DNA from: Roseateles saccharophilus
GTDB lineage: Bacteria > Pseudomonadota > Gammaproteobacteria > Burkholderiales > Burkholderiaceae_C
Length of the DNA: 64,000 bases
NCBI RefSeq assembly: GCF_004342485.1
Contig: NZ_SMBU01000002.1
Location: 186,001-250,000 of the forward strand
Reading direction: 5' to 3'
How positions within the stretch are numbered: position 1 is the first letter of the stretch; each line of letters starts with the position of its first letter. The notes under the pieces are model-generated. The model had not been told where the DNA came from and did no database searches. It saw nothing but the letters and a program-made list of their open reading frames with translations. Both the position numbers and the translations under genes were made by a program. Of the stretch, positions 1 through 64,000 are shown piece by piece.

Positions 1-2
1 GG

Positions 3-209
3 GCCAGCGGCGCCTGGGACGCCAAGCGCCGCGAGCAGTCTCTGGCGTGGATGTGGGAGCGCATCCAGGCCGGCCTGCGCCATGCCTTCACCCACCAGCC
101 CGGCATGGCCGCGCGCCTGGAGGCCACCACGGCCGAGGTGCGCGAGGGCCGCACGCCGGCCTCCACCGCGGCGCGGCAGCTGCTGGCCGCATTCAGGGAG
201 TCCGCATGA
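3..209 (+). CDS. meaB: MeaB/ArgK-type GTPase, C-terminal fragment
   Basis: Only the last 68 codons lie in the window; the gene enters from the left edge. The fragment runs from ASGAWDAKRREQ through a WMWERIQAGL helix to [11 protein letters not shown], which fits the C-terminal dimerisation arm of MeaB, the G-protein chaperone that protects and reloads adenosylcobalamin in methylmalonyl-CoA mutase. The stop codon overlaps the next start (ATGA at 206-209), so the two are translationally coupled. Carboxylase subunits and an epimerase-like protein downstream support a propionate-to-succinyl-CoA pathway; the mutase itself would lie upstream, outside the window. The GTP-binding motifs are not visible, so the call rests on the C-terminal pattern plus context. 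Confidence 0.8.
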   Translation, partial: ASGAWDAKRREQSLAWMWERIQAGLRHAFTHQPGMAARLEATTAEVREGRTPASTAARQLLAAFRESA

Positions 210-595
210 TCACCGGCCTGCACCACCTCAATCTGCGCGCGCCGGCCGCGTTGCTCGTCGTGCTGCGCGATTTCTACCGCGACGCACTGGGCCTGACGCC
301 CGGCCCGCGGCCGGACTTCGGCACGCCGGGCTACTGGCTCTATGCCGGCGGCCAGCCGGTGTTGCACCTGTCCGAGCAGGCCGCGCACGAGGTGAAGCGC
401 GGCCCGGTTGATCCCGAGGCGCCGACCACCTACGACCACACCGCCTTTGCCGGCAGCGACCCGGTCGCGACCGCGGCGCATCTGCGGGCGCTGGGCGTGA
501 GCTTCCACGAATCCCGTTCGGCCGTCGCCGGCCAGCACCAGTTCTTCCTGCAAGACCCCGCCGGCAATGGCGTGGAGATCAATTTTCCGTTCTGA
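206..595 (+). CDS. VOC-fold (glyoxalase/dioxygenase-like) protein, 129 aa
   Basis: A single-module vicinal oxygen chelate protein beginning [13 protein letters not shown], the usual first strand that carries a metal-binding His (HHLNL). A second His lies in YDHTAFAG and an acidic residue near the C-terminal NGVEINF, so a metal site is plausible. It starts inside the meaB stop codon by a 4-base overlap, which is why this ATG was preferred over an upstream in-frame start. The substrate cannot be read from the sequence. A second VOC protein at 5342-5803 is the better epimerase candidate. Confidence 0.75.
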
Positions 596-611
596 CGAAG
601 GCGTCAACACC

Positions 612-2140
<1,529 letters not shown>

Positions 2141-2144
<4 letters not shown>

Positions 2145-2971
2145 GTGCTCGTCTTGCAGGGGCCCTGGCCTGGATGCTCGCCCTTGCGGCGGGCATGGCG
2201 GCGGGCATGGCGGCCGCCCAGGAACCGCAGAAGCCGTGGGAGCCTGTTGCCGTCCGTGTGGTGCGGTTCGAAAAGCTCGGCGGCGGCGTAGAGCGCCCGA
2301 CGGGCGAGCCCGTGGTGCGCGAGATGCAGCCGATGCCTGAGAGGTTGTATGCGGTGAAGGACGGGGTCTACAGATCGGCCCTGAGTCGCATCGCGCTGCG
2401 TGTGCCGCGAATCGGCGAAGAGAAGCTGGTGGACGTGCGCGAGGCAATTGCCATTATTCGCGCCGACGGCACGCCGTCCACGACGCAGATCATGTTCGAT
2501 CCAGGCGGCACCCTCGCCGTGAGTGCCTCAACCGACCCGCTGAGCGCAGTCGTCGTGACGCGCTTGCGCGATGACCGGCCGAAGGACGCCGAGCGGGTCT
2601 TGGCAGGCATCGACGGGGGCGAGGTGCAGCGCGCCAACTTGTCGGCGCGTGGTGTCGGTTACCACCGAGTGCAGACGCAAATGGGGCCTGGCTTGGCACG
2701 GGTCATCCGCAATCGCGTGCGTACGCTGCGCTTCCCCTACGACATCGGGCTGCTTAACGACAGCGGTACGGTTACCTACGGCGTTACCGCCTTCGTCGTC
2801 GTCGGCAGAGACAGCATGGTGGAGTTCTCCCAGCTGTTCCCCTGTGGTCAGCGCAGCGACGGCGACTGTCGAGTCGCCGCGCTCAAGGCCCACGAAGCGT
2901 TCATCAATGGCGTCACCGGCTTCACGGACTACGCGGCCGTGGGCTACAAGCCCGCGTCTTCAGCGCATTGA
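2141..2971 (+). CDS. Exported protein of unknown function, 276 aa
   Basis: I do not recognise the family. The GTG at 2141 overlaps the pccB stop (GTGA) and gives an N-terminus with Arg4 followed by a hydrophobic Ala/Gly/Met run and AAAQEPQ, a convincing cleavable signal peptide; ATG 2174 is an alternative start. The mature part has no obvious membrane segment and only one or two cysteines ([11 protein letters not shown] near the C-terminus, possibly a disulfide). It looks like a soluble periplasmic protein rich in beta-strand-like stretches. Composition is a little less G+C-biased than pccB. It interrupts the usual pccB-pccA order together with the next gene. Function unknown; no catalytic motif seen. 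Confidence 0.7.
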
Positions 2972-2990
2972 GGCTCTGGAGAAATCGCCC

Positions 2991-3281
2991 ATGAGCAAAG
3001 CCACATGCGCCGCCGAAGCCCGCCAGCTCACCGACATTCCCAACATCGGCAAGGCCATGGCTGCTGACCTGGTTGGGCTGGGCATCGAGACGCCGGCCGA
3101 CGTGAAGCGCATGGACCCGCTCGAAACCTACGACCGGCTGCGCGACCCCATGGGCCAACGCCACGATTCCTGCGTGCTGGACACCTTCATGGCCGCGCAC
3201 GACTTCATGAACGGCGGGCCCGCCCAGCCGTGGTGGCACTTCACTGAGCAGCGCAAGAAGCCGCTCGCGAAAACGAAATAA
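2991..3281 (+). CDS. Helix-hairpin-helix protein of the Cdd1/pathogenicity-locus type, 96 aa
   Basis: The N-terminal half reads LTDIPNIGKAMAADLVGLG, a helix-hairpin-helix DNA-binding element (IPNIGKA...L..LGI) near residues 13-35. It is followed by ETPADVKRMDPLETYDRL, a conserved RHDSCVLDTFMAA helix and an aromatic PWWHFTEQRK tail. This layout matches small proteins annotated Cdd1 or TfoX-C-like helix-hairpin-helix, whose cell role is not established. The gene lies 15 bases before pccA in the same direction and may be cotranscribed, but nothing links it to propionate metabolism. The start at 2991 gives MSKATCAAEARQLTDIPN. Confidence 0.75.
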   Translation: MSKATCAAEARQLTDIPNIGKAMAADLVGLGIETPADVKRMDPLETYDRLRDPMGQRHDSCVLDTFMAAHDFMNGGPAQPWWHFTEQRKKPLAKTK

Positions 3282-3296
3282 CGAACGAGGCATCAC

Positions 3297-5342
3297 ATGT
3301 TCACCAAGATCCTTATTGCCAACCGCGGCGAAATCGCCTGCCGCGTCATCGCCACGGCCCGCAAGATGGGCATCAAGACGGTGGCCGTCTACTCAGAGGC
3401 CGACAAGGATGCCCGCCACGTCGAACTGGCCGACGAGGCCGTGCTGCTCGGCCCGGCGTCGTCGCGCGAGAGCTACCTCGTGGCCGACAAGATCATTGCC
3501 GCCTGCAAGCAGACCGGCGCCGAAGCCCTGCACCCGGGCTATGGCTTCCTGTCCGAGAACGAGGACTTCGCGCGCCGCTGCGAGGAGGAGGGCATCGCCT
3601 TCATCGGCCCCAAGCACTACAGCATCGCGGCGATGGGCGACAAGATCGCCTCCAAGAAGCTTGCCAACGAGGCCAGGGTCAGCACCATCCCCGGCCACAA
3701 CGAGCCCATCCTGTCGCCCGAGGAGGCGGTCGAGATCGCCAAGCGCATCGGCTACCCGGTGATGATCAAGGCCAGCGCCGGCGGCGGTGGCAAGGGCCTG
3801 CGCGTGGCCTTCAACGACAAGGAGTGCTTCGAGGGCTTCAGCTCCTGCCGCAACGAGGCGCGCAACAGCTTCGGCGACGACCGCGTCTTCATGGAGAAGT
3901 TCGTCGAGCAGCCGCGCCACATCGAGATCCAGGTGCTCGGTGACGGCCATGGCAACGTGGTCTACCTGCACGAGCGCGAATGCTCCATCCAGCGCCGCCA
4001 CCAGAAGGTCATCGAGGAAGCGCCGTCGCCCTTCATCAGCGAGGCGACGCGCAAGGCCATGGGCGAGCAGGCCGTGGCCCTGGCCAAGGCCGTGAAGTAC
4101 CAGAGCGCCGGCACTGTCGAGTTCGTCGTCGGCAAGGACCAGGACTTCTACTTCCTGGAGATGAACACGCGGCTGCAGGTCGAGCACCCGGTCACCGAGT
4201 GCATCACCGGCCTCGACCTGGTCGAGCAGATGATCCGCGTCGCCGCCGGCGAGAAGCTGTCATTCACGCAGGCCGACATCAAGCGCGACGGCTGGGCCAT
4301 CGAGTGCCGCATCAATGCGGAAGACCCCTTCCGCAACTTCCTGCCGTCCACCGGCCGCCTGGTGCGCTACCAGCCGCCGGAGACGAGCATGGTGCAGGGC
4401 GAGCCCGAGCGCTTCGGCGTGCGCGTGGACACCGGCGTCTACGAGGGCGGCGAGATCCCGATGTTCTACGACTCGATGATTGCCAAGCTCATCGTGCACG
4501 GCAAAGACCGCACCGAGGCCATCGCCAAGATGCGCGAGGCGCTGAACGGCTTCGTCATCCGCGGCGTGTCCAGCAACATCCCCTTCCAGGCCGCGCTGCT
4601 GGCCCACCCGGATTTCGCGATCGGTAACTTCAACACCGGATTCATCGCCCAGCACTACGCCGGCGGCTTCAGGGCCGAAGACGTGCCCCACCATGACCCG
4701 CTCTTCCTTGTCGCGCTGGCCGGCTTCATCCGCCGCAAGGCGCGCGAGCGCGAGGCCGGCATCAGCGGCCAGCTGCCCGGCCACGAGGTGCAGATCGAGC
4801 ACGAATACGTCGCCGTCGTGAACCTGGGAGGCGGCCGCACGGAGCGCCACACGCTGCACATCAGCGAGTTCGCCGGCGCGCTGGGCGAGGCCCTCGTGCA
4901 GGTGGGCGGCAAGGCCTATCGCATCGTCAGCCGCTCGCGGCTGAACGACGTGCGCATCGCCGGCACCGTGAACGGGCAGGCCTTCACGGCCCAGGCCGAG
5001 CGCGGCACGGCGAAGAACCCGCTGGCCTACCGCATCCAGCATGGCGGCCTGTCCGTCGAGCTGACCGTGCTCAGCCCGCGCGCGGCCGAGCTGCAGGCGC
5101 TGATGCCCTACAAGGCGCCGCCCGACACGTCCAAGCTGCTGCTGTCGCCGATGCCGGGCCTGCTCGTGAACCTGGCGGCCCAGGTCGGGCAGACCGTGCA
5201 GGCCGGCGAGCGCCTGGCCGTCATCGAGGCGATGAAGATGGAGAACATCCTCAGCGCGAGCCAGGACGTGACCGTGGCCGAGGTGCTGGCCAAGCCGGGC
5301 GAAAGCCTGTCGGTGGACCAACCCATCCTGAGGTTCGCGTGA
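3297..5342 (+). CDS. pccA: Propionyl-CoA carboxylase, biotin carboxylase/BCCP alpha subunit
   Basis: 681 residues: biotin carboxylase core (about 1-450), a central BT-like linker, and a C-terminal biotinyl domain. [14 protein letters not shown] opens the protein; the ATP-grasp glycine loop [12 protein letters not shown] is near residue 158; [13 protein letters not shown] and [12 protein letters not shown] mark the catalytic core. The biotin acceptor is Lys in EAMKMEN, near residue 647 and about 35 residues from the end as expected. It carboxylates biotin with ATP and bicarbonate and hands it to PccB. The stop overlaps the next gene (TGATG at 5340-5344). 681 residues is the usual size for propionyl-CoA carboxylase alpha chains, and larger than AccC. 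Confidence 0.93.
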
Positions 5343-5803
5343 TGACCAAGCCCTATCGCATCCTGGGCATCCAGCAGATCGCCATCGGCGGCCCCGACAA
5401 GGCCGCGCTGCGCAAGCTGTGGGTGGACGTGCTGGGCCTGCAGGTCACCGGCAACTTCGTGTCCGAGCGCGAGAATGTGGACGAGGACATCTGCGCCATC
5501 GGCCAGGGGCCGCACAAGGTCGAGGTGGACCTGATGCAGCCGCTGGACCCCGACAAGAAGCCGGCCGTGCACGCCACGCCGCTCAACCATGTCGGCCTGT
5601 GGGTGGACGACCTGCCCAAGGCGGTCGAGTGGATGAGCGCCAACGGCGTGCGTTTCGCGCCGGGCGGCATCCGCAAGGGCGCGGCCGGCTTCGACATCTG
5701 CTTCATCCACCCGAAGAGCAATGACGAGTTCCCGATCGGTGGCGAGGGCGTGCTGATCGAGCTGGTGCAGGCACCCGCCGAGGTCATCGCGGCGTTGGGC
5801 TGA
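5342..5803 (+). CDS. VOC-family protein, probable methylmalonyl-CoA epimerase
   Basis: 153 residues with two VOC half-modules: [24 protein letters not shown] at the start and [25 protein letters not shown] in the middle. The pattern NHVGLWVDD, an FCFIHPKS-like strand and the C-terminal GVLIELVQ (a conserved metal-ligand Glu) fit the methylmalonyl-CoA epimerase/lactoylglutathione lyase group. Cotranscription with pccA by stop/start overlap favours the epimerase, which converts (S)- to (R)-methylmalonyl-CoA between the carboxylase and the mutase. ATG 5342 was chosen; GTG 5339 is an in-frame alternative adding one residue. The 3' end overlaps the convergent gene at 5784 by 20 bases. Confidence 0.72.
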
Positions 5804-6557
5804 GGTCGGCGGCGAACCTCTCGTCCAGGCCATGCCGGTGCTGCAGCGCGGCGAGGGCGGCCGGCTCCTCGTGCAGGAAGCGGTCGAACTGGGCCACCAG
5901 CTCGGCATGCCGAGCGCTTGAGAGCCGGTAGTGGTATTCGTAGGGCGCCGCCGGCAGTGCCGTACCGGGCACGAGGGCGCCGGGCTGACCCAGCTGCATG
6001 AGTTGGTAGCGTGCCACGGGCAGCGCGACCTGCACGCCGTCGACGCGGCCGGCCAGGGCCATGCGGATGAGCCGCCTCGGGCTGCCGGCCTCGGTCACAT
6101 GCAGGCGGCCGGCCTCGATCAGCGGCTGGAAGCGCTTGGGCGTGTAGCCGCGCACGATGCCCAGCTCATGCGGCATCTGGTCGCGACGGGCCGCCGGCAC
6201 CATGACCACGTCCTGGAAGGGCACGGCCGGTTCCGAATAGACGAGGTGAGCGCCCTGCTTGGCGGTGGTCTTCCAGTTCGGGTTGTCGGGGAAGACGGCA
6301 TCGAGCCGGCCGGCGACATGCTCGGCCGTCAGCCGCCGGGTGGGCAGGGGCCGGTACTCGAAGCTGTGGCCGTGACGGCTGGCGAACCGGTCCAGCAAGT
6401 CGCGCACATAACCGCGCAATTCACCGTCTGGCCCGGTGCTCATGATGGGTGCAGCGTCGACGTCTTCGACGCCGATGACGAAATGGTCGGCCAGTGCCGG
6501 TCCGGCTGTCGCAAGCAGCGCGGCAAGCAGGACAGGCCAAGCCGGGAGTTTTCGCAT
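5784..6557 (-). CDS. Periplasmic amino-acid-type solute-binding protein
   Basis: 257 residues with a signal peptide ([23 protein letters not shown], cleavage before DHF). The mature part has the PBP2/SBP_bac_3 lay-out: an N-terminal strand ([14 protein letters not shown]), [39 protein letters not shown], then a hinge and [13 protein letters not shown]. No ABC permease or ATPase lies beside it, so it could be an orphan binding protein or a sensor-like periplasmic protein rather than part of a transporter. It is convergent with the epimerase-like gene and divergent from 6851. Ligand not predictable. Confidence 0.72.
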
Positions 6558-6850
6558 GAAGCATCTGCCTCCGAGGCCGCGAGGCCTTCATCGTCGCACA
6601 GCCTTCAAGCCTTGATTGCCGGGCCGCGAAGCGTTTCGCTGAAGGCGAAGTGCCGATTCCCGACTTGCCGCTTCCAGGAAGTCAGCCCCCTGCGTAACCT
6701 GAGCGCTGCAAAACTTGCGCGTGTCGCGCTGGGCTGACCGGCCCGTGGCACACCGGGAGGCGGGGCGGCCACAAGCCGGTTCGTGAGTTCGGTCGCAAGG
6801 CTTTGCACGCGCGCAGCCAAAATCGGCGCCTTCGCCCCACAAGCCGCCCG
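6558..6850. other. Divergent intergenic region between the binding protein and the phospholipase-like gene
   Basis: 293 bases separating two divergently transcribed genes, so both promoters should lie here. I see no convincing -35/-10 pair and no RNA gene. A small inverted repeat around GCGAAGCGTTTCGC lies near 6626-6640. Short open frames crossing the region lack a Shine-Dalgarno and family-like sequence. Confidence 0.4.
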
Positions 6851-8182
6851 ATGCGCCCGACCCTTTTCCTGGTGTCCCTGCTGCTGCCCACGCTGGCGCA
6901 GGCCTGGGGCAACCACAGCCCCATGTGCTATCGCGCCTTCGAGCGCATGCCCGAGGTCGCCAACGCCGCGCCCGTGAGGGCCGAGCCCCTCGTCGACTTC
7001 CTGCGCGACCAGGAAGCCGCAATCGCCCGTGAGCTCGATGCCCAGGAGGCCGAGGCCCGCGCGCGGCTGAAGAACCACGCGCCACGCCCCGAGGTGCTGC
7101 GCTTCGTGCCGGATGCCGGACGCGGCGATGCCGAGCGCCGTGCCGCCTTCCTGCGCGCGCTGCGGCTGTCACCGCAGTCGAAGCTGGCCCTGTATCTGCA
7201 GGTCGACCCGCGTGACCCCGACACCACCCGGCCGGCGATGGACGCGAGCCTCGTCACCGCCGTCAGACCCGGTGCCGGTGCGACGCAGCGCTTCGTCGCG
7301 CTGCAGCCCGGCGAGAGGGTCGCGCCCCTGGCCGTGCTGGCCTCGGCCTGCGACGAGCCCGACTACGGCCTCGACCTCAATCTCTTCGACGACAACCCCG
7401 GCCACCCGGACTACGGTTTCGGCCCGCAGCCCTTCGGCAATCCGGCCGTCGCCATCGGCTCGCAGGCGCCCTTCCACATGGGCTTCTTCCACCAGGGCGC
7501 CATCTTCAACGCGCTGGCACCGGGCTTCACGCGCAGCCTCATCGAGCTGCGGCTGATGCAGTATGCGGGGCTGGCCGGGCTGGCCTGGCGCAGCGGCCAC
7601 GCCTACTGGGGCTGGCGTTTCGTCGGCCTGGCCCTGCACCACATTGAGGACCTGACCCAGCCTTATCACGCCAGCGCGGCACCCGGCGCCAGCCTGGGTT
7701 ACATGATGTGGGTCAACCTGAAGGCCGGGCTGGGCGCGCCGGCGGACCGGCAGGGCCTCGTCGTGCTGCAAGGCAATCGCCATTTCGTGCTGGAGAAGTT
7801 CCAGACCAACTGGATCATGGACGATGCGCGCCAGCACCGCGAAGGCCCGCTGGAACAGGCGCTGCGCGACCCGAGCCGCGATGCCCGCTACCCGGCCTGG
7901 GGGGCGGGCTATGCGCGCGACGTCGTCGCGGCCGAGGCCTTTGCCGCCGGGCCGGCGACGGACGCGGCCGTCGTTGTCGGCGCACCGGCGCGGTTCGTCA
8001 CCGACCCGCAGCTCGACTTCGCGGCCAACGAGGCCAGGTTCGGCCCAGAGCTTGCACATGACCTGCAGGGCCAGCGCCAGGCCCTGCAGCAGCAGGTGGC
8101 GGAACTGCTCGGCCACTTCGGCGCGCACAGCCGCAACGCCTTGCGCGGCATGCTGAGAGAAGCTGCACAGATGCCACGTTGA
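6851..8182 (+). CDS. Exported zinc phospholipase C / S1-P1 nuclease-like protein
   Basis: 443 residues. Signal peptide MRPTLFLVSLLLPTLAQA, then mature WGNHSPMCYRAF. A Trp at the exact mature N-terminus followed by a His is how zinc-dependent phospholipases C and S1/P1 nucleases ligate their metal cluster. The second signature is HxxxDxxxPxH at about residues 263-273 (HHIEDLTQPYH), the core zinc-binding motif of that superfamily. Other His-containing helices (FHMGFFHQGAIFN, RSGHAYWGWRF) are also present. It probably acts in the periplasm or outside the cell on a phosphodiester, but whether the substrate is phospholipid or nucleic acid cannot be told. ATG 6851 was chosen because it starts the signal peptide; an ATG at 6803 would bury it. 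Confidence 0.68.
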   Translation: MRPTLFLVSLLLPTLAQAWGNHSPMCYRAFERMPEVANAAPVRAEPLVDFLRDQEAAIARELDAQEAEARARLKNHAPRPEVLRFVPDAGRGDAERRAAFLRALRLSPQSKLALYLQVDPRDPDTTRPAMDASLVTAVRPGAGATQRFVALQPGERVAPLAVLASACDEPDYGLDLNLFDDNPGHPDYGFGPQPFGNPAVAIGSQAPFHMGFFHQGAIFNALAPGFTRSLIELRLMQYAGLAGLAWRSGHAYWGWRFVGLALHHIEDLTQPYHASAAPGASLGYMMWVNLKAGLGAPADRQGLVVLQGNRHFVLEKFQTNWIMDDARQHREGPLEQALRDPSRDARYPAWGAGYARDVVAAEAFAAGPATDAAVVVGAPARFVTDPQLDFAANEARFGPELAHDLQGQRQALQQQVAELLGHFGAHSRNALRGMLREAAQMPR

Positions 8183-8201
8183 ATTTCGTCTCTGGCGAAA
8201 T
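8183..8201. promoter_or_regulatory. Inverted repeat upstream of the LysR-type gene
   Basis: ATTTCG-N7-CGAAAT (8183-8201) begins immediately after the stop codon of the preceding gene and about 65 bases before the LysR start. It includes the T-N11-A spacing typical of LysR-family operators. A second perfect repeat, GCCTTC-N5-GAAGGC, lies at 8227-8243. Either could be an autoregulatory site; the first is the better operator candidate. Confidence 0.35.
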
Positions 8202-8263
8202 CTCCATCGTTTCTTGGCGCAGAATTGCCTTCTTCACGAAGGCTATGCTGGAGTCAGACGAAT

Positions 8264-9157
8264 ATGCGCCACGACCTCACCACCCTCAACCTCGTGCTGG
8301 CCATCGAGCAGACCCGCTCGATCACGCGCGGCGCGGCCCAGGAGCATCTGGCCCTGGCCGCGGCGAGCAAGCGCCTGTCCGACCTGGAAAGCCGCCTCGG
8401 CGTGCAGCTCTTCGAGCGGCGCGCTCGCGGCGTCGAGCCGACCGAGGCGGGCAGGGCGCTGGTGCGTCACATCCGTTCGCTGCACGCCTCGCTCTATGCC
8501 CTCGAGACCGAGGTCATGGAGTTCTCGCGCGGCATCAAGGGCCATCTGCGCATCGCCGCCAACAGCAGCGCGATCACCGAGGCCCTGCCGCCGCATCTGG
8601 TGGGTTTCTCGCAGGCCCACGGCCAGATCCGCATCAGCCTCGAGGACCTGACCAGCGCCGAGGCGCAGGCCGCGGTGGCCGAGGGGCGGGCGGATGTCGG
8701 CGTCTTCTCGCCGCCGCTGCTCGACAACCGCCTGCAGACCTGGGTCTTCGCCCACGGCCGGCTGGCGGCCCTCGTGCCGCTGAAGCACCCGCTGGCCCAG
8801 CGCGAGGAAGTGACCTTCGACGACCTGCTGGCCTATGACCTCATCGGCCTGCATGCCGGCGCCAGCGCCCAGGAGCTGATGCGCGAGCAGGCGGCGGCGC
8901 GCGGTAAGACGCTGAACGCGCGCTGGCAGGTGCGCGGCTTCGACGCCATCGCCCAGCTCGTCGAGGCGGGCCTGGGCGTGGCCGTGCTGCCCGAGCAGCC
9001 GGCCGAGCGCTTCACGCGGGTCTTCGGCGTGCGCTGCCTGCGCCTTGAAGAACCCTGGGCCGAGCGCGAGTATGTATTGGGTGTGCTGCGCCAACAGCGC
9101 CTGCCCACCGTGGTGCAACGCTTCGTGGACACCCTCATTCCCCGAGACAAGCAATGA
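8264..9157 (+). CDS. LysR-family transcriptional regulator
   Basis: 297 residues with an N-terminal winged helix-turn-helix ([36 protein letters not shown], about 19-55) and a C-terminal periplasmic-binding-like effector domain ([21 protein letters not shown] onward, with [11 protein letters not shown] near 240). Its stop codon overlaps the leuC start by four bases, so it is cotranscribed with leuCDB rather than divergent from its target as most LysR genes are. A regulator at this position is common in Burkholderiales leu operons. The effector is unknown. ATG 8264 was selected because it starts the HTH domain normally. Confidence 0.88.
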
Positions 9158-10566
9158 CCTCCCGTACCCTTTACGACAAGCTTTGGGACGAGCATGTCGT
9201 GCACTCCGAACCGGATGGCACGGCACTGCTCTACATCGACCGCCACCTCGTGCACGAGGTGACCAGCCCGCAGGCCTTCGAAGGCCTGGACCTGGCCGGC
9301 CGCAAGGTCTGGCGCCTGTCCGCCAACCTGGCGGTGAGCGACCACAACGTGCCGACGACAGACCGCTCGCAGGGCATCGCCGACCCGATCTCCAGGCTGC
9401 AGGTCGACACGCTGGACGCCAACTGCGACCGTGTCGGCATCACGCAGTTCAAGATGAACGACAAGCGCCAGGGCATCGTGCACGTCATCGGCCCGGAGCA
9501 GGGCGCCACGCTGCCCGGTATGACCGTCGTCTGCGGCGACAGCCACACCTCCACGCACGGCGCCTTCGGTGCGCTGGCGCATGGCATCGGCACCAGCGAG
9601 GTCGAGCATGTGCTGGCCACGCAGACGCTGTCGGCCAAGAAGGCCAAGAACCTGCTCGTGAAGGTCGAGGGCCAATGCGCCAAGGGCGTCGGCGCCAAGG
9701 ACATCGTGCTGGCCATCATCGGCCGCATCGGCACCGCCGGCGGCACCGGCTACACCATCGAGTTCGCCGGCTCGGCCATCCGCGCGCTGAGCATGGAAGG
9801 CCGCATGACGGTCTGCAACATGGCCATCGAGGCCGGCGCCCGTGCAGGCCTGATCGGCGTGGACGATACGACCATTGCCTATGTGAAGGGCCGCCCCTTC
9901 TCGCCGCAGGGCGTGGAATGGGAGCAGGCCGTCGCCTACTGGCGCACGCTGCACTCCGACTCCGGCGCCCACTTCGACAAGATCGTCGAGATAGCCGCCG
10001 ACCAGATCCGCCCGCAGGTCACCTGGGGCACCTCGCCCGAGATGGTGCTGTCCATCGACGACCGCGTGCCCGATCCCGACAAGGAGCGCGACGCCGTCAG
10101 GCGCGGCGCCATCGAGCGCGCGCTGACCTATATGGCGCTTGAGCCCAACAAGGCCATCAACGACATCCATGTCGACAAGGTCTTCATCGGCTCCTGCACG
10201 AACAGCCGCATCGAGGACATGCGCGAGGCCGCGGCCGTCGTGAAGCGCGTGGGCGGCCGTGTCGCCAAGAACATCAAGCTGGCCCTGGTCGTGCCGGGAT
10301 CCGGCCTCGTCAAGGCCCAGGCCGAGGCCGAAGGCCTGGACCAGGTTTTCAAGGCTGCGGGCTTCGAATGGCGCGAGCCTGGCTGCTCGATGTGCCTGGC
10401 GATGAACGCCGACCGGCTGGAGCCGGGCGAGCGCTGCGCCTCCACCAGCAACCGCAATTTCGAAGGCCGCCAGGGCGCAGGTGGGCGTACCCACCTCGTC
10501 AGCCCGGCCATGGCCGCGGCGGCCGCGATGAGCGGTCATTTCGTCGACGTGAGGACGATCGCCTGA
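9154..10566 (+). CDS. leuC: 3-isopropylmalate dehydratase, large subunit
   Basis: 470 residues, the standard length. It forms the [4Fe-4S] half of isopropylmalate isomerase, which converts 2- to 3-isopropylmalate in leucine synthesis. Cluster cysteines are visible in [12 protein letters not shown] (near residue 348) and GCSMCLAMN (near 411 and 414). Other family landmarks are [33 protein letters not shown] and [18 protein letters not shown]. It overlaps the LysR-type gene upstream and leuD downstream by stop/start overlaps, so leuC-leuD-leuB form a tight operon. Confidence 0.97.
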
Positions 10567-11213
10567 TGGACAAATTCACCCTCCACAAGGGCCTCGTCGC
10601 GCCCATGGACCGCGAGAACGTTGACACCGACGCGATCATCCCCAAGCAGTTCCTGAAGTCGATCAAGCGCTCGGGCTTCGGCCCCAACCTGTTCGATGAG
10701 TGGCGCTATCTGGACCATGGCGAGCCCGGCCAGGACCCGGCCAGCCGCCGGCCCAACCCCGACTTCGTGCTGAACCAGCCGCGCTATGTTGGTGCCAGCG
10801 TGCTGATCGCGCGCCAAAACTTCGGCTGCGGCTCCAGCCGCGAGCACGCGCCCTGGGCGCTGCAGCAGTACGGCTTCCGTGCCATCCTGGCGCCGAGCTT
10901 CGCCGACATCTTCTTCAACAACTGCTTCAAGAACGGGCTGCTGCCCATCGTCTTGCCCGAGTCGGCGATGAACCAGCTGTTCGACGAGGCCAAGGCCTTC
11001 CCGGGCTATCAGCTCGTCATCGACCTGCCGCGCCAGGTCGTCGTCAAGCCCGATGGCGCCGAGATTCCCTTCGACATCGAGCCTTTCCGCAAGGAATGCC
11101 TGATCGGCGGCCTCGACGAGATCGGCCTGACGCTGCAGCACAGCGACAAGATCCGCGCCTATGAGGCTGCCCGCATCGCCGCCAAGCCCTGGCTCAACAA
11201 TCGAGTGATTTGA
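10566..11213 (+). CDS. leuD: 3-isopropylmalate dehydratase, small subunit
   Basis: 215 residues, normal length. [35 protein letters not shown] is the typical start of the swivel domain, and [13 protein letters not shown] the conserved substrate-binding loop. It pairs with LeuC. The ATG shares its A with the leuC TGA (TGATG), indicating translational coupling. Confidence 0.97.
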
Positions 11214-11215
11214 AG

Positions 11216-12310
11216 ATGAAGAAGATTGCAGTCCTGCCGGGCGACGGTATCGGCCCCGAAATCATGGCCGAGGCCGTCAAGGTTTTGAACGCGCTGGACC
11301 TGTCGCTGCAGCTCGACTGGGCGGACGTGGGCGGCAAGGCCTACGAGACAAGTGGCCACCCGTTGCCGCCTGCCACGCTGAAGCTGGCACAGGAAGCCGA
11401 CGCCGTGTTGTTCGGCGCCGTGGGCGACTGGAAGTACGACAAGCTGGAGCGTTCGCTGCGGCCTGAGCAGGCCATCCTCGGCCTGCGCAAGGCCCTGGGC
11501 CTGTTCGCCAACTTCCGCCCGGCCATCTGCTATGAGCAGCTGACGCATGCGTCTTCGCTGAAGCCCGAACTGGTCGCGGGCCTCGATATCCTCATCATCC
11601 GCGAGCTGACCGGCGATATCTATTTCGGCCAGCCGCGCGGCCGCCGCACGGCGGTGGATGGGCACTTTCCCGGCGCCGAAGAGGCCTTCGACACGATGCG
11701 CTACTCGCGCCCCGAGATCGAGCGCATCGCCCATGTTGCCTTCCAGGCGGCTCGCAAGCGCAACAAGCGCCTGACCAGTGTCGACAAGGCCAATGTGCTG
11801 GAGACGTCCCAGCTGTGGAAGGACGTCGTCATCGAGGTCCACGCTCAGTACCCGGACGTCGAGCTGGACCATATGTACGTGGACAACGCCGCGATGCAAC
11901 TCGTCAAGGCGCCGAAGAAGTTCGACGTTGTTGTGACCGGCAACATGTTTGGCGACATCCTGTCCGACGAGGCCGCGATGCTGACCGGCTCCATCGGCAT
12001 GCTGCCTTCCGCCTCGCTGGACGCCAACAACAAGGGCCTCTACGAGCCCAGCCATGGCAGCGCGCCGGACATCGCGGGCAAGGGGATCGCCAATCCTCTG
12101 GCTACAATCCTGTCCGCTGCCATGATGCTCAAGTTCTCCCTCAACCTGCCCGACGCTGCCGCTCGTATCGAGTCGGCCGTGCAGTCGGTGCTGGCCCAGG
12201 GCTTGCGCACCGCCGACATCTGGAGTGAAGGCACGACCAAGGTCTCGACCCGCGAGATGGGCGACGCCGTCGTCAAAGCCATCACGACCACCAAAACCAT
12301 TAAGAGCTAA
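11216..12310 (+). CDS. leuB: 3-isopropylmalate dehydrogenase
   Basis: 364 residues. NAD-dependent oxidative decarboxylation of 3-isopropylmalate, third step of the leucine branch. [16 protein letters not shown] opens the protein; [13 protein letters not shown] holds the substrate-binding loop, [15 protein letters not shown] the catalytic Lys region, [45 protein letters not shown] the metal-binding Asp cluster, and [18 protein letters not shown] the cofactor loop. ATG 11216 was chosen; an in-frame TTG at 11210 adds two residues. Confidence 0.96.
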
Positions 12311-12392
12311 CGCTCCGTCTCGTCTCGCCCCTCCAAACCCGGCGAACGAGCCGGGGCCCAAAGTGGAAGGGGTTTGGTGAAGCAAAGGAAAG

Positions 12393-13508
12393 ATGATGAC
12401 GACCCTGGTAGGCCTCGTAGGCTGGCGCGGCATGGTGGGCTCTGTGCTCATGGAGCGCATGAGCGCCGAACGCGACTTCGACCTGATCGAGCCGCTGTTC
12501 TTCTCGACCTCCAACGCCGGTGGCACCGCCCCGGCCCAGGCCAAGAACGAGACGAAGCTGCAGAACGCCTTCGACATCGAACAGCTCAAGCGCTGCGACA
12601 TCATCATCACCGCCCAGGGCGGCGACTACACGACCGAGGTCTTCCCCAAGCTGCGCGCTGCAGGCTGGGCCGGGCACTGGATTGACGCTGCCTCGACGCT
12701 GCGCATGAATGACGACGCCGTCATCGTGCTGGACCCGGTCAACATGCCGGTCATCAAGAACGCGCTGGCCGCGGGCGGCAGGAACTGGGTCGGCGGCAAC
12801 TGCACCGTCAGCTGCATGCTGATGGGCGTGGGCGCGCTGTACAAGGCCGGCCTCGTCGAGTGGATGTCGACGCAGACCTACCAGGCAGCATCAGGCGGCG
12901 GCGCCCAGCACATGCGCGAACTGCTGACGCAGTACGGCACGCTGAACGCCGCGGTCAAGCCGCTGCTGGACGACCCCAAGAGCGCCATTCTCGAGATCGA
13001 CCGCCAGGTCATCGCCAAGCAGCGTTCGCTGAGCGCCGAGGAGACGGCCAACTTCGGCGTGCCGCTGGGTGGCTCGCTGATCCCCTGGATCGACCGCGAC
13101 CTGGGCAACGGCCAGTCCAAGGAGGAGTGGAAGGGCATGGCCGAGACCAACAAGATCCTGGGCTCGGACAATATTCCCGTCGACGGCTTCTGCGTCCGCG
13201 TCGGGGCGATGCGCTGCCACAGCCAGGCGCTGACCTTCAAGCTGAAGAAGGACGTGCCGCTGGCCGACGTCGAGGCCATGATCCGCGCCGACAACGAGTG
13301 GGTGCAGTACGTGCCCAACACTCGCGAAGAAACGCTCAAGCACCTGACGCCCGTGGCCGTCACCGGCACAATGACCATCCCGGTCGGTCGCCTGCGCAAG
13401 CTGGCCATGGGGCCGGAGTACCTTGGTGCCTTCACCATCGGCGACCAACTGCTGTGGGGTGCGGCCGAACCGCTGCGCCGCATGCTGCGGATCCTGTTGG
13501 ACCGCTGA
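12393..13508 (+). CDS. asd: Aspartate-semialdehyde dehydrogenase
   Basis: 371 residues, the gamma/betaproteobacterial type. It reduces aspartyl phosphate to aspartate semialdehyde with NADPH, feeding lysine, methionine, threonine and diaminopimelate. The start is [23 protein letters not shown] (Rossmann loop); the active-site Cys is in [12 protein letters not shown] near residue 136, with the conserved [15 protein letters not shown] and [19 protein letters not shown] 12393 and 12396 are both usable, with AAGGAAAG upstream. An 82-base gap to leuB contains alternative RNA pairings and the gene ends at a clear terminator. Confidence 0.96.
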
Positions 13509-13517
13509 GACTGAACG

Positions 13518-13544
13518 AAACAGGCCTTTGTGGCCTGTTTTTGC
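13518..13544 (+). terminator. Rho-independent terminator after asd
   Basis: AACAGGCC stem at 13519-13526, a five-base loop, GGCCTGTT at 13532-13539, then a run of T. It lies about 10 bases after the asd stop and should end the leu-asd transcript, separating it from fimV. Confidence 0.85.
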
Positions 13545-13752
13545 TTACGGTCTTTTACGCTCTGACCTAGGGTTCACCCGGGCATCGATATTGAAACCAA
13601 GCGACACATCAGGTACCCCTTGAGCATTTCCGCGTATATGCTTGATACCGTTGTGTTTTTGATTCGAAACTCGACGCAGGCCTTAACGTGCAAACCAGCG
13701 TACAGACCAGGTTCGCGCAGCGCGTGCTGAAGATCGAGACAGGCGGGGCCCA

Positions 13753-16311
13753 ATGCCCCGCCTTGTTGCTTTGGGGAATGCCTTGAAAGACCACACCCGC
13801 GACGCATCCGAGGGAATCCGCCCGACGGGCTTTGTCCGCCATCACCTGGCGCTCGCCGCTGCCCTGCTCGTGGCGGGCAGCGGTGCGCAGGCGCTGGGCC
13901 TGGGCAAGCTGAACGTGCAGTCGGCGCTGGGCGAAACCATGCGCGCCGAGATCGACGTCTCCAGCTTGACGGCCGAGGAGGCCGCCACGCTGAAGGTGCG
14001 CGTCGCGCCGCCGGAGTCCTACCGGGCGACGGGGGTCGACTACAACCCGGTGCTGACCTCGGCCCAGGTGCTGGTCACGCGCCGCGACGGCCGCACCGTG
14101 CTGCGCGTGCTCAGCGACCGCGCCGTGCAGGAGCCCTTCGTCGACGTCATCCTCGAGCTGACTTGGTCCGGCGGTCGTCTGGTGCGCGAATACACGCTGC
14201 TGTTCGACCCGCCCAGCCTGCCCAAGCCCGCGCCCGTCGTCACCGCGCCGGCGGCTATTGCTGCGGCGCCTGCCCAGGCCGCCTCCACCGAGGCCGTGCC
14301 CGCGCCGGCTCCCGCCGTCACCGCGACGCTGCCGCGCAATGGCGGCGCATCGGCGCCCGCGCCCGCTCCGGTCGCGGCGCGCGCCCCGGCCCAGGTGCAG
14401 ACGCGTCCGCCGGTCACCGCGGCTTCCGAGTACACGGTGCGCCCGGGCGACTCGCTGTCCAGGGTGGCCGCGCGCACCCAGGTCAGCGGCATGTCGCTGG
14501 ACCAGATGCTGGTCGGTCTGTTCCGCAACAACCCGGATGCCTTCATCGACGGCAACATGAACCTGCTGAAGTCGGGTGCCGTGTTGCAGGTGCCGTCCAG
14601 CGATGCGCTGGCCAGCGTGCCCGCGCCCGAGGCGCGCCGCATCATCCTGGCCCAGAGCGCCGACTTCTCCGCCTATCGCCAGCGCCTCGCGTCCGCCGCG
14701 CCGACGTTGCAGAACACCGAGAGCGAGCGCCAGTCCAAAGGCCAGGTGCAGGCCGCGGTCGAGGACCGCAAGCCGGCCGCCGCGTCGACGCCGGACAAGC
14801 TGACGCTCAGCAAGGCCGGCGGCGCCGCCAGCGCCGTCGAGTCCAAGCTGTCCAAGGACACCGAGAAAAAGGACGCCGCGGCCCGCGTTGCCGAGCTGAC
14901 CCGCAATGTCGAGGAGCTGAAGAAGCTCTCCGGCGCCGCCAGGCCCGCGGCGGCCGGAGCTTCGGCCCTGCCTGCAGCGCCCGTGCTGCCCGCGCCCGTG
15001 GTCGCCGCCGCCGAGCCGGCCTCCGCAGCGGCTTCGGCGCGTGCGCCGCTGGCTTCGGCCAGCGCCGCGGCCTCCAGGCCGATGGCCCGCGCCAGTGCGC
15101 CGGTCGTGCCGCCGCCGGCAGCCGAGCCGCCGGGTTTCATCGAGCAATTGCTGGACAACCCCATCGTGCTGCCGCTGGTCGGCGTGCTCGTCGCCGTGCT
15201 GGGTGGCCTGGGCTTGTATCGCCTGCGTTCGCGCCGCCCGGCCCATGCGGCCGAGACCGGTTTCCATGAAAGCCGGCTGCAGCCCGATTCCTTCTTCGGC
15301 GGTACCGGCGGCCAGCGCGTCGACACGCGCGACGCGCAGCACAGCGGCCAGTCGTCGATGAGCTATTCGCTCAGCCAGCTCGACGCCATCGGCGACGTGG
15401 ACCCGGTCGCCGAGGCCGATGTCTACCTGGCCTATGGCCGTGACCTGCAGGCCGAGGAAATCCTGAAGGAAGCCCTGCGCGCCAACCCGACGCGCCTGGC
15501 CATCCGCCTGAAGCTGCTGGAGGTCTACGCCAAGCGCCGCGACACCAAGGGCTTCGAGCAACTGGCCGTGCAGCTGTATGCCGAGACCCAGGGCAGCGGC
15601 GAGGATTGGTCCAAGGCCCAGGAACTGGGCCGCGGCATCGATCCGGACAACCCGCTCTACCAGCCCGGCGGTGCGCCGGCCCAGGTCGAGGACGGCCCCG
15701 AACTGCGCCCCGAGCCGATGAATGCCAGCACGCTGCCGCAGACGGCGCTGCCCAGCGGCGCGAATGCGGTCCAGATGGCCACCGATTCGATGGCCCGGGG
15801 CGCCGGCCCCGATACCGGTCCGGTCAGCGGCTTCGACCTGGCCCTCGACCTCGACCTCGACGCGCCCGAGCCCGTCTCGCCGACGGCCATGGCCGCGACC
15901 CAGGCCATGCCGGCCTCGGTCGAGCAGGCGCCGATGACGATGGACTTCGACATCTCCAGCCGTGGCGCCCGCACCGCACCGCCCGCGCCGGACCTGAACT
16001 TCGACCTCAGCGGCATGGGTGGGCTGTCGCCCAGCCCGTCGGCAAAGCCCGCTGCGGCCTCCAGCGACCTGGACTTCGACCTCGGCGAGCCAACCCGGCC
16101 TGGCGAGAGCCATCCTGACCATCTGGCCGATGCGCTGAGTGCTCTGGGCGACGATGACGGCGATCCCTTGATGCGCCAGCTGGAGCTGGCCGACGAGTTC
16201 CGCCAGATCGGCGATACCGAAGGCGCCCGCGAGGTGCTACAGGAACTGATCCAGCGTGCCAGCGGCCCGCTGCGGGACAAGGCGCAGGCGATGCTGAACG
16301 AGCTTCGGTAA
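13753..16311 (+). CDS. fimV: FimV/HubP-like polar inner-membrane protein
   Basis: 852 residues with the FimV order of parts. An N-terminal export signal (LALAAALLVAGSGAQA) precedes the conserved GLGKLNVQSALGETMRAEI periplasmic segment. A LysM peptidoglycan-binding module follows (EYTVRPGDSLSRVAART...LFRNNPDAFI, about 220-275), then low-complexity Ala/Pro linkers, one membrane span (VLPLVGVLVAVLGGLGLY, about 473-490), an acidic cytoplasmic region with a TPR-like part, and the C-terminal FimV motif (PLMRQLELADEFRQIGDTEGAREVLQEL). It organises the pole and type IV pilus assembly in relatives. TTG 13783 is an alternative start because it has a well-spaced GGGGA upstream. Confidence 0.88.
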   Translation: MPRLVALGNALKDHTRDASEGIRPTGFVRHHLALAAALLVAGSGAQALGLGKLNVQSALGETMRAEIDVSSLTAEEAATLKVRVAPPESYRATGVDYNPVLTSAQVLVTRRDGRTVLRVLSDRAVQEPFVDVILELTWSGGRLVREYTLLFDPPSLPKPAPVVTAPAAIAAAPAQAASTEAVPAPAPAVTATLPRNGGASAPAPAPVAARAPAQVQTRPPVTAASEYTVRPGDSLSRVAARTQVSGMSLDQMLVGLFRNNPDAFIDGNMNLLKSGAVLQVPSSDALASVPAPEARRIILAQSADFSAYRQRLASAAPTLQNTESERQSKGQVQAAVEDRKPAAASTPDKLTLSKAGGAASAVESKLSKDTEKKDAAARVAELTRNVEELKKLSGAARPAAAGASALPAAPVLPAPVVAAAEPASAAASARAPLASASAAASRPMARASAPVVPPPAAEPPGFIEQLLDNPIVLPLVGVLVAVLGGLGLYRLRSRRPAHAAETGFHESRLQPDSFFGGTGGQRVDTRDAQHSGQSSMSYSLSQLDAIGDVDPVAEADVYLAYGRDLQAEEILKEALRANPTRLAIRLKLLEVYAKRRDTKGFEQLAVQLYAETQGSGEDWSKAQELGRGIDPDNPLYQPGGAPAQVEDGPELRPEPMNASTLPQTALPSGANAVQMATDSMARGAGPDTGPVSGFDLALDLDLDAPEPVSPTAMAATQAMPASVEQAPMTMDFDISSRGARTAPPAPDLNFDLSGMGGLSPSPSAKPAAASSDLDFDLGEPTRPGESHPDHLADALSALGDDDGDPLMRQLELADEFRQIGDTEGAREVLQELIQRASGPLRDKAQAMLNELR

Positions 16312-16330
16312 GCGCAGCCGCGATACTTCC

Positions 16331-16358
16331 ACGCCCGGCCTTCTGGCCGGGCGTTTTT
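16331..16358 (+). terminator. Rho-independent terminator after fimV
   Basis: ACGCCCGGCC (16331-16340), TTCT loop, GGCCGGGCGT, then TTTT. A 10-bp stem between the fimV stop and truA; truA probably depends on read-through or a local promoter. Confidence 0.88.
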
Positions 16359-16370
16359 GCTTTGGAGCTC

Positions 16371-17153
16371 ATGAGAATCGCACTAGGAGTCAGCTACCGC
16401 GGCGGCGGCTACAACGGCTGGCAGAGCCAGCCCGATGGCCGCACCGTGCAGGACGCGCTCGAGAAGGGCCTGTCCGCCTTCGCGGCCCAGCCCATCCGTA
16501 CCCTCTGCGCCGGCCGCACCGACGCCGGCGTGCACGGCATCAACCAGGTCGTGCACTTCGACACCTCAGTCCTGCGCGAAGCCTTCTCCTGGGTGCGTGG
16601 CAGCAACCGCTATCTGCCGCCCGACATCGCCATCCAGTGGTGCCGCTTTCCCGGCGAGGCCTTCCACGCCCGCAACTCGGCGCGTGGCCGGCGCTATGCC
16701 TATCTGCTGCTGGAGTCGGCCGTGCGGCCGGCCATCGAGTCGGGCCAGTGCGGCTGGATCTTCCGGCCGCTGGAGCAGGCGGCGCTGGAAGCGGCCGCTG
16801 AGCGGCTGATCGGCGAGCACGACTTTTCGTCCTTCCGCTCGTCGGAATGCCAGGCCGCGTCGCCGGTGAAGACGCTGCGCGAGATCAAGGTGCAGCGGCG
16901 CGGCGCTTACTGGCGTTTCGAATTCGAGGCCAGCGCTTTCCTGCACCACATGGTGCGCAACCTGATGGGTTGCATCCTGGCCGTCGGCAGCGGCGCGCGC
17001 TCGCCCGACTGGGTGTCCGAGGTGCTCGCAGCGCGCGATCGCAAGGCGGCCGCGCCGACCTTCTCCCCTGACGGTCTCTACTTCCTCGGCCCGACCTACG
17101 ATGCCGAGCTGGACATCCCGCGGCAGGTGGCCGCGCTCGATTGGCTCCCATGA
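16371..17153 (+). CDS. truA: tRNA pseudouridine(38-40) synthase
   Basis: 260 residues. Catalytic Asp51 lies in AGRTDAGVHG. The N-terminus RIALGVSYRGGGYNGWQSQP and the later FLHHMVRNLMGCILAVGSG complete the family signature. It isomerises uridines 38-40 in the anticodon arm of tRNAs. ATG 16371 is preceded by TTTGGAG. Its stop overlaps trpF (ATGA). Confidence 0.95.
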   Translation: MRIALGVSYRGGGYNGWQSQPDGRTVQDALEKGLSAFAAQPIRTLCAGRTDAGVHGINQVVHFDTSVLREAFSWVRGSNRYLPPDIAIQWCRFPGEAFHARNSARGRRYAYLLLESAVRPAIESGQCGWIFRPLEQAALEAAAERLIGEHDFSSFRSSECQAASPVKTLREIKVQRRGAYWRFEFEASAFLHHMVRNLMGCILAVGSGARSPDWVSEVLAARDRKAAAPTFSPDGLYFLGPTYDAELDIPRQVAALDWLP

Positions 17154-17791
17154 CCCGAATCAAGATCTGCGGCCTCACGCGCGAGGCCGACATCGAAGCC
17201 GCTGTCGCGGCCGGCGCCGATGCCATCGGCTTCGTCTTCTATGCCAAGAGCCCGCGCGCCGTGACGCCGGAGCGGGCGAGGGCGCTGGCGCGGCTGCTGC
17301 CGCCCTTCGTGACGCCCGTGGGCCTGTTCGTCAACGCGACGGACGCCGAGCTGCGGGCCGGCTTCGACGCGCTGCCCAATATGCTGGTGCAGTTCCACGG
17401 CGACGAAACGCCCTCCGACTGCGACCGCATCCACCGGCCCTATCTGCGCGCCGCACGCATGGCGCCGGGTGTCGATTTGCTAGACTTCGCGGCACGTTTT
17501 TCCAACGCCCAGGCCATCCTGCTCGACGCCCATGTCGACGGCTATGGCGGCGGCGGCAAGGTCTTCGATTGGTCACTCATTCCTCCAAGCGCTCGCTTTC
17601 CAGTCGTTTTGTCTGGTGGGTTGAATGCTGCCAACGTAGCCGATGGCATCGCCCGGGTGCGGCCCTGGGCCGTTGATGTGAGTTCCGGCGTCGAGGTGTC
17701 CTCTGGGCTCAAGAGCGCCGACCTGATCCACGAGTTCTGCAACGCGGTCCGTCTCGCCGATGAGCGCACCGATGCCGAACTGACCCGATAG
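17150..17791 (+). CDS. trpF: Phosphoribosylanthranilate isomerase
   Basis: 213 residues, a TIM barrel. The catalytic Cys7 is in [10 protein letters not shown], and the catalytic Asp in [23 protein letters not shown] and [11 protein letters not shown] are the other loop signatures. It performs the Amadori rearrangement in tryptophan synthesis. It overlaps truA by four bases and is followed after nine bases by trpB, giving the betaproteobacterial truA-trpF-trpB-trpA order, with trpEGDC elsewhere. Confidence 0.95.
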
Positions 17792-17799
17792 GAAAGACC

Positions 17800-19049
<1,250 letters not shown>

Positions 19050-19053
<4 letters not shown>

Positions 19054-19859
19054 GCCGCATCACCACCACCTTCGACCAGCTCAAGGCTCAGGGCCGCAAG
19101 GCGCTGATTCCCTTCGTCACCGCAGGTGATCCCTATCCGGCGGCCACCGTCGACCTGCTGCTTGCCATGGCCGAGGCCGGTGCCGACGTCATCGAGCTGG
19201 GCGTGCCCTTCTCCGACCCGATGGCCGACGGCCCCGTGATCCAGCGCGCGGGCGAGCGTGCCTTGAAGCAGGGCATAGGCCTGCGCAAGGTGCTGGCCTA
19301 TGTCCGCGAGTTCCGCGCCCGCAACAGCCAGACGCCGCTCGTGCTGATGGGCTATGCCAACCCCGTCGAGCGCTACGGCCTGGACGCCTTCGTGGCCGAC
19401 GCCAAGGCCGCCGGCGTGGATGGCGTGCTCATCGTCGACTACCCGCCCGAGGAATGCGTGGACTTCGCCGCCAAGCTGCGCGCCGCGGACATGGACGCCA
19501 TCTTCCTGCTCGCGCCCACGTCCACCGAGGCGCGCATGGCCCAGGTCGGGCAACTGGCCAGCGGCTATGTCTACTACGTCTCGCTGAAGGGCGTGACGGG
19601 CGCCGGCCACCTGAACACCGCCGCCGTGGCCGAGGCCGTGCCGCGCATCCGCCGCCATGTCAGCACGCCGGTGGGCGTGGGTTTCGGCATCCGCGACGGT
19701 GCTACGGCACGGGCCGTTGCCGATGTTTCCGACGCCGTCGTCATCGGTTCCAAGCTGGTCGAGCTGCTGGAGCGCCAGCCGCTTGATAATGTCGCCTTGA
19801 CTGGCGCGGCCTTCATCCGTGAAATCCGCGCCGCACTCGACAAGAGGAACGACACATGA
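19050..19859 (+). CDS. trpA: Tryptophan synthase, alpha subunit
   Basis: 269 residues. Catalytic Glu49 ([11 protein letters not shown]) and Asp60 (DPMADGP) occupy their usual positions. It cleaves indole-3-glycerol phosphate and channels indole to TrpB. The start lies inside the trpB stop; the stop overlaps accD (ATGA at 19856-19859). Confidence 0.97.
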
Positions 19860-20728
19860 GTTGGCTCGACAAACTGCTCCCGCCCAAGATCCAGCAAGGC
19901 GACCCGGCTGATCGCCGCACGGTCCCCGAAGGCCTGTGGATCAAGTGCCCGAGCTGCGAGACGGTGCTCTACAAGACCGACCTGGAGCAGAACATCAATG
20001 TCTGCCCCAAGTGCAGCTTCCACCACCGCATCGGCGCGCGCGCGCGCCTGGACGCCTTCCTCGACGGCGAGGGCCGTTACGAGATCGGCCAGGAGGTGCT
20101 GCCGGTCGACGCGCTGAAGTTCAAGGACAGCAAGAAATACCCGGACCGCCTGAAGGAAGCGCTGGAGACCACCGGCGAGACCGACGCGCTGGTCGTCATC
20201 GGCGGCGCCGTGATGAGCGTGCCCGTCGTCGCGGCCTGCTTCGAGTTCGACTTCATGGGCGGTTCCATGGGTTCGGTCGTTGGCGAGCGCTTCGTGCGCG
20301 GCGTGGAGACGGCCATCGAGCAGAAGACGCCCTTCATCTGCTTCACCGCCACCGGCGGCGCGCGCATGCAGGAAGGCCTGCTGAGCCTGATGCAGATGGC
20401 CAAGACCAATGCGTCGCTGACGCGCCTGGCCAAAGCCAAGCTGCCCTACATCAGCGTGCTGACCGACCCGACGATGGGCGGCGTCTCGGCCTCGTTCGCC
20501 TTCGTCGGCGACATCGTCATTGCCGAGCCCAAGGCGCTGATCGGCTTTGCCGGCCCGCGCGTCATCGAGAACACCGTGCGCGAGAAGCTGCCTGCCGGCT
20601 TCCAGCGCGCCGAGTTCCTGATGGAGAAGGGCGCCGTCGACATGATCGTGGACCGCCGCCAGCTGCGCGAGACCATCGCGCGCCAGCTCGCCATGCTGCA
20701 GCGCCAGAGCGCGGACGCCGTGGCTTGA
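19856..20728 (+). CDS. accD: Acetyl-CoA carboxylase carboxyltransferase, beta subunit
   Basis: 290 residues with the N-terminal Cys4 zinc ribbon (Cys31, 34, 50 and 53) expected of AccD, then the crotonase-like core [19 protein letters not shown] and [31 protein letters not shown]. With AccA it makes malonyl-CoA for fatty acid synthesis. The zinc ribbon distinguishes it from the PccB paralogue at 612-2144. Cotranscribed with trpFBA, an arrangement frequent in Proteobacteria. Confidence 0.96.
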
Positions 20729-20739
20729 CCCACCCCGTA

Positions 20740-20790
20740 CCGGCTTCGCCGCCCCCTCAAGGGGGCGCTGCCGATGGCCCGGCAAAGCCG
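20740..20790. repeat. Palindromic intergenic element between accD and folC
   Basis: Nested inverted repeats: an outer CCGGCTT/AAGCCGG pair (20740-20746 and 20784-20790) and an inner GCCCCCT-CA-AGGGGGC hairpin (about 20751-20766). The style resembles REP-like intergenic elements common in Comamonadaceae-type genomes. A looser relative with CCCCCCTCCAAGAGGG lies near 44103-44117. Copy number cannot be judged from one window. Confidence 0.5.
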
Positions 20791-20815
20791 GTTCCATGGC
20801 AGTTGCTGGATTGAT

Positions 20816-20841
20816 CGCGGCCAGGCCTGATGCCTGGCCGC
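20816..20841 (+). other. Stem-loop just before folC
   Basis: GCGGCCcAGGC pairs with GCCTGGCCGC around a short loop, with one bulged C. No T tract follows directly (CTCAGCTTTT), so it may be a weak terminator or a structured leader. The ATG at 20830 lies inside this stem, one reason to prefer the folC start at 20857. Confidence 0.45.
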
Positions 20842-20856
20842 TCAGCTTTTGATGCC

Positions 20857-22167
20857 ATGACGCTTGACAACTGGCTCGCCCACTGCGAGCGCCTGCACCC
20901 CAAGACCATCGACATGACGCTGGACCGCGTCAGGGCGGTGAAGGAGCGGCTGGGCATTGCCTTCGACTGCCCGACCGTCGTCGTCGCCGGCACCAATGGC
21001 AAGGGCTCGACCTGCGCGATGCTGGAGTCCATCGCGCTGCATGCTGGTTACCGCGTGGGGCTCTACATCAAGCCCCATCTCGTGCACTTCCAGGAGCGCT
21101 GCCGGGTGGGTGGCGCGCCGGTGGCGGCCGAGTCGCTGGAGCCCCACTTCGAGGCCGTCGAGGCCGCGCGCGGTGACATCACGCTGACCTATTTCGAGTT
21201 CACGACGCTGGCCATCATGCGCCGCCTGCAGCACGAGCCGCTGGACCTCGTCATCCTCGAAGTGGGCCTGGGCGGCCGGCTGGATGCGGTCAACGTCATC
21301 GACGCCGACTGCGCCGTCATCACCAGCATCGACCTCGACCACACCGAATTCCTCGGCGCCGACCGCGAGAGCGTTGGCCGCGAGAAGGCCGGCATCATGC
21401 GCGCCGGCCGGCCCGTCGTGGTCAGCGACCCTATGCCGCCGGCCTCGCTCGCCGCGCGGGCGGCCGAGATCGGCGCCGACCTGCGCCAGCTCGGCCGTGA
21501 CTTCAGCTTCGGTGGCGACCGCACGCAATGGCAATGGGCCGGCCGCGGGAAGCGCTTCTCCGGCCTGGCCTACCCGGCGCTGCGTGGGGTGAACCAGTTG
21601 CTGAACGCCGCCGGCGTGCTGGCTGCCTTCGAGGCCCTGGCCGAGCGCCTGCCCATCAGCGCCCAGGCCGTGCGCACGGGCCTGGCCCTGGTCGAGCTGC
21701 CCGGCCGCTTCCAGGTGCTGGCCGGCCAGCCCGCGGTCGTGCTGGACGTGGCCCACAATCCCCACGCCGTCGCCGCGCTGGCGCAGAACCTCGACCAGAT
21801 GGGCTTCTACCCGCGCACCCATGCCGTGTTCGGCGCGATGGCGGACAAGGACCTGGGCGGCATCCTGGCCCGCATCGCACCGCTGGTGGACGTCTGGCAT
21901 TTCACCGACCTGCCCATCCCGCGCGCGGCCACCGCGGTGCAGTTGCAAGCGGCCTTCCTCGCCGCCGGCCTGAAGACGCCACCCGACGTGGCGACGCGCA
22001 CCCATGCCAATCCCCTGGACGCCCTGCACGCCGCGTCGGCCGGGGCGACCGCGGCCGATAGAATCCTGGTCTTTGGTTCCTTCTACACCGTGGGCGGGGT
22101 GCTCCAACAGGGCCTGCCCCGCGTGACGGCCGGTGCCACCGCACCCCAGCCTCCCACCCTCCACTGA
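20857..22167 (+). CDS. folC: Bifunctional dihydrofolate synthase/folylpolyglutamate synthase
   Basis: 436 residues from the chosen ATG (MTLDNWLAHCERLHPKTIDM). The P-loop GTNGKGST is at residues 45-52, followed by the Mur-ligase family signatures KPHLVHFQERCRVGG, ILEVGLGGRLDAVNV, SIDLDHTEFLG and VLDVAHNPHAVAALAQNL. It adds glutamate to dihydropteroate and folates. ATG 20830 adds nine residues but lies in a stem-loop. Confidence 0.93.
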   Translation: MTLDNWLAHCERLHPKTIDMTLDRVRAVKERLGIAFDCPTVVVAGTNGKGSTCAMLESIALHAGYRVGLYIKPHLVHFQERCRVGGAPVAAESLEPHFEAVEAARGDITLTYFEFTTLAIMRRLQHEPLDLVILEVGLGGRLDAVNVIDADCAVITSIDLDHTEFLGADRESVGREKAGIMRAGRPVVVSDPMPPASLAARAAEIGADLRQLGRDFSFGGDRTQWQWAGRGKRFSGLAYPALRGVNQLLNAAGVLAAFEALAERLPISAQAVRTGLALVELPGRFQVLAGQPAVVLDVAHNPHAVAALAQNLDQMGFYPRTHAVFGAMADKDLGGILARIAPLVDVWHFTDLPIPRAATAVQLQAAFLAAGLKTPPDVATRTHANPLDALHAASAGATAADRILVFGSFYTVGGVLQQGLPRVTAGATAPQPPTLH

Positions 22168-22182
22168 CGTCCGACGCCGCCG

Positions 22183-22986
22183 ATGGGCCTGTTTTCCTTC
22201 CTCAAGCGCGATGACGCCACCGCCGCGGCGGCGCCCAAGAAGTCTCCGGTCCGGTCCGGCGCCAAGGCCAGCGCGGCCGACGACGTGCAACTGCTGCGCA
22301 TCCGCGCGCGGCGCCGCCTCATCGGCGCGGCCGTGCTGGTGGCGGCCGGTGTGGTGGGCTTCCCGCTGATTTTCGAAACCCAGCCGCGGCCCATCCCGGT
22401 CGACCTGCCCATCGACATCCCGCACAAGGAGAGCGCGCCGCCGCTGGCCGTGCCGACCCGCGAGCCGCTGTCGCAGGCCGTGCCGGCATCGACGCCTGAG
22501 CCGGAGCCCGTGGCCACAGTGCCCAGCGCCCCCGTGCCGGTCGAGAAAGTGGCTGAGAAGCCGGTGGACAAGCCAGCCCGGGTCGACAAACCGGTGGTCG
22601 AGAAACCCGCGGAGAAGCCGCCCGTCAAGCTCGCCGAGAAGCCGGTGGAGAAACCGGTCGACAAGCCGGTCGACAAGCCCAAGCCCGCTGCCCATGCCAG
22701 CGACGGCGCCCGCGCCCAGGCCCTGCTCGATGGCAAGGAGGCGGCATCCGCGCCGGCCGCGCGCTTCATCGTGCAGGTCGGTGCCTTTGGCGAGAACAAG
22801 GCGGCCCAGGAGGTCAGGCTCAAGGTCGAGAAGCTCGGCCTCAAGACCTATGCGCAGGCCGTTGACACGGCCGATGGCCGGCGAGTGCGTGTGCGCCTGG
22901 GGCCCTTCGCCAGCCGCGACGAGGCCGAGCGCGCCGCCGCCAAGCTCAAGGGCGCGGGCCTGCCCGGCGCCATCCTGACGCTCTGA
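22183..22986 (+). CDS. SPOR-domain membrane protein (DedD-like)
   Basis: 267 residues: a short cytoplasmic N-terminus, one membrane span (LIGAAVLVAAGVVGFPLIF, about 47-65), a long Pro/Lys/Val linker with repeated VEKP, VDKP and AEKP units (about 120-170), and a C-terminal SPOR domain (RFIVQVGAFGENKAAQEVRLKVEKLGLKTY...GAILTL). SPOR domains bind denuded septal peptidoglycan, so it likely joins the division septum. The folC-dedD-cvpA-purF order matches the classical one of E. coli. Confidence 0.85.
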   Translation: MGLFSFLKRDDATAAAAPKKSPVRSGAKASAADDVQLLRIRARRRLIGAAVLVAAGVVGFPLIFETQPRPIPVDLPIDIPHKESAPPLAVPTREPLSQAVPASTPEPEPVATVPSAPVPVEKVAEKPVDKPARVDKPVVEKPAEKPPVKLAEKPVEKPVDKPVDKPKPAAHASDGARAQALLDGKEAASAPAARFIVQVGAFGENKAAQEVRLKVEKLGLKTYAQAVDTADGRRVRVRLGPFASRDEAERAAAKLKGAGLPGAILTL

Positions 22987-22994
22987 GAGGCGCC

Positions 22995-23528
22995 ATGGAC
23001 GTCACACTGAGCTGGGTCGATCTCGCGTTGGCAGCCTTGCTGCTGATCTCGATCGGCCTGGGCCTGTGGCGCGGGCTGGCCTTCGAGGTGATGTCGCTGG
23101 CCGGCTGGGTGGTGGCCTATTTCGCGGCTGGGCCGCTGGCGCCTGTCGTCGAGGGGTTGCTGCCCGAGGGCAGGTTCGGCCCCGCGGCGCTCCATGTCGT
23201 CGCGTTGGCCCTGGCCTTCTTCGCGGTGCTTGTCGTCTGGAGCCTGGCCACCCGCCTCGTCAAGGCGCTGATCCACGCCACGCCGCTGTCCGTCGTCGAC
23301 CGCCTCGGCGGCGCCGGCTTCGGTGCGCTGCGCGGCGTCCTGATCGCCCTGGCCCTGGTGCTGGTCATCGGCGCTTCGCCGCTGGCCCGGTCGGCCACCT
23401 GGCAGGCATCCCGCGCGGCCCCGGTGCTGGCCGGTGTGCTGCACGATGCCGCGCCGCTGCTGCCCGAACCGCTTTCCCATTTCATTTCCCGCTCGATGAC
23501 CCCATCTGATGCGGCATCGACTGACTAA
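22995..23528 (+). CDS. cvpA: CvpA-family inner-membrane protein
   Basis: 177 residues with four predicted membrane spans; the opening [35 protein letters not shown] is the CvpA signature. Family members are linked to envelope integrity and colicin V production; the biochemical role is unclear. It lies 8 bases after the SPOR gene and 11 before purF, hence one operon. Confidence 0.88.
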
Positions 23529-23539
23529 GGACTCCTGCC

Positions 23540-25051
<1,512 letters not shown>

Positions 25052-25061
25052 GGGGCGCCAC

Positions 25062-26288
25062 ATGAGCGACGACAAGCGCCGCGGCCTGCCCGAAGGCCTG
25101 CGCCCCGAGACCCTGGCCGTGCGCACGGCCCTCGCGCCCAGCCAGCATGGCGAGAACTCCGAGGCCCTGTTCCTGACGACGGCCTATGTCCAGCCCGACG
25201 CCGAGACCTCGGCGCGCAAGTTCTCGAATGCCGAGGACTTCACCTATACGCGCACCAGCAACCCCACCGTGCGCAGCCTGGAGGCCCGCCTGGCCGCGAT
25301 GGAAGGCACCGAGGGTGCCATCGCCACGTCGACCGGCATGAGTGCCATCCTGCTGCTGGCCATGGGCGCGCTGAAGGCCGGCGACCATGTCGTCTGCTCG
25401 CGTTCGGTGTTCGGCTCGACCATCAACCTGTTCGCCAAGGAGTTCGGCAAATTCGGCGTCGAGACGACGTTCGTGTCGCAGACCGACCTGGCGGAATGGC
25501 AGGCCGCCATCCGGCCGACGACGAGGCTCTTCTTCGCCGAGACGCCCACCAACCCGCTGACCGAGGTCTGCGACATCCGTGCGCTGGCCGGCATGGCCCA
25601 TGCTGCGGGTGCCATCCTCGCCGTCGACAACACCTATTCGACGCCGGCCCTGCAGCGCCCCGCCGAGATGGGCGCCGACATCGTCATGCACTCGGCCACC
25701 AAATACATGGACGGCCAGGGCCGCGTGATGGCCGGCGCGCTGTGCGGGCCGAACAGGCTCATCCGCGACGTCTTCGGCCCCATCCTGCGTACGGTGGGCA
25801 TGACTTTGTCGCCCTTCAATGCCTGGGTGGTGCTGAAGGGACTGGAGACGCTGAGCCTGCGCATGAAGGCCCAGAGCGAGCAGGCCCTAGCCGTCGCGCG
25901 CTGGCTGGAGGCGCAGCCCGAGGTCGACCGGGTCTACTACCCGTCGCTCGCTTCCCATCCCCAGCACGACCTGGCCATGCGCCAGCAAAACGGGCAGGGC
26001 GGGGCGGTGCTGTCCTTCGATCTGCGCGCCGATTCGCCCGAGGCTGCGCGCGCCGCCGCCTTCCACGTCATCGACAGCACCCGCGTGCTGTCCATCGCCA
26101 CCAACCTCGGCGACACGAAATCCATCATCACCCATCCCGCGACGACCTCGCACGGCCGCCTCACCGAGGCGCAGCGCCAGGCCGCGGGCGTCGGGCAGGG
26201 TTTGATCCGCCTGTCCGTCGGCCTCGAGCATGTCGATGACATCTGCGACGACCTGCTGCGCGGCCTCTCCACACTGAAGACCCGATGA
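25062..26288 (+). CDS. metZ: O-succinylhomoserine sulfhydrylase
   Basis: 408 residues, Cys/Met-metabolism PLP enzyme. PLP Lys is in HSATKYMDGQGRVMAG (near residue 214), with the YTRTSNPTVRSLE and TPTNPLTEVCDI segments of the MetZ subgroup. It makes homocysteine from O-succinylhomoserine and sulfide. The usual neighbour of purF in betaproteobacteria. The start ATG 25062 follows GAGGGGCG. Cystathionine gamma-synthase is the main alternative. Confidence 0.9.
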   Translation: MSDDKRRGLPEGLRPETLAVRTALAPSQHGENSEALFLTTAYVQPDAETSARKFSNAEDFTYTRTSNPTVRSLEARLAAMEGTEGAIATSTGMSAILLLAMGALKAGDHVVCSRSVFGSTINLFAKEFGKFGVETTFVSQTDLAEWQAAIRPTTRLFFAETPTNPLTEVCDIRALAGMAHAAGAILAVDNTYSTPALQRPAEMGADIVMHSATKYMDGQGRVMAGALCGPNRLIRDVFGPILRTVGMTLSPFNAWVVLKGLETLSLRMKAQSEQALAVARWLEAQPEVDRVYYPSLASHPQHDLAMRQQNGQGGAVLSFDLRADSPEAARAAAFHVIDSTRVLSIATNLGDTKSIITHPATTSHGRLTEAQRQAAGVGQGLIRLSVGLEHVDDICDDLLRGLSTLKTR

Positions 26289-27688
26289 GCTCCACTTTCG
26301 ACAAGGTCCGCACGCGCATCGCGCCGTCGCCGACCGGCTTCCTGCACCTGGGCACGGCCCGCACGGCCCTTTACTCCTGGGCCTATGCCCGCCACCACGG
26401 CGGCGAGTTCGTGCTGCGCATCGAGGACACCGACGTCGCCCGCTCCACCCAGGACTCGGTCGACCAGATCATCGCCGCCATGAACTGGCTGGGCCTTTCC
26501 TACGACGAGGGCCCGATCTACCAGATGCAGCGCCTGGACCGCTACCAGGCCGTCATCGAGCAAATGATCGCCTCCGGCCGTGCCTACCGTTGCTACGCGA
26601 CCCCCGAGGACCTCGAGGCCATGCGCGAGGCGCAGCGTGCCCGGGGCGAAAAGACGCTGTACGACCGCCGCTGGCGCCCTGAGGCCGGCAAGGTCCTGCC
26701 GGCGCCGCCCGAGGGCGTGAAGCCGGTCATCCGCTTCGCCAACCCCATCGAAGGCGACGTGACCTGGGACGACCTCGTGAAGGGCCCGATCACGATCAAC
26801 AACCGCGAGATCGACGACCTCATCATCGCCCGCACCGACGGCGTGCCGACCTACAACTTCGCCGTCGTCGTCGACGACTGGGACATGCGCATCAGCCATG
26901 TCTTCCGCGGCGACGAGCATGTCAACAACACGCCCTGGCAGATCAACATCTTCAACGCGTTGGGCGCGCCGCTGCCGCAGTTCGGGCATCTGCCCATCAT
27001 CCTCGGCGACGACGGCCTGAAGCTGTCCAAGCGCCGGGGCGCCGTCAGCGTGATGGACTACGCCACCAACGGCTACCTGCCTGAGGGCATGCTGAACTAC
27101 CTGGCCCGGCTGGGCTGGAGCCATGGGGACGACGAACTGTTCAGCGCCGGGCAGATAGTGTCGTGGTTCGACGGCTCGCATCTGTCCAAGAGCCCGGCGC
27201 AGTGGGACCCGGCCAAGCTGGACTGGGTCAACAGCCACTATGTGAAGCAGATCGACGAGGCGCGTCTGGCGGAACTGGTCGTGGCCCAGTTCTCGACCCG
27301 GGGCATTGAGGTGACACCCGCGCAGGTCCAGCCCAAGGTCGGCCTTTTCAAGGACCGCTGTGCAACGACGGCAGCGCTGGCCGACTGGCTGGCGATGTAC
27401 TTCGCCCCGGTGGAGCCGTCCGTGGAGGAGCTTGCGACCCATGTGACCGACGCCGTGCGTCCCGCATTGCGTGCGCTCGCCGATCGCCTCGGCGCCTTGT
27501 CCGACTGGACCAAGGCCGGGATTCAGCAGGCGCTCAAGGAAACGCTGGCGGCGACCGGCCTGAAGATGCCGCAACTGGCCGTGCCGGTGCGTGTCGTGGT
27601 GTGCGGTCGTGCGCAAACTCCGTCGCTGGATGCGGTGCTCGAGCACTTCGATCAGAAAAAAGTTGTCGAACGCTTGCAAACGGTCTGA
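26285..27688 (+). CDS. gltX: Glutamyl-tRNA synthetase
   Basis: 467 residues, class I synthetase. The HIGH-type motif appears as PSPTGFLHLGTART (HLGT at 21-24) and the KMSKS-type motif as LKLSKRRGAV near residue 247. It charges tRNA-Glu. It overlaps metZ by four bases and is followed by a tRNA cluster containing two tRNA-Glu copies. The last codons contain the -35 element of the tRNA promoter. Confidence 0.96.
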   Translation: MSSTFDKVRTRIAPSPTGFLHLGTARTALYSWAYARHHGGEFVLRIEDTDVARSTQDSVDQIIAAMNWLGLSYDEGPIYQMQRLDRYQAVIEQMIASGRAYRCYATPEDLEAMREAQRARGEKTLYDRRWRPEAGKVLPAPPEGVKPVIRFANPIEGDVTWDDLVKGPITINNREIDDLIIARTDGVPTYNFAVVVDDWDMRISHVFRGDEHVNNTPWQINIFNALGAPLPQFGHLPIILGDDGLKLSKRRGAVSVMDYATNGYLPEGMLNYLARLGWSHGDDELFSAGQIVSWFDGSHLSKSPAQWDPAKLDWVNSHYVKQIDEARLAELVVAQFSTRGIEVTPAQVQPKVGLFKDRCATTAALADWLAMYFAPVEPSVEELATHVTDAVRPALRALADRLGALSDWTKAGIQQALKETLAATGLKMPQLAVPVRVVVCGRAQTPSLDAVLEHFDQKKVVERLQTV

Positions 27689-27703
27689 AATTCGTCATAT
27701 ACT
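27674..27703 (+). promoter_or_regulatory. Sigma-70-like promoter of the tRNA cluster
   Basis: TTGCAA at 27674-27679, an 18-base spacer and TATACT at 27698-27703. The -35 overlaps the gltX stop region (27686-27688). Start of transcription would be near 27710, about 70 bases before the first tRNA. Confidence 0.65.
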
Positions 27704-27778
27704 CTTAGTCTCGCTTGAACAGCGCTGCGAACGAAGCGATTCTTGATGGGCTGGCGACAGCCGAATCAAAATCAAAAC

Positions 27779-27854
<76 letters not shown>

Positions 27855-27905
27855 AATCTCCTGAAAAGGGTTTGCGTGGCGCGCAGTTCAAGCGGCGAAG
27901 GTTTA

Positions 27906-27981
27906 GTCCCCTTCGTCTAGAGGCCTAGGACACCACCCTTTCACGGTGATTACAGGGGTTCGAATCCCCTAGGGGACGCCA
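27906..27981 (+). tRNA. tRNA-Glu (TTC), copy 1
   Basis: 76 bases with CCA. Acceptor GTCCCCT pairs with AGGGGAC; the anticodon loop reads CTTTCAC, anticodon TTC; T-arm GGTTCGAATCC. It lies 51 bases after tRNA-Ala and just downstream of gltX, whose product charges it. Confidence 0.97.
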
Positions 27982-28082
27982 AATTTCCATCGAAAGATGG
28001 AAATTGACAATCCCGTCGCAAGACGGGCGAGTTTGATGAAGCTTGGGTATTGCCGCGAGGCGATATCGAATTCATCCCACGC
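27982..28082 (+). other. tRNA-Glu/tRNA-Asp spacer with two tetraloop hairpins, copy 1
   Basis: Contains ATTTCCATC-GAAA-GATGGAAAT and CCCGTC-GCAA-GACGGG, both closed by GNRA-type tetraloops, then a GCGATATCGAATTCATCCC stretch. The same spacer, nearly unchanged, recurs at 28434-28533. A TTGACA at 28004-28009 lacks a partner -10 at the right distance. Confidence 0.7.
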
Positions 28083-28159
28083 GGAGTGGTAGTTCAGTTG
28101 GTTAGAATACCGGCCTGTCACGCCGGGGGTCGCGGGTTCGAGCCCCGTCCACTCCGCCA
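28083..28159 (+). tRNA. tRNA-Asp (GTC), copy 1
   Basis: 77 bases with CCA. Acceptor GGAGTGG pairs with CCACTCC, discriminator G. The anticodon stem CGGCC...GGCCG region holds CTGTCAC, anticodon GTC. T-arm GGGTTCGAGCCC. Confidence 0.97.
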
Positions 28160-28188
28160 AGGATTTCGTTGGGTCCGCCCGACAAAAG

Positions 28189-28218
28189 AACGGCCAATTT
28201 ATTGGCCGTTTGCTTTTT
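28189..28218 (+). terminator. Rho-independent terminator between the two tRNA triplets
   Basis: AACGGCCAAT, a TT loop, ATTGGCCGTT, then TGCTTTTT. A 10-bp stem with a T tract after tRNA-Asp copy 1. It should end much of the transcript before the second triplet, for which I see no clear separate promoter. Confidence 0.8.
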
Positions 28219-28234
28219 GCGACCGGTTTGTGCC

Positions 28235-28310
<76 letters not shown>

Positions 28311-28357
28311 ATTTCCCCCTTGGGGATATTGAGTGGCACGCAGGTTTTGAAAATTCT

Positions 28358-28433
28358 GTCCCCTTCGTCTAGAGGCCTAGGACACCACCCTTTCACGGTG
28401 ATTACAGGGGTTCGAATCCCCTAGGGGACGCCA
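28358..28433 (+). tRNA. tRNA-Glu (TTC), copy 2
   Basis: Identical to copy 1 at 27906-27981. The Ala-Glu spacer before it (47 bases) differs from that of copy 1, unlike the Glu-Asp spacer. Confidence 0.97.
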
Positions 28434-28533
28434 GATTCCCATCGAAAGATGGAAATTGACAATCCCGTCGCAGGACGGGCGAGTTTGATGGGCTTGGATA
28501 TTGCCGGAGTGCGATATCGAATTCATCCCACGC
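28434..28533 (+). other. tRNA-Glu/tRNA-Asp spacer with two hairpins, copy 2
   Basis: Near-copy of 27982-28082. The first hairpin keeps its GAAA loop with one mismatch in the stem; the second has loop GCAG instead of GCAA with the stem intact. Conservation of both stems suggests a function in processing, or recent duplication/gene conversion. Confidence 0.65.
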
Positions 28534-28610
28534 GGAGTGGTAGTTCAGTTGGTTAGAATACCGGCCTGTCACGCCGGGGGTCGCGGGTTCGAGCCCCGTC
28601 CACTCCGCCA
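28534..28610 (+). tRNA. tRNA-Asp (GTC), copy 2
   Basis: Identical to copy 1 at 28083-28159, with CCA; followed within ten bases by a strong terminator. Confidence 0.97.
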
Positions 28611-28616
28611 AATAAC

Positions 28617-28657
28617 AATGCGCCGAAGCCCTCGCGGGTTTCGGCGCATTTTCTTTT
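28617..28657 (+). terminator. Rho-independent terminator of the tRNA cluster
   Basis: AATGCGCCGAAGCCC pairs with GGGTTTCGGCGCATT (one G-U) around TCGC, then TTCTTTT. A 15-bp stem directly after the last tRNA. Confidence 0.88.
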
Positions 28658-28663
28658 GGAAAC

Positions 28664-28915
28664 TTAGGAAACGCCGCGTGGCGGAGCGGGGGCGGTGCCC
28701 GCCTCGTCATTGCCGCCATTGCCATGAGCCTGCGGGCCGGTGCTGGTGGCGCGGGACTCGCTCGGTGCGCTGCGCGGCGCCTCGCTCGGGCTGCGCTTGC
28801 CGCTGACGACCAGGCGCGCCAGTTTGACGACCTCGCTGGCCTCGGCCGGCAGGCCGGCCGCCACGAGCCCCATTGCCAGGCTCAGGCTCATCCATCCCTT
28901 ACGCAGTCGCAACAT
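28664..28915 (-). CDS. Small exported protein of unknown function, 83 aa
   Basis: From ATG at 28915 the protein has a basic start (MLRLRKGWM), a hydrophobic core (SLSLAMGLVAAGLPAEA) and a mature part SEVVKLARLVVSGKR followed by a Ser/Pro/Gly-rich tail. This is a credible signal peptide, and the EVVKLARLVVSGKR segment resembles small periplasmic proteins I have seen in related genomes, without a known function. The frame continues open upstream through the tRNA-Ser gene, so a longer start is not believable. It ends against the terminator of the tRNA cluster. Confidence 0.5.
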   Translation of the reverse strand: MLRLRKGWMSLSLAMGLVAAGLPAEASEVVKLARLVVSGKRSPSEAPRSAPSESRATSTGPQAHGNGGNDEAGTAPAPPRGVS

Positions 28916-29065
28916 CTCCGGCTCCAGCCTTGCAGACGGCAAGGCACGCTTTGCAGTGTTCAGCAAGCCGCCCGGGCAAACCAGTGCCGGGCGACGAATT
29001 GCGCTTTGCGGGGGATGAATTGCGGTTGCGGCTCTCTCGGCCCCGGTCCTGCTGCCACCCCTGGA

Positions 29066-29090
29066 AAGCAAAACGGGCCCAGAGGGCCCG
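29066..29090 (-). terminator. Terminator of the tRNA-Ser gene
   Basis: On the minus strand CGGGCCC-TCT-GGGCCCG followed by TTTTGCTTT, about ten bases after the tRNA-Ser CCA end. Confidence 0.8.
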
Positions 29091-29097
29091 ATAAGCT

Positions 29098-29189
<92 letters not shown>

Positions 29190-29209
29190 TGCAAGCCCGC
29201 CATCATAAC

Positions 29210-29617
29210 CTATTGCGAGGCCTGGGCGGGCGAGCCGATGCGATGACGTGATTTCAGCCTGTCGATGCACTCGCGCCAGCTCAGCTGGTGAACGATGTTG
29301 TTGAGGTGCAGCATGCGCTTGGAGCGCGCGAGCGTGTGGCCTTCGCCGTCGATCAGTGCGACGTTGCACAGGATGTTCATCGGGTCGAACAGGGCGACGA
29401 CGTCGGGCTGGATTTCGGTCCATTCCCACGCGATCTGGATGGGTTCGCCACCGGCCTCGGTGGCCCAGACCTCCTGGCCCGAGCGCAGGCCTGAGCGCGC
29501 ATCGTCCACCCGGAGGCTGCTGCCGACTTGGCGGAGATCGAGCGTCACCTTTTCAAACTCGTTTACAGTCCTAATTACCGTTTCGCAGGCCATCAGTTGC
29601 CAAGCTGCCATCTGCAT
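29210..29617 (-). CDS. DUF4902 (RsaM-like) protein, 135 aa
   Basis: Matches my memory of the DUF4902 family in the pattern IQIAWEWTEIQPDVVALFDP, then CNVALIDGEGHTLARSKRMLHLNNIVHQLSWRECIDRL (a strand with NVxLID followed by a helix ending in W). That family includes RsaM-type modulators of acyl-homoserine-lactone quorum sensing in Burkholderia and Pseudomonas fuscovaginae, whose genes usually sit between luxR and luxI. Here it is divergent from a LuxR-type gene with 88 bases between the start codons. That gap holds a lux-box-like repeat (29676-29691), a -10-like CACACT at 29647-29652 on the minus strand, and GGGAG seven bases before the ATG. At 135 residues it is a little short. Base composition is more A/T-rich than the flanks. 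Confidence 0.7.
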   Translation of the reverse strand: MQMAAWQLMACETVIRTVNEFEKVTLDLRQVGSSLRVDDARSGLRSGQEVWATEAGGEPIQIAWEWTEIQPDVVALFDPMNILCNVALIDGEGHTLARSKRMLHLNNIVHQLSWRECIDRLKSRHRIGSPAQASQ

Positions 29618-29646
29618 TCGGGTCTCCCGTCATTTGGATGGTTTGC

Positions 29647-29691
29647 AGTGTGCGTTCATCGCGACGGCGCTGCTCCTACCAACCCTAGTAG
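29647..29691 (-). promoter_or_regulatory. Lux-box-like operator and -10 facing the DUF4902 gene (box A)
   Basis: On the minus strand CTACTAGGGTTGGTAG (29691-29676) is a 16-bp inverted repeat of the CTAC...GTAG type. A 23-base gap leads to CACACT (29652-29647), the position of a -10 if the box sits at about -42. Expected start near 29640, giving a roughly 23-base leader. The plus-strand reading CCTACCA...TAG agrees with known las/rhl-type boxes in its left half. Confidence 0.55.
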
Positions 29692-29705
29692 CGCCCAGTG
29701 CCTCA

Positions 29706-30410
29706 ATGAACCTGCAGCGGTACGAACAAGTCAGTCAAGCGGCAGATTTCTCGTCCTTCAGGCAGGGGCTGATCGACTTCGCCAATGACCTGGACTTCGG
29801 CCTCATATCCGGCGTCTTGGCCTTTGAGCGCAAGGGGCCCGGGGCCAAAACGGAATACATCTCGATCGGCAACACGCCGGCGGAGTTTGTTGAGGCTTCA
29901 AGCAATCCGGAAAACGCCAAGCGCGATCCGGTGCACCGACATGTGATGGGCAATGCGGCGCCGCTGATCTATGACCAAAGGCTCTACGTGGACGCTGGCG
30001 CCGGGGACCTCTGGGAGATGCAGGCGCCTTTTGGATACAGGACCGGTCTTGCCGTTAGCGTCCACATGCCCGGTTACCGGCGTTTTCTGCTGGGCGTCGA
30101 CCGAGAGGAGGTGTTGCCCAGCGATCCGGTCAAGCTCAATCGGATGATTGCTGACCTGCAATTGCTCGCGGTGCATGCCCAAGATGCGGCTGCGCGACTC
30201 CTCGTGACCGCCAAGGCGCCGCGCCTGCAGCCCAGGCAGCTGGAAATCCTGAAGCTGACGATGGAAGGTAAGAGTGCCTGGGTTGTCGGCAGCTTGCTGG
30301 GAATCAGCGAGAACACGGTGAACTACCACATGAAGCAGTTGTTCAGGCAGCTGGACGTGTCGAACAAGAACCACGCAGTGCTCAAGGCAATGGAGCTGGG
30401 CCTCCTGTGA
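29706..30410 (+). CDS. LuxR-family quorum-sensing-type regulator (autoinducer-binding domain plus HTH)
   Basis: 234 residues. N-terminal autoinducer-binding domain (about 1-150) and C-terminal LuxR HTH (RLQPRQLEILKLTMEGKSAWVVGSLLGISENTVNYHMKQLFRQLDVSNK). Aligned by eye to TraR, the invariant Asp70-Pro71 pair is kept (AKRDPVHRH) and so is the FGYRTG Gly. Trp57 is replaced by Phe (PAEFVE), Tyr61 by Ser and Trp85 by Tyr (APLIYDQ). The HTH Glu, Leu and Gly are kept. It may therefore bind an unusual acyl-HSL or other ligand, or act as a LuxR solo, since no luxI is in the window. ATG 29706 gives the normal domain start. Composition is visibly more A/T-rich than the surrounding genes. Confidence 0.88.
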   Translation: MNLQRYEQVSQAADFSSFRQGLIDFANDLDFGLISGVLAFERKGPGAKTEYISIGNTPAEFVEASSNPENAKRDPVHRHVMGNAAPLIYDQRLYVDAGAGDLWEMQAPFGYRTGLAVSVHMPGYRRFLLGVDREEVLPSDPVKLNRMIADLQLLAVHAQDAAARLLVTAKAPRLQPRQLEILKLTMEGKSAWVVGSLLGISENTVNYHMKQLFRQLDVSNKNHAVLKAMELGLL

Positions 30411-30416
30411 GGCGCG

Positions 30417-30463
30417 CACTACCAGGGTTTGTAGTTCCCTGGCATCCCTCGGTCCGACAAACT
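30417..30463 (+). promoter_or_regulatory. Lux-box-like operator and -10 downstream of luxR (box B)
   Basis: CTACCAGGGTTTGTAG at 30419-30434, nine bases after the luxR stop. It agrees with box A (read on its own strand) at 14 of 16 positions. After a 23-base gap comes CAAACT (30458-30463), matching CACACT at the same distance from box A. Predicted start near 30470. Confidence 0.6.
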
Positions 30464-30506
30464 TCGCGCCATCTGAACACGGCCTGACGGCCAGATGGAG
30501 CGAGTT

Positions 30507-30557
30507 ATGTGGAAGCTGATTGCTGAAGTCTTCGGTCTGCCCTATACCGGCGGTTGA
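30507..30557 (+). CDS. Possible 16-aa micro-ORF
   Basis: Encodes MWKLIAEVFGLPYTGG then TGA. GGAG at 30497-30500 lies six bases before the ATG, an ideal spacing, which is rare for a random short frame. A GGCC-TGAC-GGCC stem-loop sits just upstream (30481-30492). The peptide is hydrophobic with two aromatic residues and ends in Gly-Gly. No homologue is known to me. It could be a regulatory peptide, a leader that controls the RNA downstream, or chance. Confidence 0.4.
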   Translation: MWKLIAEVFGLPYTGG

Positions 30558-30626
30558 TCGCCTTATCGACAAAAGGAAAAGCGACACCTCCATCGCTTTC
30601 GTTCGGTGCCCCCCGAACGTCCTGTT

Positions 30627-30667
30627 CCCGCGACCGCCCCTTTGCCGGGGTCCTCGCGGGTTTTTTG
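30627..30667 (+). terminator. Rho-independent terminator of the post-luxR transcript
   Basis: CCCGCGA (30627-30633) pairs with TCGCGGG (30654-30660) enclosing a CCCC/GGGG inner stem, then TTTTTTGCTT. Well formed and on the plus strand, ending just before the convergent SPFH gene. Confidence 0.85.
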
Positions 30668-30676
30668 CTTGTGAGC

Positions 30677-31588
30677 TCAGGTCTTGCTGCCGCCCTTGAG
30701 CAGTCCCATGGCGGTGCCGATCAGGCCGGCGACCTCGGTCATATTGCCCGGCACGATCATCGTGTTGTTCTTCTGGGCCAGGTGGGCGTAGGCCTCGACG
30801 GCCTTCTCGGCGACCTTGAGTTGCACGGCCTGGTCGCCGCCCGGTTGCTGGATGGCCGCGGCGATCTTGCGGATCGCGTCCGAGGTGGCCTCGGCCACCG
30901 CCGTGATGGCGGCGGCTTCACCCTGGGCCTTGTTGATCTCGGCCTGCTTCTGGCCCTCTGACTTCGCGATCGCCGCCTCGCGTTCGCCGGTGGCGATATT
31001 GATCTGTTCCTGGCGCCGCCCCTCGGACGCCGCGATCAGCGCGCGCTTCTCGCGTTCGGCGGTGATCTGGGCCTGCATCGAATGCAGGATGGCGGGCGGC
31101 GGCGTCAGGTCCTTGATCTCGTAGCGCAACACCTTGACGCCCCAGTTCAGCGCGGCCTCGTCCAGGGCTTCGACGACGGAGGTGTTGATGACGGCGCGCT
31201 CCTCGAAGGTGCGGTCCAGTTCCATGCGGCCGATGACGGAGCGCAGCGTGGTCTGCGCAAGCTGGGTGATGGCGACCACATAGTTGCTCGCGCCGTAGCT
31301 GGCGCGCATCGGGTCGGTGACCTGGAAGTAGAGGATGCCGTCGACGGTCAGCTGGGTGTTGTCCTTGGTGATGCAGATCTGGCTGGGCACATCCAGCGGA
31401 ATCTCCTTCAGCGAATGCCGGTAGGCCAGCCGGTCGACGAAGGGCACCAGGAAATTCAGGCCCGGCGTCAACGTGGCGTGGTAGCGCCCCAGGCGCTCGA
31501 CGACCCAGGCGTGCTGCTGGGGCACGACCTTGATCGAGCGGACCACGAAGATGGCGGCGATGGCGAGGATGACGAGTGCGATTTCCAT
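30677..31588 (-). CDS. SPFH-domain (stomatin/QmcA-type) membrane protein
   Basis: 303 residues. An N-terminal membrane anchor (MEIALVILAIAAIFVVRSI), then the SPFH core (VPQQHAWVVERLGRYHATLTPGLNFLVPFVDRLAYRHSLKEIPLDVPSQ), then an Ala/Glu/Lys/Gln coiled-coil (AEREKRALIAASEGRRQEQINIATGEREAAIAKSEGQKQ). Such proteins form large oligomeric membrane cages associated with quality-control proteases and NfeD partners. The nfeD gene lies directly upstream on the same strand, the conserved stomatin-NfeD pair. Confidence 0.9.
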   Translation of the reverse strand: MEIALVILAIAAIFVVRSIKVVPQQHAWVVERLGRYHATLTPGLNFLVPFVDRLAYRHSLKEIPLDVPSQICITKDNTQLTVDGILYFQVTDPMRASYGASNYVVAITQLAQTTLRSVIGRMELDRTFEERAVINTSVVEALDEAALNWGVKVLRYEIKDLTPPPAILHSMQAQITAEREKRALIAASEGRRQEQINIATGEREAAIAKSEGQKQAEINKAQGEAAAITAVAEATSDAIRKIAAAIQQPGGDQAVQLKVAEKAVEAYAHLAQKNNTMIVPGNMTEVAGLIGTAMGLLKGGSKT

Positions 31589-31631
31589 GGGGCCTCTCGG
31601 GCGGGCGGTGGTCGGGTGAAGGGCAGGGGGC

Positions 31632-32060
31632 TCAGCGGTCCAGCAGCAGGCAGCTGCCTTCGACGGCGCGGATGACGTGGCGGCCGCTGCGGGCAGGTGG
31701 GGCGCCGATGAAGCGGGCCTGCCACGCCGCGCCGCGGTATTGGACCTGGGTCAGACCGTCGGAAGACCAGGCGTCGACCTGCACGCTCTGGCCGATGTCG
31801 AGGTTCATGTCGGCGTTGCTGGATGCCGGTGCCGCCTTCGGGCCGCGGCTGCGGCGCCGGTTCAGCACGATGACTGCGGCGCCGCCGACAAGAGCTGCGG
31901 CGACGACCTGCGCGGTGACGCCCAGGCCCAGATGCGCTGCCAGCGCGCCGGCGCAGGCGCCCACGGCCAGCATCAGCAGATAGAAGGTGCCGCTGGCCAA
32001 TTCGGCGGCGACCATCAGGCCGGCTGAAATCCACCAGACGGTGGCCGTACTCCAATCCAT
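31632..32060 (-). CDS. NfeD-family membrane protein
   Basis: 142 residues: two or three N-terminal membrane spans (VWWISAGLMVAAELASGTFYLLMLAVGACAGALAAHLGLG...VVAAALVGGAAVIVL) and a C-terminal OB-fold (NLDIGQSVQVDAWSSDGLTQVQYRGAAWQARF). The short NfeD type without a protease domain. It precedes the SPFH gene by 43 bases and probably anchors or assembles it. Confidence 0.88.
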   Translation of the reverse strand: MDWSTATVWWISAGLMVAAELASGTFYLLMLAVGACAGALAAHLGLGVTAQVVAAALVGGAAVIVLNRRRSRGPKAAPASSNADMNLDIGQSVQVDAWSSDGLTQVQYRGAAWQARFIGAPPARSGRHVIRAVEGSCLLLDR

Positions 32061-32190
32061 CTTGCCTCCCGAGCTCTGCGACGGCGAGCCAGTGTAGATC
32101 GCGCTTTTACCGCGTGCGACGCGAGCCGGACATGCTGCGGCCCTACACTTCGCCGCTTCGTTTTTTGATGCCCGCCCGCTGGAGGCCGCG

Positions 32191-34458
32191 ATGATCCGTT
32201 TTCACTTTCCCATCGTCATCATCGACGAGGACTACCGCTCCGAGAACACTTCGGGCCTGGGCATCCGCGCGCTGGCCGAAGCCATCCAGAAGGAGGGCAT
32301 GGAAGTGCTGGGCGTGACGAGCTATGGCGATCTGTCGCAGTTCGCCCAGCAGCAGAGCCGCGCCTCGGCCTTCATCCTGTCCATCGACGACGAGGAGTTC
32401 ACGCCCGGCCCCGACCTCGACCCGGCCGTGCTGAACCTGCGCAAGTTCATCGGCGAGATCCGTTTCCGCAACCCGGACATCCCGATCTATGTCTACGGCG
32501 AGACGCGCACCAGCCAGCACCTGCCCAACGACGTGCTGCGCGAACTGCATGGCTTCATCCACATGTTCGAGGACACGCCGGAGTTCGTGGCCCGCCACAT
32601 CATCCGCGAGGCCAAGAGCTACCTCGACGGTCTGGCGCCGCCCTTCTTCAAGGCGCTGATGGACTACGCGGCCGACGGCTCCTATTCCTGGCATTGCCCG
32701 GGGCATTCAGGCGGCGTGGCCTTCCTGAAGAGCCCGGTGGGCCAGATGTTCCATCAGTTCTTCGGCGAGAACATGCTGCGCGCCGACGTCTGCAACGCGG
32801 TGGAGGAGCTCGGTCAGTTGCTGGACCACACCGGCCCGGTCGCCGCGTCCGAGAAGAATGCCGCGCGCATCTTCAACGCGGACCACTGCTTCTTCGTCAC
32901 CAACGGCACGTCCACGTCCAACAAGATGGTCTGGCACCACACGGTGGCGCCGGGCGACGTGGTCGTCATCGACCGCAACTGCCACAAGAGCAATCTGCAC
33001 GCCATCATCATGTGCGGTGCGATCCCGGTGTTCCTGACGCCCACGCGCAACCACTACGGCATCATCGGCCCGATTCCCGAGAGCGAGTTCAGCCCGGAGA
33101 CCATCCGCGCCAAGATCGCGGCCAACCCGCTGCTGGCGCACGTCGACCCGGCCATGGTCAAGCCCTCCATCGTCACGCTCACGCAGAGCACTTACGACGG
33201 CGTGCTCTACAACACCGAGACCATCAAGAAGAAGCTCGACGGCTACATCCCGACGCTGCACTTCGACGAGGCCTGGCTGCCGCACGCGGCCTTCCACGAT
33301 TTCTACGGCCAGTTCCATGCGATGGGCAAGAACCGCCCGCGCCCCAAGGAGGCCGTCGTCTACGCGACCCAGTCCACGCACAAGCTGCTGGCCGGCATCT
33401 CGCAGGCCTCGCAGGTGCTGGTGCAGGACTCGCAGACGGTGAAGCTGGACAAGCACCTCTTCAACGAGGCCTATCTGATGCACACCAGCACCAGCCCGCA
33501 GTACTCGATCATCGCGAGCTGCGACGTGGCAGCCGCGATGATGGAGCCGCCTGGCGGCACGGCGCTGGTGGAGGAGAGCATCAAGGAGTCGCTGGACTTC
33601 CGCCGTGCAATGCGCAAGGTCGAGAGCGACTACGGCGAGGACTGGTGGTTCAAGGTCTGGGGGCCTGACTACCTGCGTTCCGAGGAGGGCAGCGAGCCCG
33701 TTTCGGCCGACTGGATGCTGCATGCCGACGAGGACTGGCATGGCTTCGGCGGTCTGGCCGAAGGCTTCAATATGCTGGACCCGATCAAGTCCACCATCAT
33801 CACGCCCGGGCTGGACATGGAGGGTCGCTTCGCTGCGACCGGCATCCCGGCCTCGGTCGTCACCAAGTTCCTCGTCGAGCACGGCGTCGTCGTCGAGAAG
33901 ACGGGCCTGTACTCCTTCTTCATCATGTTCACCATCGGCATCACCAAGGGCCGCTGGAACACGCTGCTGACCGCGCTGCAGCAGTTCAAGGACGACTACG
34001 ACAAGAACGCGCCGCTGTGGCGTATCCTGCCGGAGTTCTGCGCTGCCCACCCGAAGTACGAGCGCATGGGCCTGCGCGACCTCTGCCAGAGCATCCACCA
34101 AGCCTATGCCGAGGGCGACATCGCGCGGCTGACGACGGACATGTATCTGTCCAATCTGCAGCCGGCCATGACGCCGACCGATGCCTATGCCCATATCGCT
34201 CAACGCAAGACCGAACGGGTCGGCATCGACGAGCTCGAAGGGCGTATCACGACCTCGCTGCTGACGCCTTACCCGCCCGGCATCCCGCTGCTGATCCCGG
34301 GTGAGCGCTTCAACAGGAAGATCGTCGACTACCTGAAGTTCACGCGCAGCTTCAACGCCAGGTTCCCGGGCTTTGCGACCGACGTTCACGGCCTCGTGCA
34401 TGAAGTAGACGAGGAGACCGGCCGCGGCCACTACTACGTGGACTGCGTGAGGCAGTAA
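32191..34458 (+). CDS. Orn/Lys/Arg decarboxylase (PLP, inducible-type fold)
   Basis: 755 residues: an N-terminal flavodoxin-like wing domain (about 1-130), a PLP-binding core with Lys in ATQSTHKLLAGISQAS (near residue 398), the HFDEAWLPHAAFH Asp that contacts PLP, and a C-terminal domain. The SWHCPGHSGGVAFLKSP and FVTNGTSTSNKMVWHH segments are family hallmarks. The length equals that of E. coli AdiA, but arginine, lysine or ornithine preference is not certain from sequence alone. It stands alone with no antiporter gene nearby, so a biosynthetic polyamine role is as likely as acid resistance. Confidence 0.85.
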   Translation: MIRFHFPIVIIDEDYRSENTSGLGIRALAEAIQKEGMEVLGVTSYGDLSQFAQQQSRASAFILSIDDEEFTPGPDLDPAVLNLRKFIGEIRFRNPDIPIYVYGETRTSQHLPNDVLRELHGFIHMFEDTPEFVARHIIREAKSYLDGLAPPFFKALMDYAADGSYSWHCPGHSGGVAFLKSPVGQMFHQFFGENMLRADVCNAVEELGQLLDHTGPVAASEKNAARIFNADHCFFVTNGTSTSNKMVWHHTVAPGDVVVIDRNCHKSNLHAIIMCGAIPVFLTPTRNHYGIIGPIPESEFSPETIRAKIAANPLLAHVDPAMVKPSIVTLTQSTYDGVLYNTETIKKKLDGYIPTLHFDEAWLPHAAFHDFYGQFHAMGKNRPRPKEAVVYATQSTHKLLAGISQASQVLVQDSQTVKLDKHLFNEAYLMHTSTSPQYSIIASCDVAAAMMEPPGGTALVEESIKESLDFRRAMRKVESDYGEDWWFKVWGPDYLRSEEGSEPVSADWMLHADEDWHGFGGLAEGFNMLDPIKSTIITPGLDMEGRFAATGIPASVVTKFLVEHGVVVEKTGLYSFFIMFTIGITKGRWNTLLTALQQFKDDYDKNAPLWRILPEFCAAHPKYERMGLRDLCQSIHQAYAEGDIARLTTDMYLSNLQPAMTPTDAYAHIAQRKTERVGIDELEGRITTSLLTPYPPGIPLLIPGERFNRKIVDYLKFTRSFNARFPGFATDVHGLVHEVDEETGRGHYYVDCVRQ

Positions 34459-34462
34459 AGAA

Positions 34463-34489
34463 AGAGGGCCCCGCAGGGCCCTCTGTCAT
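34463..34489. terminator. Bidirectional terminator between the decarboxylase and fabI
   Basis: AGAGGGCCC-CGCA-GGGCCCTCT, a 9-bp stem between convergent genes. On the minus strand it is followed by TTTCTTTAC, the better T tract, so it probably serves fabI best; on the plus strand GTCATTTC follows. Confidence 0.75.
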
Positions 34490-34504
34490 TTCAGTGGCGG
34501 CGGC

Positions 34505-35287
34505 TTATTCGCCGTTGGCCAGTGCGACGTGGCTGAAGCCGCCGTCGACATACATGATCTCGGCGCTGACGCCGCCGGCCAGGTCGGACAGCAGGAAGGC
34601 GGCGGCATTGCCGACGTCGTCGATGGTCACGTTGCGGCGGATGGGCGCTGCTGCGGCGAACTGGGTCAGCAGCTTGCCGAAGTCCTTGATGCCCGATGCG
34701 GCCAGCGTCTTGATCGGGCCGGCCGAGATGCCGTTGACGCGCACGCCCTTGGCGCCCAGGTCGTAGGCGAGGTAGCGCACGCTGGCTTCCAGCGCGGCCT
34801 TGGCCAGGCCCATGGTGTTGTAGTTGGGCACATAGCGCTCAGCGCCCAGGTAGCTCAACGTCAGCAGCGAGGCACCCTGGCGCAGGCGCGGCACCGCCAG
34901 CTTGGCCATGGCCGGGAAGCTGTAGGCGGAAATGTCGTGGGCGATGCGGAAGTTCTCGCGCGTCATGCCGTCGAGGAAATTGCCGGCGATCGCGTCGCGC
35001 GGGGCAAAGCCGATGGAATGAACGAAGCCATCGAATTCCGGCCAGACCTCGCCCAGCTGGTCGAACAGGGCCTGCATCTGCTCGTCGCTGGTCACGTCGC
35101 AGTCGTAGACCAGCTTGGAATCGAATTCGGCCGCGAATTCGCTGATGCGCTCCTTGAAGCGCTCGCCCTGGTAGCTGAAGGCCAGCTCGGCACCTTCGCG
35201 GTGGCAGGCGCGGGCAATGCCGTAGGCGATGGAGCGGTTGGACAGCACGCCCGTGATCAGCAGCCGCTTGCCGGCGAGAAAGCCCAT
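34505..35287 (-). CDS. fabI: Enoyl-[acyl-carrier-protein] reductase (NADH)
   Basis: 260 residues. N-terminal [39 protein letters not shown] contains the FabI-type dinucleotide loop. The catalytic Tyr-x6-Lys is in [19 protein letters not shown], with [10 protein letters not shown] before it. It reduces trans-2-enoyl-ACP in the last step of fatty acid elongation and is the triclosan target in relatives. The start at 35287 (ACAAGAATG) fits the family; an upstream in-frame start at 35368 would overlap the rimP promoter. Confidence 0.95.
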
Positions 35288-35347
35288 TCTTGTCTCCTGT
35301 GAGGTCTCAAACAGCCCGCGATTCTGGCATGCGCCGAGGGTGGCGGC

Positions 35348-35376
35348 TTGCCGGCACGGGACTTGCACAGTACAAT
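35348..35376 (+). promoter_or_regulatory. Sigma-70-like promoter of the rimP-nusA-infB operon
   Basis: TTGCCG at 35348-35353, a 17-base spacer, TACAAT at 35371-35376. Start expected at about 35383, which coincides with the first base of the leader closing stem. Confidence 0.75.
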
Positions 35377-35382
35377 CCGAGC

Positions 35383-35496
35383 TTCACCAGAAATGAGAAG
35401 TGCCTTTCCAAGGCATTCTCAACGAGCCCCGGACGATATCCCCCGGCGCAGGATTCTGGTGAACGAGTGGGCGGATTCATCCTGCCCATTTTTTTT
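35383..35496 (+). promoter_or_regulatory. Structured leader RNA upstream of rimP, probable attenuator
   Basis: From the predicted start, TTCACCAGAA (35383-35392) pairs perfectly with TTCTGGTGAA (35454-35463) as a 10-bp closing stem. Inside are a 12-bp hairpin, TGAGAAgTGCCTT/AAGGCATTCTCA (35394-35421), and a weaker CCGG-based hairpin (about 35426-35449), so a three-way junction is possible. A strong terminator hairpin follows at once. A promoter, folded domain and terminator before the start codon imply either premature termination control of the operon or a free small RNA. It is not a tRNA (no T-arm or CCA). Whether it belongs to a described leader family cannot be decided here. Confidence 0.6.
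35468..35496 (+). terminator. Intrinsic terminator in the rimP leader
   Basis: TGGGC-GGAT-TC-ATCC-T-GCCCA followed by eight T (35489-35496). It lies 42 bases before the rimP ATG, so full-length transcription of rimP-nusA-infB requires read-through or antitermination. Confidence 0.85.
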
Positions 35497-35538
35497 GCTT
35501 TTTCGATTTTTCTCCCGGATCAGGAAACCACGCACCGC

Positions 35539-36162
35539 ATGAGTTGGCAAACCGCTGTAGAGACCACCGTGGCCGGCCTCGGCTACGAACTCGTGGACTG
35601 CGAACGCAGTGCCGGTGGATTGCTGCGCGTGACGATCGACAGGCTGCCCGCCCGGGCAGGCGCCGGCGAGCTGATTACCGTGGACGATTGCGAGAAGGTG
35701 ACGCGCCAGCTGCAGTATGTGCTGGAGGTCGAGGCTTTCGACTACGCCCGGCTCGAGGTCTCCTCGCCGGGGCTGGACCGGCCGCTGCGCAGTGCCGCGC
35801 ATTACGCGCGCTTCGCCGGCCAGGAAATCGACATCACGTTGAAGCTGCCCTTCCAGGGGCGCAAGAAATACCGTGGTGTCGTCAGCGCCCAGCCGGATGC
35901 GGCGAGTGACCAGGCTTGGCGCCTGGTCTTCGACGACGGCACGGCCGAGCAGGCGCTGGATTTCACGCTGGACGAGGTGCGTGAGGCGCGCCTCGTGCCG
36001 GCGTTCAGCTTCAAGGGGCGCGGCGGCGAGCCGGCGCCCGACCGCAAGCCCGGCCAGCGGGGCGTCATCAAGCCGAAAAAGGCAGCGACTAAGAAACAAG
36101 CGGGCGAGCCCACGACGGCGGCGCCCGGCCAAGACAAGGTTGACGGAGGTCTCAAGCAATGA
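35539..36162 (+). CDS. rimP: Ribosome maturation factor RimP
   Basis: 207 residues. RimP core: [15 protein letters not shown] at the start, then [33 protein letters not shown] with the GLDRPL signature, and a C-terminal SH3-like barrel. It is needed for 30S subunit maturation. It carries an extra Lys/Pro/Ala-rich C-terminal tail (about 160-207) compared with the usual 150-170 residues. The Shine-Dalgarno is weak (AGGAA 12 bases upstream). The stop overlaps nusA by four bases. Confidence 0.93.
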
Positions 36163-37637
36163 ACCGCGAAATGTTGATGCTGGTGGACGCGATCTCGCGC
36201 GAGAAGAGCGTGGAGCGCGATGTCGTGTTCGGTGCGGTGGAAGCCGCGCTGGCCTCGGCCACCAAGAAGATTTACGGCGGTGAGGCCGACATCCGCGTCA
36301 GCGTGGACCGCGACTCCGGCGAGTACGAGACCTTCCGCCGCTGGCATGTCGTTCCCAACGAGGCCGGCCTGCAGAACGCCGACGCCGAGATCCTGCTGTT
36401 CGAGGCCCAGGAGCAGATCGCCGACATCGAGGTGGACGACCACATCGAGGAGCCCGTCGAGTCCGTGCCCATCGGCCGCATCGGTGCCCAGGCCGCCAAG
36501 CAGGTCATCCTGCAGAAGATTCGCGACGCCGAGCGCGAGCAACTTCTGAACGACTTCATGTCGCGCGGCGAGAGGATCTTCGTCGGCACCGTGAAGCGCC
36601 TGGACAAGGGCGACATCATCGTCGAGAGCGGCCGCGTGGAAGGCCGCCTGAAGCGCAGCGAGATGATCTCCAAGGAGAACCTGCGCACCGGCGACCGCGT
36701 GCGTGCCGTCATCCTCGGCGTGGACCCGACGCAGCGCGGCCCGCAGATCATGCTGTCGCGTTCCTCGCCCGAGTTCATGAAGGAACTTTTCGCGCAGGAA
36801 GTGCCCGAGATCGAGCAGGGCCTGTTGGAGATCAAGAGCTGCGCCCGCGACAGCGGTTCGCGCGCCAAGATCGCCGTCATCAGCCATGACCGCCGCGTCG
36901 ACCCCATCGGCACCTGCGTCGGCGTGCGCGGCTCGCGCGTCAACGGCGTGACCACCGAACTGGCCGGCGAGCGCGTCGACATCGTGCTGTGGAGCGAGGA
37001 CCCGGCCCAGTTCGTCATCGGCGCGCTGGCCCCGGCCAATGTGCAGTCCATCGTCGTCGATGAAGAGCGCCACGCGATGGACGTCGTCGTCGACGAGGAA
37101 AACCTCGCCATCGCGATCGGCCGCGGCGGCCAGAACGTGCGCCTGGCGTCCGAGCTGACCGGCTGGCGCATCAACATCATGTCGGCCGAGGAATCGGCCG
37201 CCAAGCACGAGCAGGAAAGCGAATCGGTGCGCAAGCTCTTCGTCGACAAGCTCGACGTGGACGCCGAGGTCGCCGACATCCTGATCGCCGAGGGCTTCAC
37301 CAGCCTGGAAGAAGTCGCCTACGTCCCGATGCAGGAAATGCTCGAGATCGAGGCCTTCGACGAGGACACCGTCAACGAGCTGCGCACCCGTGCCAAGGAT
37401 GCGCTGCTGACGATGGAAATCGCCAAGGAAGAGAAGGTCGAGGAGGTCTCGCAGGATCTGCGCGACCTGGAAGGCGTCACGCCCGAACTGCTGGCCAAAC
37501 TGGCCGAGGGCGGCATCAACACCCGCGATGACCTGGCCGACCTGGCCGTGGACGAACTGGTCGAACTGTCCGGCCTGGACGAAGCGGCTGCACGCACGCT
37601 GATCATGAAGGCCCGTGAACATTGGTTCAACGACTGA
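36159..37637 (+). CDS. nusA: Transcription termination/antitermination protein NusA
   Basis: 492 residues: N-terminal RNA polymerase-binding domain (about 1-130), S1 domain ([22 protein letters not shown]), KH1 and KH2 domains ([12 protein letters not shown] and [20 protein letters not shown]), and two C-terminal acidic helix-hairpin-helix repeats ([16 protein letters not shown] and [18 protein letters not shown]). NusA modulates pausing, termination and antitermination; in E. coli it feeds back on its own operon, which makes the terminator in the leader relevant. The ATG overlaps the rimP stop. Confidence 0.97.
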
Positions 37638-37687
37638 TCGATCAACGCACGCCGCACCGCACCGAAAGCAATCTGAAGGACTCCCAC

Positions 37688-40600
37688 ATGGCCGTGACTA
37701 CCGTCGCCCAATTTGCCGCCGAGCTGAGCAAGCCGGCGGGCACGCTGCTGGAGCAGCTGCATGCCGCGGGCGTCAAGAAGTCTTCCGTCGACGACGCCCT
37801 GAGCGAAGCCGACAAGGAACGCCTGCTCGACCACCTGCGCTCCGCCCACGGCACTGCCGGCACCGAGCGCAAGAAGATCACCCTCGTCAAGAAGTCGACC
37901 ACCGAGATCAAGCAGGCCGACGCCTCCGGCAAGGCCCGCACGATCCAGGTCGAAGTGCGCAAGAAGCGCACCTTCGTCAAGCGTGACGATGCCGGTGACG
38001 AGGCCGCAGCCGGCGGCGACGATGCCGACCTGGCGCGTCGCGAGGAAGAGGCGCAGGCGCAGGCCGCTGCGCTGCGCGCCCAGGAAGAGGAGCTCGCCGC
38101 CAAGGTGAAGGCCCGCGAGGAGGCCGAGCGCGCCGCGCGTGAAGCTGCCGCCGCCGCCAAGGCCGCTGCCGAAGCCGCTGCCGCCGAAGCCGCTGCCAAG
38201 GCGGCTGCCGAAGCCGCCGCCGCTGCGGCCGCCGCCGAAGCCGCAAAGGCTGAGACCAAGGCCGAAACCAAGACCGACGAGCAGCAGGCCGAGGCGCGCG
38301 CGCGCAGCGCCGCCGCCGCCGCCGCCGAGGCCGCCGCCATCAACAAGGCCGCGGCCGCCAAGCGCTCCGCGAAGTCCGCGCCGGCCCCCGAGGTGGTGGC
38401 TCCGCCGCCGCCCGCGCCGGCACCCGCCGCCGAAGTCGTCGCCCCGCCGCCGCCCGCGCCCGAAGTGGCCAAGCCGGCGCTGCGCGTCGTCAAGGCCGTG
38501 GATGCCGCGGCCGAAGAGAAGCAGAAGCAGGACGACCTGGCCCGCCGCCGCAAGGCCGCCGAGGAAGAGGCCGCCAAGATCCGCGCGATGATGAACGCAC
38601 CCAAGAAGGTGCTGGTTGCGAAGAAGCCCGAAGAGCCCAAGCCTGCCGAAGGCGCTGGTATCAAGGGCACCATCCACAAGAAGGCCGGCGCCCCGGGTGC
38701 CGCGCCCGCTGCTCCGGGCGCCGGTGCAGGCACCGGCAAGCCGGGCGACAAGAAGTCGGTCAAGTCCGAGAAGCTGTCGTCCAGCTGGGCCGACGACGCC
38801 GCCAAGAAGCGCGGCCTCAAGACCATCGGCGCCGGCCCGGCCGGCGCCAATCGCCCGGGTGGCGGCGGCAACTGGCGCGCCCCGGCGCGCGGTGCCGGCG
38901 GCCGCCGCGGCGAGCGCGGCGGCAATGGCCAGTCCAACTTCCAGGCGCCCATCGAGCAGCAGGTGCAAGAGGTGCACATCCCCGAGACCATCTCGGTGGC
39001 CGACCTCGCACACAAGATGTCCGTCAAGGCGGCCGAGGTCATCAAGCAGTTGATGAAGCTGGGCCAGATGGTCACCATCAACCAGCAGCTGGACCAGGAA
39101 ACGGCCATGATCGTGGTCGAGGAAATGGGCCACAAGGCCTTCGCGGCCAAGCTGGATGACCCGGATGCCTTCCTCGAAGAAGAGGGCAGCAGTGCCGAGC
39201 AGCAGCACGAGGCCCTGCCGCGCGCGCCGGTCGTCACCGTCATGGGTCACGTCGACCACGGCAAGACCTCGCTGCTGGACTACATCCGCCGTTCCCGCGT
39301 CGCGGCTGGCGAAGCCGGCGGCATCACGCAGCATATCGGCGCGTATCACGTCGAGACGCCGCGCGGCATGATCACCTTCCTGGACACCCCGGGTCACGCG
39401 GCCTTCACGGCCATGCGGGCTCGCGGTGCCAAGGCGACCGACATCGTCGTCCTCGTCTGCGCGGCCGATGACGGCGTCATGCCCCAGACCAAGGAAGCCA
39501 TCCACCACGCCAAGGCCGCCGGCGTGCCCATCGTGGTCGCGATGACCAAGGTCGACAAGCCCGACGCCAATATCGAGCGCGTGAAGAGCGAACTCGTCGG
39601 CGAAGAGGTCGTGCCCGAGGACTTCGGTGGCGATTCGCCCTTCATCGGCGTGTCGTCCAAGACCGGCCAGGGCATCGACGAACTGCTGGAGCAGGTGCTG
39701 CTGCAAGCCGAGGTGCTGGAGCTGAAGGCGCCGGTCGAGTCCCTGGCCAAGGGCCTGGTCATCGAAGCCAAGCTGGACAAGGGCCGCGGCCCGGTCGCCA
39801 CGGTGCTGGTGCAGAGCGGCACGCTCAAGCGCGGCGACGTCGTGCTGGCCGGCTCCACCTATGGCCGTGTGCGCGCCATGCTGGACGAGGACGGCAAGCC
39901 GACCACCGAGGCCGGCCCCTCCATCCCCGTCGAGATCCAGGGCCTGACCGAAGTGCCGCAGGCCGGCGACGAGTTCATGGTGCTGTCCGACGAGCGTCGT
40001 GCCCGCGAAATCGCCACCTTCCGTTCGGGCAAGTACCGCGACGTCAAGCTGGCCAAGCAGCAGGCCGCCAAGCTGGAGAACATGTTCAGCGAGATGGGCG
40101 CCGGCGACGTGCAGACGCTGCCGCTGATCATCAAGTCCGACGTGCAGGGTTCGCAGGAAGCGCTGGCCGCTTCGCTGCTCAAGCTCAGCAACGCCGAGGT
40201 CAAGGTACAGATCGTCCACGCGGCGGTCGGTGGCATCAGCGAGAGCGACATCAACCTCGCCATCGCGTCCAAGGCCGTCATCATCGGCTTCAACGTGCGG
40301 GCCGATGCCGGCGCGCGCAAGCTGGCCGAGGGCAACTCGGTGGACCTGCGCTACTACAGCATCATCTACGACGCCGTGGACGATGTGACCAAGGCCATGT
40401 CCGGCATGCTGGCGCCCGAGCAGCGCGAGGAAGCGCTGGGCACGGCCGAGATCCGCGTCGTGTTCGTCGCCTCCAAGATCGGCACGGTGGCCGGCTCCAT
40501 GGTCACCAGCGGTCTGGTGCGTCGTGGCGCGCGCTTCCGCCTGCTGCGCGACAACACCGTCGTCTACACCGGCGAGGTCGAGTCGGTGCGCCGCGAGAAG

Positions 40601-40723
40601 GACGACGTGCGCGAGGTCAAGGAAGGCTTCGAGTGCGGTATCAAGCTCAAGAACTACAGCGACATCAAGGAAGGTGATCAGCTCGAATTCTTCGAAATCA
40701 AGGAAGTGGCCCGCACGCTCTGA
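37688..40723 (+). CDS. infB: Translation initiation factor IF-2
   Basis: 1011 residues. N-terminal IF2-N module ([29 protein letters not shown]), then a long Ala/Glu/Lys/Pro-rich region (about 110-420), a second IF2-N-like module ([27 protein letters not shown]), and the GTPase core: G1 [10 protein letters not shown]3 DTPGHAAF, G4 TKVDKP. Domains II-IV bind fMet-tRNA. It is longer than E. coli IF-2 (890) because of the low-complexity linker. ATG 37688 was chosen (family start, GAAGGACT upstream). Confidence 0.97.
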
Positions 40724-40739
40724 CCTTCAGCTCTGAGGG

Positions 40740-40771
40740 TGAACCCCGCCCCTCGGGGCGGGGTTTGTTCT
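40740..40771 (+). terminator. Terminator-like hairpin between infB and rbfA
   Basis: AACCCCGCCCC-TCG-GGGCGGGGTT followed by TGTTCTTTGTT. A 10-bp G+C-rich stem 17 bases after the infB stop, in front of rbfA of the same operon. The T tract is interrupted, so partial termination is likely. Confidence 0.7.
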
Positions 40772-40825
40772 TTGTTGGCTGTTCGCGCGTGAACCGAGCA
40801 AACAGCCTGAGCAGGAAACCATGCC

Positions 40826-41209
40826 ATGAAACACAAACGCGCCATCCCCAACCGCAGCTTTCGCGTCGCCGACCAGATCCAGCGTGATCTGGCCGAGCTG
40901 ATCCGCGAGCTCAAGGACCCGCGCATCGGCATGGCGACCATCAGCGCCGTCGAGGTCACGCCCGACTACGCCCACGCCAAGGTCTTCTTCTCCGTGCTGA
41001 TCGGCGATGCCGCCGAGACGCAGGAGGCGCTGAACGAGGCGGCCGGCTATCTGCGCAACGGCCTGTTCAAGCGCCTGCAGATCCACACGGTGCCGACCCT
41101 GCATTTCCAGTTCGATCGCACGACCGAGCGGGCGGCCGAAATGAGCGCGCTGATCAGCAAGGCCAACGCGACTCGCGCGCTGGACGATGGCGAGGAGCCG
41201 AATGACTGA
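40826..41209 (+). CDS. rbfA: 30S ribosome-binding factor A
   Basis: 127 residues. [35 protein letters not shown] is the conserved start of this KH-fold cold-shock ribosome factor; [13 protein letters not shown] and [19 protein letters not shown] follow. It assists 16S 5'-end maturation. Its stop overlaps the truB start by eight bases. Confidence 0.94.
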
Positions 41210-42188
41210 CGCCGTGGCCACTGCCGCCAAGCCTGCCCGGGTGCAGGACGGCGACCGCCCGCTTCGCGTGCGGGTGCAGCGACGCCCTCTGCACGGCGTG
41301 TTGCTGCTCGACAAGCCGCTGGGCCTGTCGAGCAACGATGCGCTGCAGAAGGCCAAGTGGCTGCTGCGCGCCGAGAAGGCCGGTCACACCGGCACGCTGG
41401 ACCCGCTGGCCACCGGCCTGCTGCCGTTGTGCTTCGGCGCGGCCACCAAGTTCAGCCAGATCAGCCTGGACGCCGACAAGCGCTACCTGGCCACGCTGGC
41501 CCTGGGCATACGCACGACGACGGGCGATGCCGAAGGCGAGGTGCTGGAGCGCGTCGATGCCGACCACATCACGGCCGAGCAGGTCGCAGCGGCCTGTGCC
41601 GCCTTCACTGGCGAGATCGACCAGATGCCACCGATGTATTCGGCCCTGAAGCACGAGGGCAAGGCGCTGTACGAGTACGCGCGGGCTGGCGTCGAGATCG
41701 AGCGCAAGAGCCGCCGCGTGACGATTCATGCCATCGACATCGTTGCGATGCACCCTGGCACCGTGACACTCGACGTCCGCTGCACCAAAGGCACCTACAT
41801 CCGCACGCTGGCCGAAGACATCGGCGCAAAGCTGGGCGTCGGTGCGTCGCTGGCCGCGCTGCGCCGCACCGGCTCCGGCGGCCTGACGCTGGACGGCGCG
41901 GTCACGCTCAGCGCCATTGAAGCGATGCCCGACGAGCAACGCGCCGCGCTGCTGACCTCGCCCGACCGCCTGCTCGCCGACGCGCCCGAACTGCGCCTGA
42001 ACACCCAGGACGCGGCCCGCTTCCTGTCCGGCCTGCGCCGCCGTGTCGACGCGGCCGACACGCCGCGCGTGCGCGTCTACGGCCCCGAAGCGCGTGCCTT
42101 CCTCGGCAGCGCCCACATCACCTCTGGCGAACTGATCGCCGATCGCCTGTTGACCCCGCCGGAGGTCCAGGCTCTGCTTTCCGCCTGA
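41202..42188 (+). CDS. truB: tRNA pseudouridine(55) synthase
   Basis: 328 residues. Catalytic Asp67 lies in [31 protein letters not shown] and [15 protein letters not shown] are further signatures. It modifies U55 of the T-loop in tRNAs. [10 protein letters not shown] at 41202 was preferred because it overlaps rbfA slightly; an alternative GTG-type frame start at 41187 is less likely. A PUA-like C-terminus is present. Confidence 0.94.
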
Positions 42189-42212
42189 TCCGGTTCTTTT
42201 CCAAGCATCACC

Positions 42213-44036
42213 ATGACCACCCCGATCCGCAACATCGCCATCATTGCCCACGTCGACCATGGCAAAACCACCATGGTGGACCAGCTCCTGCGCCAGAGCG
42301 GCACCTTCGCCGACCATGAAAAGGTCGTCGACACCGTGATGGACAGCAACGCCATCGAGCGCGAGCGGGGCATCACCATCCTGGCCAAGAACTGCGCCGT
42401 GTCCTGGGGCGGCACGCACATCAACATCGTCGACACGCCCGGACACGCGGACTTCGGCGGCGAGGTCGAGCGTGCGCTGTCCATGGTCGACGGCGTGGTG
42501 CTGCTGATCGACGCCCAGGAAGGCCCGATGCCGCAGACCCGCTTCGTCACGAAGAAGGCGCTGGCCCTGGGCCTCAAGCCCATCGTCGTCGTCAACAAGG
42601 TCGACAAGCCCGGCGCCAAGTGCGACGCCGTCATCAACGCCGCCTTCGACCTGTTCGACAAGCTCGGCGCCAACGACGAGCAGCTGGACTTCCCCGTCGT
42701 CTACGCCTCCGGCATCAACGGCTGGACCTCGCTGACCGAAGGCGCCCCCGGCGAGCAGTGGGGCCCCGACATGTCGGCCCTGTTCGAGACCATCCTCAAG
42801 CACGTGCCGCCCCAGTCGGGCGACGCCAGCGCGCCGCTGCAGCTGCAGATCTCCGCGCTGGACTTCTCCACCTTCGTCGGCCGCATCGGCGTGGGCCGCA
42901 TCAGCCAGGGCACCATCAAGCCCGGCATGCAGGTCAGCGTCATGGAAGGCCCGGACGGCAAGTCCGTCAACGGCCGCATCAACCAGGTGCTGACCTTCCA
43001 CGGCCTGGACCGCGTGCAGGTCACCGAGGCCGGCCCTGGCGAGATCGTGCTGATCAACGGCATCGAGGAGATCGGCATCGGCGTGACCGTGACCGACCCG
43101 GCCAACCCCGCTCCGCTGCCCATGCTGAAGGTGGACGAGCCGACGTTGACGATGAACTTCTGCGTCAACACCAGCCCGCTGGCCGGCCGCGAAGGCAAGT
43201 ACGTCACCAGCCGTCAGATCTGGGACCGCCTGCAGAAGGAACTGCAGCACAACGTGGCCCTGCGCGTCTCGGAGACCGACGAGGACGGCATCTTCGAGGT
43301 CTGCGGCCGCGGTGAACTGCACCTGACCATCCTGCTGGAGAACATGCGCCGCGAGGGCTACGAGCTGGCCGTCTCCAAGCCGCGCGTGATGTTCAAGGAC
43401 ATCGACGGCGTGAAGAGCGAGCCGATGGAACTGGTCACTGCCGACGTCGAGGAAACCCATCAGGGCGGCGTCATGCAGGCGCTGGGCCTGCGCAAGGGCG
43501 AGATGATCAACATGGAGCCGGACGGCCATGGCCGCGTGCGCCTGGAGTACCGCATCCCGGCGCGCGGCCTGATCGGCTTCGCCAACGAATTCATGAACCT
43601 GACCCGCGGCTCGGGCCTGATCTCGTCGATCTTCGACGGCTACGAGGCCCACAAGGGCGAGATCGGCGGCCGCAAGAACGGCGTGCTGATCTCCATGGAC
43701 GACGGCGAGATCTTCACCTATGCGCTGGGCAAGCTGGACGACCGCGGCCGCATGTTCGTCAAGCCCAACGACCCGGTCTACGAGGGCATGATCGTCGGCA
43801 TCCACAGCCGCGACAACGACCTCGTCGTCAACGCGACGCGCACCAAGCAGCTGACCAACTTCCGCGTGTCCGGCAAGGAAGACGCGATCAAGATCACGCC
43901 GCCCATCGACCTGACGCTGGAGTACGGCGTGGACTTCATCGATGACGACGAGCTGGTGGAAATCACGCCCAAGTCGGTGCGGCTGCGCAAGCGCCACCTG
44001 TCGGAAAATGACCGTAAGCGAGCTGCCCGCGCTTAA
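42213..44036 (+). CDS. typA: Ribosome-associated GTPase TypA/BipA
   Basis: 607 residues, canonical length. Translational GTPase with G1 AHVDHGKTT, switch [10 protein letters not shown]3 DTPGHADF, G4 NKVDKPGA, and the BipA-specific C-terminal domain ([44 protein letters not shown]). It supports ribosome assembly and stress growth. It lies 24 bases after truB and probably belongs to the same transcription unit. Confidence 0.96.
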
Positions 44037-44140
44037 GCGCGGACCGCCCGCTCCCGGCCGTTTTCCGCGCGTGCCGCGGTTGACCGTTGGGCTCCCCCCA
44101 GCCCCCCTCCAAGAGGGTGGCCCTAGCTAGAGCATTGCCC

Positions 44141-44166
44141 GCGCCCCGTTTCACGGGGCGCTCTTT
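44141..44166 (+). terminator. Rho-independent terminator after typA
   Basis: GCGCCCCGT-TTC-ACGGGGCGC then TCTTTC, a 9-bp stem, about 100 bases after the typA stop and ending just before the next start codon. The intervening stretch (44037-44140) holds only G+C-rich repeat-like sequence. Confidence 0.8.
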
Positions 44167-44167
44167 C

Positions 44168-45034
44168 ATGACGCACCGATCCGCGGTCTCGCTGATGCTG
44201 CTGGTCACGCTGATGTGGAGTTCGGCGGGCGTCGTCACGCGGCATCTGGATGCGGCGCGGGGCTTCGAGATCACGTTCTGGCGCAGCAGCTTCAACGCGC
44301 TGGCCCTGCTGCTCATCCTGGGCGCGATGCGGGGCAGGGCGCTGCTGGCGGCGATGCGCGGTACGGCGGTCTGGGCCTCGGGCCTCTGCTGGGCCGTCAT
44401 GTTCACGGCCTTCATGGTCGCGCTGTCGCTGACGACGGTGGCCAATGTGCTGGTCACGATGTCGCTGTCGCCGCTTTTCACGGCGCTCCTCGCACGAATC
44501 TTCCTGCATCAACCGATTCCGACCCGGACCTGGTGGGCCATCGCCGTCGCCGGAGCTGGCATAGCGTGGATGTTCGGCGGCCAGCTCGGCGGGCCGCTGC
44601 TCGGCGTCCTTGTCGCGCTGGGCGTACCGATTGCGGCGGCGACGAACTGGTGCCTGCTGCAAAAGGTCGGCCAGCGCGGCGACATGCTGCCCGCCGTGCT
44701 GATCGGCGCGCTGATCTCCATGGCCGCCACGCTGCCGCTGGCCTGGCCACTGCAGGCCGGCGCGCATGACCTGGGTCTGCTGGCTTTCCTCGGGGTCTTT
44801 CAACTGGCCTTACCCTGCCTGCTGGCGGTGCGCCTGGCGCGCGAGCTGCCCGGCCACGAACTGGCGCTGCTGGGGCAGGCCGAGACCTTGCTCGGCGTGC
44901 TGTGGGCCTGGGCCTTTGCGGGCGAACACCCGGGCAGCTCGGCGCTGATCGGCGGTAGCCTCGTGCTCGCCGCGCTGGCCGCCAACGAGGCCCTGGCGCC
45001 CCCTTCCGTCAAAACCGCTCTGAAGAACGCATGA
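44168..45034 (+). CDS. EamA/DMT-family transporter
   Basis: 288 residues with about ten hydrophobic segments in two EamA repeats (LMLLVTLMWSSAGVVTRHL...; LLGVLVALGVPIAAATNWCLLQKVG...). The TFWRSSFNALALL and VLVTMSLSPLFTALLARIFLHQ segments are typical of drug/metabolite transporters. Substrate unknown. ATG 44168 follows a terminator directly, so it likely has its own start or depends on read-through. It overlaps the next gene by four bases. Confidence 0.82.
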   Translation: MTHRSAVSLMLLVTLMWSSAGVVTRHLDAARGFEITFWRSSFNALALLLILGAMRGRALLAAMRGTAVWASGLCWAVMFTAFMVALSLTTVANVLVTMSLSPLFTALLARIFLHQPIPTRTWWAIAVAGAGIAWMFGGQLGGPLLGVLVALGVPIAAATNWCLLQKVGQRGDMLPAVLIGALISMAATLPLAWPLQAGAHDLGLLAFLGVFQLALPCLLAVRLARELPGHELALLGQAETLLGVLWAWAFAGEHPGSSALIGGSLVLAALAANEALAPPSVKTALKNA

Positions 45035-46146
45035 ACGATTTGATCCCGCCCTTGCTTGCAGACGGCCAGATCCTGGCCGAGGTCAACGGCTGCCTGGGCC
45101 TCATCACGCTGAACCGCCCGCAGGCGCTGAACGCGCTGTCGCTGGGCATGATCCGCGACATCACGACGCTGCTGAACCACTGGGCCGGCCGACCCGAGAT
45201 TCAGGCCGTGGCGGTGCTCGGTGCCGGCCGCGAGGGCAAGCCGCCAGCCTTCTGCGCGGGCGGGGACATCCGCTTCTTCCACCAGGCCGCCCATGCGGGC
45301 GATGCGACGCTGGAGGATTTCTTCACCGAGGAATACCGCCTCAACCACCTGATCCACAACTACCCCAAGCCCTATGTCGCGCTGATGGACGGCATCGTCA
45401 TGGGCGGCGGCATGGGCATCAGCCAGGGGGGCAAGCTGCGCGTGCTGTCGGAGCGGTCCAAACTTGCCATGCCCGAGACCGGCATCGGCCTTTTCCCGGA
45501 CGTGGGCGGCGGCTGGTTCCTCGCGCAATGCCCCGGCCATGTCGGTGAATGGCTGGCGCTGACCGGCCATGCCATCTCTGCGGGCGATGCCATCGAATGG
45601 GGCCTGGGCGACGTCTTCGTGCGCGCCGAGCAGTGGGCCGCCCTCGTCGAGGACCTGCGCCATGGCGAGCAGCCCAGCGCCGAGCATGTCGTCGCCACCG
45701 TGATGGAGCGGGCCGACCTCGCCCCCGTGTCGGCGCCCAAGGCGACGATGGACCGCATCGACCAGCACTTCAGCCAGCCCGGCCTGGCGGCCATCCTCGC
45801 GTCGCTGGCCACGGCCGACGACGAATGGGCCCGCGAAACCCACGCGACGCTGCTGAAGCGCTCGCCGACGATGATGGCCGTCACGCTCGAGCTGGTGCGC
45901 CGCGGCCGCCGGCTCAAGCTGGCCGACGACCTGCGCCTGGAGCGCGACCTGGTCCACCACGCCTTCCATCTGCGCGGTGCGGCGCGCAGCGAGACCGTCG
46001 AGGGCGTGCGGGCGCTGGCCGTGGACAAGGACCACGCGCCACGCTGGCAGCCGGCCAGCGTCGCCGAGGTCGATGCGGCCGAGGTGGCGGCCTTTTTCGT
46101 CAGTCCCTGGCCGGCCGCCGAGCATCCGCTGCGTGACCTGAGCTGA
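45031..46146 (+). CDS. Enoyl-CoA hydratase/isomerase-family protein, probable 3-hydroxyisobutyryl-CoA hydrolase
   Basis: 371 residues, crotonase fold. LGLITLNRPQALNALSLGMI, FCAGGDIRFFHQ (oxyanion hole) and VMGGGMGISQGGKLRVLSERSKLAMPETGIGLFPDVGGGWFL, with the catalytic Glu/Asp pair of the HIBCH subgroup, plus a C-terminal extension (about 260-371) absent from simple enoyl-CoA hydratases. It probably hydrolyses 3-hydroxyisobutyryl-CoA in valine degradation, which would feed propionyl-CoA; assignment is by subgroup pattern only. Confidence 0.8.
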   Translation: MNDLIPPLLADGQILAEVNGCLGLITLNRPQALNALSLGMIRDITTLLNHWAGRPEIQAVAVLGAGREGKPPAFCAGGDIRFFHQAAHAGDATLEDFFTEEYRLNHLIHNYPKPYVALMDGIVMGGGMGISQGGKLRVLSERSKLAMPETGIGLFPDVGGGWFLAQCPGHVGEWLALTGHAISAGDAIEWGLGDVFVRAEQWAALVEDLRHGEQPSAEHVVATVMERADLAPVSAPKATMDRIDQHFSQPGLAAILASLATADDEWARETHATLLKRSPTMMAVTLELVRRGRRLKLADDLRLERDLVHHAFHLRGAARSETVEGVRALAVDKDHAPRWQPASVAEVDAAEVAAFFVSPWPAAEHPLRDLS

Positions 46147-46205
46147 ACCGGTGGAGCAGGTCGCCCCCCTGAGGCCCTGAGCAGGGCGCGGGATTTGCGA
46201 AAACT

Positions 46206-46219
46206 TTGATCGGAGTCAT
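46206..46219. promoter_or_regulatory. Fnr-box-like site upstream of the cbb3 cluster
   Basis: TTGAT-CGGA-GTCAT compared with TTGAT-N4-ATCAA: the left half is perfect and the right half matches three of five. A centre at -41.5 would place the transcription start near 46254, with GAAGAT (46242-46247) as -10. The product of 55192-55926 is the obvious candidate activator. Confidence 0.45.
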
Positions 46220-46254
46220 GCGCAGGCCTCGGGGCTGCGGCGAAGATAGCCGGC

Positions 46255-48456
46255 GTGAGCGTTCCTCCCCCTGGCTTGCCCGCGGCTGATTCAGACGCGC
46301 GCCTTCTCGCCCCATTCACGACTTGGCCGGACGGTCCGGGCGGGGTGGCGCTGTCCCAATTCCAGGTGGCCGGCATGCATTGCGCGGCCTGCTCGGGGAT
46401 CATCGAAGCAGCGCTGCTGAAGCTGCCGGGCGTGGAGGGCGCCAGCGTCAACCCGGCCTCGGCGCGCCTGTCGCTGCGCTGGCAGCCGTCGCACATTGCG
46501 TTGGCCGATGTGCTCGCTGCGCTGCAGGTCGCCGGCTATGGAGCAACGCCCGATGTGGCGGCGCCGGCGCGCGAACTGCGCCGCCAGGAAAGGCGCCAGG
46601 CGCTGTGGCGACTCTTCGTCGCCGGCTTCCTGATGATGCAGGTCATGATGATGGCCACGCCCGCGTACGTGGCCGGCCCGGGCGAGTTGACGCCCGACCT
46701 CGACCGCCTGCTGCGCTGGGCCGGCTGGGTGTTGACCCTGCCGGTCATGGTGTTCTCGGCCGCGCCCTTCTTCTTGGGGGCCTGGCGGCAATTGCGTGCT
46801 GGCCGGCTGGGCATGGACGTGCCCGTGGCGCTGGGCCTGGCGGTCACCTTCGTGGCCAGCAGCGGCGCGTTGTTCGATCCGGGCGGCGTCTTCGGCCACG
46901 AGGTCTATTTCGATTCGCTGACCATGTTCGTCGCGCTGCTGCTGCTGGCGCGCTGGTTCGAGCTCGGGGCGCGCCACCGCGCCGCCGAGGCGCTGGAGGC
47001 CGTGGCCGGCGCGCTGCCGACGGTGGCCGAGCGCCTGCTGGACGATGGCAGCAGCGAGCGCGTGCCGCCCGAGTCGCTGCGCGTGGGCGACCGCATCCGC
47101 GTCGCCGCCGGCGAGGCCTTCGCGGCGGACGGCCATGTGCTGGCCGGCCAGGGCTGGGTCAACGAAGCGCTGCTGACAGGCGAGTCCGCACCGGTCGCCA
47201 AGGCGCTGGGCGATGCGGTCGTGGCCGGCAGTGTCAACGTCGATGGCCCCTTGATCATCGCCGTGCAGCGGGTGGGGGCTGACACCACGGCCCAGGGCAT
47301 CGTGCGGCTGATGCAGCAGGCCCAGAGCCAGCGCCCCCCGGCCAGCGGCATCGTGGACCGCGTGGCCGCGGGCTTCACGGCCGGCGTGCTGCTGCTGGCG
47401 CTGGTGGCCGGCATCGCCTGGTGGTGGATCGAGCCTTCGCGGGCCGTGGCCGTCGCGGTGGCCGTGCTCATCGTGACCTGCCCCTGTGCGCTGACGCTGG
47501 CCGCGCCGGCAGCCTGGCTGACGGCCAGCGGCGCGCTGGCCCGGCGCGGCCTGCTGCTGACCGATCTGTCCGCGCTGGAGCGACTGTGCGGTGTCGACAC
47601 GGTGGTGTTCGACAAGACCGGCACCCTGAGCGAGGACAGGCTGCAACTGCGGCGCCACTGGGCCGAGGGCGCGGACGCCGATGCGCTGCTGGCCGTCGCG
47701 CGCAGCCTGGCCGCGCTGTCGCGCCATCCGCATGCGCGCGCGCTGGCCGATGGCTGCGAAGCGGGGGCCTGGGGCGATGTGCGCGAACTCGCCGGCAGGG
47801 GCATCGAGGCCTGCGACGCCACCGGCCGCTTGTGGCGGCTGGGCGCACCGGCCTGGGTCGGCGCGCGGCCCGACCCGGCCGCACGGCTGGCCTTCGGATG
47901 CGGCGACTGCGTGCTGTGGCTGGACCTGGCCGAGGCGCCACGCGCCGATGCGGCGGAGGCCATCGCGGCGCTGCGCGCCTCGGGGCGGCGCGTGCGCCTG
48001 CTGTCGGGCGACCAGCCGGCCGCCGTCGCCCGCATGGCGGCCCGCCTCGACATCGTGCATTGGCGCGGCGGCGCGACCCCCGATGCCAAGCTCGCCGCGC
48101 TGCGTGAATGGCAGGCCGACGGCGAGCATGTGCTGATGGTGGGTGACGGCATCAACGACGCGCCGGTGCTGGCCGCCGCGGACGTGCGCATCGCGATGGG
48201 GCAGGGCGCCATGCTGGCGCGCAACGCGGCAGACGGGCTGCTGGTGTCGAACCGCCTGTCGGTCCTGCCGCAGGCCCTCGTGCTGGCGAAGAAGACCCGC
48301 CGCGTGCTGCGCCAGAACCTGGCCTGGGCGGCCCTCTACAACCTGGCCTGCGTGCCGCTGGCATTGGCCGGCTGGCTGCCGCCGCTGGCTGCAGGCATCG
48401 GCATGGCGAGCAGCTCGCTCTTCGTTGTCCTCAACGCCCAACGTTTGAACCGCTGA
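46255..48456 (+). CDS. ccoI: Copper-translocating P-type ATPase for cbb3 oxidase assembly
   Basis: 733 residues. N-terminal heavy-metal domain with MHCAAC (Cys43, Cys46), P1B-ATPase core with the CPC transport motif (VTCPCALTLAAPAAW, near 408-411), phosphorylated Asp in DKTGT near 453, LTGESAPV, SRHPHARAL and MVGDGINDAPVLAAADV. CcoI/FixI delivers copper to the catalytic subunit. The GTG at 46255 lacks a Shine-Dalgarno and coincides with the predicted transcription start, so the true start may differ. It overlaps ccoS at TGATG. Confidence 0.9.
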   Translation: MSVPPPGLPAADSDARLLAPFTTWPDGPGGVALSQFQVAGMHCAACSGIIEAALLKLPGVEGASVNPASARLSLRWQPSHIALADVLAALQVAGYGATPDVAAPARELRRQERRQALWRLFVAGFLMMQVMMMATPAYVAGPGELTPDLDRLLRWAGWVLTLPVMVFSAAPFFLGAWRQLRAGRLGMDVPVALGLAVTFVASSGALFDPGGVFGHEVYFDSLTMFVALLLLARWFELGARHRAAEALEAVAGALPTVAERLLDDGSSERVPPESLRVGDRIRVAAGEAFAADGHVLAGQGWVNEALLTGESAPVAKALGDAVVAGSVNVDGPLIIAVQRVGADTTAQGIVRLMQQAQSQRPPASGIVDRVAAGFTAGVLLLALVAGIAWWWIEPSRAVAVAVAVLIVTCPCALTLAAPAAWLTASGALARRGLLLTDLSALERLCGVDTVVFDKTGTLSEDRLQLRRHWAEGADADALLAVARSLAALSRHPHARALADGCEAGAWGDVRELAGRGIEACDATGRLWRLGAPAWVGARPDPAARLAFGCGDCVLWLDLAEAPRADAAEAIAALRASGRRVRLLSGDQPAAVARMAARLDIVHWRGGATPDAKLAALREWQADGEHVLMVGDGINDAPVLAAADVRIAMGQGAMLARNAADGLLVSNRLSVLPQALVLAKKTRRVLRQNLAWAALYNLACVPLALAGWLPPLAAGIGMASSSLFVVLNAQRLNR

Positions 48457-48641
48457 TGGACATCCTCTACCTGCTAATCCCGTTCTCGGTCGTGCTGGTG
48501 CTGCTTATCGTGGCGGTATTCGGCTGGGCTGTGAACTCGGGGCAACTCGATGGCTTCGAGCATGAGGCCGAACGTATCCTGCTTGACGAGGATCAAGGCG
48601 CCCCGGCCGGTCCCCGCAAAGAATCGTTTTCATCAGACTGA
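48456..48641 (+). CDS. ccoS: cbb3-type oxidase assembly protein CcoS
   Basis: 61 residues: [42 protein letters not shown], one membrane span followed by the conserved SGQxDDLE-like acidic motif. Required for cofactor insertion in relatives. Starts within the ccoI stop codon. Confidence 0.9.
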
Positions 48642-48651
48642 AGGAGCCGCG

Positions 48652-50097
48652 ATGGCGAACGAAAAAGCCCAGGTAGCACCTGGTGCGGTATACGAGGACG
48701 GGCCGGTACGCGCATTTGCGCTGGCCGCCGTGCTATGGGGTGTGGTGGGCATGGCGGTGGGCGTCTTCATTGCCGCCCAGCTCGCCTGGCCCGAGATCGG
48801 TGCCGGCATTCCCTGGTTGAGCTACGGCCGCCTGCGGCCGCTGCACACCAATGCCGTCATCTTCGCTTTCGGCGGTTGCACGCTGATGGCGACCAGCTAC
48901 CACGTCGTGCAGCGCACCGGCCAGACGCGTTTGTTCGCACCTGGCTTGGCCTGGTTTCACTTCTGGTGCTGGCAGCTCGTCATCGTCGGGGCGGCCATCT
49001 CGCTGCCCCTGGGCTTCACGCGCGGCAAGGAATACGCCGAGCTGGAGTGGCCCATCGGCGTGCTGATCACGATCGCCTGGGTGGCCTATGCCATCGTCTT
49101 CTTCGGTACCGTGGGGCGGCGCAAGATCCGCCACATCTACGTCGCCAACTGGTTCTTCGGCGGCTTCATCCTGGCCGTGGCCCTGCTGCACATCGTGAAT
49201 GGCGCGGTGATGCCGGTCAGCTTCTGGAAGAGCTACTCCGCCTATGCCGGCGTGCAGGACGCCATGGTGCAGTGGTGGTACGGGCATAACGCGGTGGGCT
49301 TCTTCCTGACCGCGGGCTTCCTCGGGATGATGTACTACTACATCCCCAAGCAGGCCGAGCGTCCGGTCTACAGCTACCGCCTGTCCATCGTCCACTTCTG
49401 GGCGCTGATCTTCACCTACATGTGGGCGGGCCCGCACCACCTGCACTACACGGCGCTGCCGGACTGGGCGCAGAGCGTGGGCATGATCTTCAGCCTGGTG
49501 CTGCTGGCGCCGAGCTGGGGCGGCATGATCAACGGCATCATGACCCTGTCGGGCGCATGGCACAAACTGCGTGACGACCCCATCCTGAAGTTCCTCATCG
49601 TGTCGCTGTCCTTCTACGGCATGTCGACCTTCGAGGGCCCGATGATGTCGATCAAGACGGTCAACGCGCTGTCCCATTACACGGACTGGACCATCGGCCA
49701 CGTGCACAGCGGTGCGCTGGGCTGGGTGGGCCTGATCTCGATGGGTTCTCTCTACCACCTGATCCCGCGCATGTTCGGCCGCACGGAGATGTACTCCAGG
49801 CGCGCCATCGAACTGCACTTCTGGATCGCGACCCTGGGCATCGTGCTCTACATCGCCGCGATGTGGATCGCCGGCGTCATGCAGGGCCTGATGTGGCGTG
49901 CGGTCAACCCTGACGGCACCCTGGTCTACACCTTCGTGGAGAGCGTCAAGGCGACCTGGCCGTTCTACGTGGCGCGACTGCTCGGCGGTCTGCTCTACCT
50001 CACCGGCATGCTGGTCATGGCCTGGAACGTCGTGCGTACCGTGCAGGTGGGCAGGGCCCAGCCGGTGCGCATCCCCCAAGTCATGGCCCACGCCTGA
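48652..50097 (+). CDS. ccoN: Cytochrome cbb3 oxidase, catalytic subunit I
   Basis: 481 residues, about twelve membrane spans. Conserved His ligands are visible in [14 protein letters not shown] (low-spin haem), [65 protein letters not shown] (CuB and cross-linked Tyr region) and [11 protein letters not shown] (haem b3). It is the proton-pumping terminal oxidase used at low oxygen. AAGGAG precedes the ATG. Followed by ccoO after 11 bases. Confidence 0.97.
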
Positions 50098-50108
50098 AGG
50101 AGACGCTG

Positions 50109-50756
50109 ATGTCTGCAAACACCGAACGCGTCACCGGCCACCAGCGCATCGAGACCAGCAATCTGCTGATGATCGTGCTGGTCCTGCTGACGGTCTTCGT
50201 CGGCGGCTTCGTCGAGATCGTGCCGCTGTTCTTCCAGCGCTCGACGACGCAGGCCGCCCCCGGCCTCAAGCCCTACACGCCGCTGCAGCTCGCCGGCCGC
50301 GACATCTATCTGCGCGAGGGCTGCTACAACTGCCACTCGCAGATGATCCGTCCGCTGCTGGCCGAGACGCTGCGCTACGGCGCCTATTCCACCGCGGGTG
50401 AGTTCGTCTACGACCACCCCTTCCAGTGGGGCAGCAAGCGCACCGGGCCCGACCTGGCCCGTGTGGGCGGCAAGTACAGCGACGACTGGCACCGCATCCA
50501 CCTGAACAACCCGCGCGACCTGGTACCCGAGTCCAACATGCCGGCCTATTCCTGGCTGGCGGGCGCGAGCGTGGACGCCGCCGCGCTGCCGGCCAAGCTG
50601 ACCGCGCTGCGCCGCCTGGGCGTGCCCTACAGCGACGCCGACATCGCCGGCTCGAGCCAGGCCGCGACCGGCAAGAGCGAGCTGGACGCGCTGATCGCCT
50701 ATCTGCAGGTGCTCGGCACCACCCCCGTCAAGGAGGCCTCTCATGGGCATCAATGA
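50109..50756 (+). CDS. ccoO: Cytochrome cbb3 oxidase, monohaem subunit II
   Basis: 215 residues: one N-terminal membrane anchor ([23 protein letters not shown]) and a periplasmic cytochrome c domain with haem motif CYNCH at 72-76 and a distal Met ligand in ESNMPAY. It passes electrons from CcoP to CcoN. The 3' end overlaps ccoQ by 14 bases. Confidence 0.96.
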
Positions 50757-50874
50757 ACTCCGCGTGGCCGTGACCGTGGTGTCGCTGGCCGTCTTCCTGG
50801 GCATCGTCGTCTGGGCCTGGCGTGGCCGCTTCGACGACGCCGCCACCCTTCCGTTGCAAGGGGATGATCAATGA
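50743..50874 (+). CDS. ccoQ: Cytochrome cbb3 oxidase subunit CcoQ
   Basis: 43 residues: [30 protein letters not shown] then an acidic end. One membrane span followed by W-x-W-x-R, the normal CcoQ/FixQ form. It overlaps the end of ccoO and its stop overlaps the ccoP start (ATGA). AAGGAGG precedes the ATG. It stabilises the complex. Confidence 0.9.
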
Positions 50875-51785
50875 GTGACTTCATCAGCCCCGGCTGGTCG
50901 TTCTTCGTCGCCGCCGCCACGGTCGCAGGCCTTGCGGCCTGCATCCTGCTGCTGCTGGTGGCCAGCCGCCGCCAGCCCTCCGCCGCCGACAACACCACCG
51001 GCCACGTCTGGGACGAGAACCTGCGTGAGCTGAACAACCCGCTGCCGCTGTGGTGGATGGGCCTGTTCGTGCTGACGGTGGCCTTCGCCGGCATCTATCT
51101 CGCCCTGTACCCGGGCCTGGGCAGCGCCACCGGCAAGCTTGGCTGGAGCAGCGTGGGCGAGCATGCCGCCGACGTGGCCCAGACGCGTGCCTCCATGGCG
51201 CCCGTCTACGCCAGCTTCACCGGCATGAGCCCTGAGCAGCTCGCCAAGGACCCCAAGGCCCACGCGATCGGCGAGCGCCTGTTCGCCAACAACTGCGCCG
51301 GTTGTCATGGCGCCGATGCCAAGGGCTCCAAGGGCTTCCCCAACCTGACCGACAACGACTGGCTCTGGGGTGGCAGCTACGACACCATCGTCGAGACCAT
51401 CACCAAGGGCCGCGAAGGCAATATGCCCGTGATGGCGCCGGCCGTCGGCAGCGCCGAGGACGTGCGCAACGTCGCGCACTATGTGATGTCGCTGTCGGGC
51501 AGCCCGCACAATGCGCTCTATGCCCAGCTCGGCAAGCCCAAGTTCGTCGTCTGCGCGGCCTGCCACGGCCCGGCCGGCAAGGGCAACCAGGCCCTCGGCG
51601 CGCCCAACCTCACCGACAAGATCTGGTTGCACGGCTGGGGCGAGGAAGCCATCATGGCCATGGTCAATAACGGCAAGCACAATGTGATGCCGGCCCATGG
51701 CGAGCGGCTTACGCCCGAGCAGATCCGCGTGCTGGCCGCCTACGTCTGGAGCCTGTCGCAATCGCAGGTCGCCGCTGCCCCCTGA
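50871..51785 (+). CDS. ccoP: Cytochrome cbb3 oxidase, dihaem subunit III
   Basis: 304 residues with two membrane spans near the N-terminus (about 10-30 and 60-80), the conserved HVWDENLRELNNPLPLWW segment between them, and two cytochrome c domains with CAGCH (142-146) and CAACH (228-232). It accepts electrons from soluble cytochromes. Confidence 0.96.
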   Translation: MSDFISPGWSFFVAAATVAGLAACILLLLVASRRQPSAADNTTGHVWDENLRELNNPLPLWWMGLFVLTVAFAGIYLALYPGLGSATGKLGWSSVGEHAADVAQTRASMAPVYASFTGMSPEQLAKDPKAHAIGERLFANNCAGCHGADAKGSKGFPNLTDNDWLWGGSYDTIVETITKGREGNMPVMAPAVGSAEDVRNVAHYVMSLSGSPHNALYAQLGKPKFVVCAACHGPAGKGNQALGAPNLTDKIWLHGWGEEAIMAMVNNGKHNVMPAHGERLTPEQIRVLAAYVWSLSQSQVAAAP

Positions 51786-51792
51786 AGTACCG

Positions 51793-53235
51793 ATGTCCGT
51801 TCCCCCCGCCAAGCCCCAGGGCGATGCCACCGCCGTCATTCGCCTCTACCGTTCGGAGGACAAGATCCATCCACGCTCCGTGGATGGCCTCTTCGCCCGC
51901 TGGCGCTGGGCCTTCGTCGCGCTGACTCAAGGCCTCTTCTACGGCCTGCCCTGGCTGACCTGGGGGGACCGGCCCGCCGTGCTGTTCGACCTCGGCGCGC
52001 GGCGGTTCTATGTGTTCGGCCTGGTACTGTATCCGCAGGACTTCGTCTATCTGGCGGCCCTGCTGATGATCTCGGCCTTCGCCCTGTTCCTGTTCACGGC
52101 CGTGGCAGGGCGGGTCTGGTGCGGCTATGCCTGCCCTCAGACCGTCTACACCGAGATCTACATGCTCGTGGAGCGCTGGTTCGAAGGCGACCGCAACGCG
52201 CGGATGCGGCTGGAGAAGGCGCCCTGGTCCTGGAACAAGCTCTGGCGCAAGTCGGGCAAGCAGATCGCCTGGATCGTCATCGGCCTGTGGACGGGCTTCA
52301 GCTTCGTCGGCTACTTCACGCCCATCCACACGCTGGGCGCCGAGGTGCTGTCCCTGGGCCTTGGCCCCTGGGAAACCTTCTGGGTGCTGTTCTACGGCTT
52401 CGCGACCTATGGCAACGCCGGCTACATGCGCGAGCAGGTCTGCAAGTACATGTGCCCCTATGCGCGCTTCCAGAGCGCGATGTTCGACCGCGACACCCTC
52501 ATCATCAGCTACGACGCCGAACGCGGCGAGCCGCGCGGCAAGAATGCGCTGCGCGGCAAGAAGGGCGAGGCCCGCAGCGAGGCCGTGGGCGACTGCATCG
52601 ACTGCGGCCTGTGCGTGCAGGTCTGCCCGACCGGCATCGACATCCGTGACGGCCTGCAATACGAGTGCATCGGCTGCGCGGCCTGCATCGACGTCTGCGA
52701 CGGCGTGATGGACAAGATGGCCACGCCGCGCGGCCTGATCCGCTACGACACCGAGAACGGCCTGGAGCAGCACCTGACGCGCGCCCAGCGCTGGCGCCGC
52801 GTGCTGCGGCCGCGCGTGATGGTCTACAGCGCCGTGCTGCTGCTGATCGGCTCGGCCGTGCTCTACAGCCTGCTGTCGCGGCACAGCTTCCGCGTCGATG
52901 TCGTGCGCGACCGCGCCTCCCTGGCGCGGCTGGTGGAGGACGGCTGGATCGAGAACGTCTACCGCCTGCAGATCATGAACGCCGCCGAGTCGCCGCAGCG
53001 CTACCGCGTCGCGGCCGACGGTCTGCCCGGCCTGCAGCTTGGCCAGGCGACGGTCGTCGAGGTCGGGCCTGCCGACGCGCGCTGGGTGGCCGTGTCGCTG
53101 CGCATGCCGCCGGAGGCCGCACAGGCCCTCAAGCCCGGAGCCCACCCGCTGCGCTGGCAGGTGAGCCGCGAGGGCCAGAACGGGGGCGACAGCGAGACCG
53201 TCTCCGAGAAATCCACCTTTGTCGTGCCGCGCTGA
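51793..53235 (+). CDS. ccoG: CcoG/RdxA-like polyferredoxin, cbb3 assembly copper reductase
   Basis: 480 residues: five or so membrane spans with FTAVAGRVWCGYACPQTVYTEIYM, two 4Fe-4S motifs (CIDCGLCVQVCP and CIGCAACIDVCD) and a C-terminal Ig-like domain (QIMNAAESPQRYRVAADGLPGL). CcoG is thought to reduce Cu(II) for cbb3 oxidase biogenesis. ATG 51793 directly follows ccoP. Confidence 0.93.
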   Translation: MSVPPAKPQGDATAVIRLYRSEDKIHPRSVDGLFARWRWAFVALTQGLFYGLPWLTWGDRPAVLFDLGARRFYVFGLVLYPQDFVYLAALLMISAFALFLFTAVAGRVWCGYACPQTVYTEIYMLVERWFEGDRNARMRLEKAPWSWNKLWRKSGKQIAWIVIGLWTGFSFVGYFTPIHTLGAEVLSLGLGPWETFWVLFYGFATYGNAGYMREQVCKYMCPYARFQSAMFDRDTLIISYDAERGEPRGKNALRGKKGEARSEAVGDCIDCGLCVQVCPTGIDIRDGLQYECIGCAACIDVCDGVMDKMATPRGLIRYDTENGLEQHLTRAQRWRRVLRPRVMVYSAVLLLIGSAVLYSLLSRHSFRVDVVRDRASLARLVEDGWIENVYRLQIMNAAESPQRYRVAADGLPGLQLGQATVVEVGPADARWVAVSLRMPPEAAQALKPGAHPLRWQVSREGQNGGDSETVSEKSTFVVPR

Positions 53236-53254
53236 CGCGGCAGGAGCTCCCCCG

Positions 53255-53530
53255 ATGGACACCACCCTTACATCCCCTCCCGCATCGGCCTGGCGCGAGC
53301 CCATGGTGTGGCTCGTCGTGGCCGGCCCGGCCATCGTCGTCGTCGCGAGCTTCGTGTCGCTGGCCCTGGCCATCCGCCATCCAGATCCGCCGCTGGAACT
53401 GCACCAGGCCACGGCCCAGGCTGCCGATGACGTCGAGCCGGCCGACCTGCGTGCCCGCGAGGGCGACGTCGTGCCGGCCATGGTCGCGCGCAACCATGCC
53501 GCCACCGGCACCGCGGGCCAGAAACGATGA
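53255..53530 (+). CDS. FixH/CcoH-like short membrane protein
   Basis: 91 residues. The N-terminal part WREPMVWLVVAGPAIVVVASFVSLALAIRHPDPPLEL matches the anchor of FixH/CcoH assembly proteins. The usual periplasmic domain that follows in FixH is missing; only about 45 polar residues remain. Position directly after ccoG supports a CcoH role. Either a natural short form or a degenerate one. Confidence 0.6.
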   Translation: MDTTLTSPPASAWREPMVWLVVAGPAIVVVASFVSLALAIRHPDPPLELHQATAQAADDVEPADLRAREGDVVPAMVARNHAATGTAGQKR

Positions 53531-53820
53531 ACGGCCAGCCCGGCCTCTCGCGTGTCAAGCGCTTCGCGCTGGCCGTGGCCTGGTCGTCCTTCCTTTGTGC
53601 CGGCGTGCTCGAGGTCCTGGTGTTTGCGGTCATCGACCCGGGCGACCTGCGCTGGTTCGGCGCGGCACCGGTGCAGCTGTCGGCCCAGGCCGTCTACACC
53701 GTCAGCTTCCTGATCTTCTGGGGCGTCATTGCGCTGGGTGCCAGCCTGGCGCTGCTGCTGGTCAGCCAGCCGGCCGACGGCGTCAGGCCGGTGCGTCGTT
53801 CGCCCGACTGGCCTCGTTGA
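53527..53820 (+). CDS. Two-span membrane protein of the cbb3 locus, function unknown
   Basis: 97 residues with two hydrophobic segments (FALAVAWSSFLCAGVLEVLVFAVI and AVYTVSFLIFWGVIALGASLALLLV) separated by DPGDLRWFG. Similar small proteins occur after ccoGH in related genomes as far as I recall, with no assigned role. It overlaps the previous gene by four bases and the convergent NDH-2 gene by 38 bases at the 3' end. Confidence 0.65.
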   Translation: MNGQPGLSRVKRFALAVAWSSFLCAGVLEVLVFAVIDPGDLRWFGAAPVQLSAQAVYTVSFLIFWGVIALGASLALLLVSQPADGVRPVRRSPDWPR

Positions 53821-55120
53821 GGCCGTGGCCCGCGACGACGCGTGCGCTGCGATCATGGGTCCAGTAGGCCCAGGCCCAGTCCATCAGCACGACGAAGCGG
53901 TTGCGGAAGCCGATCAGGAACCAGACGTGAGCGAACAGCCAGAACAGCCAGGCCGCATAGCCTGAGAAGCGCAGCGGGCCGAGCCGCGTGCCCAGATCGA
54001 CGACGGCGCTGTGCCGGCCGATGGTGGCGAGGTTGCCGTAGTCGCGGTAGCGGAAGGCCTGCGTGGTCTCGCCGCGCAGCCGGCGCCCGATGTTGGCCGC
54101 CGCGCAGCGGCCCATCTGCTTGGCGGCGGGCGACACGCCGGGCACGGGCCTGGGTTCGCGTCCCGGGGCATGACTCTGCGCCGCGGCGAGATCGCCGATG
54201 ACCTGGATGTCGGGGTGACTCTTCAGGCTCAGGTCGGCTTCGACGACGACGCGGCCCGCCCGGTCCAGCGTGCAGCCGGTGGCCTGGGCCAGCGCGCGGC
54301 CGAGCGGTGATGCCGCGACGCCCGCGGCCCAGACGACGCAACGGCTGGCCAGGCGCTCGGGGCCGGCGGCGGTGGCGATGTCCACCCCTTCGGCATCGAT
54401 GCCGGTCACTCGTGCATTCAGGCGCACTTCGACGCCCAGCGCGGCGAGTTGCTCGCGGGCGCGCTCGCTCAGGCGTTCGGGCATGGCCTGCAGAACGCGC
54501 GAACCGCCTTCGACGAGCAGCACGTGGGCCTGGCGCGGGTCGATGCGACGGAATTCGCCGGGCAGGGTGTGGCGGGCAATCTCGGCCAGCGTGCCGGCCA
54601 GCTCGACCCCGGTCGGCCCGGCGCCGATGACGACGAACTGCATCAGCGCCGCGCGCCCGGCCGGGTCATCCTCGCGCTCGGCGGCCTCGAAGGCCAGCAG
54701 CACGCGGCGGCGGATCTCGAAGGCGTCGTCCAGCGTCTTCAGCCCCGGCGCGTGCGTGGCCCAGTCATCGCGGCCGAAATAGCTGTGTGTGGCGCCGGCA
54801 GCGACGATGAGATGGTCCCAGTGCAACAGGGCGCCGTCCTTCAGCCTGGCGGTGCGCGTGGCGGCATCGATCGAGACGACCTCGCCGAGCAGTGTCGTCA
54901 CGCTGCGCCGGCCGCGGAACAGGTGGCGTATCGGCGCCGCGATGGACGGTGCCGAAAGGCCTGCCGTGGCCACCTGATAGAGCAGGGGCTGGAAGAGGTG
55001 ATGGTTGGTCTTGTCGACGAGGGTGACGTCGACAGCGGCAGCGCAGCCTGAGCCCGTCAGGGCCCGCGCCGCCTCCAGACCGCCGAAACCGCAGCCGATG
55101 ATGAGGACTTGGGGACGCAT
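53783..55120 (-). CDS. Type II NADH dehydrogenase-like FAD/NAD(P) oxidoreductase
   Basis: 445 residues. FAD loop IIGCGFGGLEAARAL at the N-terminus; LVDKTNHHLFQPLLYQVATAGLS is the NDH-2 hallmark; the NAD loop VVIGAGPTGVELAGTLAEI is central; VVWAAGV and IQVIGDLAAA bind the flavin. The C-terminal membrane-associating helix (YAAWLFWLFAHVWFLIGFRNRFVVLMDWAWAYWT) is present. It oxidises NADH to reduce quinone without pumping protons. Its setting between the cbb3 cluster and an Fnr-type gene fits respiratory tuning. Confidence 0.9.
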   Translation of the reverse strand: MRPQVLIIGCGFGGLEAARALTGSGCAAAVDVTLVDKTNHHLFQPLLYQVATAGLSAPSIAAPIRHLFRGRRSVTTLLGEVVSIDAATRTARLKDGALLHWDHLIVAAGATHSYFGRDDWATHAPGLKTLDDAFEIRRRVLLAFEAAEREDDPAGRAALMQFVVIGAGPTGVELAGTLAEIARHTLPGEFRRIDPRQAHVLLVEGGSRVLQAMPERLSERAREQLAALGVEVRLNARVTGIDAEGVDIATAAGPERLASRCVVWAAGVAASPLGRALAQATGCTLDRAGRVVVEADLSLKSHPDIQVIGDLAAAQSHAPGREPRPVPGVSPAAKQMGRCAAANIGRRLRGETTQAFRYRDYGNLATIGRHSAVVDLGTRLGPLRFSGYAAWLFWLFAHVWFLIGFRNRFVVLMDWAWAYWTHDRSARVVAGHGLNEASRANDAPA

Positions 55121-55141
55121 GGCCCCATGCTACGCCCGATG

Positions 55142-55158
55142 TTGCTGCGGTGCAGCAA
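55142..55158. promoter_or_regulatory. 17-bp perfect palindrome upstream of the NDH-2 gene
   Basis: TTGCTGC-GGT-GCAGCAA, 22 bases before the NDH-2 start. It contains CTGC-N3-GCAG, the form described for PhaR-type regulators, but other TetR/GntR-like proteins use similar sites. It lies between two minus-strand genes and could be either an operator or a weak hairpin. Confidence 0.4.
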
Positions 55159-55191
55159 AGGCGCGCCGCGAGAGGGACTGATCAGCGCGTG

Positions 55192-55926
55192 TCAGCAGGC
55201 CGCGTTGGACACCAGGCGCTGCAGGGCCTGCGGGTCGAGCACGGTGATCTGGCGCTGCTTCACATCCAGCACGCCATCGTCCTGGAACTTGGAGAAGGCG
55301 CGGCTCACCGTTTCAAGCTTGAGGCCGAGGTAGCTGCCGATTTCTTCGCGCGTCATGCGCAGCACCAGGCTGGACGCGGAGAAGCCACGCGCCTGCAGGC
55401 GCTGGGTCAGGTTCAGCAGGAAGGCCGCGAGCCGCTCTTCGGCGCGCATATTGCCCAGCAGCAGCATGACGCCGTGGTCGCGCACGATCTCGCGGCTCAT
55501 GATCTTGTGGAACTGGTGCTGCAGCACGCTGAATTCGCGCGACAGGCCCTCGAGTTGCGAATAAGGGATGACGCAGACCGAGGAGTCCTCCAGCGCGACA
55601 GCGTCGCAGTGGTGGTGGTCGCTGCTGATGCCGTCCAGCCCCAGCAACTCGCCGGCCATCTGGAAGCCAGTGACTTGGTCGCGCCCGTCCTCGCTGCCGA
55701 CGCAGGTCTTGAAGAAGCCGGTGCGCACCGCATACAGCGCCTCGAAGCGCTCGCCGTTGCGGAACAGGTGCTCGCCGCGCGGCACGGCGCGCCGCTTCGC
55801 GACGAGGCCGTCGAGCTGGTCCAGTTCGTTGGCATTCAAGCCGACGGGCAGGCAGAGTTCACGCAGATTGCAGCTCGCGCAGGCGACCTTGAGCGGCTCG
55901 ATGGCGGCGGAGTTGGGCGTCGTCAT
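55192..55926 (-). CDS. fnr: Fnr/Anr-type oxygen-sensing Crp-family regulator
   Basis: 244 residues. The [4Fe-4S] cysteines are all present: Cys16, Cys19 and Cys25 (CASCNLRELC) and Cys118 (SSVCVIPY). A cyclic-nucleotide-like sensor domain, dimer helix and HTH follow, with recognition helix LETVSRAF retaining the E-S-R that reads TTGAT. It should activate microaerobic genes such as the cco cluster and hemN. The start at 55926 (MTTPNSAAIEPLKVACASC) is the normal family start; longer forms begin at 55941 or 55977. Confidence 0.92.
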   Translation of the reverse strand: MTTPNSAAIEPLKVACASCNLRELCLPVGLNANELDQLDGLVAKRRAVPRGEHLFRNGERFEALYAVRTGFFKTCVGSEDGRDQVTGFQMAGELLGLDGISSDHHHCDAVALEDSSVCVIPYSQLEGLSREFSVLQHQFHKIMSREIVRDHGVMLLLGNMRAEERLAAFLLNLTQRLQARGFSASSLVLRMTREEIGSYLGLKLETVSRAFSKFQDDGVLDVKQRQITVLDPQALQRLVSNAAC

Positions 55927-55984
55927 GTCGTGCATTATCGGCATGCCGGCTGTTGGAGCGCGGGTCTTCGTCAGCATGGCGTAT

Positions 55985-55998
55985 TTAAGTTGCGTCAA
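55985..55998. promoter_or_regulatory. Second, weaker Fnr-box-like site in the fnr promoter region
   Basis: TTAAG-TTGC-GTCAA. The right half is perfect (RTCAA) and the left matches three of five. Relative to the start predicted from the upstream box (near 56001 on the minus strand) it is centred at about +9.5, a position suited to repression. Confidence 0.4.
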
Positions 55999-56007
55999 CT
56001 GGCGGGC

Positions 56008-56049
56008 ATTCTTGGCCGGGTGGCGCGCAGCGGGCTTGACGTGGATCAA
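56008..56049 (-). promoter_or_regulatory. Fnr box and -10 of the fnr promoter
   Basis: TTGAC-GTGG-ATCAA at 56036-56049 fits TTGAY-N4-RTCAA exactly. On the minus strand AAGAAT at 56013-56008 falls where the -10 should be if the box is centred at -41.5, giving a start near 56001. The same box lies 42 bases before the hemN ATG and could serve both genes. Confidence 0.65.
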
Positions 56050-56084
56050 GACCCAGCCGCTATGCCCTGGGGCAAAGTGTCCAC

Positions 56085-57479
56085 ATGGCTGCTGTGACCG
56101 ATCGACCGCTGGACCCTGACCTGCTTGACGCCAACATGAGGCGCCATGATGTGGCGGGCCCGCGCTATACCTCCTACCCGACGGCCGACCGCTTCGTCGA
56201 AGCCCACCAGGCCCCCCAGCACCTACAGGCGCTGGCCCAGCGTGGCGCGGCCCAGCCGCTGTCGGTCTACGTCCACATCCCCTTCTGCGAGCAGCTCTGC
56301 TACTACTGCGCCTGCAACAAGGTCATCACCCGGCATCACGAGCGTGCCCAGCCCTATCTGGCTGCGCTCGAGATCGAGATGGATCTCGTGGCCGCGGCCC
56401 TGGGTGGGCATGCGCCGGTGTCCCAGTTGCATCTGGGAGGCGGCTCGCCCACCTTCCTGTCCGATGCCGAGCTCGGCACGCTGATGACCGCGCTGCGCCA
56501 GCGCTTTCGCCTGCTGCCGGGGGCCGAGCTCTCGATCGAGGTGGACCCCCGCACGGTCGATGCCGGGCGGCTCGCGCACCTGAAGACGCTGGGCTTCAAC
56601 CGCCTGTCGTTCGGTGTGCAGGATTTCGACGCCGCCGTGCAGAAGGCCGTGCACCGCGTGCAGCCCATCGAGTCGGTCGCGGCGCTGATGCGCGCCGCTC
56701 GCGACCTGGGGTTCGCATCGATCAGCGTCGACCTGATCTACGGCCTGCCACTGCAGACGCCGGCCAGCTTTGCCCGCACGATTGCCCAGGTGGCCGAGTT
56801 GCGGCCCGACCGCATCGCGATGTATGCCTACGCCCATCTGCCGCAGCGCTTCAAGCCGCAGCGCCGCATCGTGGCCGAGTTGCTGCCGCCGGCGGGTGAC
56901 AAGCTCGCCATGCTGTCGGGGGCGATCAGCGCGCTGCTCGGCGAGGGCTATGCTTACATCGGTATGGATCACTTCGCGCTGCCCGACGATCCACTGGCCG
57001 TGGCAAAGCGCCAGGGCCTGCTGCATCGCAATTTCCAGGGCTACTCGACGCAGCCGGACTGCGACCTTGTCGGCCTGGGCGTGTCCGCCATCAGCCGCGT
57101 GGGGGCCACCTTCGCGCAGAACGCCAAGGCGCTGGACGAATACCAGGACCTGCTGCACCAGCGCCAGCTGCCCGTGCAGCGCGGTCTGGCGCTGACCCGC
57201 GACGACCTGCTGCGCCGCGCGGTCATCATGGCGCTGATGTGCCAGGGGCGGCTGGAGTTCGAGTCCATCGCGTCGTCCTACCTCGTCGACGTGCCGAGCT
57301 ATTTCGCCGCCGAGTTCGAGCGCCTGGGCCAACTGGCCGCGCAGGGCCTGGTCGTGCTGGAGCCGGATGCCATCCAGGTCACGCCGCTGGGCTGGTATTT
57401 CGTGCGCGCTGTCGCCATGGTCTTCGACCGCTATCTGCAGGCCGACGCGAGCCGTGAGCGCTTCTCCAAGATTATTTGA
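56085..57479 (+). CDS. hemN: Oxygen-independent coproporphyrinogen III dehydrogenase
   Basis: 464 residues, radical SAM enzyme. The cluster motif is CEQLCYYC (Cys68, Cys72, Cys75), with GPRYTSYPTADRF and LHLGGGSPTFL as HemN-specific segments and YGLPLQTPASF later. It converts coproporphyrinogen III to protoporphyrinogen IX without oxygen, supplying haem for the cbb3 oxidase under low oxygen. Divergent from fnr with an Fnr box between. Confidence 0.94.
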   Translation: MAAVTDRPLDPDLLDANMRRHDVAGPRYTSYPTADRFVEAHQAPQHLQALAQRGAAQPLSVYVHIPFCEQLCYYCACNKVITRHHERAQPYLAALEIEMDLVAAALGGHAPVSQLHLGGGSPTFLSDAELGTLMTALRQRFRLLPGAELSIEVDPRTVDAGRLAHLKTLGFNRLSFGVQDFDAAVQKAVHRVQPIESVAALMRAARDLGFASISVDLIYGLPLQTPASFARTIAQVAELRPDRIAMYAYAHLPQRFKPQRRIVAELLPPAGDKLAMLSGAISALLGEGYAYIGMDHFALPDDPLAVAKRQGLLHRNFQGYSTQPDCDLVGLGVSAISRVGATFAQNAKALDEYQDLLHQRQLPVQRGLALTRDDLLRRAVIMALMCQGRLEFESIASSYLVDVPSYFAAEFERLGQLAAQGLVVLEPDAIQVTPLGWYFVRAVAMVFDRYLQADASRERFSKII

Positions 57480-57484
57480 GGCTG

Positions 57485-58111
57485 ATGGCCCTTGATGCCG
57501 CGCTGATCGCGTCGGCCACGCTGATGGGGCTGGCCGGCACGCCGCATTGCGCGGCCATGTGTAGCGCGCCCTGTGCGCTGGCCGCCGGGCCGCGGCCGGT
57601 GCGCCTTCTTGCCGGCCGACTGCTCGGCTACAGCGCGGGTGGCGCCATCGTGGCCGCGTCTGCCGAGGCGCTGGCGCGGGCTTCGCAGGGCGTTGCTTTG
57701 TTGCAGCCGGCCTGGGCGCTGCTGCAGGCGGCCATGCTGCTGCTGGGCCTGACGCTGCTGGTGCGCGGGCGCATGCCGGTCTGGCTGGGTGCGGTGAACT
57801 GGCGCCCGCAGCCGCGCCATGCCTTCTTCACCGGCATCGCCTGGGTGGCGATGCCCTGCGGGCTGCTGCACGCGGCCTTGCTGCTCGCGGGTCTGTCCGG
57901 CTCCGTGGCCGGCGGTACGCTGGCGATGGCCGGCTTTGCCTTGGCCAGCACGCCCGGCCTCATCGTGGCGCCGCTGTGGCGGGCCAAGCTGCTCAAGCGA
58001 GGTGCGGGCGGCGAGGTGCTGGCGCTGCGCCTCGCGGGCCTGGCGCTGGCGCTCGGCGCGGGCTGGGCGCTGGGCCATGGCATCTGGCAGCGTGTCCTGC
58101 TCGCCTGCTGA
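57485..58111 (+). CDS. Sulfite exporter TauE/SafE-like membrane protein
   Basis: 208 residues, about six membrane spans. MGLAGTPHCAAMCSAPC near the start carries the conserved Cys-containing GxxHCxxMC motif of the DsbD/CcdA-related SafE group often found in cbb3/cytochrome c loci, where copper or thiol handling is suspected. WVAMPCGLLHAALLLAGLSGS is the second half-motif. ATG 57485 lies six bases after the hemN stop. Confidence 0.8.
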   Translation: MALDAALIASATLMGLAGTPHCAAMCSAPCALAAGPRPVRLLAGRLLGYSAGGAIVAASAEALARASQGVALLQPAWALLQAAMLLLGLTLLVRGRMPVWLGAVNWRPQPRHAFFTGIAWVAMPCGLLHAALLLAGLSGSVAGGTLAMAGFALASTPGLIVAPLWRAKLLKRGAGGEVLALRLAGLALALGAGWALGHGIWQRVLLAC

Positions 58112-58170
58112 CCCAGCCATAAACTCGCCGGGTTTCGTTTTCCCTCGTCTCTTTGCGGAGCCCACAAGCC

Positions 58171-59427
58171 ATGTACCAACACATCCAGGTGCCAGAAGGT
58201 GGCCAGAAGATCACCGTCAACGCCGACTTCTCGCTGAACGTACCTGACCAGCCCATCATTCCCTACATCGAAGGCGACGGCACCGGCTTGGACATCACGC
58301 CCGTCATGCTCAAGGTCGTCGACGCGGCCGTGGCCAAGGCCTATGGCGGCGCGAAGAAGATCCACTGGATGGAGATCTACGCCGGCGAGAAGAGCACTCG
58401 GGTCTACGGCCCCGACGTCTGGCTGCCCGAGGAGACGCTGAAGGTGCTGAAGGACTACGTCGTCTCCATCAAGGGGCCGCTGACCACGCCCGTCGGCGGC
58501 GGCATCCGCTCGCTGAACGTCGCGCTGCGCCAGGAACTGGACCTCTACGTCTGCCTGCGCCCGGTGCAGTATTTCGACGGCGTGCCCAGCCCCGTGAAGG
58601 AGCCCCACAAGGTCGACATGGTGATCTTCCGCGAGAACTCGGAGGACATCTATGCCGGCATCGAGTACGAGGCCGAGAGCGACAAGGCGAGGAAGCTCAT
58701 CAAGTTCCTTCAGGAGGAGATGGGCGTCAAGAAGATCCGCTTCCCGAACACCTCGGGCATCGGCATCAAGCCGGTCTCACGCGAGGGCACCGAGCGCCTG
58801 GTGCGCAAGGCCATCCAGTACGCCATCGACAACAACAAGCCCAGCGTGACCATCGTGCACAAGGGCAACATCATGAAGTTCACCGAGGGTGGCTTCCGCG
58901 ACTGGGCCTATGCGCTGGCGCAGAAGGAGTTCGGCGCCCAGCCCATCGACGGCGGCCCGTGGTGCAAGTTCAAGAACCCGAAGACGGGCAAGGACATCAC
59001 CATCAAGGACAGCATCGCCGATGCCTTCCTGCAGCAGATCATCCTGCGCCCGGCCGAGTACAGCGTCATCGCGACGCTGAACCTGAACGGCGACTACATC
59101 TCCGACGCGCTGGCCGCCCAGGTCGGCGGCATCGGCATCGCGCCGGGTGCCAACCTGAGCGACTCGATCGCGATGTTCGAGGCCACGCATGGCACGGCGC
59201 CCAAGTACGCCGGCAAGGACTATGTGAACCCCGGCTCCGAGATCCTGTCGGCCGAGATGATGCTGCGCCACATGGGCTGGACCAAGGCCGCCGACCTCAT
59301 CATCAGCGCGATGGAAAAGGCCATCCTGAGCAAGAAGGTGACCTATGACTTCGCCCGTCTGATGGACGGTGCGACGCAGGTGTCCTGCTCCGGCTTCGGG
59401 CAGGTGATGATCGACCAGATGGCCTGA
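58171..59427 (+). CDS. icd: Isocitrate dehydrogenase (NADP), dimeric type
   Basis: 418 residues. Matches the E. coli Icd form: [48 protein letters not shown] (phosphorylatable Ser loop), [15 protein letters not shown], and [21 protein letters not shown] for NADP. It oxidatively decarboxylates isocitrate in the TCA cycle. A GCGGAG sequence precedes the ATG. A second, unrelated isocitrate dehydrogenase lies 0.6 kb away. Confidence 0.96.
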
Positions 59428-59456
59428 CGTCGACGGGCGTCGCCCGCTGCGCCTTC

Positions 59457-59495
59457 GAAGCCCATCGCACCCCGCGGCGATGGGCTTCTTGCCTT
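59457..59495 (+). terminator. Rho-independent terminator after icd
   Basis: GAAGCCCATCGC (59457-59468) and GCGATGGGCTTC (59477-59488), a perfect 12-bp stem followed by TTGCCTT. Confidence 0.82.
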
Positions 59496-59552
59496 CTGAA
59501 TCCTTGTCGGCTTCGTGTCGCTATGCTGCGATGCAACAACGAAGGAGCCGTC

Positions 59553-59921
59553 ATGGATCTCGACCCCCAAGGGCTTGCCACCCGCCGTGCGGTGCTGGGC
59601 GATGCCTATGTCGGCGCCGCGCTGGCCAAGGTCACGCCGTTCACCGAGCCGCTGCAGGAACTCGTGACCCGACACGCCTGGGGCAACACCTGGCAGCGGC
59701 CGGGCCTGGACCTGCGCACGCGCAGCATCGTGACGGTGTCCATGCTGGTGGCACTGGGTCGCGCGCATGAGCTCAAGACCCATGTGCGCGGCGCGCTGAA
59801 CAACGGCGTGACGGCGCAGGAGCTGCAGGAGATCTTCCTGCACGCCAGCGTCTACTGCGGTTTTCCGGCGGCGGTGGATGCCTTCCGCGCGGCAGCCGAG
59901 GTGGTCGAGGCCACACCATGA
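59553..59921 (+). CDS. Carboxymuconolactone decarboxylase-family protein
   Basis: 122 residues, all-helical CMD fold: TRRAVLGDAYVGAAL, LQELVTRHAWGNTWQRPGLDLRTRSIVTVSMLVALGRAHELKTHVRGALNNGVTAQELQEIFLHASVYCGFPAAVDAF. This closely follows 4-carboxymuconolactone decarboxylase (PcaC) and lacks the CxxC of AhpD peroxidases. No other pca gene is nearby, so the substrate stays open. AAGGAG precedes ATG 59553. Confidence 0.85.
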   Translation: MDLDPQGLATRRAVLGDAYVGAALAKVTPFTEPLQELVTRHAWGNTWQRPGLDLRTRSIVTVSMLVALGRAHELKTHVRGALNNGVTAQELQEIFLHASVYCGFPAAVDAFRAAAEVVEATP

Positions 59922-59954
59922 AAAACGCCGCTGGCATCGACTGCGCAGCGGCGT
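59920..59954 (-). terminator. Terminator of the monomeric icd gene
   Basis: On the minus strand ACGCCGCTG...CAGCGGCGT (stems at 59954-59946 and 59933-59925) followed by TTTT. It begins at the stop codon of the convergent CMD-family gene. Confidence 0.75.
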
Positions 59955-59992
59955 GATCCAGGCGGGGCCGCGGCCCCGTCAGGCAATGGAGG

Positions 59993-62230
<2,238 letters not shown>

Positions 62231-62340
62231 GAGGTCTTCCGGTAAAGGGGCAATCCGTGCGGCTGGATGCACCAGGCGCCAGCGCGCAGGGCATGAACTC
62301 TAGCAAGCCACTCCAGCATTTGGCTGACGCGGCGGGCAGA

Positions 62341-62378
62341 AAGCGCAAAGCCCCGCGGCCAGTGGCTCGCGGGGCTTC
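62341..62378 (-). terminator. Terminator of the cold-shock gene
   Basis: Minus-strand AAGCCCCGCG...CGCGGGGCTT (stems at 62377-62368 and 62357-62348), followed by TGCGCTTTC. A 10-bp stem about 20 bases after the stop. Confidence 0.7.
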
Positions 62379-62394
62379 TCGGTCAGGAGGGGGC

Positions 62395-62637
62395 TCAGGA
62401 GGCCAGCGGCTGTGGCTCCATGCCGCGCGCGGCTTCCACAGGCGTGATGTTCTGCGCCAATTGCCCCTTGGGGCCTTGCACTAGATCAAACTGCACCTGA
62501 CTGCCCTGTTTCAGCGTCCGGAATCCTTCCATCTGGATCGCCGAGAAATGGGCGAAGACGTCATCGCCGCCGGCTTCCGGCTCGATGAATCCAAAGCCCT
62601 TGGCATCGTTGAACCACTTGACTTTGCCCAGCGCCAT
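62395..62637 (-). CDS. CspA-family cold-shock nucleic acid-binding protein
   Basis: 80 residues. [21 protein letters not shown] contains RNP1 (KGFGFI) and [11 protein letters not shown] contains RNP2 (VFAHF). Compared with classical CspA (about 70) it has an extra tail, [15 protein letters not shown], and the usual second aromatic positions are partly altered. An RNA chaperone for cold or growth-phase stress. Start 62637 gives the family N-terminus; ATG 62640 adds one Met and has better Shine-Dalgarno spacing. Confidence 0.9.
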
Positions 62638-62684
62638 CATCTTGTCTCCGTTCTGTGTGGCTCCTCCCGAGGAGGCGGACGTGG

Positions 62685-62712
62685 ATTCTGGTAGCGCAAT
62701 AAAAAGCGTCAA
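62685..62712 (-). promoter_or_regulatory. Possible sigma-70 promoter of the cold-shock gene
   Basis: Minus-strand TTGACG (62712-62707), a 16-base spacer, CAGAAT (62690-62685). It would give a leader of about 40 bases containing a CTCCTC/GAGGAG hairpin. Confidence 0.4.
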
Positions 62713-62830
62713 TTCGGGACCTTCCCGGACGGGTTCACCCTAGACGGTGCCCCGGCTGCTTGCAATCCGGCCGGGTGTCGCCATCTGCCAGCGGTCGGCG
62801 AGGGGATACCCCCGTCGATAGAATCGATCC

Positions 62831-63211
62831 ATGCCTGTGCTGTCCGTTTTTTCACCGCGAAACCAGTCGGCTCCGCCCCCGCCAGCACCGCCCCTGAAAC
62901 CGGGCCGGGACGAAGGCGAGGGCGCGGTCGTCGTCGAGCGCCAGACCCAGAAGACCGAGCCGCCGCGGCTCTATCAGGTCCTGCTGCTGAACGACGATTT
63001 CACGCCGATGGAGTTCGTTGTCATGGTTCTGCAGGAATTTTTCCGGCATGACCTCGATACGGCGACGCAGATCATGCTCAAAATCCACCACGAGGGTCGC
63101 GGGGTCTGCGGTGTCTTCACCAAGGACGTCGCCGCGACCAAGGTGGAGCTGGTTTTGGCCGCCTCCCGGCGTGCCGGCCACCCCCTGCAGTGCATTATGG
63201 AGGCCGCATGA
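62831..63211 (+). CDS. clpS: ATP-dependent Clp protease adaptor
   Basis: 126 residues. The core [60 protein letters not shown] is the ClpS fold, with the N-degron pocket residues NDD and H in HHEG. A longer than usual Pro-rich N-terminal extension (about 45 residues) precedes it. It directs N-end-rule substrates to ClpAP. The stop overlaps clpA (ATGA). A TAGAAT only seven bases before the ATG hints at a leaderless or very short leader. Confidence 0.94.
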
Positions 63212-64000
63212 TTGCGCAAGAGCTTGAAGTCAGTTTGCACATGGCGTTCGTCGAGGCACGCCAGCAGCGGCACGAATTCATCACCGTCGAGCACCTGCTG
63301 CTCGCGCTGCTCGACAACCCCAGCGCCGCCGAGGTGCTGCGCGCCTGCGCCGCCAACCTGGACGACCTGCGCAAGAGCCTGACGCAGTTCATCAAGGAGA
63401 ACACGCCCATGGTGGGCGGCAGCGACGAGGTGGACACGCAGCCCACGCTGGGCTTCCAGCGCGTCATCCAGCGCGCCATCATGCATGTGCAGAGCACCGG
63501 CAGCGGCAAGAAGGAAGTGACCGGCGCCAACGTGCTGGTGGCCATCTTCGGCGAGAAGGACTCCCACGCCGTCTACTACCTGCACCAGCAGGGGGTCACC
63601 CGCCTGGATGTCGTCAACTTCATCGCCCACGGCATCAAGAAGACCGACCCCGAGCCGCCGAAGTCGCCTGAGGGCCAGGGCCAGGGCCAGGAAGGCGAGC
63701 GCGAGGAAGGCGAGGGCGGCAGCGCCAAGGCTTCGCCGCTGGAGCAGTTCACGCAGAACCTCAACCAGCTGGCCAAGGACGGCAAGATCGACCCGCTGAT
63801 CGGCCGCGAGTCCGAGGTCGAGCGCGTCGTGCAGGTGCTGTGCCGTCGCCGCAAGAACAACCCGCTGCTGGTCGGCGAGGCCGGTGTCGGCAAGACGGCC
63901 ATCGCCGAGGGCCTGGCCTGGCGCATCACCGAGGGCGAGGTGCCCGAGGTGCTGGCGGACAGCGTCGTCTACTCGCTGGACATGGGCGCACTGCTGGCCG
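63208..64000 (+). CDS. clpA: ATP-dependent Clp protease ATPase subunit, N-terminal part
   Basis: The first 264 codons are inside the window; the gene runs off the right edge. Clp N-domain repeats ([69 protein letters not shown]), a Gly/Glu/Gln-rich linker, then the first AAA+ domain with Walker A GEAGVGKT near residue 225 and the [29 protein letters not shown] lead-in. Translationally coupled to clpS. Confidence 0.95.

Follow-up and report, generated by a model that had tools for sequence, protein, structure and literature searches.

Which product does a LuxR-type regulator control when no AHL synthase is found in its genome? The question is raised by a locus of Roseateles saccharophilus where, within the window (the 64,000-nucleotide stretch of DNA analysed here, whose numbering is used throughout), a luxR-type gene is followed by a lux box and three consecutive stem-loops, the last of them an intrinsic terminator. 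The original prediction took this region for a small RNA linked to quorum sensing and exposing an anti-Shine-Dalgarno (anti-SD) loop. We give even chances to a fuller reading, in which the stretch at ~30470-30666 would be a LuxR-driven micropeptide mRNA whose 3′ UTR serves as an anti-SD regulatory RNA, a dual-function molecule of the RNAIII kind. If this is true, a LuxR solo controls a single small transcript combining a peptide gene with an anti-SD RNA, an arrangement for which Gram-positive RNAIII is the best-known example, and the role of LuxR solos without an AHL synthase would have an answer at this locus.

The Regulator and Its Lux Boxes

The upstream part of the locus comprises five features.

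29210..29617, minus strand: DUF4902 (RsaM-like) gene, divergent from luxR; PF16245 score 20.6 bits (cut-off 25)
29676..29691, minus strand: box A, a lux-box-like dyad upstream of luxR; minus-strand letters CTACTAGGGTTGGTAG
29709..30410, plus strand: luxR-type regulator; Pfam Autoind_bind 55.3 bits, GerE 48.9 bits
30419..30434, plus strand: box B, lux box CTACCAGGGTTTGTAG; pattern match with 0 mismatches, present in 15/15 orthologous loci
30457..30462, plus strand: −10-like ACAAAC; A-x-A-C-T is invariant here across 15 loci

The DUF4902-like gene had no NCBIfam match, and an SPFH gene, assigned by domain match, converges on the element from the opposite side. Perfect matches to CTACNAGNNNTNGTAG occur just twice in the genome, as boxes A and B, which flank luxR; since a search at one mismatch was swamped (51 matches versus 461 in the reversed control), only these two sites were used. 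Downstream of one single-mismatch site, C1:249526, lies a gene with a product that by eye resembles glutathione peroxidase. Mean pairwise identity of box B is 0.963 (columns 34-51, 14 loci). Lux boxes are centred near −42.5 relative to the transcription start, and by this rule transcription from box B is predicted to begin at ~30469-30470, a position that fits the −10-like site and would yield a transcript of about 198 bases. No sigma-70-like promoter was returned by a simple consensus scan of 29900-31100.

The sole PF00765 match in the genome, a draft of 108 contigs, proved to be the exosortase-associated acyltransferase TIGR03694 (exosort_acyl, 243.5 bits), and consequently no AHL synthase was found there. 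That gene (G000:C11:71543-71869, L047) is a trap for luxI searches using Pfam alone. With exosort_acyl as the single LuxI-like gene, the regulator at 29709..30410 looks like a solo and probably is one. The proposed link to quorum sensing is weakened by the nature of the lone LuxI-like gene. By TraR numbering, residues W57, Y61, D70, P71, W85, and G113 are taken here to form the canonical pocket. Phenylalanine occupies the W57 equivalent and tyrosine the W85 equivalent in 15/15 LuxR orthologs, with the equivalents of D70, P71, and G113 kept. The same tendency is seen among 53 LuxR sequences, where the W57 equivalent is F or Y in 51/53 and the W85 equivalent Y in 40/53, and D70, P71, and G113 equivalents are kept in 53/53.

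A Conserved Micro-ORF in the 5′ Half

A DNA match to the region was obtained in 15 of the 20 genus genomes (Roseateles/Pelomonas), and the five genomes without it contain no LuxR of >50% identity. The LuxR proteins of 14 orthologous loci are 73-90% identical. Between box B and the hairpins, the plus strand carries a 16-codon, SD-preceded ORF that the original prediction had missed.

30470..30497, plus strand: leader hairpin CATCTG/CAGATG beside the SD; from the sequence and the centroid fold
30497..30500, plus strand: Shine-Dalgarno GGAG of the micro-ORF; from the sequence
30507..30557, plus strand: micro-ORF, 16 aa, MWKLIAEVFGLPYTGG, ATG..TGA; present in 15/15 orthologous loci

An in-frame ATG at 30495 would extend the peptide to 20 aa. 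The orthologous micro-ORFs measure 16-21 codons and terminate in L/F-G-F/L-P-x-x-G in all 15 loci; a strict SD precedes 10 of the 15, and weaker G-rich sites precede the other five. When codon pairs with a single difference are compared, 71% are synonymous in the micro-ORF frame, compared with 20% and 6% when the two alternative frames are read. Column permutations of the micro-ORF gave 27% (sd 8), with 0/300 reaching 71%. This codon pattern indicates that the micro-ORF is under protein-level selection. The small RNA of the original prediction has to be recast accordingly: the conserved hairpin element is there, but the transcript is not simply non-coding, because its 5′ half is the micro-ORF (71% versus 27% synonymous) and GGAG is the SD of that ORF. 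The leader hairpin is absent from the RNAalifold consensus of 15 loci.

Hairpins and Terminator

The 3′ part consists of three stem-loops, all of which are present as originally described, from the first hairpin to the closing intrinsic terminator downstream of box B; CACCTCC in the first loop, TGCCCC in the second, and GGAG at 30497-30500 are likewise in place.

30578..30599, plus strand: H1 hairpin AAAGCGA-CACCTCCA-TCGCTTT; 14/15 loci
30600..30619, plus strand: H2 hairpin CGTTCGG-TGCCCC-CCGAACG, abutting H1 directly; loop 30607-30612, UGCCCC
30627..30666, plus strand: intrinsic terminator, stem 30627-30660, T6 at 30661-30666; 15/15 loci

The H1 loop (30585-30592; CACCUCCA in RNA letters) is anti-SD-like, CACCTCC being the sequence of the 16S rRNA 3′ end. 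Folding energy of the region is unremarkable, with an MFE z of −1.46 and 15/200 shuffles at least as stable. For the full transcript of the window, the predicted ensemble assigns the H1 stem a probability of ~0.35, H2 0.92-1.0, and the outer terminator stem 0.74-1.0; whole-transcript folding leaves the H1 stem as a minor form at several loci, that of the window among them. A simple terminator scanner did not list the plus-strand terminator and listed H1 of the minus strand as terminator-like.

It is conservation, not folding energy, that lifts the element above chance. Mean pairwise identity across 14 loci (L042 left out) is 0.964 for H1 and H2 together, 0.841 for the terminator, 0.58 for the leader, 0.44 for the spacer, and 0.37 for the stretch behind the ORF, and four-fold sites of luxR reach 0.414 (15 loci). 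CACCTCC is unchanged in 11/15 loci and CCTCC lies inside the H1 loop in 12/15; the loops are altered in L036 and L040, and both hairpins are lost in L042. The 18-base core of H2 is found exactly at the locus in 13/20 genus genomes, and a 14th genome has it with 1 mismatch. In L042, from an uncultured Pelomonas, box, ORF, and terminator are kept, the terminator with an interrupted T-run, and another sequence takes the place of H1/H2, in which CCTCCATCGC is still found beside a GCGAAAGC hairpin.

Covariation had been named as the test that could refute the stems. Pairing is retained in 98.4% of alignment cells, and 7 cells show a two-sided change, all within the terminator. These fall into 2 terminator pairs, a count that 258/500 shuffles reach; the covariation score was reached by 1/500. 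Because H1 and H2 hardly vary, the test is nearly uninformative for them. One-sided changes bear on the strand. In L040, one pair each in H1 and H2 is changed, both to G-U, which would read A-C on the minus strand; in L036, one H1 pair is lost. Moreover, the element is intact in L032-L034 although the SPFH gene was not found within the fetched flank. The L040 changes and this persistence argue for a plus-strand RNA belonging to luxR.

Distribution of the RNA Element

Rfam returned only tRNAs at the gathering threshold in the window and nothing at the H1/H2/terminator region. GadY, the best Rfam match there, scored 16.6 bits against a threshold of 45 and was dismissed as chance or terminator likeness. 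The original prediction is borne out in so far as the plus strand encodes a conserved RNA element whose loops are C-rich, which neighbours both a lux box and a LuxR/DUF4902 pair and corresponds to no Rfam family at gathering score. As to the tRNAs, six genes at 27779-28607 of the window (plus strand) fall into two triplets that score the same or nearly so and are apparently duplicated; one further tRNA lies near this cluster at 29102-29189 (minus strand).

A covariance model of the element, R1, was run against 399 genomes of the family, as the original prediction had proposed. Eleven genomes gave E <= 0.01, and six of them correspond to the genus locus (99.8-116 bits). The five remaining matches (27.8-32.7 bits) were set aside as terminator-like or due to chance once their flanks and alignments had been read. 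Among the 20 genus genomes, R1 scored >=98 bits in 14 and 30.9 bits in G215, where the terminator part is matched; no match was obtained in 4, and G216 gave weak matches only (E 0.48 and 0.78). The plasmid collection contained no match to the element. Searches of open-licence PMC papers, judged by title and abstract start, listed none that deals with this peptide or RNA. H2 occurs in a second exact copy on the minus strand of L118 (forward 1500-1519, G207:C20, a contig shared with L099 and L153), 237 bases 3′ of the perfect lux-type palindrome CTGTCAAGCTTGACAG; a T-rich hairpin follows the copy. This copy is convergent with another luxR, and the listed contamination of the MAG is 6%.

LuxR Relatives and Pro-x-Gly Mini-ORFs

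H1/H2 were found only in this genus, whereas the class of micro-ORFs is wider. At E <= 1e-35, 101/399 family genomes contain LuxR relatives; in a sample of the order, relatives at E <= 1e-30 were detected in 3/300 genomes, two of them from the family itself. The 53 LuxR hits taken further are best-scoring loci plus genus paralogs and not a random draw, and L068 was dropped because only 31 bases were available downstream. Mini-ORFs were tallied as SD-preceded ATG ORFs of 12-90 codons, <=330 bases downstream and ending in P[RKYTFVI]-x(0-2)-G, with motif and widened SD list fixed after the peptides had been inspected. By this tally, 44 of 52 loci possess such an ORF (15/15 orthologs and 29/37 others), and 39 pass with the strict SD list (10/15 orthologs). 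Dinucleotide shuffles gave a mean of 0.6 and a maximum of 3, and the reverse complement 1/52. The eight misses include L064 and L073, which exceed the 330-base limit, and L072, which by eye starts with GTG; no fitting mini-ORF was found in L056, L065, L077, and both L153 loci.

With lengths of 16-61 codons, the mini-ORFs fall in a range where genes are known to escape gene callers. Short peptides are exemplified by MKIIDLVYEILGLPRLGG and MTQSHSIAPAFPRVGF. The former belongs to the second luxR of the same genome (G000:C19:58112-58816; L004, L154), which is 48% identical and is followed by this SD-preceded mini-ORF without H1/H2. Long ones bear a double-glycine-type leader and C-termini such as SPKGGW, SPRTGW, and APKGTW; longer ORFs with double-glycine leaders follow luxR in L061, L063, L067, L069, L071, L074, and L076. 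An HlyD_3 gene comes next in 5/5 loci tested (L064, L069, L071, L072, L073; three of these five peptides were read by eye). The next gene is DUF4902-like in 3/4 loci of the other arrangement (L061, L063, L074), at 19.5-21.6 bits and hence below cut-off; no DUF4902 match was obtained for that of L076. Three long mini-peptides tested had no Pfam or NCBIfam match.

From this pattern a broader, tentative proposal can be drawn, which we consider rather doubtful as a whole: a clade of LuxR solos would be paired with mini-peptides ending in Pro-x-Gly-(Gly/Trp/Phe) and constitute a peptide signalling or export system of the Burkholderiaceae, some members having double-glycine leaders before an HlyD-type gene, and the Roseateles/Pelomonas transcript would have gained a 3′ anti-SD RNA, making it a Gram-negative counterpart of RNAIII. 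Since many LuxR relatives in the family precede a mini-peptide gene, their ligand and output would, if the reading is right, become directly testable.

Alternative Readings of the Transcript

The reading as a dual-function transcript draws on features that the sequence comparison establishes, namely the lux box, the conserved coding micro-ORF, the near-invariant hairpins, the terminator, and the preference for the plus strand. LuxR together with a ligand would activate box B and give rise to one short transcript (~30470-30666), beginning at the predicted start site. The transcript would be translated into the 16-residue mini-peptide, and its 3′ part, either intact or processed and stabilised by H2 and the terminator, would present the CACCUCC and GCCCC loops. 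Through their CCUCC and CCCC letters, these loops might block G-rich translation-start regions in other mRNAs by base pairing. A target search with TGGAGGTG..ATG yielded 39 matches versus 8 in the reversed control; SD-like complement sites are therefore common and no specific target stands out. As H1/H2 are confined to the genus and the micro-ORF class is wider, the peptide may even be the main product. Taken to its end, this leads to a micropeptide mRNA without a trans-acting part, in which H1 and H2 form a 3′ UTR for stability or protein binding, the anti-SD appearance is incidental, and the peptide, perhaps a signal, is what functions. Such a plain mRNA is a serious possibility, if clearly short of an even chance: the micro-ORF is present in 15/15 loci and H1/H2 in 14/15, 29/37 related LuxR loci have the motif mini-ORF without H1/H2, and strong R1 matches do not leave the genus. 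Against it stands the letter-by-letter conservation of H1/H2 (0.964), which far exceeds the need of a stability hairpin.

The constant loop could also act on its own transcript, with the H1 loop region pairing with the SD of the micro-ORF and shutting off peptide synthesis. In the window, GAUGGAG (30494-30500) is complementary over 7 bases to CUCCAUC (30588-30594), with a duplex energy of −13.1 kcal/mol, and the pairing between H1 region and leader suggested at the outset is feasible there. It is, however, predicted to be appreciable in only five of the 15 loci (the window, L034, L038, L040, L041); H1 values of the leader-pairing script were left unused for L036, where a one-base deletion puts the register off, and for L042, where they are meaningless. 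The leader varies, with GATGGC and GGACGG types, whereas the loop stays constant. Self-pairing is therefore not conserved and cis-control improbable, and with a conserved coding micro-ORF behind the leader, GGAG is best understood as a translation start site. Even less probability falls to a plain non-coding, trans-acting anti-SD sRNA: three hairpins, C-rich loops, and a terminator fit that design, but the enclosed ORF has a strong coding signature. We give equally little credence to a function of the block on the minus strand, where it would close the convergent SPFH gene at its 3′ end or act as an element with a GGA loop. The scanner does call minus-strand H1 terminator-like, and its loop there reads TGGAGGTG; yet the two changes that keep G-U pairs favour the plus strand, the T-run sits on the plus-strand terminator while the one after minus-strand H1 is missing in L032-L034, and the block persists where SPFH was not found.

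Comparison with Known Systems

By sequence, the element belongs to none of three known groups, RNAIII, NfeR1-type sRNAs, and CcaF1-CcsR. For the regulatory genes, the closest description is that of RsaM (pfam16245), whose gene has been reported divergent from a luxR solo in Pelomonas (topology type 6; PMC10710839). The arrangement of the DUF4902-like gene and luxR is the same here, at a domain score of 20.6 bits, below 25; the passages of that account dealing with type 6 name no downstream peptide or RNA gene (PMC10710839). Coding by sRNAs is known in general (PMC5521070). In Rhodobacter, the CcaF1-CcsR1-4 transcript (CIN1 locus) combines a DUF1127 protein of 71 aa with four sRNAs under an RpoH promoter (PMC10253847). 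There, too, a small-protein gene precedes sRNAs on one transcript, from which they are released by RNase E (PMC10253847); the present locus differs by its 16-aa peptide, two hairpins, and lux box. Hairpins exposing CCUCC-type anti-SD loops before a terminator are shared with αr14/NfeR1, the cuckoo-type sRNAs of alphaproteobacteria, which have three identical CCUCCUCCC motifs and for which the passages describing them report no micro-ORF (PMC10746234). The triple CCUCCUCCC motif is absent here, in contrast, and one CACCUCC and one GCCCC loop are found instead.

The proposed dual function has its nearest parallel in RNAIII of Staphylococcus aureus, an RNA of 514 nt with 14 stem-loops that codes for a toxin of 26 residues and is controlled by AgrA (PMC8383071). 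According to the same description, RNAIII combines control by a density regulator, a small ORF, C-rich hairpin loops by which ribosome-binding sites are blocked, and a last hairpin that acts as terminator (PMC8383071), all of which have a candidate equivalent at this locus. Unlike RNAIII, the transcript would measure only ~200 nt, LuxR-type control and pairing are predicted, the peptide is unrelated, and no sequence relation is claimed. The RNAIII-like trait that can be followed from locus to locus, C-rich loops together with an intrinsic terminator, is found in 14/15 of them.
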